From: a virus
Virus record (IMG/VR): IMGVR_UViG_3300025887_000083
Location: 1 to 32,989 of that record
Reading direction: 5' to 3' (one strand)
DNA length: 32,989 nt
The position numbers and the translations under genes are program-made. The number at the start of each line of letters is the position of its first letter. Positions within the stretch are counted from its first letter, which is position 1. Below the pieces are notes generated by a model. The model saw nothing but the letters and a program-made list of their open reading frames with translations. It searched no databases and was not told the DNA's origin. Below are positions 1 to 32,989 of this stretch, piece after piece.

Positions 1-859
1 ACTAAACTGTACATTGTCAACTCGTCCTCAACCTTAACAATCCCAGAAGTATTTACAAATGTGTTGTCGTTTTGATCGTGGTAAAGGATTTCGTTTGTAA
101 CCGTTAGAACGTTATCCGGTATCAAAACTTTGATTTGGTTAACGTCAACTAACAAAGTAGTATAGTTGGCTAACTCAGCCGTTTGCAAAGAAGAAACACA
201 ATATGCCGCAATCGCAAAGTATTTATCTTTGTAAGCGTCTATTTTAGCTAATACGTCAGCACCGAAATTAATATCAAGGTTACAAGTAACTGAACCGCCC
301 GGACCAGTACCATTAACTGTTACGGTGTAATTTGTTATAACTCTATAATCAGTAAAGAATTGTTCACCATTTACCGCGCCAACAAAAGGCGTAGAATGAA
401 CCGCTCTATCAAAACAATAATTCTCTTGCATTAGAGTATTTATGTTCTGATAATCTCCTGGAGACTCTGGAAGCATTATGAAGTTTAAAGTTATATACTC
501 GGCGTCAAATAAACCGACATTCTCAATATCAAAAGTTATACTGGTACTTGCGTATCTATCAATAGTTTCGATTGAGTTATTGTAGCTTAGATTAGTCACA
601 TTCCAATCTCTATTCCCTCCGTTGTATTCTTCGTCAAACCAGCCAGTATTACCTTCTTTGTCGTCAAATATACCTTCTTGATATACGTTTGGGTCTTGCA
701 AAGTTCTATAACCCCTAAATCTAAAAGTATGTTTTAGGCAGCTATCCCTATCGAAGTACGGTGGTGGTTGGTTGTCAAGTAGGCTAATTAGTTGCGTATG
801 CTTGTAAAATGGGTGTATAAAAAAGTCTTGTTCAACTTGAAAAATGTATCTGTAATTAT
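1..859. repeat. Diverged terminal repeat, left copy
   Basis: This stretch aligns end to end with 32133-32989 at roughly 90% identity by hand count, with a net 3-bp length difference near 380-410. The reading frame is preserved throughout. It is too diverged for an exact terminal redundancy and fits two alleles at the ends of a circular assembly. Confidence 0.9.
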
Positions 860-1466
860 CTCTGTCAGCGCCTTGCGTAATATTTGCCACTCGTGCCGCC
901 CCTATTTGCCATGATTTACGCCCTATTGCTTCCATTTCAGTAGCTGAACTTGGAATAGCGGCCAAAGTACCGTATTCGTAACGCATTAAATTACCGTCAA
1001 CCTTTGAAGTAAATGTAGTCGGGTCGTCATTTTCTGGAAGTCCAAAGTCAAACGTAACACCTAAACTTTCTTGATCTAAATTAAGCCTACCAACTAAAGC
1101 AGTATCAACCGCTAAGTTAGTTGCTAGCCCAAGATTATCATAAACACGAATAGACCTGTCGTCTATTTTTTCTCTGATTATGTAGCTTCTATTGTTAGCA
1201 ATAACATTAGTATTTTCAATTACTAAAGTATCACCTACATTAAATTCTGCAAACGCATTACCTCTTGAATAGTCGGTTATCCAGTCGTTAGTTTTAAAGT
1301 TCTGGTCGCCAATATTTATACTTCTGTTGGTTGATAGTTGTACCCAAGTTTCACACCTTACTTGAAAGGTTGCAGTCATTTTCTGGAAGATATTACCTTT
1401 TAAATAGTCAACATTTCCGGTAACATTTTCGGGTGCAATTTCTCTACTTTCTAAAAATACTCCCAT
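1..1466 (-). CDS. Large tail / host-contact protein, N-terminal part (runs off left edge)
   Basis: An open frame of 488 codons runs from an ATG at 1466 to the left edge with no stop. The ATG shares one base with the stop of the upstream 73-aa gene (TAATG). The protein begins MGVFLESREIAPENVTG and looks rich in beta strand, with no catalytic motif I recognise. It follows the tape measure and hub genes in transcription order, so a role in the tail tip or host contact is inferred from position. Its last ~286 codons are homologous to the first ~285 codons of the partial gene at the right edge. If the window is circular, the two are alleles of one gene of about 780 codons. Confidence 0.8.
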   Translation of the reverse strand, partial: MGVFLESREIAPENVTGNVDYLKGNIFQKMTATFQVRCETWVQLSTNRSINIGDQNFKTNDWITDYSRGNAFAEFNVGDTLVIENTNVIANNRSYIIREKIDDRSIRVYDNLGLATNLAVDTALVGRLNLDQESLGVTFDFGLPENDDPTTFTSKVDGNLMRYEYGTLAAIPSSATEMEAIGRKSWQIGAARVANITQGADRDNYRYIFQVEQDFFIHPFYKHTQLISLLDNQPPPYFDRDSCLKHTFRFRGYRTLQDPNVYQEGIFDDKEGNTGWFDEEYNGGNRDWNVTNLSYNNSIETIDRYASTSITFDIENVGLFDAEYITLNFIMLPESPGDYQNINTLMQENYCFDRAVHSTPFVGAVNGEQFFTDYRVITNYTVTVNGTGPGGSVTCNLDINFGADVLAKIDAYKDKYFAIAAYCVSSLQTAELANYTTLLVDVNQIKVLIPDNVLTVTNEILYHDQNDNTFVNTSGIVKVEDELTMYSL

Positions 1467-1687
1467 TATAAAGTGTTGTTATATCGTTTGACTAAATCAT
1501 TAGTTTCTTGTTGTTGGCTTTGAATCTTGCTTTTAAACTGCATTAAAGTTTCTCGCGCTCTTTCCTTTTCCGATTCTTTTAAGTTGGAAAAATCAAAAGA
1601 GTTAATAGCTTCATTCATTATTGCAGTACCCTCAGTTACTACTTTGCTTAGATTTTTTGATAGTTCTTTTAATTTTCTTTCGTTCAT
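1466..1687 (-). CDS. Small coiled-coil protein between tail hub and host-contact gene
   Basis: A 73-aa, almost entirely helical, charged protein (MNERKLKELSKNLSKVV...) with heptad-like spacing of Leu, Val and Ile. Its ATG overlaps the last base of the upstream hub gene, and its TAA overlaps the ATG of the next gene, so it is translationally coupled on both sides. I do not recognise the family. Position suggests a small structural or assembly factor of the tail tip. The plus-strand frame over it is a shadow. Confidence 0.75.
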   Translation of the reverse strand: MNERKLKELSKNLSKVVTEGTAIMNEAINSFDFSNLKESEKERARETLMQFKSKIQSQQQETNDLVKRYNNTL

Positions 1688-3552
1688 TACCTTCCAATTG
1701 GTGAAATAATTGTTTCCTCTATATTGTTAGTGTACATTTTTTTTTCTTGAATTACAAATTTAGCCAATCTATCTTGAGGATTAAACTCAAAACTCAAAAC
1801 CTTGCAAACCGTACCATTTGACAATTTAACATATCCGTCCTCTTTTACGTTTCTGTAATCTTCTAAGTTCATTTGAATATTCTCATATTGGTAAATGAAC
1901 CTTTGTGCGGAATCTTTAGAAGGTGCAAAACTGTTAGACTTATGATAATTGGAATAAATGTATTCAGCATTAATTATTATCTCATTTTCATTTGCTAACT
2001 TGGTTTTCACTGGGTCAGTATTAACGTCTAGTAATACCAATTTATCAACTGTAAAAAGGTCTTTTTCTATTGCTAACATTCCAATTCTGTTTTCGATAAC
2101 GTCGTCTGTTGGTGGTGACTTTATCTCTTCTGGTCTTGGTGGCTCAAAAGGAATATCAATGCCAATAGTCTTTAGCTTTTTTATTATGTTTTCAATAAAA
2201 TCTAAAGCCTTGTTAATAACTTTTATAGCTCCATTTCCAGCTTTTACAAGAGTACCTAAAGGACCGGCTATAATTTTATAAAGTCCGCTAACCGCTTTTT
2301 CTGGGGCTGTTAAGGTTTTCTTTTTAATACCTCTTGCAAATCTTGATTGTCTTTGCTCAAAACCTTTAAGCAAGTAAAATAGCTTATTGCTTGGTTGTTT
2401 AATGTAGGATAAACTCACTTGAACGTTGTTGCCTTGCCAACTATTGATAGTGTTTTTGTCGGTAACGTCATAACTAAACGAAATATTGTAGTTACTTATA
2501 ATCTCGTTTGCGTTTGTTTCAAAGGCTGTATTTCTTACTGGTGGTAGTTTGAATCTTGAACCAACTACCGTATCATTATCTAGCACTATTTGTAAATTAG
2601 TCCCGTTAATAAGAACTTTTACATTTAACAATGTTCTCAATTCTCTAATCAAATCTCCAAATGTCCCCCTATAAAACCCTGTCTGGTCATTGTTTGGGCT
2701 AGGTTTAAAGAATCCTAATATCCTATCGTCTGTTTGATTTTCAATGTTACTATATGAAGCCGGTATAATGTGTGCCTTTTTCCAAACAGCATCATTTAAT
2801 AGCGGTGAAGAATAAGTTAGTCCTAATTGATCACAAGCTATTTCAAAATGCCTATTGATTGACATAGCTGGTTTGTACTTAATTTTTTGAATAATCAAGT
2901 CAACCAAATCAAGTATCAATTTAATTAATGCAACTATTAAAGTAATGGTATAAAGTATTTCAGCAATTAGTTTTAATATACCTCCAACGCTATCAATTAC
3001 AGAACTACTTTCTCCCGTCGCTTCTGCAATCATTATAATTTGCTTTGTTAAAGCGTCAAAAACAAATGTAGTAGTTAGGCTGATCAACATTAATTCCGTA
3101 TAGTTTGGAATGCTCGTTAAAACATAAGGAACATAAACAAAGTCAGAAGGTAGTATAATTTCCTTATCAAATAAATTATTGAAATCTATACCGTCAGCAA
3201 CTCCGCTATCTAACCAATCAATTGAGGCTTTAGGAACAGAATCCACTACACATAAGTCTTGTTCAAAACGTGCTGTTTGCAAGTCAATGTAACCGTCAAA
3301 GATTGTAAGTTTTAGTCCGTTTTCAACTAATTCTATCTTGTGCGCTAGTCCAGCAGTTACACCAGTATCTCCCGTCATTCCAGCGTCAAAATAAGACCTT
3401 AACAATGAAGCCTCATAATCTATCCATTCAAATCTTTTAATGCTAGTGGCTTGGTCTAAACCGTCACTATCCCTCTGGACTTGTAGATAAAGGTCTGGAA
3501 AGTTTACTGGCTTTTGAACCTTTACGCCTTTTATGTAGTGAATCTGTTGCAT
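1687..3552 (-). CDS. Tail hub / baseplate protein with a membrane-like hydrophobic segment
   Basis: A 621-aa protein lying directly after the tape measure gene, with which it overlaps by one base. This is the usual place of the distal-tail or tail-associated hub protein of siphoviruses. The N-terminal ~130 residues look like a beta-rich tail domain. Residues ~191-221 form a strongly hydrophobic helix (LIAEILYTITLIVALIKLIL), and a second amphipathic region lies near 425-470 (Gly/Ala/Ile/Lys-rich). The C-terminal part returns to mixed alpha/beta. No peptidoglycan hydrolase motif is visible. The hub call is from context; the hydrophobic segment suggests contact with or insertion into a host membrane, which is inference. 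Confidence 0.7.
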   Translation of the reverse strand: MQQIHYIKGVKVQKPVNFPDLYLQVQRDSDGLDQATSIKRFEWIDYEASLLRSYFDAGMTGDTGVTAGLAHKIELVENGLKLTIFDGYIDLQTARFEQDLCVVDSVPKASIDWLDSGVADGIDFNNLFDKEIILPSDFVYVPYVLTSIPNYTELMLISLTTTFVFDALTKQIIMIAEATGESSSVIDSVGGILKLIAEILYTITLIVALIKLILDLVDLIIQKIKYKPAMSINRHFEIACDQLGLTYSSPLLNDAVWKKAHIIPASYSNIENQTDDRILGFFKPSPNNDQTGFYRGTFGDLIRELRTLLNVKVLINGTNLQIVLDNDTVVGSRFKLPPVRNTAFETNANEIISNYNISFSYDVTDKNTINSWQGNNVQVSLSYIKQPSNKLFYLLKGFEQRQSRFARGIKKKTLTAPEKAVSGLYKIIAGPLGTLVKAGNGAIKVINKALDFIENIIKKLKTIGIDIPFEPPRPEEIKSPPTDDVIENRIGMLAIEKDLFTVDKLVLLDVNTDPVKTKLANENEIIINAEYIYSNYHKSNSFAPSKDSAQRFIYQYENIQMNLEDYRNVKEDGYVKLSNGTVCKVLSFEFNPQDRLAKFVIQEKKMYTNNIEETIISPIGR

Positions 3553-6011
3553 TATCCGTTAAGTCTTGGTCTGCGTTTAGCGGCTCTTAATACCTTTCTC
3601 AGTCCTCTTCTATGCTCTTCTTTACTTATGTTTCCGTTAGGGTCTATATTCAAATGGAACTGTATTCCCTCAACCGCTGTTGTGACTTTTTCCAGGCCGC
3701 TTACAATGTTTTGATCGTTAAGACTTGCAACTGATACACCGCCTTGATTGTTTAATGCTAAGTCAACTAAATCCTTGTTTGATATGTTTCCTAGCTTGTT
3801 CCTAACCCTTAATGAGTCTTTGTGACCTATTACCCTTTCTTCTTGTGTTAAGGCTACTAAGGTATTGTCTTTGCCGTTTCCTTTTAGGTTAGCCTTAGCG
3901 TCGTCACCTACTCGGTCTGTTCCTTCGTAAAATGAACCAGCAATAAGGTTTATAGCGGCTTGTGCTGCTAGCGCCTTACCAACGGCTTCAACTGGATTGC
4001 CTCCGTCTTTTAATGCTGCTAGTACTGACTCATAAAATACTTGTCTTTTTTGGCGTTTCTCTTGCTTTTCCGCTAGTTCTTGCTGTTCTAGTTCTATTTC
4101 AGCTTGTTTCTTTTGACTTTCAGCTAAAGTGTTGTCAAGACCTTGCGCTGCTAGTTGCGCTTGAACGTCTATATTTTGAGTAGTTCGTTCGGCTTTACGT
4201 TCTAGTTTTTCTTGTTCTTGGTCGGCTGCTCTATCTTGTGCTTCACCAACTTGGCCTAATACGTTTTCAACTTGGCCTATTTGTTCTTTTCTTAGTGCTT
4301 CCTTGTCTTTGGCTAATTGTTCTGCGATCTTACGCTGTTCATCAGCCGCTTTTAAATCAGCGTCTATCTGGTCTTGCGCTGCTTTTTCAGCGGCCTTTTT
4401 AGCTTCTTCGTCTGCTTTTTTCTTAGCCTTCGCTCTCTCTTGGTCTGCTTTTGCTAGTGCTTTTGCTTCTGCGTCAAAATCAAGTGTAAATGGGTCGTCC
4501 TCTACGTTTTCTTCTTGAAGTAAGCTATCTCTAACTTTTTTAGCATCCGCAGCAGCTGCCTTTTCTAAAGCTAATTTATTTTTAGCTAAAGCAATTTCTT
4601 CTCTATTTAAAGTATTTCTATTTATTAAAGCCTCGCTTCTAAACCCTTCGTTTTCTTCTTGTTTGTCTGCTATCTCAAATTCAACCCTCTTAACCTCTTT
4701 TTGTAGTTCTAAATTATCTTTATCGTTAAGTAATAGTATTCCCAAGTTTTTAAGTCTTTTTTCCTGAAACTCAACTTGTTCTTTTTCTCGCTTATTGATA
4801 ACGGTTAATAGTTTTTCATTTGCAGCCCTTCGCTCGTCAATACTTAAAGTTTCGTCATCCCTGATTTGTCTTAATTTCTCAGCGTCTTGCAGTTGTTTTT
4901 TTGCAACTCGGTCCGACTCAATTTCAATAACTTCAAGTTCAGCTAAAGCATTTTGAGCGGCTGAAACACTGGTAGCACTCATCGCATTCTCAATACCAAA
5001 AAGGCCAATACTTAACGCAGTTGCTAAATCTGATAACACACCACCACCTTTTCCGTCTGCTCCTAACAATTTAGCAAACTTATTACCAGCTATATTAAAT
5101 GAACTAGATAATGTATTTGTTGCTGTTGCTAAATCATAACTTCCAGCCGTTGAAGTTGCATAAAGTCCAGCTAAAGCAGTAAGACCAGCAGTTACAGCAC
5201 CGACTGGAGTTGTTAACTGTCCTAAACTTATCCCAAACAAATTAGTGCTTTCTATGCTTTGTCCGATTCCGTCTTTGTAATTACCTACATTTCTTTGAAA
5301 GTTACCGATTGAAGCGTCGTTATCTTTTACTTGTTTGTCAAGTTTTTTTAACTCTTTAAGTAACTTGCCTCCAACGTCTAAGTTCTCCCTTTCTGCTTCG
5401 GTTAGGTTACGATAAGCCGCCTTTAGCTGTCCTAGTCTTTGGGCTTGTGCATTAAATGAAGTTTCAGCCTCTTGACCTTGTTTGACTTGCGCTTTAATTG
5501 CAAACCCTAACTTTGAATTTGCTACTGTTAGTTGTGCAATCTCTTTATTATTCTTAGTTGTTGCTCGGTTGTATTTAGATAGACTTATTTGCCCTCTTTG
5601 GTATTCTTTATTTAAAAGGTTTTGACGCCTTTTAATGTCAGCTAATAAAGTTTTGTTTTGGGTTTGTCTGGCTATATTAGCGTCTAAACTACCGTTAACG
5701 TCGTCAATTATCTTTTTGACTTTCTTTTGATTCTCAATTGAGTTTTCAACCTCTTTATTAAATTGCTCGGTCGCTTCGTCAGCGTCCTTTTGTGCCATTT
5801 CAAACGCCTTAACATTGGTTGTAGTTTGGCTTACTACTTCATTGTATTTCTTAATGTCGTCACCACTATTAAAGGCTTGTGTTTTGCTTATGTCTTTTAA
5901 ACTAGTTAGGTTTTCTTCTAATACTTTCCTCAATGCAGCAGCGGCCTTTATAACCGTAGCAAATAGATTCGGATCAAAAACTTCTTCGCTAGTTATCTTC
6001 TTATTTGCCAT
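3552..6011 (-). CDS. Tail tape measure protein
   Basis: An 819-aa protein of the tape-measure type, which fills the tail tube and sets its length; at about 1.5 angstrom per residue it would specify a tail of roughly 120 nm. Residues ~10-250 are helical, with the phrase NFQRNVGNYKDGIG typical of phage tape measures. Then comes a hydrophobic Gly/Ala/Thr-rich stretch near 255-300. Residues ~350-680 are very long charged coiled coil (runs such as AKKKADEEAKKAAEKAAQD), and a basic tail ends in RRPRLNG. It is among the longest genes in the window, lies between the small tail genes and the hub, and overlaps its upstream neighbour by 11 bp. Confidence 0.92.
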   Translation of the reverse strand: MANKKITSEEVFDPNLFATVIKAAAALRKVLEENLTSLKDISKTQAFNSGDDIKKYNEVVSQTTTNVKAFEMAQKDADEATEQFNKEVENSIENQKKVKKIIDDVNGSLDANIARQTQNKTLLADIKRRQNLLNKEYQRGQISLSKYNRATTKNNKEIAQLTVANSKLGFAIKAQVKQGQEAETSFNAQAQRLGQLKAAYRNLTEAERENLDVGGKLLKELKKLDKQVKDNDASIGNFQRNVGNYKDGIGQSIESTNLFGISLGQLTTPVGAVTAGLTALAGLYATSTAGSYDLATATNTLSSSFNIAGNKFAKLLGADGKGGGVLSDLATALSIGLFGIENAMSATSVSAAQNALAELEVIEIESDRVAKKQLQDAEKLRQIRDDETLSIDERRAANEKLLTVINKREKEQVEFQEKRLKNLGILLLNDKDNLELQKEVKRVEFEIADKQEENEGFRSEALINRNTLNREEIALAKNKLALEKAAAADAKKVRDSLLQEENVEDDPFTLDFDAEAKALAKADQERAKAKKKADEEAKKAAEKAAQDQIDADLKAADEQRKIAEQLAKDKEALRKEQIGQVENVLGQVGEAQDRAADQEQEKLERKAERTTQNIDVQAQLAAQGLDNTLAESQKKQAEIELEQQELAEKQEKRQKRQVFYESVLAALKDGGNPVEAVGKALAAQAAINLIAGSFYEGTDRVGDDAKANLKGNGKDNTLVALTQEERVIGHKDSLRVRNKLGNISNKDLVDLALNNQGGVSVASLNDQNIVSGLEKVTTAVEGIQFHLNIDPNGNISKEEHRRGLRKVLRAAKRRPRLNG

Positions 6012-6441
6012 TCTTCAACATATTAAAGTGCGTGAAATACATTCGGACGCTCAACTTCTTATCGTCAATTGCAAAATTAAGGTTTTTAGTTAACAAAGCG
6101 ATTGACTTATAATAGTCGTATTCGCTATTCTCCATTGCCTTTTTGCGCTTCTCGCCTTCAAAAATGATTTTATCATAGGCTAAAGAACTGATTTGCGCCT
6201 TAACTTTTTTGATCTGGAATCGAATATCGTCTTTTAAAGTATCAATGTAGTTTGGGTCTTTTGAAAGCATATCAAAGTATTCAAGTTCGATTTTATCCCA
6301 TACCGGATTAAGTACCTTTTTTAAATGGTCCACGTCTATTTTATTTGGCATTTCATACACTAGGTGCTTTAAGTCGCCCGTTTCTAAAACTTTGTAATAA
6401 TAGTAAATAGGTAAATCGTCAATTGACTGCCAGTATTTCAT
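6001..6441 (-). CDS. Conserved tail-region protein upstream of the tape measure
   Basis: A 146-aa, mostly helical protein beginning MKYWQSIDDLPIYYYYKV. It overlaps the preceding 144-aa gene by 23 bp and the tape measure start by 11 bp. In many siphoviruses the gene just before the tape measure is a tail assembly chaperone that coats it, and this could be such a protein. However, I see no slippery sequence for the classical frameshifted pair, and the gene has its own ATG. Function is therefore inferred from position only. Confidence 0.7.
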   Translation of the reverse strand: MKYWQSIDDLPIYYYYKVLETGDLKHLVYEMPNKIDVDHLKKVLNPVWDKIELEYFDMLSKDPNYIDTLKDDIRFQIKKVKAQISSLAYDKIIFEGEKRKKAMENSEYDYYKSIALLTKNLNFAIDDKKLSVRMYFTHFNMLKNGK

Positions 6442-6853
6442 TGAGTATAATTTCTTGAATTTGTGGTATTAACTTGTCTCTTAATATTTCAAAACTTTCT
6501 TCGTTCAAACCTAAGATAGCCCCGTATTTGCTCAAATCTATGCCCTCTTTAACTGAATCAGCATAAATAGTTAAGTCTTTCTCGGTTACTTGTACAATGT
6601 CAAAACTATCGTAAAAGGCGCCAGTATCTTTTAACGTCCACCTTTTGCCGCTTGGTTTACCGTAATCGTAAACAATTGTTTTAGAGTAAAATGGAAGTTG
6701 TTTATCGTCTGCTAAAATACCAAATTGCAATTGGTTTTCCTGGTTCAACCGAATAATTAACTTCTGGTTGATCGTTTTGGAAAACAAAACAAAGAATAGT
6801 TTACCAGTAGCAAGGCTTTCAATGTTTCTTATTACTTGAAAAAGTCTATCCAT
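6419..6853 (-). CDS. Hypothetical tail protein, 144 aa
   Basis: A 144-aa alpha/beta protein (MDRLFQVIRNIESLATGK...) with a central phrase KDTGAFYDSFDIV and a helical C-terminus ending EIILNEILAVN. It begins at the base where the upstream 87-aa gene ends, and its 3' end overlaps the next gene. Proteins of this size with a 'TGxFYxSF'-like phrase occur in tail-completion regions of Bacteroidota phages, but I cannot assign a family securely. A minor tail or chaperone role is inferred from its place between tail tube and tape measure. Confidence 0.65.
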   Translation of the reverse strand: MDRLFQVIRNIESLATGKLFFVLFSKTINQKLIIRLNQENQLQFGILADDKQLPFYSKTIVYDYGKPSGKRWTLKDTGAFYDSFDIVQVTEKDLTIYADSVKEGIDLSKYGAILGLNEESFEILRDKLIPQIQEIILNEILAVN

Positions 6854-7116
6854 TACACCGTAAAGAAATAACTTTCCGTTGCTAATTGGTCAACATACTC
6901 TTCAATGTTTGTTGACAATAAAACGTCGTCTATTTCTGAATAAAGAACTATTAACGGTTCTTGGTACTCGGACGCTCTATTAGTGTACGTTATAACCATT
7001 TGCGGTGCCGCTAAATTAGGTTGTGCAATAATAACCGCAATAGGAAAAGTATAAATAAACTGACCCCCATTGCCTAACTTAGTTACTCCGTTTATCAATT
7101 CAAGTGAAAAACTCAT
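6853..7116 (-). CDS. Hypothetical small tail-region protein, 87 aa
   Basis: An 87-aa, beta-rich, acidic protein (MSFSLELINGVTKLGNGGQ...) with no recognised domain. It is the first gene after the terminator-like hairpin at 7129-7160 and starts 12 nt downstream of the hairpin's U-tract in transcript sense. It abuts the 144-aa gene with a one-base stop/start overlap. Probably a structural or assembly component of the tail, judged only from position. Confidence 0.65.
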   Translation of the reverse strand: MSFSLELINGVTKLGNGGQFIYTFPIAVIIAQPNLAAPQMVITYTNRASEYQEPLIVLYSEIDDVLLSTNIEEYVDQLATESYFFTV

Positions 7117-7128
7117 AGTTTAAAGTAT

Positions 7129-7160
7129 AAAAAAGCCCCAATAGCGTAAACTATTGAGGC
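7129..7160 (-). terminator. Intrinsic terminator-like hairpin upstream of the 87-aa gene
   Basis: On the minus strand GCCTCAATAG, a 6-nt loop and CTATTGGGGC form a 10-bp stem (one G-U pair) followed by TTTTTT. It lies between the 54-aa and 87-aa genes, inside the tail operon. Confidence 0.75.
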
Positions 7161-7189
7161 TAATTAAAAATAAATGTTTAACCTTTAAT

Positions 7190-7354
7190 TTACTTCTTTT
7201 TACTAGCGTCTTGGTAATCCTTCCAAGCCTTAGTTAAATCTCCTGTAAATCCAGAATCATAAAGAAAACGATTGAACTTTGTTTTATCGCCTTTCTTACG
7301 ACTATACAGCCCTAATTCAAGGTAACAAGTACCCGTTTTTGTTTTGAACTCCAT
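7190..7354 (-). CDS. Small protein following the tail tube gene, 54 aa
   Basis: A 54-aa ORF (MEFKTKTGTCYLELGLYSRK...ending DASKKK). The ATG lies one base after the TAG of the tail tube gene, so the two are probably translationally coupled. It ends 30 bp before the terminator-like hairpin at 7129-7160 and is therefore the last gene before that hairpin. It contains the phrase LYDSGFTGDLTKAWKDY and a lysine-rich end. No family recognised. A tail assembly role is plausible from position. Confidence 0.6.
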   Translation of the reverse strand: MEFKTKTGTCYLELGLYSRKKGDKTKFNRFLYDSGFTGDLTKAWKDYQDASKKK

Positions 7355-7355
7355 A

Positions 7356-8282
7356 CTATGGGATTGTTATTACAACAGCACTTAATAAAGTATCGTCATA
7401 TCCATTAGTAGCAGGTGCTATTCTTAGACTTAAAACGTCAGCAGAAGTTTGCGCTGAAAATGTAAAAGCGTATGTTCCTGTTGGAGTTTCGTTAAAGGTA
7501 GAAATCACAACAGGAGAAGCAGTAGTTACATTGTAAATTTCAAAGTCACTAATTACTAAACCACCAGCAACAACCGGATTAACTACTGATCCGTATGGAG
7601 TAGTTACTTTCATTGAGAAAGCAGTAGTCGAAATTGCAGAAGCAACACCGTTTAAGTTAATTAGACCATTGTAATCCAACCAAGAAGTTGAACTATCAAA
7701 GTCAGAAGCTAACAACATACCAACGTCAGAATCAGCAATTGAATCTTTCCATTGAAAGGTCAAAGAAATCTTAGCAACAGTTGTATCTGTTGTGTCGATT
7801 GTCTTAACGTCCCAAGTAGGCATTTTGATAGCCAAAGGATAAAGATAACCAGTAGTTCCTTTGTCACCTATCAAGTTGTCGTTACCGTCAACGATATAAG
7901 CCCCAACTTGACCACAACCGAAAGCGTCAATCGCTCCAGCATAAGTAGAACCCTGAAACCAAATCTCTCCTGTGAAAGTCTTTGCTCCGTTTCTTATTTT
8001 TGCAATCGTTCCTGAAGGTGCTTCTTCTGTAATAGAATCAGCTCTTTCATTTGTTACGTTTTCCATTGTCGGCAATGGGTAGTAACGCTCCGAAGAATCA
8101 GCAGCATTAATTAGGTTAATAATATCAGCGTTAGTAGGTATTGAACTAAGGTCAATCCCATTTCTAACATTTGAACCGTTTACCAAAGGAACGATTATAA
8201 TCTTTTTTGCAACAGCTTGTAAGGGTTGGCATGAACCAACTCCGGTATTACTAAGCGTTACGTCACATGAACAAACAGCCAT
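7356..8282 (-). CDS. Major tail (tube) protein
   Basis: A 308-aa protein beginning MAVCSCDVTLSNTGVGSCQP. Residues ~1-200 look like a tail-tube beta-sandwich, with a phrase (KISLTFQWKDSIADSDVG) where such proteins bind neighbouring subunits. Residues ~205-308 are Thr/Ser/Val-rich and resemble an Ig-like decoration domain of the kind often appended to tube proteins; that is inference. It lies upstream of the tape measure in transcription order. The gene has its own intergenic leader of 53 bp containing a -7-like box, fitting a highly expressed virion protein. Confidence 0.75.
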   Translation of the reverse strand: MAVCSCDVTLSNTGVGSCQPLQAVAKKIIIVPLVNGSNVRNGIDLSSIPTNADIINLINAADSSERYYPLPTMENVTNERADSITEEAPSGTIAKIRNGAKTFTGEIWFQGSTYAGAIDAFGCGQVGAYIVDGNDNLIGDKGTTGYLYPLAIKMPTWDVKTIDTTDTTVAKISLTFQWKDSIADSDVGMLLASDFDSSTSWLDYNGLINLNGVASAISTTAFSMKVTTPYGSVVNPVVAGGLVISDFEIYNVTTASPVVISTFNETPTGTYAFTFSAQTSADVLSLRIAPATNGYDDTLLSAVVITIP

Positions 8283-8314
8283 TTTTTTATTTTTTATAGT
8301 TAAACATTATTTTA

Positions 8315-8322
8315 CAAAATTA
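8315..8322 (-). promoter_or_regulatory. Candidate promoter -7 box of the tail tube gene
   Basis: Minus-strand TAATTTTG matches TAnnTTTG, 32 bp before the ATG in an A/T-rich gap. The -33 position, 19 bp upstream, reads TTTT rather than TTTG. The 12-mer ATTGTAATTTTG is identical to the one before the portal gene. Confidence 0.4.
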
Positions 8323-8335
8323 CAATTTTTTTTGC

Positions 8336-9085
8336 CTATTTAAAACCACTATCAAATCCAGTATCAAAACCGTTTCCGTCGACTACTGGAATTTCACGAA
8401 CTCGGCAAGTAAAGTCTTTGATAATGTTTAGTGGAACAGTTACTTCAACAGCACTTATGTTTTTATTAAATACTTTTTGACCAGCGTCGTTAGTTGTTGA
8501 ATTACCACCATTGGTAAACTTTGAATAGTTTATTCTAGTAACTCCGTTAATAGTGTTAACTCTATTTGATCGGGCTAAAGCAGTTAAAAAGGTATCAGCT
8601 AAAGCGTTCAAAGGATTTAAAACATTATCGTAGTCGCTTTCTGTGGTGTATTTTTTCGGGTTATTTGTAGCCATAAAGAAGAACCTACTCGAACCTTCGC
8701 TTTCGTTTACGCTATCTCTTGCAGTTGGTGAAGTTCTCGAAGCTAAATCAAACCTCCATATCATTGGTAGTATATCTTTGTCGTGCTTCTTTGATATTTC
8801 TTGTTGAACCTGAAGATACTTACCGTAAATGTATTGAGGCTTTCTAAGTGCATACGTTCCAATAATTGGCGCACTTGCACCGCTTACTATTAGATAGGTG
8901 TTTTGAACGAAAGAAACAACCGTATAATTAACTTCTAATAGCGTTATAATACTGTTTTCTCCTAAGTAGTGGGTATTGGTAGCCCAAAGTTTATAGTTTC
9001 CGTCTATAACTTCAACAGCATAAACGTTAAGGTCTAAACTCATTGAGTCAATTACCGATTCTACTATGCTATCTACGCTGGTCAT
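8336..9085 (-). CDS. Head-tail connector / tail completion protein
   Basis: A 249-aa alpha/beta protein beginning MTSVDSIVESVIDSMSL. The middle part has the phrase YLQVQQEISKKHDKDILPMIW and the C-terminus ends DTGFDSGFK. It overlaps the preceding 169-aa gene by 4 bp (ATGA) and precedes the tail tube gene. In this gene order the slot between capsid and tube normally holds connector, stopper and tail terminator proteins, so a role at the head-tail joint is inferred. I do not recognise a specific family. Confidence 0.65.
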   Translation of the reverse strand: MTSVDSIVESVIDSMSLDLNVYAVEVIDGNYKLWATNTHYLGENSIITLLEVNYTVVSFVQNTYLIVSGASAPIIGTYALRKPQYIYGKYLQVQQEISKKHDKDILPMIWRFDLASRTSPTARDSVNESEGSSRFFFMATNNPKKYTTESDYDNVLNPLNALADTFLTALARSNRVNTINGVTRINYSKFTNGGNSTTNDAGQKVFNKNISAVEVTVPLNIIKDFTCRVREIPVVDGNGFDTGFDSGFK

Positions 9086-9591
9086 ATTGCGCTAATAGGT
9101 TCTAAAACTAATCCCCTAAAGTCTGTATAAGTTGCTTGGTTCTCGTAAATGTAATATTGTAAGTCCGTTCCGGTTCTTATGGTCCGATTATAAAGAACGG
9201 TCAATTTAGTAATTAAACTTTCTTGACTTGTTGCCTCTGATTGATTAGCTACGTTTCCAGACGCTTGGTTTATTATTTGTTGTTGACTTACATAGTTGTA
9301 ATATATTCGGCCTTTTAAGTACTCTTTAATGCCTTGACAAGTGATTGATATATCGCCAGGGTCGTCATAGTAAAACGGGCTGAATATATCTGTCCACTTT
9401 GTTGAAGCTGGTGTTTGTGGGTCGCCAGTCAAATCATTTATAAACTCTTGGCCCAACGTAGAACCGAACAACTCATAAATTAAAGCCTTCTCGCTATCCA
9501 AAGTAATAAACGATTGAAGGTCAACTAATGTATTTTGGTCTTGGCTTATTTGAAAGTTACCGCTTTCAAAATCGGACGTTTGAAGTATCAT
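9082..9591 (-). CDS. Head-tail adaptor-like protein
   Basis: A 169-aa largely helical protein: an N-terminal region, a segment around LIYELFGSTLGQEFINDL and a C-terminal helix with LYNRTIRTGTDLQYYIYE. The size and helix-rich profile fit the adaptor that binds beneath the portal in siphoviruses. The gene is coupled by ATGA overlaps to the 58-aa gene before it and the 249-aa gene after it, consistent with a head-tail joining cassette. The call is from size, fold impression and location. Confidence 0.6.
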   Translation of the reverse strand: MILQTSDFESGNFQISQDQNTLVDLQSFITLDSEKALIYELFGSTLGQEFINDLTGDPQTPASTKWTDIFSPFYYDDPGDISITCQGIKEYLKGRIYYNYVSQQQIINQASGNVANQSEATSQESLITKLTVLYNRTIRTGTDLQYYIYENQATYTDFRGLVLEPISAI

Positions 9592-9764
9592 AATATTTTA
9601 ACGATTACATTATTTGGGTTACTCACTAGCCTAGTGACTGCATAGTTTAGAATCTTTTTTTTAGTGCCTTTCTTGATAGTCTTTAAAATTGGAGTGCCTT
9701 TATCGTTAACCGTTCTATATTCATAGTCTTTTAAAAACTGGACTAAGATCATTTCTTCTTGCAT
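9588..9764 (-). CDS. Small basic protein of the head-tail region, 58 aa
   Basis: A 58-aa ORF beginning MQEEMILVQFLKDYEYRTVN, with a lysine-rich centre (KTIKKGTKKKIL). Its TGA overlaps the next ATG (ATGA), a strong sign that it is translated. The ATG lies only 4 nt after a TAACTTTG box, so a transcript from that box would be nearly leaderless. No family recognised; probably a small virion or assembly protein. Confidence 0.6.
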   Translation of the reverse strand: MQEEMILVQFLKDYEYRTVNDKGTPILKTIKKGTKKKILNYAVTRLVSNPNNVIVKIL

Positions 9765-9768
9765 AATA

Positions 9769-9796
9769 CAAAGTTAAATAAAAAAGCCCTAACAAA
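9769..9796 (-). promoter_or_regulatory. Candidate promoter before the 58-aa gene
   Basis: Minus-strand TTTG (9796-9793), a 16-bp spacer and TAACTTTG (9776-9769). The pattern overlaps the terminator-like hairpin and sits 4 nt before the ATG. The spacer is shorter than the usual 18-19. Confidence 0.35.
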
Positions 9797-9810
9797 TTAA
9801 TGCTAGGACT
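9779..9810 (-). terminator. Intrinsic terminator-like hairpin upstream of the 58-aa gene
   Basis: Minus-strand AGTCCTAGCA, a 6-nt loop and TGTTAGGGCT pair over 10 bp with two G-U pairs, followed by six T residues. It separates the 63-aa gene from the connector genes. Confidence 0.65.
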
Positions 9811-9849
9811 TTTCCCAGAGAAACTTAATACAGAGAATATTAAGAAAAT

Positions 9850-10041
9850 TTATTTTTTACTTGATTTAGCTTTTGCTGGTGCTTTCTTTTTTTCTGTTGC
9901 TAATTCAGCCTGCCCGTTACTAATAACTAAATCAGCTTTCCATTTAGGTAGCTCGTAAACTTGACCAACTACAAAATGCTGAGCCTTGCCAGCTTTTACT
10001 TTTTTACCTCTTACCTTGATTATTTCGACTTCTGAACTCAT
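9850..10041 (-). CDS. Small basic head-region protein, 63 aa
   Basis: A 63-aa protein (MSSEVEIIKVRGKKVKAGKA...) with a beta-strand-like first half containing VVGQVYELPKWKADLVISNG. It has a Lys/Ala-rich tail (KKKAPAKAKSSKK) that could contact nucleic acid. It lies alone between two terminator-like hairpins, downstream of the major capsid gene. Small proteins in this slot are often head decoration or completion factors; no specific family is assigned. The leader carries a TATCTTTG box. Confidence 0.65.
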   Translation of the reverse strand: MSSEVEIIKVRGKKVKAGKAQHFVVGQVYELPKWKADLVISNGQAELATEKKKAPAKAKSSKK

Positions 10042-10064
10042 AACTGTTTAATTTTATGTTGCCT

Positions 10065-10072
10065 CAAAGATA
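10065..10072 (-). promoter_or_regulatory. Candidate -7 box before the 63-aa gene
   Basis: Minus-strand TATCTTTG fits TAnnTTTG and begins directly after the U-tract of the preceding terminator, 24 bp before the ATG. The nearest TTG for a -33 box gives a short spacer of about 15 bp. Confidence 0.35.
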
Positions 10073-10073
10073 T

Positions 10074-10106
10074 AAAAAAAGCCCCAACAATATGAAGGGG
10101 CTTTTT
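10074..10106 (-). terminator. Strong terminator after the major capsid gene
   Basis: Minus-strand AAAAAGCCCC, an 11-nt loop and GGGGCTTTTT, followed by further T residues. The stem is a perfect 10 bp and could act in either direction. It lies 19 bp after the major capsid stop codon. Confidence 0.85.
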
Positions 10107-10124
10107 AACTATATTCTAAATAGA

Positions 10125-11402
10125 CTATGGAGTAGTTTCTAAAGCTGCTTTGTCAGATAAGAAATCACCTTTAACAAATGCAGTTCTATCGTTGTTCTTA
10201 ACGTAAACTACGCCTCTCCATTCAGCCCTAATTGTTTTAAAGTTCTTAATGAAGTTATCGCCAGTATATCCTACGTCAATTGAAATGCCAGCCTTAGTTC
10301 TGATATGTGCTTTTGTAAAGTCACCAATCAAATACTGTCCAGCGTCAACTAAAGTAGTTTCTACAATTGGCACACCGTCTAAAGATAAAGAACCAGCTAC
10401 CATTGCTAAACGCTCTACATATCGCTTATCGGTAGAACTAACTTTTACCATTTTTAAAGCGGTAACGTCAGAAGGATTCATGAAGATATAATTCGGCATT
10501 CCTTGCTCTGCTATCTTAATTTGATTTGCAGCAACAGTAAGAACGTCTACTTCATTTGCATTATCAACTGCTAAAGCAAAAGTTCCAGCAGCAAATGCAG
10601 TTGCAGTATTGAAAACCCCGTTTAATTGTGGGCTTACTCCTGAACCACTATAAGCACCTAATTCAACAGCTTTCAATAATTCACGATTCAATTCGTTGTT
10701 AATTTCAGTAGCCATAAATTCTACGTCGTCTAACATTTCGTCAGTGATTGTAATGTAAGCAGTTGTCTTTTCAACTTTTTGAGAACCAACAAGTAAATCA
10801 AAGTCGATTTGATTTTTAAGTGCCGCTTCTACTGTTTGACCAGCCGTTCCTTCTTTACCACTTTGATAAACCCACTCAACAAGGTTAGAAGAGATAGTTC
10901 CAGATTGAAGAACGTCTAAGAATTTGATTTCCCTTGAAGCCTCCATGTTCATTCCCGGCAGCCTTTCAGCTTGTGGAATTTGTCCAGTTACGTTTGTTGC
11001 AAAAGTCATATCAACAGGAGCCTTCAAAGTAATCTTAACGCTTTCTCCGTTCTTGTAACGGCTTATTTCGTCTTTCTTTTCCTTCAACTGCTCAAGGATT
11101 GACTTGCTTGTAGAAGTTTCTGTTTTTGTCAATTTATCAACTGCTGATTTAATAGCAGCACCTTGACTTAATAGAATAGCCTCGTGCTTTGCGCCTAATT
11201 CAGCTAAAGCCTTTGACTGCTCTTTTCCAAGTTCAGCTAATTCTTCTTTTGATACACCAGACTTTACAGCCTCGTCTACTTTCATTGCCACGCTGCTCAT
11301 ATACTCAGCAATATGGCTTGCTTGTGCTTCTGTGCTTAATTCTTTGATTGCAGCTTCGTCTAAATTTTTCTCAGCCGTCAACCATGTATTAAAATCTTTC
11401 AT
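10125..11402 (-). CDS. Major capsid protein, HK97 fold
   Basis: A 425-aa protein. Residues ~1-115 are charged and helical, resembling the delta (scaffolding) domain removed by the protease in HK97-type capsids. Residues ~120-425 form the capsid body, with typical phrases such as PQAERLPGMNMEASREIKFL, GAYSGSGVSPQLNGVF (spine and P-domain region) and a C-terminal NNDRTAFVKGDF. The ATG overlaps the last four bases of the protease gene, and a strong terminator follows the gene. The order portal, protease, capsid is the classical HK97 cassette. Confidence 0.93.
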   Translation of the reverse strand: MKDFNTWLTAEKNLDEAAIKELSTEAQASHIAEYMSSVAMKVDEAVKSGVSKEELAELGKEQSKALAELGAKHEAILLSQGAAIKSAVDKLTKTETSTSKSILEQLKEKKDEISRYKNGESVKITLKAPVDMTFATNVTGQIPQAERLPGMNMEASREIKFLDVLQSGTISSNLVEWVYQSGKEGTAGQTVEAALKNQIDFDLLVGSQKVEKTTAYITITDEMLDDVEFMATEINNELNRELLKAVELGAYSGSGVSPQLNGVFNTATAFAAGTFALAVDNANEVDVLTVAANQIKIAEQGMPNYIFMNPSDVTALKMVKVSSTDKRYVERLAMVAGSLSLDGVPIVETTLVDAGQYLIGDFTKAHIRTKAGISIDVGYTGDNFIKNFKTIRAEWRGVVYVKNNDRTAFVKGDFLSDKAALETTP

Positions 11403-12271
11403 TTTAATTGTGTTAAATGATTAAATAATGGATTACTTTTCTTTTGCGGCTTCTCGACCTTTGGAAGTGTTTTATCAACGGCTTCACCTTCTTGAAGTGC
11501 TTTGAATTGATTACAAAAATGCAATAAATTTTCTTTAGTTGGGTTGTCTAAGGCTTTTTCGTTTAGTTCTGTTAGTTCTTCTAAGCCTTTTGAAGAGTCT
11601 AAAGTTGGTGTTAATTCGTTTGAACCTCGTATAACGCAGCTAATTTCAATCAACTTTGCCTCTGTTACCGCCCAAAAATAGCCCGTTTCTTCTGCTAAGT
11701 CTAGGTTTATAACCTCGTTTTTGTACTTTTCCCAAGTAGCAAACTCTTCTTTTTCTTCTGGATTGTTTACAGCAAGTTCAATTTTAACGTACTGCATACC
11801 AACTGAATGCTGTTTGATTGCACCATTTTTATAATCAAGGAAAATATTTTTGTTTCTCGACCTTTCAATCTTACTATCCATTAAAAGGGCAGTAGTTGTA
11901 CCAGACTTGTTCAAACCAACGTCGGACCAGCTAACCTCTTTTTCATAAGTATCTAAAGGCGTTCCAACTTTCGCGCTCAATTGGTGAACGTGGTCGTGTA
12001 AGTGTAGGATATTTTCTTTGTTTTCTTGTATTGACTTGGTAAAAATTCCTTTGATATGTACGTCTTGGTGGCTGTCCATAAAACCGTAGGTATTGCCAAC
12101 GATTGTTCTGTAAATTTCATTTTCGTTATCGTTTTTGTCAGTCATTCCTTTGCTGGTAATTTCAGCGGCAGAACTTAATTCTATAACGTCACACTTTTTT
12201 AAAGTTGCTTTCTTTAACTTGATTAACTGCTTTTTGTTAGCAATCATTTTTTTAATATCGGCTTTGCTCAT
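11399..12271 (-). CDS. HK97-family prohead protease
   Basis: A 290-aa protein with the prohead protease core between residues ~50 and 215. It includes NTYGFMDSHQDVHIKGIF, then LHLHDHVHQLSAKVGTPL, which carries the histidines expected near the active site, and later an EISCVIRGSNELTP stretch. The family cleaves the capsid delta domain and then itself during maturation. The position between portal and major capsid genes supports the call. It overlaps the 30-aa gene upstream by 4 bp (ATGA) and the capsid gene by 4 bp. I have not fixed the catalytic serine by eye. Confidence 0.85.
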   Translation of the reverse strand: MSKADIKKMIANKKQLIKLKKATLKKCDVIELSSAAEITSKGMTDKNDNENEIYRTIVGNTYGFMDSHQDVHIKGIFTKSIQENKENILHLHDHVHQLSAKVGTPLDTYEKEVSWSDVGLNKSGTTTALLMDSKIERSRNKNIFLDYKNGAIKQHSVGMQYVKIELAVNNPEEKEEFATWEKYKNEVINLDLAEETGYFWAVTEAKLIEISCVIRGSNELTPTLDSSKGLEELTELNEKALDNPTKENLLHFCNQFKALQEGEAVDKTLPKVEKPQKKSNPLFNHLTQLK

Positions 12272-12360
12272 TTCCTTATGATTTTATTATCGATAACTTT
12301 CTTTAGCTTTTCAGCTTTCAACTTCTTCAATTGCTCTTTAGTAAGTTTCTTCTTCTCCAT
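12268..12360 (-). CDS. Lysine-rich mini-protein between portal and protease, 30 aa
   Basis: A 30-aa ORF (MEKKKLTKEQLKKLKAEKLK...), about 40% lysine and probably a single helix. It starts two bases after the portal stop, and its TGA overlaps the protease ATG (ATGA), so it may serve mainly to couple translation of portal and protease. No family recognised. Its reality rests on the tight junctions at both ends. Confidence 0.5.
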   Translation of the reverse strand: MEKKKLTKEQLKKLKAEKLKKVIDNKIIRK

Positions 12361-12362
12361 AA

Positions 12363-13601
12363 CTAAACGTTTGAAATTGTAACATTTGAACCTTTAGGCT
12401 TTACGCTGTCCATTTCTTTGTCAGTTAAAACTTCTTTGCCTATTGATTCCCTCGCCTCGTTTGGTGTTATTAATCCAGCGTCAACCAATTTAATTGCTTG
12501 GTTTGCTCGTTCAGTTGGTGAAGGATTCAATGCTTCTATTTTTTCCTTGTGAATACCTAAAGAATAGTTTCCGAACTTAGATAAAAACTTTCGCTCATAT
12601 CCAGCCGCTATCTTTTCAAAGGTTGGTATGTAGTTGTTGTTATACGCTGAAGCTTCTGCTTCTTTTACGTTGTTGTAAGTAGCTTGTTCTCCTGTTAACA
12701 GCATTGCTGGAAACCCGAAAACATTACAAAGGTCTTTCGTTAGTTGGTTCTTGTTCTCTATGGTTTGCATATCGGTTGAACTTGCATTAAGTTGCTGGAC
12801 GTTTAAAGCCCTTCGAGAAAACCTCATTGCGTTCATAGACTTAGCCCCACCTATTTTTCTTTTCAATGCGGACCAAATGCTTTTCTCGTCGTCGTCATTC
12901 ATTGGCATTGACGGATCTTCGTTTGAAGGTGTTATTAATGCAGAAACGCCCCTATTCTCGAAGTATTCGCTTAGTGCTATCTCTACATTATTGGAAGCGT
13001 TTAGAATGTTTTGTGCTGATTGTAATGGGCTTAAACCGTTCTTGTCTTTAAGTCCTTGCATTGAAGGGTTATTCATTGCAACGTGCATAACGTAGTCAAT
13101 ATTTAACGGGCTTATACTTTCTCCGTCGTTAAACTTATAGCTTTTGACTTTTGAAAATATGCTATTTGTTTCTGTTTCTATGGTTACTGCTTGAGGCGGT
13201 AGAACTAACTGTTGACCTTTGTAAAACCCTATTGATTCAGCGTCTAGGTAGTTGTAACATTCTCCGGTTAAAGTATAGAATGTAACTAACTGCTCCCAGA
13301 ACTCATTGAAACTTTGGTTGTCGTTAGGCTTAAAAACAAAGTCGTAAACTTCTCCGCTTTCAATTTGTTTGCCATTGGTCTTATCGTAAATATAAATCGG
13401 TAGGCTTGAAACTCCTCTGGCTATTCGTGTGACTATTGAGTAAACAACCGAACTACCTAAGTAGCCTTTTTTGATTGCTTTTTCGTCTGAAATTGTAGAA
13501 CCATTAAACCCTTCACCAATTTTAACAAACTGATCTGCGCTGAATAATTCTCTGCTGAATAATTCCCTGCTAGATAGTTTGCTTAAGTCCCGATATGCCA
13601 T
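12363..13601 (-). CDS. Portal protein, HK97 type
   Basis: A 412-aa phage portal protein, the dodecameric ring at the packaging vertex. Diagnostic features are GYLGSSVVYSIVTRIARGVS near residue 45-65, GECYNYLDAE near 110, GLSPLQSAQNILNASNNVEI near 195-215, and CNVFGFPAMLLTGEQATYNN near 290-310. The family's usual length is about 400. The N-terminus carries a near-perfect 15-bp duplication giving RELFSRELFS. It lies directly downstream of the large terminase gene, separated by 44 bp that contain a promoter-like box. Confidence 0.93.
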   Translation of the reverse strand: MAYRDLSKLSSRELFSRELFSADQFVKIGEGFNGSTISDEKAIKKGYLGSSVVYSIVTRIARGVSSLPIYIYDKTNGKQIESGEVYDFVFKPNDNQSFNEFWEQLVTFYTLTGECYNYLDAESIGFYKGQQLVLPPQAVTIETETNSIFSKVKSYKFNDGESISPLNIDYVMHVAMNNPSMQGLKDKNGLSPLQSAQNILNASNNVEIALSEYFENRGVSALITPSNEDPSMPMNDDDEKSIWSALKRKIGGAKSMNAMRFSRRALNVQQLNASSTDMQTIENKNQLTKDLCNVFGFPAMLLTGEQATYNNVKEAEASAYNNNYIPTFEKIAAGYERKFLSKFGNYSLGIHKEKIEALNPSPTERANQAIKLVDAGLITPNEARESIGKEVLTDKEMDSVKPKGSNVTISNV

Positions 13602-13615
13602 ATTAACACTTTTGG

Positions 13616-13623
13616 CAAAATTA
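13616..13623 (-). promoter_or_regulatory. Candidate late promoter -7 box before the portal gene
   Basis: Minus-strand TAATTTTG within ATTGTAATTTTG, the same 12-mer as before the tail tube gene. No clear TTTG lies at -33. Confidence 0.35.
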
Positions 13624-13645
13624 CAATAAATTTAGTTGTGTTTGT

Positions 13646-14833
13646 TTAACGATTCTTTAAATGCCAATAAGTGAACGCATAACCAAAGCCGTCAATTGAA
13701 TGATTGAACTTGTCTATTGGTATTTCAGCTCGTTTATCATTCCAGATATAGTTATTTAGTTCATTCTCAATATCTGGGCTTTCGTCTACTATTATCAAAT
13801 AATCTTGCATCCAACGCAAACGCTCTTGAACTATTCCCGGACGTTTAAATGCTCTGATTGTATTATAGCCTCCGGAGTACATTCTTAACTCAGCTATGTT
13901 TAAAGGTTCTGAACTATCGCAAATTATTAAGTCTTGTCTTGTGCAATTGTTTTCAATGATCGTTTTGATATTAGTCATTGATAGGCCGCTGGCATAGGCC
14001 ATTTGCTTGACGTAGATGATTTTCTTTTTCTTATCTACTGCTACTTTAGTCAATGTAAATGGGTCAGTCCAACCCCAGTCAAGCCCAAAAGTATATGGTA
14101 GTTCTTCGTTGAACTTTCCTTTCTTCCAGCGTTTAAGGATAGCCCCTTCTAGTGGTGCATACTCCCCTTTCCCGTACACTTTCCAGCGGTATTCGTCGGC
14201 TGTTCCTTTGGCTATGTTTTCTTTTGTTGGCTCGTAGTCCTCAATCTTTTGAATTGTTTTAGGGTCTAAAAAAGGGTTGTGTTTGTAGGTACTTTTAAAA
14301 GTCCTAACGTTATCCCTTTGCTCAAATCCTTTATCCTTCAACCAGAACTCACCAGAAGGGTTAAAATCTACCCAAGTATGCTTCTTAGTCCGTACATAAA
14401 TAGCTTCAAATATCTCATAAGATATACCGTTTACCTCATTGAAGAAGGAATAGTCGCGCTTACCGTTCTTCGCGTCTTGTTCGTCGTCGTACGAATTAAA
14501 TTCAATGATTGAACCGTTTTTGAAGTATAGTATTCTATCGGTTTTATTGTAATAGTCTACTGCTTTTTGTAGCCATTCACAACTATTAAGAATTGTTTTA
14601 AGGTCACGAATTGCGCCTTTTTTTAGGTTAGGTATATCTTGACCAACTACGGTTATTATTATTCCAGGTTCTTGTCTACACCTAACCGCGAAGCCTTGCA
14701 TTAAAGAATAGGTTTTTCCGCTTGAAGTACCACCCCTATTAATGGTTAGGTCTTTCCCCTCTGGAATCTCATAGTTTTTTTGAAAAAGACTACTAACCCT
14801 AAAAGGTTGACTACTGTTCTTCTGGCTCTTCAC
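13646..14833 (-). CDS. Terminase large subunit
   Basis: A 395-aa PBSX-type terminase, the ATPase and nuclease motor that packages and cuts phage DNA. The Walker A motif RGGTSSGKT is at residues 33-41 and the Walker B-like region SFFNEVN at 129-135. The C-terminal nuclease domain shows D252 in GLDWGWTDP, D306 in ICDSSEP and D381 in SIDGFGYAF, the acidic set of an RNase H-like active site. It overlaps the small terminase gene by 23 bp. Confidence 0.95.
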   Translation of the reverse strand: MKSQKNSSQPFRVSSLFQKNYEIPEGKDLTINRGGTSSGKTYSLMQGFAVRCRQEPGIIITVVGQDIPNLKKGAIRDLKTILNSCEWLQKAVDYYNKTDRILYFKNGSIIEFNSYDDEQDAKNGKRDYSFFNEVNGISYEIFEAIYVRTKKHTWVDFNPSGEFWLKDKGFEQRDNVRTFKSTYKHNPFLDPKTIQKIEDYEPTKENIAKGTADEYRWKVYGKGEYAPLEGAILKRWKKGKFNEELPYTFGLDWGWTDPFTLTKVAVDKKKKIIYVKQMAYASGLSMTNIKTIIENNCTRQDLIICDSSEPLNIAELRMYSGGYNTIRAFKRPGIVQERLRWMQDYLIIVDESPDIENELNNYIWNDKRAEIPIDKFNHSIDGFGYAFTYWHLKNR

Positions 14834-15245
14834 CTTCTACTTTAAAGGTTACGTTTCCACCGCTAAAGTCATGTTTGTTATCTACCTTTTCGGCTAACCC
14901 TAAATCGCGTGCTATAATGTTGTTATGATACACTCCAACAGCAGCCCCCGAATATTTGTCGTTGTAAATTTCTCGGTCTATTGCGCGTATGATGTACACA
15001 TATTCAGCGTATCTACCGTCTAAATTAGCCTTATAGTGATCAAGCCTTGATATTATTTCGTTCTTTCTTAACCATATCTCGAACCCGTCCCAAGTTAATG
15101 GTTTCTCTAGTTCTTGGTATTTACTGTTCCCGTCTTTTCCTACAAAAACGTGCTTTAGATATGGATTGTTTTTTGCTTCGGTTTTATACGATTCAAAATG
15201 AATGTACAACTCTTCTGGTGTCTTTATGTTCTTTTCTGTTGGCAT
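14811..15245 (-). CDS. Terminase small subunit (DNA-packaging protein)
   Basis: A 144-aa protein with an N-terminal helical region, the phrase LTWDGFEIWLRKNEIISRLDHY (quoted in part) that fits a DNA-recognition helix-turn-helix, and a central oligomerisation-like region containing AAVGVYHNNIIARDLGLAEK. The C-terminal tail is acidic (VEGEEPEEQ), as expected for the part that binds the large subunit. It lies immediately before the large terminase gene. This family (gp3-like DNA-packaging proteins) occurs widely in Bacteroidota phages. It is the first gene after the 92-bp gap ending the replication module. Confidence 0.82.
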   Translation of the reverse strand: MPTEKNIKTPEELYIHFESYKTEAKNNPYLKHVFVGKDGNSKYQELEKPLTWDGFEIWLRKNEIISRLDHYKANLDGRYAEYVYIIRAIDREIYNDKYSGAAVGVYHNNIIARDLGLAEKVDNKHDFSGGNVTFKVEGEEPEEQ

Positions 15246-15318
15246 TACTTTATTCTATTCGTTCACACTTTTTACCTAGTTCTCTTTTGCCTTCTATCTA
15301 TTTTCTACAATGATAATT

Positions 15319-15326
15319 CAAATTTA
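15319..15326 (-). promoter_or_regulatory. Candidate promoter -7 box before the packaging genes
   Basis: Minus-strand TAAATTTG fits TAnnTTTG in the A/T-rich gap 15246-15337 that separates replication from packaging genes. No TTTG is seen at -33, so support is weak. Nothing else is seen in this gap. Confidence 0.3.
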
Positions 15327-15337
15327 GTTATTAATTT

Positions 15338-16189
15338 TTAATTGTTTTCTTTTAGTTCTTTTTGTTCCTTCAACCATTCATTGTAGGCTAATAGCTTGTA
15401 AATTCTGTTTTTTGCGACTATACTATCCTCTTTGCTTGGTGGGGTATAAACTACTTTTATTTGATTAGAACTTAAAGCCGCTTGTTTTCCGTTGTGGGTT
15501 TTCCTTTCTTCTCCTACTTGGTCTGCATACATTGTCAAGGTTTTGCGTTTTAAGCGTTCTTTTTGATCTTCTGTAATTACTAGCCGACCTTCATTTTTTA
15601 GCCTCGCAAACTTGACGTTTCCATAATCTTCAACAAGGGCCATCGGGTTTAGTTTCTTTTGCTGAATATCGGCTTCGATTAACCCCTCAAAACTTTCTTC
15701 GTATTCCTTTCGGGCTTGTTCGGCTTTTTCTTTCTGGTCCCGTTTGTATTTTAAATCGTTCTCATGAAGTCTTTGCTTTGTGATAGCTTCGTTCATTTCC
15801 TGGACATAGCCTAAAATAAATTTATTCAAAGTAACGTAATTGATACCCATAAACTCACCGTATTGACCAGAACAACCCCTTTCAACCGCTATATTTAGTT
15901 CATTGACTGTTATACTTCCATACTTTCCAATGTTAAAATTACTTTCTAACGCCTTTGAACACGCCTTTACTTGATTAAAATAGTGGCTTTCTTCTTTCTT
16001 ATGGCCAGCAAGCATTAAAGCCAAATCAAACGCTTTTAAAATCTCAGCGTAAAACAAAGCACTATTTTCTATAATCAAACTTTTAACCGTTTCAGACCTC
16101 CTAGCATTAATAATTTCTAATTGACTTTTTGTAAGGTCTGGAGAAAGGTTTTTAAAATCGTAACGTTCTATGATTGATAAATTGCTCAT
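15338..16189 (-). CDS. Replication-module protein of unknown function, 283 aa
   Basis: A 283-aa mostly helical protein beginning MSNLSIIERYDFKNLSPDL. A central phrase (ERGCSGQYGEFMGINYVTL) is followed by a long charged helix from ~125 to 180. The C-terminus ends in a Lys/Glu-rich helix. The ATG overlaps the last bases of the initiator-like gene (ATGA), so the two are coupled. In lambda-like layouts this slot holds a helicase loader, but I see no Walker motif, so that is only a possibility. I recall similar proteins in Bacteroidota mobile elements but cannot name the family with confidence. Confidence 0.65.
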   Translation of the reverse strand: MSNLSIIERYDFKNLSPDLTKSQLEIINARRSETVKSLIIENSALFYAEILKAFDLALMLAGHKKEESHYFNQVKACSKALESNFNIGKYGSITVNELNIAVERGCSGQYGEFMGINYVTLNKFILGYVQEMNEAITKQRLHENDLKYKRDQKEKAEQARKEYEESFEGLIEADIQQKKLNPMALVEDYGNVKFARLKNEGRLVITEDQKERLKRKTLTMYADQVGEERKTHNGKQAALSSNQIKVVYTPPSKEDSIVAKNRIYKLLAYNEWLKEQKELKENN

Positions 16190-16869
16190 TTTTTGCCCTC
16201 CATTAATTCACTTAAAATATTTCTGTTCAATTCTTGCTTTCTTTCTAGGGTCATTTTTCCGTTGCTATTACCGTTAAAGTTTTTTTCGTTTTTCGACCAA
16301 GTCAATAACCGCCTTTCGATATCAAAAGTCTTTTGCATTTCAAACTTCATTTTTTTACCGTTTGGATTTTTCTCAGTCCAGTACAAAAAGAACTTTTCAA
16401 GTAATTCTAAAGTATAGTTTTCTTGAAAGGTTAGAAGGTTTTTTTTAAAAACCGCCTCTTTACTTTCTTTTATCTCTTCTATTCTATTCTCTTCTATTCT
16501 ATTAGCATTGCGTTTCGTATGCGTTCGCATTGCGTTCGCATTTTCGCCTTTATTCCAGCGTTTATTTGCGGATTCTCTAGCCTTTTGACTTTTACTTTCC
16601 AATCCTTTAAGCTGTGAATCAAGAAAAGAAATTACTATTTGTCCTTCAATTTCTTTTATCGCATTGCAATCTATCAATTCTCGCAATGCGTTTTCTTTGC
16701 CGTTGCAATGCCTTTGCAATGCGAACGCATAAGGTAGTGAACCTAGTCTTTGCCAATAGCTACAAAGAATCTCTATAAAAGCAATTTTAGCCTCATTTGA
16801 AGCCATTTGAATATCTCCGTTTTGCCATTCAGAAGGTTCAAATTGAAAGTATGGTAGTTCTTTAGCCAT
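16186..16869 (-). CDS. DnaD-like / initiator-like replication protein carrying iterons
   Basis: I choose the ATG at 16869 (MAKELPYFQFEPSEWQNGDI), giving 227 aa. The frame stays open upstream, but that extension lies inside a terminator-like hairpin. The N-terminus through ~85 matches the winged-helix domain seen at the start of phage replication initiators (LPYFxFxPxEWxxGDI, then IEILCSYWQ). The middle (residues ~100-150) is low-complexity Asn/Arg/Glu-rich and encodes repeated DNA words. The C-terminal ~70 residues are helical (LLEKFFLYWTEKNPNGKKMK), as in DnaD-type helicase-recruiting domains. It lies just upstream of the 283-aa gene and precedes packaging genes. Confidence 0.7.
   Translation of the reverse strand: MAKELPYFQFEPSEWQNGDIQMASNEAKIAFIEILCSYWQRLGSLPYAFALQRHCNGKENALRELIDCNAIKEIEGQIVISFLDSQLKGLESKSQKARESANKRWNKGENANAMRTHTKRNANRIEENRIEEIKESKEAVFKKNLLTFQENYTLELLEKFFLYWTEKNPNGKKMKFEMQKTFDIERRLLTWSKNEKNFNGNSNGKMTLERKQELNRNILSELMEGKK
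16478..16730. other. Candidate replication origin: iteron-like repeats inside the initiator gene
   Basis: TGCGTTCGCAT occurs twice in direct tandem (16520-16530, 16531-16541) and once inverted (16719-16729). Related words GCATTGCG (16505), GCATTGCAAT (16661), GCAATGCG (16683) and TTGCAATGC (16703, 16714) surround it. An A/T-rich pyrimidine tract of TTCTA repeats (16478-16502) flanks one side and could be the unwinding element. Lambda's origin has the same arrangement, with iterons inside the initiator gene O. The origin call is inference. Confidence 0.55.
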
Positions 16870-16880
16870 ATTTTGTAAAT

Positions 16881-16934
16881 AAAAAAAGCCTTTGAACCCG
16901 TCAGGAAAATGCACTTCCATCGGGGCAAAGGCTT
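16881..16934 (-). terminator. Terminator-like hairpin before the initiator gene
   Basis: Minus-strand AAGCCTTTG and CAAAGGCTT pair over 9 bp, with an inner CCC/GGG extension, followed by seven T residues and the ATG 11 nt later. It overlaps the open upstream extension of the initiator frame, which argues against using that extension. Confidence 0.7.
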
Positions 16935-16982
16935 AAATGTTTTTAACAACGGTGCATTCGTTATAAGATTCAAATATACAAA

Positions 16983-19202
16983 TTAAAACAATAGCAGTTC
17001 TTTATTTTGTTCTACTGCGTTTCTGTGGTTTCGTTCATTAAGTAAAAAATATGATTCTTTTAACTCAATAGATATTGACTTTCTACCCATTCTTAATGCT
17101 TGATAACCTTCTGAACCTACGCCTCCAAATGGACTAAAAACCGTATCTCCTTCATTTGAATATAAGTGTATAATTCTTTCAATTGTATCAAGTTGTAAAG
17201 GACAAATATGTTTTTCGTCGTTACCGTCGCGACCACTTCTATAATTTAATGTTCTTGAATAATCAATATCATACCAAACTGGACTAGCATATTTTTGCCA
17301 CAAATCAACTGGTAAATAGTTCGACTTACTTTGATCTGTATCTTGGTGAGTAATTGGTCTTTCATTTACACCTTCATTTCTAAAAAACAAAACATAGTCA
17401 GGAATACCGACTCTACTCATTGAGCTATCTTTTTTGATTGTTTTGTGAAGTAGCCCTAGTGCTTTGGTTCTTTGCATTTCGGTAACTGGATTCTTCCAAA
17501 CAGTTGTTTTTGCGTGATAAATAAAACCTTGTTCAGAGAACCATTTGATTAGCATTCCGCTAAAGTCACGCAAACCAATAAAACCCTCTTTACCTTTCTG
17601 AATTGGCAAATCCATACAATGAACGGCGCATATTCTTCCAGGTTTAAGAGTTCTTTTTAATTCTGGTATAAGGTATTGAAAATGTTTCTCAAACTCTTGA
17701 TAGTTCTTTACATTACCCATATCCTCAGCTTTATCTGAATAAACATACAGTTCTGCAAATGGAGGGCTAAACACAACCAAATCAACTGAATTATCTTTTA
17801 ACTCTTTAGACTTCTGAACGCAATCACCATTTAAAAGCGTATAATTTTCTTCTTTTACTTCCTTTGTTTTAACCACTTTATTTGAGTTTAATTTAAAATC
17901 TGTTTTTGCAGAATACAAACTCATATTATGAATCATATCCTTATGTTTTTGTTCTTTTACTAATATTGTTTTCCTTACATTCATTTGGCTTTCTGGAATG
18001 ATAATGTGTACTTTTACTTTATTCATTTGACCAAACCTATAAGACCTTCTAACAGCTTGATAAAACGCCTCAAATTTAAAGTCGTAAGAACAGAATATCA
18101 TATTACTGCATTGCTGGTAGTTCATACCAAATGAAGCAATTGAAGTCTTTGTAATTAAGTTCTGATATTCCTCGTGAGCAAACCCAACTAAATTATCCGC
18201 TTTAACTTCAGGCTTATCCGAACCTTGAACATTTCGAGCATTTGAAAGCGTCTTTTTTAATAGATCCGTTTCAGCGTTTTGAAGCCCCCAAATAATAAAC
18301 TGTTCTTTTGAATTTCCTATTATTTGCTTGCATATTTCAACCCTATCAGTTAAACTACGTCTTAAATCTTTGTTCAATTCAGTAGCAGATACAGCTGCCT
18401 CACTAAATAAAGTACCTGTATTGTTTTCAACCTTTACAATATGCTCAATGTATTCTATTTCTGGTAGGTTGTACCCTTTCATTTCAAAACCTAAAGTTGA
18501 AGGATTATCAACCGAAATAGACCAAGTGCAAACGTAATTCCAGAAGTCGTCTGTTGCGTGTTTTCTCAATCTCCATTTAGAAGTTTCGCCTCCGTCGTGA
18601 ACAAAGAACATTGCAAGCATTTCTAAGTAACTCATAGCCCCTAAAAACTCTGAATGTTGACCTAACTCCATATGGTCGTTTGGTGAAGGTGTAGCGGTAC
18701 AAGCTAATTTATAAGGCGTCATTTTAAAAGTATCAATTATTAGCCTTGATAGTTTACCGTCACGACCTTTTAAAATACTTGATTCGTCTAATACAACTCC
18801 CGAAAAACAATCAATAAAATTGATGTTTTTAAGTTGCTCATAGTTGATTATAAAAACCCCGTTTATTGGTTTAAAGTATCGGATAGTCATATCTAACTTA
18901 TTGACCTTAATACCGAACTTATTACCCTCTTCTATTGTTTGTGGAACAACTGCTAAAGGTGCAAGTATTAAAACGGGTTTATTTGTTTTTAAATAGACTT
19001 GATTAGCCCATTCTAACTGTTGGATAGTCTTACCTAATCCGCAATCCTCAAACAATGCAAAACGCCCCTTTTTTAAAGCTATTTGCACAATGTACTTTTG
19101 AAAATCAAATAGACTGCTATTCAATTGATCAAGTTCAATATCAAATCCAGATTCGATAAATGATTTCTTTTTTGTTTCTAAAAACTCTTGATATTCTTTC
19201 AT
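16983..19202 (-). CDS. SNF2-type helicase fused to N4/N6-type DNA methyltransferase
   Basis: A 739-aa two-domain protein. Residues ~25-400 are a superfamily 2 helicase: Walker A GLGKT at 55-59, a DEAH-box variant DESS at 139-142, TAT at 169-171 and motif VI QAVRRSYRFGQ at 382-392. Residues ~453-735 are an amino-methyltransferase: motif IV SPPF at 479-482 and the AdoMet-binding SPFGGVG at 690-696, in the beta-class order (catalytic motif first). The fusion is known from many phages and probably protects phage DNA from host restriction. No partner nuclease is visible. A terminator-like hairpin lies just before its ATG. Confidence 0.88.
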   Translation of the reverse strand: MKEYQEFLETKKKSFIESGFDIELDQLNSSLFDFQKYIVQIALKKGRFALFEDCGLGKTIQQLEWANQVYLKTNKPVLILAPLAVVPQTIEEGNKFGIKVNKLDMTIRYFKPINGVFIINYEQLKNINFIDCFSGVVLDESSILKGRDGKLSRLIIDTFKMTPYKLACTATPSPNDHMELGQHSEFLGAMSYLEMLAMFFVHDGGETSKWRLRKHATDDFWNYVCTWSISVDNPSTLGFEMKGYNLPEIEYIEHIVKVENNTGTLFSEAAVSATELNKDLRRSLTDRVEICKQIIGNSKEQFIIWGLQNAETDLLKKTLSNARNVQGSDKPEVKADNLVGFAHEEYQNLITKTSIASFGMNYQQCSNMIFCSYDFKFEAFYQAVRRSYRFGQMNKVKVHIIIPESQMNVRKTILVKEQKHKDMIHNMSLYSAKTDFKLNSNKVVKTKEVKEENYTLLNGDCVQKSKELKDNSVDLVVFSPPFAELYVYSDKAEDMGNVKNYQEFEKHFQYLIPELKRTLKPGRICAVHCMDLPIQKGKEGFIGLRDFSGMLIKWFSEQGFIYHAKTTVWKNPVTEMQRTKALGLLHKTIKKDSSMSRVGIPDYVLFFRNEGVNERPITHQDTDQSKSNYLPVDLWQKYASPVWYDIDYSRTLNYRSGRDGNDEKHICPLQLDTIERIIHLYSNEGDTVFSPFGGVGSEGYQALRMGRKSISIELKESYFLLNERNHRNAVEQNKELLLF

Positions 19203-19214
19203 TCTCTGTAAAAT

Positions 19215-19265
19215 AAAAAACCCCTAACTAGCTTCAACGGTTGCAGCGTGTCCACTAGATAGAGG
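19215..19265 (-). terminator. Terminator-like hairpin before the helicase-methyltransferase gene
   Basis: Minus-strand CCTCTA pairs with TAGGGG (one G-U), then after a T-T mismatch CTAG pairs with CTAG, followed by TTTTTT. The ATG follows 12 nt later. Because of the G-U pair the stem is better in minus-strand RNA. Confidence 0.6.
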
Positions 19266-19321
19266 TAAATAAATAAATTCGTAAGATTACTGCAACTAAT
19301 CATAATTCAAATGTAAACAAA

Positions 19322-19450
19322 TTAATTAAACACCGCCCATAAAATAACACTAAGAAAAGTAGCGGATACAATTACCCCTAATGCCTTGTTAGCTATTAAT
19401 TCTATTTTGTCAAGGATTTCCGCGTCTGGCGCGTTGTCACTATTTCTCAT
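19322..19450 (-). CDS. Small single-pass membrane protein, 42 aa
   Basis: A 42-aa ORF (MRNSDNAPDAEILDKIELIA...) with a polar, acidic N-terminus and one C-terminal transmembrane helix (ALGVIVSATFLSVILWAVF). It lies one base after the HNH gene and upstream of the hairpin at 19215-19265. No family recognised. Small early membrane proteins of phages often act on host functions or superinfection, but nothing here shows that. Confidence 0.5.
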   Translation of the reverse strand: MRNSDNAPDAEILDKIELIANKALGVIVSATFLSVILWAVFN

Positions 19451-19451
19451 G

Positions 19452-19913
19452 TTAAACATATTTAAGTTTATGATCATTACAATTATTCCACTCCCCATTT
19501 AAACAACGATATACAGCTGCATTATCTCTATTTAAGTGTCTAGCACAATCTCTAAGAGACCTATGTTTTTTCATTAATCCAGTACGGTTACAAGTTGATA
19601 TGATTGGTCTGCTTTTTCCGTTGTGCATATTAGACATTGTTTTAATCCTTTTGTATGCTTTCTTAGAGTTTTCCGAGTAGGTAGACCATTGTAAATTTGA
19701 CACTGAAAAATTAAGTTTATCTCCGTTAATATGGTCAACTATTGGCTTGTTTTTAGGGTTAGGAATATACTTTAACGCTACTAATCTATGCAGCCTATGC
19801 GCCTTTTTGTTTATGTAAACTCTAGGATAACCTTGTGAGTTTCTTCTTATTTTCAATGGGTTTCCGTTATAAAACGGTTTACCGCTACTTAAATCAAATA
19901 ATTCTATTTCCAT
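19452..19913 (-). CDS. HNH homing endonuclease
   Basis: A 153-aa free-standing HNH endonuclease. The N-terminal part resembles the NUMOD4-like lead-in (PLKIRRNSQGYPRVYI), then HRLVALKYIPNPKNKPIVDH places the first histidine at 42 and the DH pair at 60-61, with INGDKLNFSVSNLQW giving the Asn at 73. The C-terminal ~45 residues contain a NUMOD1-like helix-turn-helix (SLRDCARHLNRDNAAVYRCL). The family cleaves DNA at sites lacking the element and so spreads itself. It shares one base with the gene before it (TAATG). Confidence 0.88.
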   Translation of the reverse strand: MEIELFDLSSGKPFYNGNPLKIRRNSQGYPRVYINKKAHRLHRLVALKYIPNPKNKPIVDHINGDKLNFSVSNLQWSTYSENSKKAYKRIKTMSNMHNGKSRPIISTCNRTGLMKKHRSLRDCARHLNRDNAAVYRCLNGEWNNCNDHKLKYV

Positions 19914-20047
19914 TATCTCTGTTTTTGAATTGTTAATACTTCCAGCTTCTCAGCGTTTCTTTTTTCCTTGCTTAAAATCGTTTTAAAGGCTTCTAATCGC
20001 TTTCGGGTTTGATACCTTGTGTTGATTGTTTTAACGTCGAATTTCAT
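19913..20047 (-). CDS. Small basic hypothetical protein, 44 aa
   Basis: A 44-aa, Lys/Arg-rich, probably helical protein (MKFDVKTINTRYQTRKRLEA...). Its TAA shares one base with the HNH start codon. The CAGAGATAATG at that junction carries the start-proximal AGAGA word seen before several early genes. No family recognised. Confidence 0.5.
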   Translation of the reverse strand: MKFDVKTINTRYQTRKRLEAFKTILSKEKRNAEKLEVLTIQKQR

Positions 20048-20049
20048 AG

Positions 20050-20328
20050 TTAAACTATTTCTTCGTTAATATCTCTGGTCGTTCTTGGTAGCTTTTCTGT
20101 ATACCAAGCCTTTGAAGGTGTTTTTCTAAAAGGCATTTTACATTCTGAACTGCCTCTGGTTTTTACTTTTGTAGATTGTATCAACCTTAATGCAGCTTGA
20201 AAACTTCTAACCTCCTCAGATATTCTAATGTTATCTACTTCGCTTAATTTGCTTCCGTTCGGTGATACACCAGCAAATTGATATGCTAGTAATTCTTTCA
20301 TGTACTTCTGTATTTCTTTCTCGTTCAT
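20050..20328 (-). CDS. Hypothetical early protein, 92 aa
   Basis: A 92-aa protein beginning MNEKEIQKYMKELLAYQFAG, helical in its first two thirds and basic toward the C-terminus (KMPFRKTPSKAWYTEKLPR). It starts after CTAGAGAAATG, where the TAG is the stop of the upstream 59-aa gene. No domain recognised. It belongs to the run of small early genes between the NinG-like and HNH genes. Confidence 0.6.
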   Translation of the reverse strand: MNEKEIQKYMKELLAYQFAGVSPNGSKLSEVDNIRISEEVRSFQAALRLIQSTKVKTRGSSECKMPFRKTPSKAWYTEKLPRTTRDINEEIV

Positions 20329-20332
20329 TTCT

Positions 20333-20512
20333 CTAGTTTTTTGGTCTTAAAATGTAGACTTGATTTGTATAAACTTTCTTTTTGTTCCTTGACATTAAGG
20401 CTCTGACTGAATTGTAATTCAATCCGCCCCATTCACACGCTTCTTTTAACGAGTTGAAAGTTCCTTCGTTTTTGCTGTGCTTGTTGAATATCTTATAACG
20501 TTTTTTGTTCAT
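20333..20512 (-). CDS. Small HTH (NUMOD1-like) protein, 59 aa
   Basis: A 59-aa ORF (MNKKRYKIFNKHSKNEGTFN...) with a helix-turn-helix pattern FNSLKEACEWGGLNYNSVRA followed by a basic strand ending KVYTNQVYILRPKN. This resembles the NUMOD1 modules that guide homing endonucleases to DNA, so it may be a DNA-binding module or a remnant of an endonuclease; the HNH gene lies close by. The ATG overlaps the TGA of the 81-aa gene (ATGA). Confidence 0.6.
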   Translation of the reverse strand: MNKKRYKIFNKHSKNEGTFNSLKEACEWGGLNYNSVRALMSRNKKKVYTNQVYILRPKN

Positions 20513-20754
20513 TTCTTTGGGTGTTTCTGCACATAAACCATGTGCGTAGTTATTTGCGTTACTGTGGCATATCTTTTGACCTTGCTAAACGGTTTTAAGC
20601 GATCCGAATAAAGTTCAAACGTATCAAAGCTGCATTCAAAATCTTTGCCTTTATTTACGCAAATGAAGCAACCGTTTAAATTCGTTTTTGCTTGTTCTCC
20701 TCTTCCGCTTGGGTGCGGATTAAACTCTAGGTCTTTAAATGTTTTTAGTTTCAT
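20509..20754 (-). CDS. Hypothetical early protein, 81 aa
   Basis: I choose the ATG at 20754 (MKLKTFKDLEFNPHPSGRGE), because the frame's upstream extension would need a TTG codon inside the promoter. ACAGAGAAAATG surrounds the start. The protein is compact and beta-rich, with the phrase NLNGCFICVNKGKDFECSFD and a C-terminal VTQITTHMVYVQKHPKK. No family recognised. It is the first gene behind its own good promoter. Confidence 0.65.
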   Translation of the reverse strand: MKLKTFKDLEFNPHPSGRGEQAKTNLNGCFICVNKGKDFECSFDTFELYSDRLKPFSKVKRYATVTQITTHMVYVQKHPKK

Positions 20755-20775
20755 TTTCTCTGTATTAACAATAAC

Positions 20776-20805
20776 CAAATGTAAACAAAAATAACAGTTA
20801 ACAAA
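20776..20805 (-). promoter_or_regulatory. Bacteroidota-type promoter of the small early gene run
   Basis: Minus-strand TTTG (20805-20802), an 18-bp spacer and TACATTTG (20783-20776), a full match to TTTG-N18-TAnnTTTG. It lies 22 bp before the ATG at 20754, in the 63-bp gap after the NinG-like gene. Confidence 0.65.
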
Positions 20806-20817
20806 GAAAAAAACGAA

Positions 20818-21363
20818 TTATTTTTTTTGCTCTAGCTTTTTAATCTCGGTTTTGTAGTGTTTGGTTAGGTCTTGAAGGTCTTGAACGGTGTACTTTTTTG
20901 GGGGGTGTTCCGATTCCAACCATTGAACGGTATCTTTTCCTAGCTTTTTGACTAGGTTAATACGGTACTCAATCAAATTTCCGTGAAGATCTCGGTTGCA
21001 TTTTACGCATTGTGGCCAAATATTTAAAGTTTCAAACCTTAAAGCTGGATTAGTTCCAACGGTTCGATAGTGTCCAGCGTCAAATTTAAGGCCGTTTAAA
21101 TCCTTTTTACAGCTAATACATTCACTTTCCTTAGTTAGCCTTACATATTTATTTACAAGCGTTTGTAGGTCTTTTTTGTAGTCGGTTAAAGTTTTGGTTT
21201 TCTCGATCAATTCTTTCTTTCGGCTAGTCCATTCGCGTTTCTCTTTCTTTTCTTTGAGTTTTTTAGCGTAATCAAAAGCGCAAACCGGAGAACAGACAGC
21301 CTGAAGTGGTCGCTTTTTTTCAAACGACGTTCCACAGTTTTTACATTTCCGCCAGCCTTTCAT
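20818..21363 (-). CDS. ninG: NinG-like recombination protein
   Basis: A 181-aa protein of the lambda NinG (Rap) family, structure-specific endonucleases that act on recombination intermediates. It shows the N-terminal zinc-finger cysteines C7, C10, C24 and C28, a charged helix over ~33-75, a second cysteine pair C82/C85, then AGHYR (H98), C119/C122 and CNRDLHGN in an HNH-like arrangement. This is close to the full family length. It is transcribed with the Rad52-like and YqaJ-like genes, fitting a phage recombination set. Confidence 0.88.
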   Translation of the reverse strand: MKGWRKCKNCGTSFEKKRPLQAVCSPVCAFDYAKKLKEKKEKREWTSRKKELIEKTKTLTDYKKDLQTLVNKYVRLTKESECISCKKDLNGLKFDAGHYRTVGTNPALRFETLNIWPQCVKCNRDLHGNLIEYRINLVKKLGKDTVQWLESEHPPKKYTVQDLQDLTKHYKTEIKKLEQKK

Positions 21364-22406
21364 TAAAATTGCAGTTTTTTAATTATTTCAGCAAGTACAT
21401 TAACTACTATTGAGTTTCCTGCTTGCTTGTAGGCTTGTGTATCTGATACCGACCATTTAAAACTTTCTGGGAAGTCCATAAGCCTAAAACACTCTCTTGG
21501 GGTTAAACGTCTTATTTTATTTGTATTTATATTATGATTTCTATCACCTCCTAAATTTGCTAACACCGCCGGACTAATCCCGTTAATATCAAATATTCTA
21601 TTTTGTTGGTACGGTTGCTGATCCCCACTTTCTTTAGATTTATTTAACTGAATAACCGCTTGATTGCAAGCAGTATCTAAAGTTTGCGCAACACCTTTAC
21701 CAACTCGACCCCTTCTCGTTTGGCTGCTTGGTTGGCTGCTTGGTTGGCTGCTTGGTTGGCTGAAATTAGTACTATCGCCTGGAGTAGCGGTTTCAAAGCC
21801 TTGTTTTGTGGCTGATTTAACTTTGATATAATTATCGCAATGCCTGGTTCCTTCTTTAGTATTAATAGCCCTTGAATGTTTATTTATGTCATTGGTACTA
21901 AATCCAAAACCATTACCTCTTTCTTCGTGCCTTTTTTTATGTTCTAAAAATCCAGTCAATAATTTGGTACTCAAATAATACTTTTCGTCAACTTCTTGTT
22001 CTAAAATGTCTTTCAATCGTTTGGTTAAAACTTGCTCTTTTGGCCAGGTAAACTTATTATCTTGATTATCCCGAATGCCAATAATAAAAACACGCTCTCT
22101 ATTTTGTGGTACTCCGTATTTTTTAGCGTTTAAAACCTTATGGTAAATGTGGTAAGGCGTTGAATTTTCACAAGGAAAAAGGACCGGATTACCGTTTACC
22201 GATTTACCGCCCAACATATCTATCCAAGTTTGAAACGTTCGGCCTTTGTTATCGCTTAAAAGTCCTTTAACGTTTTCAAATATGAAGTATCTGGGTTTGT
22301 TCTTTACTATAAACTCTTGACTATTGTAGAACAAAATACCATTTTCTGAATCTTCACCTTTACGCTTTCCGGCCAAACTGAAACTTTGACAAGGTGGCGA
22401 AGTCAT
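21363..22406 (-). CDS. C5-cytosine DNA methyltransferase, catalytic and target-recognition part
   Basis: A 347-codon open segment of a Dcm-type methyltransferase, from an in-frame internal ATG. It contains motif IV with the catalytic cysteine (TSPPCQSFS, C6), motif VI ENV at 44-46, motif VIII QNRER at 101-105, a target-recognition region from ~120 to 290, and motifs IX (RRLTPRECFRLMDFP) and X (QAGNSIVVN). It lacks the AdoMet-binding motif I, which lies upstream in the same frame beyond a TAA at 22434-22436. Translated alone it would probably be inactive. Without the stop the protein would be about 418 aa. Confidence 0.9.
   Translation of the reverse strand: MTSPPCQSFSLAGKRKGEDSENGILFYNSQEFIVKNKPRYFIFENVKGLLSDNKGRTFQTWIDMLGGKSVNGNPVLFPCENSTPYHIYHKVLNAKKYGVPQNRERVFIIGIRDNQDNKFTWPKEQVLTKRLKDILEQEVDEKYYLSTKLLTGFLEHKKRHEERGNGFGFSTNDINKHSRAINTKEGTRHCDNYIKVKSATKQGFETATPGDSTNFSQPSSQPSSQPSSQTRRGRVGKGVAQTLDTACNQAVIQLNKSKESGDQQPYQQNRIFDINGISPAVLANLGGDRNHNINTNKIRRLTPRECFRLMDFPESFKWSVSDTQAYKQAGNSIVVNVLAEIIKKLQF
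21721..21762. repeat. 12-bp tandem repeat in the methyltransferase target-recognition region
   Basis: The unit TGGCTGCTTGGT occurs three times perfectly plus a 6-bp partial copy. On the coding strand it encodes repeated Gln-Pro-Ser-Ser. Because the unit is 12 bp, copy-number change alters length but not frame. Confidence 0.9.
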
Positions 22407-22433
22407 ATAAATATCTAAACTTTCTATTGGTAT

Positions 22434-22619
22434 TTAACGCTGATAAACATTCTCCGGATAATAGTCTGGTTCTCCATAGTTCTCAATGTAAGTTCGACGT
22501 GCGTATTTATCCATATCACAAGAAAAAACAGTTTTATAATCAATTTCTAATCTTCTTAACGCTTGATCGAAAGCACCTACTCCGCTAAAATCACTACCTA
22601 CTTTAATTCTCTTCATCAC
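22434..22619 (-). CDS. C5-cytosine methyltransferase, N-terminal AdoMet-binding fragment
   Basis: A 61-codon fragment with motif I (SDFSGVGAFDQAL, from residue 9) and motif II (CDMDKYA), the AdoMet-binding start of a Dcm-type enzyme. It stops at TAA after PENVYQR, where the family continues into motif IV. Its ATG overlaps the stop of the YqaJ-like gene by 4 bp (ATGA), so translation starts normally. It is too short to fold as an enzyme alone. Confidence 0.85.
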   Translation of the reverse strand: MMKRIKVGSDFSGVGAFDQALRRLEIDYKTVFSCDMDKYARRTYIENYGEPDYYPENVYQR

Positions 22620-23365
22620 TTCAATAATTTTCTTAGTTCTGCTTCTGCTAGTTCTACTCGCTGAATTAAAAAGTCTTTGTCATCTTGTGGTACTTCAAAC
22701 TTAACCCAGTTTAAACTATCATAAGGACAACCATTTTTAAGGTGCGGTGCTTCGCTTAGCGTTAACCATTTGATCTTATCCTTGCACTTCGTTAAGTGTT
22801 CTGAATCGTTAGCGTCATACTCTAGGTTACTCTCTGAAAGTATTTCTAAAACGTCGTCCTCTGTTGGTACAAAACAAACTGCCATAGCATAATCTACACC
22901 AGCTAAAATAGCATTTGAAACTAATTGCCAATAGTACTCAGGCTTTTCATTTTTAAATGCTTCTAAATCTCCGCTTTTTACTTGGTCGTAAATATCCACC
23001 TGCTCACAAAACGACTTTAGAGTTACCGGGCTTTTAATATCTCCAACTAATTCAGAAGTTTCAAAGTCAGAAGCACCGGACCAAAGTAAATTAGGGTGTT
23101 TCCTTCGCTTCTTACTTTCGAGCCTGGAGGAAAGGCTTAAAACCTCGTTAGGTATTTTTGAATAGGCGTATGGTTCAACAACGTGGCCCCAGCTAGTAGC
23201 CTTTGAAAATTGTTCTGTTTCTAACGCTTGACCTAATCTGATCTCATAGCTTTTTTCCTTGATATAAGTAATTCCAGCCGCACTAAATACAGCGTCTTTT
23301 CCGCGTCCAGACTTTACTAATTTATAAATTGAACTACTGCTAAATGTTCCTACTCGACCTTCCAT
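22616..23365 (-). CDS. YqaJ-like recombination exonuclease
   Basis: A 249-aa protein of the YqaJ / lambda-exonuclease fold, which chews dsDNA ends to give single strands for annealing. Motifs are SSIYKLV near 11-17, SWGHVVEPYA with E64, GDIKSP with D109 and K111 forming the metal-binding DxK, and EYYWQLVSNAIL with Q147. The length is typical. It abuts the Rad52-like annealing protein gene, making the usual exonuclease plus annealing pair. Confidence 0.88.
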   Translation of the reverse strand: MEGRVGTFSSSSIYKLVKSGRGKDAVFSAAGITYIKEKSYEIRLGQALETEQFSKATSWGHVVEPYAYSKIPNEVLSLSSRLESKKRRKHPNLLWSGASDFETSELVGDIKSPVTLKSFCEQVDIYDQVKSGDLEAFKNEKPEYYWQLVSNAILAGVDYAMAVCFVPTEDDVLEILSESNLEYDANDSEHLTKCKDKIKWLTLSEAPHLKNGCPYDSLNWVKFEVPQDDKDFLIQRVELAEAELRKLLK

Positions 23366-24024
23366 TACTTGACCTTGTTTAATACGTTAATAATTCGTTT
23401 GTATTCCTTCTCGTTTTCTTCCATAATAACCTGCTCAATCGCTTCAATGTCCTCTGGCTTCAATCTATCTCTAACAGCCTCAAACTTCTTTTCGATAGCT
23501 TCCTTTAGGTTATCTTCTGAAACAACTGTAACAGCTCTAAAATCTTCTTTGTTGTAAATATCCGCAGCCACTCCAATTTCAGCAGCGCACTTTTTTAAAC
23601 AATCGGTTGCAGCAGCCTTCATATCGTTACCAACGCTCAAAGGGATATTAGTTTTTACTTTCTTGCCGTCTATCCAATCGTTCTTAAACATTATGTCCTT
23701 ATTTCCGTATTGCATTTTAACAATCGTTCTACCGTTTGAATTGCAAGTTAAGCGACCTTTTACGACAACTTCACCAGCTTCGATCAAAATTTTTTCGTCC
23801 ACAATCTCGAAGGACCAATCCCAACCAAAGATTAAGTTTAGGCATTTCTTAACGTAGCCGCCCGTTACATATTCCCAAGTTCCGCCCCCTTTCGCTGGCC
23901 TTGTTTTAACGTAATTCTTAGGTGTTGCAGAAAGTAGTATCTGCATTTGCCCTTGATTCAAGCTGTTGTTTTCAACCTTACTTAAATCTTTCTCGCTTAC
24001 TAAAGCTAAATCTCCTTTGCTCAT
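23365..24024 (-). CDS. Rad52-like single-strand annealing protein
   Basis: I choose the ATG at 24024 (MSKGDLALVSEKDLSK, 219 aa); the open frame before it overlaps the upstream gene, whereas ATAGAGATATG precedes this one. The core from ~30 to 155 matches phage Rad52/Sak-type annealing proteins: RPAKGGGTWEYVTGGYVKKC, FGWDWSFEI, and DMKAAATDCLKKCAAEIGVA (catalogued parts of one helix). These proteins anneal single strands during phage recombination. The C-terminal ~60 residues are a charged helix. The exonuclease partner follows with a one-base overlap. Confidence 0.87.
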   Translation of the reverse strand: MSKGDLALVSEKDLSKVENNSLNQGQMQILLSATPKNYVKTRPAKGGGTWEYVTGGYVKKCLNLIFGWDWSFEIVDEKILIEAGEVVVKGRLTCNSNGRTIVKMQYGNKDIMFKNDWIDGKKVKTNIPLSVGNDMKAAATDCLKKCAAEIGVAADIYNKEDFRAVTVVSEDNLKEAIEKKFEAVRDRLKPEDIEAIEQVIMEENEKEYKRIINVLNKVK

Positions 24025-24028
24025 ATCT

Positions 24029-24325
24029 CTATTTTTGAATATTGTTTTTAACGTGGTGACAAATGTCAATCAATAGTTTAACCCCCCAAAATGGATCTTT
24101 ATTTTCCTTCTGTTGAATTACTCTACCATTCCAAATAGCGTGAAGGTGTGCTACTTGTTTAGGTGTTAAATCGGGGTACATTTCCCGAATTTCTGAAATG
24201 TAAGCGAACCTTTTAGGCATTCCGCTTTTTGCTTGTAGAAGTTTTAACTTCCATTCATTTGGGTTTATTGTTTTGTCTGTATTTATAGACAGTTTTACCC
24301 TTCCATTAAATGCTTTAAATTCCAT
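24029..24325 (-). CDS. Hypothetical early protein, 98 aa (possible DNA-binding)
   Basis: A 98-aa protein beginning MEFKAFNGRVKLSINTDKTI. Its second half contains MYPDLTPKQVAHLHAIWNGR, which reads like a helix-turn-helix, and ends in a helix with IDICHHVKNNIQK. It starts at the base where the 85-aa gene stops and its TAG lies 4 bp before the annealing-protein ATG. A DNA-binding or recombination accessory role is possible from location. No family recognised. Confidence 0.65.
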   Translation of the reverse strand: MEFKAFNGRVKLSINTDKTINPNEWKLKLLQAKSGMPKRFAYISEIREMYPDLTPKQVAHLHAIWNGRVIQQKENKDPFWGVKLLIDICHHVKNNIQK

Positions 24326-24582
24326 TATATTAATCTAAAATCTGAATAATTAAATTGAACATTCTTCAACTGTCCTAGCAAATGAAACACGCAAGTAAAT
24401 GTAGCGTCGTTAAACTGGACTATTTGACAAGTCATTGAACCGTCAATAGCTGTTAAAGTATTGTTCTTTCCTACCTCAAAAATATTGTAACCCATTTGAG
24501 TAATTGATTTGACGTTTATAATTTGAACGCCTATCTCTTTAAGGTCTTGTTCTTGGATTGTTTTTTCCTCTGTTAATTGCAT
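24325..24582 (-). CDS. First gene of the leftward early operon, 85 aa, unknown
   Basis: An 85-aa protein (MQLTEEKTIQEQDLKEIGVQ...) with a charged helical start and a beta-rich remainder ending KNVQFNYSDFRLI. It is the first gene behind the leftward promoter, with a short leader and ACAGAGAAATG at the start. No helix-turn-helix is evident, so I do not call it a repressor. It heads an operon that continues into the recombination genes. Confidence 0.65.
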   Translation of the reverse strand: MQLTEEKTIQEQDLKEIGVQIINVKSITQMGYNIFEVGKNNTLTAIDGSMTCQIVQFNDATFTCVFHLLGQLKNVQFNYSDFRLI

Positions 24583-24603
24583 TTCTCTGTTTTAAATTCT
24601 TGA

Positions 24604-24634
24604 CAAATATAATCAAACTTTTGATTTGTACAAA
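24604..24634 (-). promoter_or_regulatory. Leftward early promoter
   Basis: Minus-strand TTTG (24634-24631), a 19-bp spacer and TATATTTG (24611-24604): a full Bacteroidota promoter match, 21 bp before the ATG at 24582. The -33 box is the end of the first TTTGTACAAA palindrome. Confidence 0.75.
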
Positions 24635-24646
24635 TGTTTGTACAAA
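24625..24646. promoter_or_regulatory. Twin palindromic operator between divergent promoters
   Basis: TTTGTACAAA, a perfect 10-bp palindrome, occurs at 24625-24634 and 24637-24646, 12 bp apart centre to centre, close to one helical turn. The first copy holds the -33 box of the leftward promoter and the second that of the rightward promoter, so one bound regulator could control both directions. No regulator is identified. Confidence 0.7.
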
Positions 24647-24666
24647 GTAATTAATTACTATATTTG
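24637..24666 (+). promoter_or_regulatory. Rightward promoter of the plus-strand block
   Basis: TTTG (24637-24640), an 18-bp spacer and TATATTTG (24659-24666), 18 bp before the ATG at 24685. It is the only convincing plus-strand promoter I find and would drive the whole block to ~26860. Confidence 0.75.
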
Positions 24667-24684
24667 TCGAACAAAACAGATAAA

Positions 24685-24981
24685 ATGAAAACAGAACAAA
24701 GAGAATTTGAAGTAAAATTAACCCCAGCAAATGAGTTAATACTTGATAGGTGGGATAAAGACTGGCGCGATCTTCACGAATTACAAGGAAATAAAAATAC
24801 TCTATTGCTGGATATTTCAGTTGAGGAAAATTTCGGAAGTGATTACGGTACTATTGACGAATACGGAAGGTGTGAAAGTATTAAAGTGTTAAATCATACA
24901 GCGTATTTTGACCAAGAAGGAAACGAACTAGAAAGCGAAATGATTGATATATTAGATTTGCCTTGTGGTTTTATTGGCTAA
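24685..24981 (+). CDS. Highly acidic 98-aa protein, first gene of the plus-strand block
   Basis: I choose the ATG at 24685 (MKTEQREFEVKLTPANELIL); an upstream TTG in frame lies inside the -7 box. The protein has 23 Asp/Glu against 9 Lys/Arg, spread along its length, with phrases DRWDKDWRDLHEL and GNELESEMIDILDLPCGF. No family recognised. Such strong acidity is typical of DNA-mimic inhibitors of restriction or repair, but that is only a compositional hint. Its stop codon lies within the start of the first hairpin element (GGCTAACG). Confidence 0.7.
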   Translation: MKTEQREFEVKLTPANELILDRWDKDWRDLHELQGNKNTLLLDISVEENFGSDYGTIDEYGRCESIKVLNHTAYFDQEGNELESEMIDILDLPCGFIG

Positions 24982-25043
24982 CGTCTCTTGTAAGATTTCG
25001 TTTTTGCCTTTTTCGGCAAATATGAATTTTACACATTGTTACC
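24976..25043. repeat. Cassette-boundary hairpin element 1
   Basis: Left arm starts GGCTAACGTCTCTTGTAAG and right arm ends TTTTACACATTGTTACC. The inner stem TTTGCC / GGCAAA (25003-25020) is perfect around a TTTTTC loop, and the outer arms pair imperfectly, with TAAC facing GTTA. There is no U-tract after it in either useful direction, so it is not a normal terminator. It resembles elements 2 and 3. Confidence 0.55.
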
Positions 25044-25079
25044 TGACTGGTGCGATTTATAATAACAAAACTTTGAATA

Positions 25080-25688
25080 ATGAACGACTTTAGTTTTAAT
25101 AATTTTTTTGAGCGTAGGCGAATTAGTAATGCACGATCTAAAATAGACTACAATACAGAACTTTATACCCAAAATGATAATGCGGAATTTGGAAAGTTAG
25201 ATATGCTTGTTACCGATGAATTAATAAGCCTATGTAAAAACTCAAAACACATAATAATTTACGGACACGCTAAAAGTGGAAAAGTTATTTTAGGTAGGTT
25301 ACTTTCTGAAAAAATTGGCTGTGATTTAATTGTTTCTGACGATTATATGTATTTAGGATGGTCTGACAATATGTATCATATAAAAGAATTATTACAATCG
25401 AAACATAAAGATCAACAAATAATTTTTGAAGGTGTACAAACTTGTAGATTATTGCGTAAGGGTGTTCAATTAAATGATTACTATCCGGAATTAGTAATAC
25501 ACGTTACTTGTAACTACAAAAGTATTGAGCAATGTTACTGGAATGATAACGAGCAACACAAATTAAAAGGTGGTAAAGTAAAAAGGTTTAATGAAAAAAT
25601 ACTTGATAAAATATTTTACGAGTGGTGGGATATGCTTCCAAAAGAAAAACGACCTAAAATTATAAATATAGACACAAGTTTTATTTAA
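25080..25688 (+). CDS. P-loop protein, possible small-molecule or nucleotide kinase
   Basis: A 202-aa protein. After a basic N-terminal ~45 residues comes a P-loop fold: HIIIYGHAKSGKVILGRLL, with the Walker A sequence GHAKSGKV at 62-69. The usual final Ser/Thr of GxxxxGK[ST] is Val69, so phosphate binding may be altered. VSDDYMYLGW follows, with D87/D88 where kinases have an acidic residue, then IIFEGVQ near 115 and a C-terminal helix ending KIINIDTSFI. It is oriented opposite to most of the genome. Confidence 0.7.
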   Translation: MNDFSFNNFFERRRISNARSKIDYNTELYTQNDNAEFGKLDMLVTDELISLCKNSKHIIIYGHAKSGKVILGRLLSEKIGCDLIVSDDYMYLGWSDNMYHIKELLQSKHKDQQIIFEGVQTCRLLRKGVQLNDYYPELVIHVTCNYKSIEQCYWNDNEQHKLKGGKVKRFNEKILDKIFYEWWDMLPKEKRPKIINIDTSFI

Positions 25689-25750
25689 AGTAAAAAAGAT
25701 TTACCAAGATGGTTGAAATTAGCAATAGTAATTTACGAAAAATTAAAATA

Positions 25751-25942
25751 ATGGATAAATACACACTTTACTACACAACGGAAATGATAAGATATTCTGA
25801 AATGATAAAAAATAGCACAGGAATTTCTAAAACTGAAAAAATTAACCTAATTGATAGTATGATCAATCATTTAAAAAAGGGAAGGGAAAAAGTTGTTAAA
25901 ACGGATGATAAGCACGAAACTTCAAGTTTAGCACAAGTTTAA
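25751..25942 (+). CDS. Small helical protein in the plus-strand block, 63 aa
   Basis: I choose the ATG at 25751 (MDKYTLYYTTEMIRYSEMIK), giving 63 aa; an in-frame ATG at 25709 would add 14 residues. The protein is helical and basic, ending KHETSSLAQV. No family recognised. It lies behind the P-loop gene in the same unit, with no hairpin element between them, and its stop is 9 bp before element 2. Confidence 0.55.
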   Translation: MDKYTLYYTTEMIRYSEMIKNSTGISKTEKINLIDSMINHLKKGREKVVKTDDKHETSSLAQV

Positions 25943-25951
25943 GCACTTGTA

Positions 25952-26008
25952 GGTAACGCTGAGTATATGGCAGTATGGCGTAGCCTATGTGCTATATACA
26001 ATGTTGGC
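25952..26008. repeat. Cassette-boundary hairpin element 2
   Basis: Left arm GGTAACGCTGAGTATATGGC and right arm GCTATATACAATGTTGGC pair imperfectly (TATATGGCA against TGCTATATA is the clearest run), with an inner ATGGC / GCC(T)AT stem around a GTA loop. It begins 9 bp after the stop of the 63-aa gene and ends 27 bp before the next ATG. TAAC and GTTG/GTTA at the outer ends recall the AAC / GTT ends of integron attC sites, though the seven-base boxes do not match fully. Confidence 0.6.
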
Positions 26009-26035
26009 AACAGTACGGATTTAAAAAGATAAATT

Positions 26036-26806
26036 ATGATAAAAGTAAATAGCATTTCAGGCGGTAAAACATCAGCATTTATGGCACTAAACTATCCTGC
26101 GGATATAGAACTTTTTGCACTTGTATGTATCGAAGCTGAATATTGCAAACCAAAAGATAAATCAATAGTGAAGTACGTTTCTGATAAGATAGGGCGTGAT
26201 TTTGTAGCAACTGCTGAAAGTGATAAAACCTTATATGTAGTTCGTGATTTAGAGCAACTATTAGGTAGGGAAATTAAATGGGTAGTTGGTGATACGTTTG
26301 AACAAATTACTAAGCGTAAAAATGGCTATTTCTTGCCAAACATATTTAATAGAATGTGTACTACTGAAATGAAAATGAAGCCTATTTTTGATTATTGCCA
26401 AAAAGAAGTTGGTGAGATTGTAGAAATGCAAGTTGGTTTTAGATATGATGAAAAAGAACGTGGCGAAAGAAATAAGACTAATACCAAATTTAAAACGATT
26501 GTAGGGCAAAGCGAAAATGGTAGAAATAAATGGGATGAAATTGAATGGAGAACATTGGCTTTTCCTTTGATAGAAAATAAACAAAGCCATTTTGAAGTTT
26601 ACAAGTGGTCACAAAGTAGCGGAATAAATTTCCCTGCTGATTCTAATTGTGTTGGATGTTTTCACAAACCTTTTCAGCAGTTGCGTAAAAACTGGGATAA
26701 TGAGCCACAGAAGATGAGATGGTTTGCGGAAATGGAAAAGAAAGCAAAAGCACAATGGAAGAAAGAAATGAGTTATGCAAGTACAAAAAAAATTGGATTG
26801 CAATAA
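26036..26806 (+). CDS. PP-loop (PAPS reductase-like) protein, C-terminus cut by in-frame TAA
   Basis: A 256-aa adenine-nucleotide alpha-hydrolase-fold protein. The PP-loop SGGKTS is at residues 8-13 (MIKVNSISGGKTSAFM), followed by RMCTTEMKMKPIFDY around 106-120 and a cysteine pair in NCVGCFHKPF (C205, C208, H210). Phage relatives are annotated as PAPS reductases, but their substrate is generally unknown; roles in sulfur or DNA/RNA modification are proposed for the fold. After the TAA the same frame continues for 17 codons, DFFFGTGSGCQAGFCTD, then TAG at 26858-26860. That looks like the true conserved C-terminus with a second cysteine pair. Confidence 0.85.
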   Translation: MIKVNSISGGKTSAFMALNYPADIELFALVCIEAEYCKPKDKSIVKYVSDKIGRDFVATAESDKTLYVVRDLEQLLGREIKWVVGDTFEQITKRKNGYFLPNIFNRMCTTEMKMKPIFDYCQKEVGEIVEMQVGFRYDEKERGERNKTNTKFKTIVGQSENGRNKWDEIEWRTLAFPLIENKQSHFEVYKWSQSSGINFPADSNCVGCFHKPFQQLRKNWDNEPQKMRWFAEMEKKAKAQWKKEMSYASTKKIGLQ

Positions 26807-26867
26807 GATTTCTTCTTTGGTACTGGTAGCGGATGTCAGGCTGGGTTCTGTACAGATTAGTATTAAT

Positions 26868-26891
26868 GCTAACGCATTGTGTATGGCATCG
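26868..26891. repeat. Cassette-boundary element 3, half copy
   Basis: TAACGCATTGTGTATGGCA (26870-26888) matches the left arm of element 2 (TAACGCTGAGTATATGGCA) and starts 9 bp after the TAG at 26858-26860. No right arm follows before the lysis genes, so the element appears truncated at the junction. Nothing else is seen in 26892-26906. Confidence 0.5.
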
Positions 26892-26906
26892 TTTTAATGT
26901 GCGAAA

Positions 26907-27281
26907 TCACTTTTGAATGTAAATTAACCCTCCTAAAATTGCAGCCGCTGAACCAAATGAAATGCAGCCAATTTTTAAAAGTTTATTACCTCGTTTTAAC
27001 CGGTTGATTGATTTGTCTTTTGATTGGATTAGTTCCCGGTAGTAAACTTCTTTTTCTTGGTGGATTACTTCTTTTTCCTTAAACCTAAATAAAGCCTCGT
27101 TTTGCGCCTTAATAGCTTGGTCTTGTTGTTCTATCCTTTGCGCTCGGTTTAATAGCATAGAATCGCAATAAATAGCCTTAATTTGCGACTTTCTTATTGA
27201 CTTTAGTTCGTCAATTGTGAATTGCCCTTTTAATGATATTGATAAGGCTGTCAGAATTACTAATAGTATCGACGTTTTCAT
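26907..27281 (-). CDS. Spanin-like lysis protein, 124 aa
   Basis: I choose the ATG at 27281 (MKTSILLVILTALSISLKGQ): it begins an obvious signal peptide, while the open frame upstream lies inside the neighbouring gene. After the signal comes a long helix (~25-100) suited to span the periplasm and then a C-terminal hydrophobic segment (IGCISFGSAAAILGGLIYI). No lipobox cysteine is visible. The arrangement resembles a spanin, which fuses inner and outer membranes at the end of lysis. It overlaps the upstream membrane-anchored gene by 71 bp in another frame, as Rz1 does with Rz. Confidence 0.6.
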   Translation of the reverse strand: MKTSILLVILTALSISLKGQFTIDELKSIRKSQIKAIYCDSMLLNRAQRIEQQDQAIKAQNEALFRFKEKEVIHQEKEVYYRELIQSKDKSINRLKRGNKLLKIGCISFGSAAAILGGLIYIQK

Positions 27282-27534
27282 ATTGCTTTTGAATATTTTT
27301 TTCCAGTTCAAAGTAAATAGTGTCAATCTTTTGACCTTCCAAACTTAACGAATCTACAAACAAGGCTAGAGAATCGATCTTTTGTTGCTTTAAATCTAGC
27401 AAAGAATCATATTTAATAGTATCTACTTCTTCTATTTTGTTCGGGTTAGTGGTTGCGTAGTATAGAAGGAAAAGCAAACCAATTGAAAGACCGATTAAAA
27501 AAGATAGTACTTGATTATTCACTTTGCTCTCCAT
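27211..27534 (-). CDS. Membrane-anchored spanin-like protein, 107 aa
   Basis: A 107-aa protein with an N-terminal transmembrane helix (VLSFLIGLSIGLLFLLYYAT) and a periplasmic Asp/Leu-rich coiled coil (KYDSLLDLKQQKIDSLALFV). This is the usual build of an inner-membrane spanin (Rz-like). It overlaps the end of the DUF5675-like gene by 20 bp, and its own 3' end overlaps the 124-aa gene. The lysis role is inferred from build, overlap and neighbours. Confidence 0.62.
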   Translation of the reverse strand: MESKVNNQVLSFLIGLSIGLLFLLYYATTNPNKIEEVDTIKYDSLLDLKQQKIDSLALFVDSLSLEGQKIDTIYFELEKNIQKQYENVDTISNSDSLINIIKRAIHN

Positions 27535-27958
27535 TGGTTACAAATAAATGAATGTTCTCGCCTTTTGAAATAGCTTCTTTAATCTTAGCTGTTAAGGGCT
27601 TTTCCATTGTCCCTTGAATAGTATCGGCGTTTAACCTATTCTCAGCTACCAACGGGCAACCGTGCGTATTAGAATGGTTGTTCCCACCATGAAATCGAAC
27701 GCCTTTAAATTGTATTCCATTGCAGTTAATGGTCCATTTACCGTCAGTAGATAGGATAGGCATTTCTCGCTTAAACCTTGAACTCATAGTTACGTCAACT
27801 AGATATTCACCTTCTGGAATTGCTGTTTCGCCTTTTACTTTTATACCATAAGGTCGAACGGTATCTTCTAAAGTTTCACAAAAATAAACCCCGTCAATGT
27901 AGAGCTTTCCTAGTGTTGTTCTTGCGGTGTAGCTGTCTCGTTTTAGTTCAATTTTCAT
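27515..27958 (-). CDS. DUF5675-like protein, candidate endolysin
   Basis: A 147-aa protein with the hallmarks of the DUF5675 family: GKLYIDGVYFCETLEDTVRP (residues ~17-36), GETAIPEGEY near 43-52, SSRFKREMPIL near 59-69, and the HGG...H...HGC cluster (H90, H95, H99, C101). The His/Cys cluster looks like an L,D-transpeptidase or peptidase type active site, and the family is common in lysis modules of Bacteroidota phages. Its activity is not established by the sequence alone. It overlaps genes on both sides. Confidence 0.75.
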   Translation of the reverse strand: MKIELKRDSYTARTTLGKLYIDGVYFCETLEDTVRPYGIKVKGETAIPEGEYLVDVTMSSRFKREMPILSTDGKWTINCNGIQFKGVRFHGGNNHSNTHGCPLVAENRLNADTIQGTMEKPLTAKIKEAISKGENIHLFVTNGEQSE

Positions 27959-28286
27959 AACTTTTATTTTCGATTTGCCTATCTAGTTTTGTGTCAATTC
28001 GATCAAGTCGTTGATTCATTAATTCAATTTTTACAGAAAGTTCTGAAAGTAATTTAATAGATTCAATTCTGGACGGTTCGCTTTCAGATTTGTAGGCTTC
28101 GACTGACTCCAACCTATGCTCTAATTTTTGAACTTTTGTAACTGTTGGTAGTTGTTTATTCAGCTTCTTTATTTCGTTAGAATTGGTGATAATTTGGCCA
28201 TTCAGTCCAGACGTAAATACAAAGAATGTGAATGCACCTCCAAGAAGTGTAAAGAAAAAACTATAAGCCCAATTAATATTTTTCAC
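27948..28286 (-). CDS. Single-pass membrane protein with coiled coil, lysis module
   Basis: A 112-aa protein starting at GTG (28286), which shares a base with the TAG of the previous gene (TAGTG). An N-terminal transmembrane helix (YSFFFTLLGGAFTFFVFTSG) is followed by a coiled coil (~38-108) such as KLEHRLESVEAYKSE and RLDRIDTKLDRQIE. It could be a holin accessory, antiholin or membrane anchor. It lies between the holin candidate and the endolysin candidate, overlapping the latter by 11 bp. Confidence 0.65.
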   Translation of the reverse strand: MKNINWAYSFFFTLLGGAFTFFVFTSGLNGQIITNSNEIKKLNKQLPTVTKVQKLEHRLESVEAYKSESEPSRIESIKLLSELSVKIELMNQRLDRIDTKLDRQIENKSYEN

Positions 28287-28651
28287 TATTCAAATTTTTC
28301 AGGTTTAATAATTCCCGTTTTTCTGCCAATCCAATCGACCAATATCGAAAATACACCCGTCAAAGTGTAGCCGCTTACCTCCAACGTTAAATCTCCCTCG
28401 CCTGCTTTATTTAAAGCCCATTGCGTTATTTCTTCATTGTTTACACCGCTATGAATGAGAGTAACGAAAATCGCGCTAAACGTAAAGCCGATAATCATAT
28501 TATTCCAACGCTTAGAAATCCAACGGTTAAAACTAACTTTAAACCCGTTAGGCTTTTTTCCGTAGTAGTATTCGTGGTTTTGATAATGTATAAATTCTGA
28601 GGCAATTACACCAACGAAAATAACAACAGCGTAAATAAGTAGTTCTTTCAT
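28286..28651 (-). CDS. Holin candidate, 121 aa
   Basis: A 121-aa protein with an N-terminal transmembrane helix (LLIYAVVIFVGVIASEFI), a basic loop, a second helix (MIIGFTFSAIFVTLIHSG) and a third, weaker hydrophobic segment (TLTGVFSILVDWIG). Multi-pass membrane proteins of this size directly before an endolysin are usually holins or related membrane factors. The start has a purine-rich AGGGAG about 6 nt upstream, one of the better ribosome sites in the window. The call is from topology and place. Confidence 0.62.
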   Translation of the reverse strand: MKELLIYAVVIFVGVIASEFIHYQNHEYYYGKKPNGFKVSFNRWISKRWNNMIIGFTFSAIFVTLIHSGVNNEEITQWALNKAGEGDLTLEVSGYTLTGVFSILVDWIGRKTGIIKPEKFE

Positions 28652-28652
28652 T

Positions 28653-29438
28653 TTATCTCCCTGCTGAAATTACATTAGCATTAAAAGTAGTTATTGCGTC
28701 AAAAAAGTCTTGCGCCTCATTTGATGTTAAACCTTCATGAATTGCACAAAACCTATACCTTCTATTTGAAAAGAAAGCCGGGTTTGTACCGTTGTTTCTG
28801 CAGAAAATATACAGCGGATCCGAATTAAAGGACCAGGCACCTAAATTATTTTTACTGCCTTCTGTTGACCCGTTTAAATAAGCCTCCATGTCATTTTGTG
28901 CGCGCCTTACCATCGTTCGTACACCCAACGCATAAGCCGTACCGCTAACAGAAGCGCCTAAGGAACCTAATATATAGGTATAACTAGGATTTACCATCGA
29001 TAAATGAATGTAAGAATTTGAACCGAAATCAACCCCACCGCCCGAATTTGTGGCAATATCTAAAGTTATTCCAAAATTATTTTCGCTCGCTCCAGATGCA
29101 TTAGGTATAAAATTAGTGCTTCCATAGATATTGGAACCATTTCCTGTTATTCCCAAAGACGAAAAAATAGGTGAGTTCACCCAAGTAATATCATAAACAG
29201 AAGGGTTGACGGCATTAATTGACGCGGCTGCTAAACTTGTTGGGCTAATTGGATAAAGCGCAAAGAATTTTGAATAGATATTAGAATTGTTTGTCGTACT
29301 TCCTGTTCCTTTTAAGTCTAAAAATAGTTGATTAATTGCTGCAATTTCGGTTGCGTCGGTAATTGAACCAGCTGTAATGTATGCTTGTGCGTCTGGGTCA
29401 AAAGGGGGTGTTCCTGATTCTATTCTAATATATTTCAT
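28653..29438 (-). CDS. Tail-tip or fibre protein, lectin-like C-terminus
   Basis: A 261-aa protein beginning MKYIRIESGTPPFDPDAQAY. The centre is Ser/Asn/Gly-rich beta sequence. The C-terminal part (PLYIFCRNNGTNPAFFSNRR, then YRFCAIHEGLTSNEAQDFFD) has the look of concanavalin-like or fibre-tip domains common in flavophage tail loci. It is the last gene before the lysis module, a typical site of receptor-binding proteins. Its ATG shares a base with the stop of the 292-aa gene (TAATG). Confidence 0.65.
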   Translation of the reverse strand: MKYIRIESGTPPFDPDAQAYITAGSITDATEIAAINQLFLDLKGTGSTTNNSNIYSKFFALYPISPTSLAAASINAVNPSVYDITWVNSPIFSSLGITGNGSNIYGSTNFIPNASGASENNFGITLDIATNSGGGVDFGSNSYIHLSMVNPSYTYILGSLGASVSGTAYALGVRTMVRRAQNDMEAYLNGSTEGSKNNLGAWSFNSDPLYIFCRNNGTNPAFFSNRRYRFCAIHEGLTSNEAQDFFDAITTFNANVISAGR

Positions 29439-30316
29439 TAAGCTAAGTATCTAGTTCCTGTTAGTGAAATACTTAAATTCTCGCAGCTTGAATTACTTGA
29501 AACTGTTATTTCTACATCGTCCCCAATTGATACAGCGTTGTTTGTTGAGTGTGCTTCGCTGACTTCCGAAGTACTAACAGCGTTTGAACTACCGCCCAAA
29601 GCTAAACCGTTAATAGATACTGCTAAAGTGCAAGTTCCCGAAGTTGAAATTGTTGTTACTTCTGTTATTAAAAATGGATAGCCAGCTTTTAAAATTACTG
29701 TTTCTGTTCCGTCTGTTGGTGCTTTTACAAATATTGAAGTTTGCTCTACTTGCTCAATAATTGCCTTTGAGTCTAAAGCTGTTTGAAGTCCAGTTATATC
29801 GGAAATTGCTAAAACAATGTTTCCTGTTCTTCCTGCTACCGTTAAAACGCTGTCGGTATTATCTACCTTTGCCCAACCCGTCGCGGTTTTAATTGCCCAG
29901 TCGTTAACTTCCCAATCTGTAATTCCTCCTAAACTTGTACTTCCAGCGTTAGAAACAATCCAATAGTAACCCGTTTCTGTTGTTCCTGTAATGTCTGGTG
30001 TATTGGTTGAAGCGTTCCAACTTCCTTGCGGTATTAAAGAACCTTGTAAGGCTACAATAGCACTATTTAAGTCTGAAAGGTCTTGATTTGTGTTTGCTGG
30101 TACATTTCCAAGTTTAGCCCGTTCACCAGTAGTTAAGAATAGGTTTGAAATTCCTTCTGTTATATCGTCTGAATCGTCTGTCAAAGTGATCAAACCAGAA
30201 TCAATCATATTTGTTAAGCCTTCTCGAAGTTTAGCTGGTGTTATAAACTCAGTTGCATTATTAGGAAATAATACAAGCAAGTTAGATAGTAGTGTTGTTC
30301 TTGTTTGCTGTGCCAT
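29438..30316 (-). CDS. Tail fibre protein
   Basis: A 292-aa modular fibre-like protein. The N-terminal ~75 residues (SNLLVLFPNNATEFITPAKL) form a virion-attachment-like helix region. Residues ~90-155 contain a carbohydrate-binding-like module (LIPQGSWNASTNTPDIT, GYYWIVSNAG, WAKVDNTDS), and the next segment TVAGRTGNIVLAISDITGLQ is the repeat found in many phage side fibres. The C-terminal ~110 residues are Ser/Thr-rich beta sequence. It is coupled on both sides by TAATG overlaps. Confidence 0.78.
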   Translation of the reverse strand: MAQQTRTTLLSNLLVLFPNNATEFITPAKLREGLTNMIDSGLITLTDDSDDITEGISNLFLTTGERAKLGNVPANTNQDLSDLNSAIVALQGSLIPQGSWNASTNTPDITGTTETGYYWIVSNAGSTSLGGITDWEVNDWAIKTATGWAKVDNTDSVLTVAGRTGNIVLAISDITGLQTALDSKAIIEQVEQTSIFVKAPTDGTETVILKAGYPFLITEVTTISTSGTCTLAVSINGLALGGSSNAVSTSEVSEAHSTNNAVSIGDDVEITVSSNSSCENLSISLTGTRYLA

Positions 30317-31233
30317 TATGAATATTTTTTATCTCGATTGTTAAACTTGTCAATGAAGTTAAGCTCTAAAAGTAGTTCTGGTCTTTTGTTTGCGTAGCTA
30401 GGTGAATACTCCCCGTTTATTTCTACGTTTTTTTCAACATAACTACCTGAATTGTTTTCGCTGTTGTAGTCTGTTATCCAAATGTCGTCGGCTTGTAGAA
30501 TATCATAAACCACTATCTCTGCTAATTCATTTGGTAAATAGCGCATTTCTAGTTTATATTCTTCTCTAAAGTTCTTTTTGTAGCTGACTTCTTTGCCGCT
30601 ATCGTAAAGAGTAGATTCAGTAGTAAACGGTGCTTTCTTATAACCAAATATTGAATTTGAATATCTTATTTGGTTAAGCCATTCCATACCTACAAAGTCC
30701 CTAGTTTCTTCTGAATTGTAATCTCCTATAACGCTATTCCATAGCCAAGTAATTCTAACCGTTTGGTCAGCCATTAAGCTAGTGTAAGGACTTAAACAAT
30801 ATTCATAAGAATACTTTGAAGCAGTACCACCGTCAAAATGTATTCTATATTTTCCAGGACCAAATCCCGAAACCGATTCGTCAAGTACCTTTCTCCATTG
30901 TATCTTATAGCCAACATAGTTGTTATTATCAACCGTTCTAAAGCCTAAAGCGTAGAATGTTCCATAAGTATCATTTGACAAAGTAGCCTTATCAACCCAA
31001 ACACCGTCCTCCGATTTTTGGAGTTTCATTGTAACTGAACTATAATTACTAGGAAAGATTTGCAGACTACTGGAATAATCATTTTTATAAATATCGCTGT
31101 CCGTAGTGTCTGCAAATACCTTTAAGTCATAGCAGCATTTTTTAAATGGGTTTGAATCAATAGGGATGATTGGATCGGGTGTTATTTCCGATAAAACTAG
31201 AACATTTTGTTTTGTTACTTCTCCCCAACTCAT
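30316..31233 (-). CDS. Tail-tip / baseplate-associated protein, 305 aa
   Basis: A 305-aa beta-rich protein beginning MSWGEVTKQNVLVLSEITPD, with aromatic-rich phrases such as YGTFYALGFRTVDNNNYVGY and FREEYKLEMRYLPNELAEIV. No known domain recognised. It starts 20 bp after the large host-contact gene and is followed by the fibre gene with a one-base overlap, so it is probably part of the tail tip. A -7-like box lies just before the ATG. Confidence 0.62.
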   Translation of the reverse strand: MSWGEVTKQNVLVLSEITPDPIIPIDSNPFKKCCYDLKVFADTTDSDIYKNDYSSSLQIFPSNYSSVTMKLQKSEDGVWVDKATLSNDTYGTFYALGFRTVDNNNYVGYKIQWRKVLDESVSGFGPGKYRIHFDGGTASKYSYEYCLSPYTSLMADQTVRITWLWNSVIGDYNSEETRDFVGMEWLNQIRYSNSIFGYKKAPFTTESTLYDSGKEVSYKKNFREEYKLEMRYLPNELAEIVVYDILQADDIWITDYNSENNSGSYVEKNVEINGEYSPSYANKRPELLLELNFIDKFNNRDKKYS

Positions 31234-31237
31234 GCTA

Positions 31238-31245
31238 CAAAATTA
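31238..31245 (-). promoter_or_regulatory. Candidate -7 box before the 305-aa tail gene
   Basis: Minus-strand TAATTTTG fits TAnnTTTG, 4 bp before the ATG in a 20-bp gap. No -33 TTTG is present, so support is weak. Confidence 0.25.
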
Positions 31246-31253
31246 ATCATTTA

Positions 31254-32989
31254 CTAAACGTTTTTTTGCATTATTGAACCGCTGATTGTAAATGCTCGAA
31301 CTCCTTTCGGTAATTTACTGGCGTCAATCTCAAATTCACCAGTAAAAACCTTACCTACTAAACTAATATCAATCAAACCATTTACCGAAGTAAATAACGA
31401 AACAGCATCGCGATTCCAAACACTACTAAAACTTTCAGAAGTTATGTATGTACCTCCTTCAACTGGAATAATCCGAGCAACCATAAATACGTCCGAAGCA
31501 CCAAAGGTTAAAGTTGGGTTATATTCAAAACTCATTTTTACCGTTGTGTTTCTTTTGTCAAAAGCATAAGGCACTCCGCCTACCGTTAAATTAGTTGCAC
31601 CGTCGTATATCTCAATCGTTTCATTTATCCAATCTGGGTTAGCGTTGTAGTCCTTCTCTATTAACTCAAAATCATTATCAATTACCTTTACAGTATTTTG
31701 CGTTTCAACTTCAATAGATAAGCGGTAGTAAGTAGCCCAGCCTGTTAGTTGTGCAATTCTTACCCAGTTATTATTATATCCGTTAAATTGTTCTGCTGTG
31801 TCTAACCAATCAGCTGGTAAGGTTGCTATGTTTAAAGCCTCCCAGTATTCCCAACGATACATTAAAGGGTATTGGAATCTGTACGCGAAAACGGGCGCAG
31901 CGTCTTGTCCAATATCTCTAAATGCTTTTATTTCCTTTCTTATTTCAGAAGCACTTACATTCAATGAATTTTGAGATACTTGATTAATGTAGCGAATAGT
32001 ACCAACGTCGGTTAATTGGCTAAAGTCTAACTCTTGGTCTAATATAACAGCTTCCTCTCCCGTCTTTTTAGCCACTATTTGCAGGTTTACTTTATTAATT
32101 TGCAAGTCTGTAAATGTAGTTTGGTCAACTTTTACTAGGCTATACATTGTCAGTTCGTCCTCTACCTTTACAATTCCAGAAGTATTTACAAATGTGTTAT
32201 CGTTTTGATCGTGGTAAAGGATTTCGTTTGTAACCGTTAGAACGTTATCTGGTATCAAAACTTTGATTTGGTTAACGTCAACTAACAAAGTAGTATAGTT
32301 GGCTAATTCAGCCGTTTGCAAAGAAGAAACACAATAAACAGCAATCGCAAAGTATTTATCTTTGTATGCGTCTATTTTGGCTAATACGTCAGCCCCAAAA
32401 TCAATATCAAGGTCGCAAGTAACCGAACCGCCCGGACCAGTACCGTTAACTGTTACGGTGTAATCTGTTATAACTTGGAATGCAGTACCAAACTCTTCAC
32501 CATTTACCGCGCCACCGCCAGGAGTTTGAGCCGCCCTATCAAAACAATAATTCTCTTGCATTAGAGTATTTATGTTCTGATAATCGCTTGAAGCCTCTGG
32601 AAGCATTATAAAGTTTAAAGTAGCATAAGCCACGTCATTTAAACCGATATTTTCAATGTCAAATGTTATATTAGTTGGTCCATACCTATCAATCGTTTCA
32701 ATTGAGTTATTGTAGGTTAAATTAGTTACGTTCCAATCTCTATTCCCTCCGTTGTATTCTTCGTCAAACCAGCCCGTATTACCTTCTTTGTCGTCAAATA
32801 TACCTTCTTGGTAAACGTTCGGGTCTTGTAAGGTTCTGTAACCCCTAAATCGAAAAGTATGTTTTAGGCAATTATCCCTATCGAAGTATGGTGGTGGTTG
32901 GTTGTCAAGTAGGCTAATTAGTTGCGTATGCTTGTAAAATGGGTGTATAAAAAAGTCTTGCTCAACTTGAAAAATGTATCTGTAATTAT
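31254..32989 (-). CDS. Large tail / host-contact protein, C-terminal part (runs off right edge)
   Basis: The frame is open from the right edge to a TAG at 31254, about 577 codons. A GTG at 32633 lies inside it but is not a credible start, because the sequence upstream (RYIFQVEQDFFIHPF..., NCLKHTFRFRGYRTL) is in frame and homologous to the left-edge gene. The protein is beta-rich; the last ~290 residues, unique to this copy, include YRWEYWEALNIATLPADW and end GSIMQKNV. It is probably the 3' part of the same gene that starts at 1466, in a different allele. Confidence 0.8.
   Translation of the reverse strand, partial: NYRYIFQVEQDFFIHPFYKHTQLISLLDNQPPPYFDRDNCLKHTFRFRGYRTLQDPNVYQEGIFDDKEGNTGWFDEEYNGGNRDWNVTNLTYNNSIETIDRYGPTNITFDIENIGLNDVAYATLNFIMLPEASSDYQNINTLMQENYCFDRAAQTPGGGAVNGEEFGTAFQVITDYTVTVNGTGPGGSVTCDLDIDFGADVLAKIDAYKDKYFAIAVYCVSSLQTAELANYTTLLVDVNQIKVLIPDNVLTVTNEILYHDQNDNTFVNTSGIVKVEDELTMYSLVKVDQTTFTDLQINKVNLQIVAKKTGEEAVILDQELDFSQLTDVGTIRYINQVSQNSLNVSASEIRKEIKAFRDIGQDAAPVFAYRFQYPLMYRWEYWEALNIATLPADWLDTAEQFNGYNNNWVRIAQLTGWATYYRLSIEVETQNTVKVIDNDFELIEKDYNANPDWINETIEIYDGATNLTVGGVPYAFDKRNTTVKMSFEYNPTLTFGASDVFMVARIIPVEGGTYITSESFSSVWNRDAVSLFTSVNGLIDISLVGKVFTGEFEIDASKLPKGVRAFTISGSIMQKNV
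32133..32989. repeat. Diverged terminal repeat, right copy
   Basis: Counterpart of 1-859. Differences are many but in frame, clustered near 32475-32545 and 32605-32695, while long stretches such as 32195-32290 are almost identical. Confidence 0.9.

What the first reader, a model, noticed from the sequence alone, without database searches (positions are those of the whole stretch)
24685..26891. Plus-strand gene block built like an integrase-less cassette array
Seen: this is the only plus-strand block. It has one good promoter, and each of its three units (98-aa; P-loop plus 63-aa; PP-loop) ends within about 10 bp of an element beginning TAACG. Elements 1 and 2 are long imperfect hairpins whose ends read TAAC and GTTA/GTTG; element 3 shares TAACGC...GTATGGCA with element 2. 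Known: integron cassettes are single genes followed by an imperfect-palindrome attC with AAC/GTT ends, read from one promoter. Inference: host-derived cassettes, moved by an integron-like or folded-single-strand mechanism, may have entered this phage. The seven-base attC boxes do not match the classical consensus, so this may be a Bacteroidota-specific variant.
Basis: partly seen in the sequence, partly recalled or inferred. Interest (0 to 1): 0.75.

Follow-up and report, generated by a model that had tools for sequence, protein, structure and literature searches.

The report
Phage integron with hairpin-first gene cassettes
This phage carries a short row of swappable gene cassettes bounded by DNA hairpins, part of an apparently undescribed Bacteroidota integron family, and sequenced isolates of a marine phage that carries the same kind of array differ by gain and loss of exactly such cassettes.

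Summary
The block is a small integron-type cassette array without its own integrase, in a Bacteroidota phage. (1) Against a close relative (L226), DNA identity stops at the first element's AACG (24983) and resumes at 26890, with different cassettes between. (2) The two ends of each cassette are complementary to each other, not to the neighbour. (3) Hairpin arms covary strongly. (4) Related arrays in Bacteroidota chromosomes lie beside a tyrosine recombinase forming its own clade; it lacks the IntI-specific insertion. (5) Five phages (Freya, Leef, Ingeline, two metagenomic) carry a recombinase of that clade beside such elements. Seven Freya isolates, 0-4 SNPs apart over 42.6 kb, differ by whole cassettes (up to 4.9 kb), every breakpoint at AAC.

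The hairpin lies 5' of its gene, travels with it in Freya, and in 51 of 83 phage cassettes holds the start codon. Phage CALINs are published (Qi 2023); I found no account of this recombinase family, the inverted polarity or the Freya cassettes. No assay was run. The window's last cassette looks partly decayed (premature stop, mismatched ends, truncated hairpin).

The parts
24637..24666 (+). Promoter-like sequence, TTTG (24637-24640) - 18 nt - TATATTTG (24659-24666), resembling the Bacteroidota -33/-7 consensus
   Evidence: read by eye; consensus from own knowledge; near-identical sequence in relative L226; not tested
24685..24981 (+). Anchor gene, 98 aa; its stop codon overlaps the R''-type end GGCTAAC. 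No matching GTT end upstream, so it is the fixed left border and not a full cassette
   Evidence: identity with L226/L227 runs up to 24983 and stops
24980..25040 (+). attC-like element 1: AAC (24980-24982), hairpin 24983-25037, GTT (25038-25040)
   Evidence: training member of model R1, so its E-value is not independent
24983..25957 (+). Cassette A: hairpin 1 + R' GTTACCTGACT (25038) + genes + R'' TTGTAGGTAAC (ends 25957)
   Evidence: R' and R'' pair over GTTACCT/AGGTAAC; body present in a different phage, L228, with other hairpins and other neighbours, homology ending at 25958
25080..25688 (+). P-loop-like protein, 202 aa (weak AAA_18 match only)
   Evidence: 89% identical relative in L228
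25709..25942 (+). Small protein, 77 aa (63 aa from ATG 25751), same cassette
   Evidence: homologous stretch in L228
25955..26005 (+). attC-like element 2: AAC (25955-25957), hairpin 25958-26002, GTT (26003-26005)
   Evidence: also a training member of R1
25958..26873 (+). Cassette B: hairpin 2 + R' GTTGGCAACAG + PP-loop gene + R'' TTAATGCTAAC (mismatched to its R', probably decayed)
   Evidence: relatives with matching ends in L003 (GTTGGCAACA/TGTTGCCAAC) and L004 (GTTGGCGGTA/TACCGCCAAC)
26036..26806 (+). PP-loop protein, 256 aa, related to phage PAPS-reductase family phrog_424; premature TAA, frame continues to TAG 26858-26860
26868..26903 (+). Truncated element 3 / right border (GCTAACGCATTGTGTATGGCATCGTTTTAATGTGCG), followed at 26907 by the stop of a convergent phage gene
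   Evidence: identity with L226 resumes at 26890

Best explanation
The block is a CALIN-type array (attC sites without integrase) of a Bacteroidota integron family. Each unit is hairpin + gene(s) + AAC end. A tyrosine recombinase of the array-associated clade, supplied in trans here by the host or a co-infecting phage, is inferred to bind the hairpin folded from one DNA strand and to cross over within AAC, so that cassette circles enter and leave between the anchor gene and the right border. Shown: homologous blocks end at the elements; end-to-end complementarity inside cassettes; hairpin covariation with fixed strand asymmetry; linkage to the recombinase; whole-cassette differences between near-identical isolates of another phage with AAC breakpoints. 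Inferred: single-strand substrate, the identity of the enzyme that acted on this phage, and read-through of the genes from the promoter before the 98-aa gene.
For: Swap at the boundaries. Freya isolates: F1 empty, F2 = F1+842, F5 = F2+902, F6 = F5+472, F10 = F9+307, F10 = F8+902 internally; overlaps at the breakpoints 3-11 nt; 0-4 SNPs elsewhere. Danklef isolates: 781-bp methylase cassette present or absent, overlap 4 nt. Cassette ends agree at 7 of 8 scored positions in 66/110 pairs against 1.2 expected, and only 2/110 within one element; viral set 49/109 at 6 or more against 3.3. Covariation; strand-neutral count 181 G.T against 42 A.C. Recombinase loci hold 39 elements per 268 kb, Xer loci of the same genomes 4 per 342 kb. 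Phage recombinases beside elements, one clade. Polarity.
Against: No recombinase in this record, which may be a fragment. Element 2 alone folds no better than shuffles. Cassette B ends do not match. The P-loop body occurs elsewhere with different hairpins on both sides, so hairpins and bodies can be separated by a route that simple AAC crossover does not explain. Only 20 of 34 genomes with short-class elements also have the recombinase (hand tally, p = 7e-4).
Confidence: 0.9

Rival explanations
1. The elements are ordinary hairpins (terminators or mRNA structures), and gene swaps arise by homologous recombination between repeated hairpins.
For: Phage genomes are mosaic; hairpins of one genome can be 80-90% alike.
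Against: Breakpoints share only 3-11 nt, mostly AAC; neighbouring hairpins in the window and in Freya are unrelated in sequence; ends of one cassette co-vary 800 bp apart; arrays sit beside one recombinase clade.
Confidence: 0.05
2. Classical integron CALIN mobilised by a canonical IntI.
For: Same cassette logic; Qi 2023 (PMC9892861) showed that P12002L_attC2 recombines with IntI1, and P12002L carries this element family around its methyltransferase genes, although I could not match their exact site.
Against: Recombinases beside these arrays score 96-196 bits on TIGR02249 (cut-off 265) with a gap at the IntI-specific region, against 394 bits for a true IntI; the tree separates them from IntI and Xer, moderate support 91/94; R' boxes are GTTRNS, not GTTRRRY.
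Confidence: 0.12
3. HUH/Y1 single-strand transposition (IS200/IS605- or IS91-like) moves the units.
For: Hairpin ends; related tyrosine recombinases also occur on proteobacterial plasmids.
Against: No shared transposase gene among 15 recombinase neighbourhoods; circular R'/R'' pairing and tandem arrays are not features of those elements (own knowledge).
Confidence: 0.02

Closest known systems
Integrons (IntI/attI/attC), including CALINs
   Same: Tandem cassettes; imperfect-palindrome sites with AAC/GTT cores; R' of a cassette pairs with its own R''; insertion at an end next to the recombinase; strand asymmetry of the folded site
   Different: Recombinase lacks the IntI insertion and is its own clade; short sites carry two near-fixed G.T pairs; R box GTTRNS; in phages the gene is inverted so that attC is 5' and often holds the start codon
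Phage CALINs of Qi et al. 2023 (PMC9892861)
   Same: Integrase-less attC arrays in phages, methyltransferase cassettes; Polaribacter phage P12002L holds this very family
   Different: In the parts I read, no recombinase family of this kind, no polarity rule and no cassette variation between isolates is reported; existing attC tools were used
XerA-like tyrosine recombinases (NCBIfam NF040815)
   Same: Best NCBIfam model of the array recombinases tested (146-236 bits)
   Different: Mostly below its cut-off of 220; linked to arrays, several with an N-terminal extension of about 100 aa

Membership tests
Integron cassette array / CALIN | Two or more attC-like sites bounding short cassettes | tested here: met
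   Window: two full sites and one half-site; other phages with up to about 27
Integron cassette array / CALIN | 5' end of cassette complementary to its own 3' end | tested here: met
   window cassette A met, cassette B not
Integron cassette array / CALIN | attC fold conserved by covariation with strand asymmetry | tested here: met
Integron cassette array / CALIN | R' box GTTRRRY (classical consensus) | tested here: not met
   GTTACCT, GTTGGCA in the window; GTTRNS in general
Integron cassette array / CALIN | Precise cassette gain and loss at core sites | tested here: met
   Natural isolates Freya and Danklef; boundary swap window/L226; not assayed in vitro
Complete integron | intI gene in cis | tested here: not met
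   No PF00589 in the window record
IntI family (for the recombinases found beside related arrays) | Curated TIGR02249 score and IntI-specific insertion | tested here: not met
   96-196 bits against cut-off 265, gap in the model's 181-238 region; IntI control 394 bits
Integron | Recombination of the single-stranded folded bottom strand | not testable with these tools
   Needs a conjugation assay with each strand

The most novel reading that the evidence does not exclude
Bacteroidota phages own a separate integron lineage with its own recombinase clade, in which the gene is inverted inside the cassette. The attC hairpin comes first and often brings start codon and N-terminal leader, so a phage operon can grow by ready-to-translate cassettes, and does so between near-identical isolates. 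What was annotated as a lysogeny integrase is, at least in Freya, a cassette integrase.
Probability: 0.75. Interest if true: 0.9.

Novelty: new variant of a known kind. Interest (0 to 1): 0.85.

Why it matters
It adds a large, overlooked integron family: in a sample of 296 Bacteroidota genomes about a third carry the array-type recombinase and 15% a short-class site, yet IntegronFinder 2.0 reported complete integrons in this phylum as rare (PMC9024848). It offers isolated, cultivable phage-host pairs (Freya) in which cassette capture, including a methylase cassette in sister phage Danklef, can be followed directly, and a natural experiment on which strand and which side of attC defines a cassette.

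Tried and rejected
Rfam: no match. tRNA: none. Blastn of the block against named phages: none. PP-loop relatives in genomes: none. Loose attC pattern over 296 genomes: mostly chance hits, replaced by model R1. First thought that the hairpin belongs to the upstream gene, as in textbook cassettes: rejected by the Freya indels. Test of which hairpin travels, from repeated chromosomal cassettes: left better in 10, right in 2, but nearly all from one genome, so weak. Fold-energy strand bias from my scored finder (139:21) is biased by its G.T scoring; only the strand-neutral count is used.

Full report
What is in the window. The record is a 33-kb phage genome or fragment (portal, terminase, capsid, methylases) whose main genes run on the minus strand except for one plus-strand block. 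That block holds a 98-aa gene, a P-loop gene with a small ORF, and a PP-loop gene related to phage PAPS-reductase proteins. Two complete elements lie at 24980-25040 and 25955-26005 and a half element at 26868-26903. Folding alone is weak evidence.

Boundaries. Relatives of the PP-loop gene in viral contigs L003 and L004 lie in long same-strand arrays of short genes with the same kind of element at the junctions. Phage L226/L227 shares the window's left flank (93-97% identity) and right flank (92%), but DNA identity ends at 24983, just past AAC, and resumes at 26890; between them lie different genes and different hairpins. Cassette A's body recurs at 86-87% identity in phage L228 among other neighbours, homology ending at 25958 just past GGTAAC.

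Cassette logic. In an integron the first bases of a cassette pair with its own last bases, because both come together in the circle. I scored 8 positions beyond the core in 110 neighbouring element pairs: 66 agree at 7 and 19 more at 6, against 3.3 expected at 6 or more when partners are shuffled, while the two sides of one and the same physical element agree at random. A viral set gives 49/109 at 6 or more against 3.3 (it overlaps the first set in part). In the PP-loop cassette the two ends changed together, GTTGGCAACA/TGTTGCCAAC in L003 and GTTGGCGGTA/TACCGCCAAC in L004.

Structure. Thirty short elements give 91.4% paired cells, 87 both-side changes (28 expected; 0/500), covariation 0.51 against 0.14, and two positions that are G.T in 27 of 30. 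Scored without favour to either strand, G.T exceeds A.C 181 to 42 (95 against 7 elements): one strand folds better than its complement, as in attC. Window elements 1 and 2 were in the training set, but the L226, L228, P12002L, Leef and Freya elements were not, and their best hits score E = 1e-8 to 3e-5.

Recombinase. A 22-base pattern hit 59 stretches in 84,980 genomes, about 54 in Bacteroidota by record title. In those genomes a tyrosine recombinase lies at the array's end, with 39 elements in 268 kb around 15 such genes (10 of 15 loci; most of the others end at a contig break) against 4 in 342 kb around 20 Xer-type genes of the same genomes. It matches TIGR02249 in two parts with a gap where IntI has its insertion, below the cut-off; a phage-borne IntI control scores 394 bits. 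In a tree of 27 proteins chromosomal and phage array recombinases group apart from IntI and Xer (91/94, moderate) and the five phage ones form a clade (96/91). In 296 sampled Bacteroidota genomes about 94 have this recombinase (E up to 1e-70, my tally) and 34 a short-class element at E up to 1e-3 (my tally); 20 have both (Fisher p = 7e-4).

Phages. The recombinase is absent from 21 of 23 array-bearing virus records, the window included, but present beside arrays in a 266-kb record and a 59-kb record, and beside elements in the isolated phages Freya and Leef (arrays) and Ingeline (one weak element). Relative to element polarity, phage cassettes carry the gene on the same strand (74 same, 2 opposite), chromosomal ones on the other (7 and 75; p = 5e-34). 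In phages the hairpin therefore precedes the gene; in 51 of 83 the longest ORF starts inside the hairpin, against 6 of 75 in chromosomes. Those starts have an A-rich stretch at -13 to -11 (76-87% A) and 34 of 51 read GTT as valine, so they look like real starts; this is not tested. The window's own cassette genes have start codons after GTT.

Mobility. Seven sequenced isolates of Polaribacter phage Freya differ by 0-4 SNPs over 42,594 bp outside one site. At that site, upstream of the integrase gene, they differ by 0 to 4,942 bp: F1 is empty, F2 has an 842-bp unit, F5 adds 902 bp, F6 adds 472 bp, F10 adds 307 bp to F9, and F8 equals F10 without the 902-bp unit. Every breakpoint lies at AAC, with 3-4 nt of overlap mostly and 11 at most. 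The inserted unit starts with the hairpin and ends in AAC, which fixes cassette polarity. Danklef isolates show the same for a 781-bp methylase unit, although the Danklef integrase is truncated. The authors of these genomes read the integrase as a sign of temperate potential; the words cassette and variable region do not occur in the main text (PMC8776804).

What is known and what differs. Phage CALINs are published, including Polaribacter phage P12002L, where one attC recombined with IntI1 in E. coli (PMC9892861). I find this family's elements, in phage polarity, across that phage's methyltransferase region but could not match the tested site. I found no paper on the recombinase family, on inverted polarity, or on the Freya cassettes; the library held lacks most subscription papers and all preprints.

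Limits. No assay was run. The genome loci were chosen by one short-class pattern. Polarity counts use cassettes that passed an end-agreement filter, which is blind to gene direction. Only 7 of 10 Freya isolates were compared. The window's cassette B is partly decayed, and why bodies can change hairpins (L228) is unexplained.

Noticed in passing
window 26804-26860: PP-loop gene has a premature TAA; the conserved C-terminal stretch DFFFGTGSGCQAGFCTD continues in frame to TAG, so the gene of the last cassette is probably broken.
   Followed up: partly
L106, L109, L111, L112, L115 (about 1-6 kb upstream of the recombinase): A divergent ORF of 120-132 aa with a CxxC...C zinc-finger-like N-terminus accompanies 5 of 15 chromosomal recombinases.
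   Followed up: no
chromosomal array recombinases (L103, L105, L106, L107, L109, L113, L115, L117): N-terminal extension of about 100 aa or more, longest in L106, absent from the phage recombinases; possible extra DNA-binding arm.
   Followed up: no
L237/L238 (record G321, 71 kb): At least 27 short-class elements in one phage record without a tyrosine recombinase, a very large phage cassette array.
   Followed up: partly
L253-L257 (Polaribacter phage Danklef): Integrase reduced to a C-terminal part, yet isolates differ by a methylase cassette: a helper recombinase may act in trans.
   Followed up: partly
window 26889-26898, L226 6378-6480, L228 6240, L004 3585: Minimal apical loop CGTTTTAATG recurs in the smallest elements, including near-empty ones with almost nothing between R' and R''.
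   Followed up: no
L003 4035-4200: Nested elements: an inner and an outer GTTGCAG end share one left arm, suggesting one site inserted into another.
   Followed up: no
L040: A 3.7-kb contig binned with a Cyclobacteriaceae genome has phage-type polarity in its cassettes; probably phage DNA.
   Followed up: no
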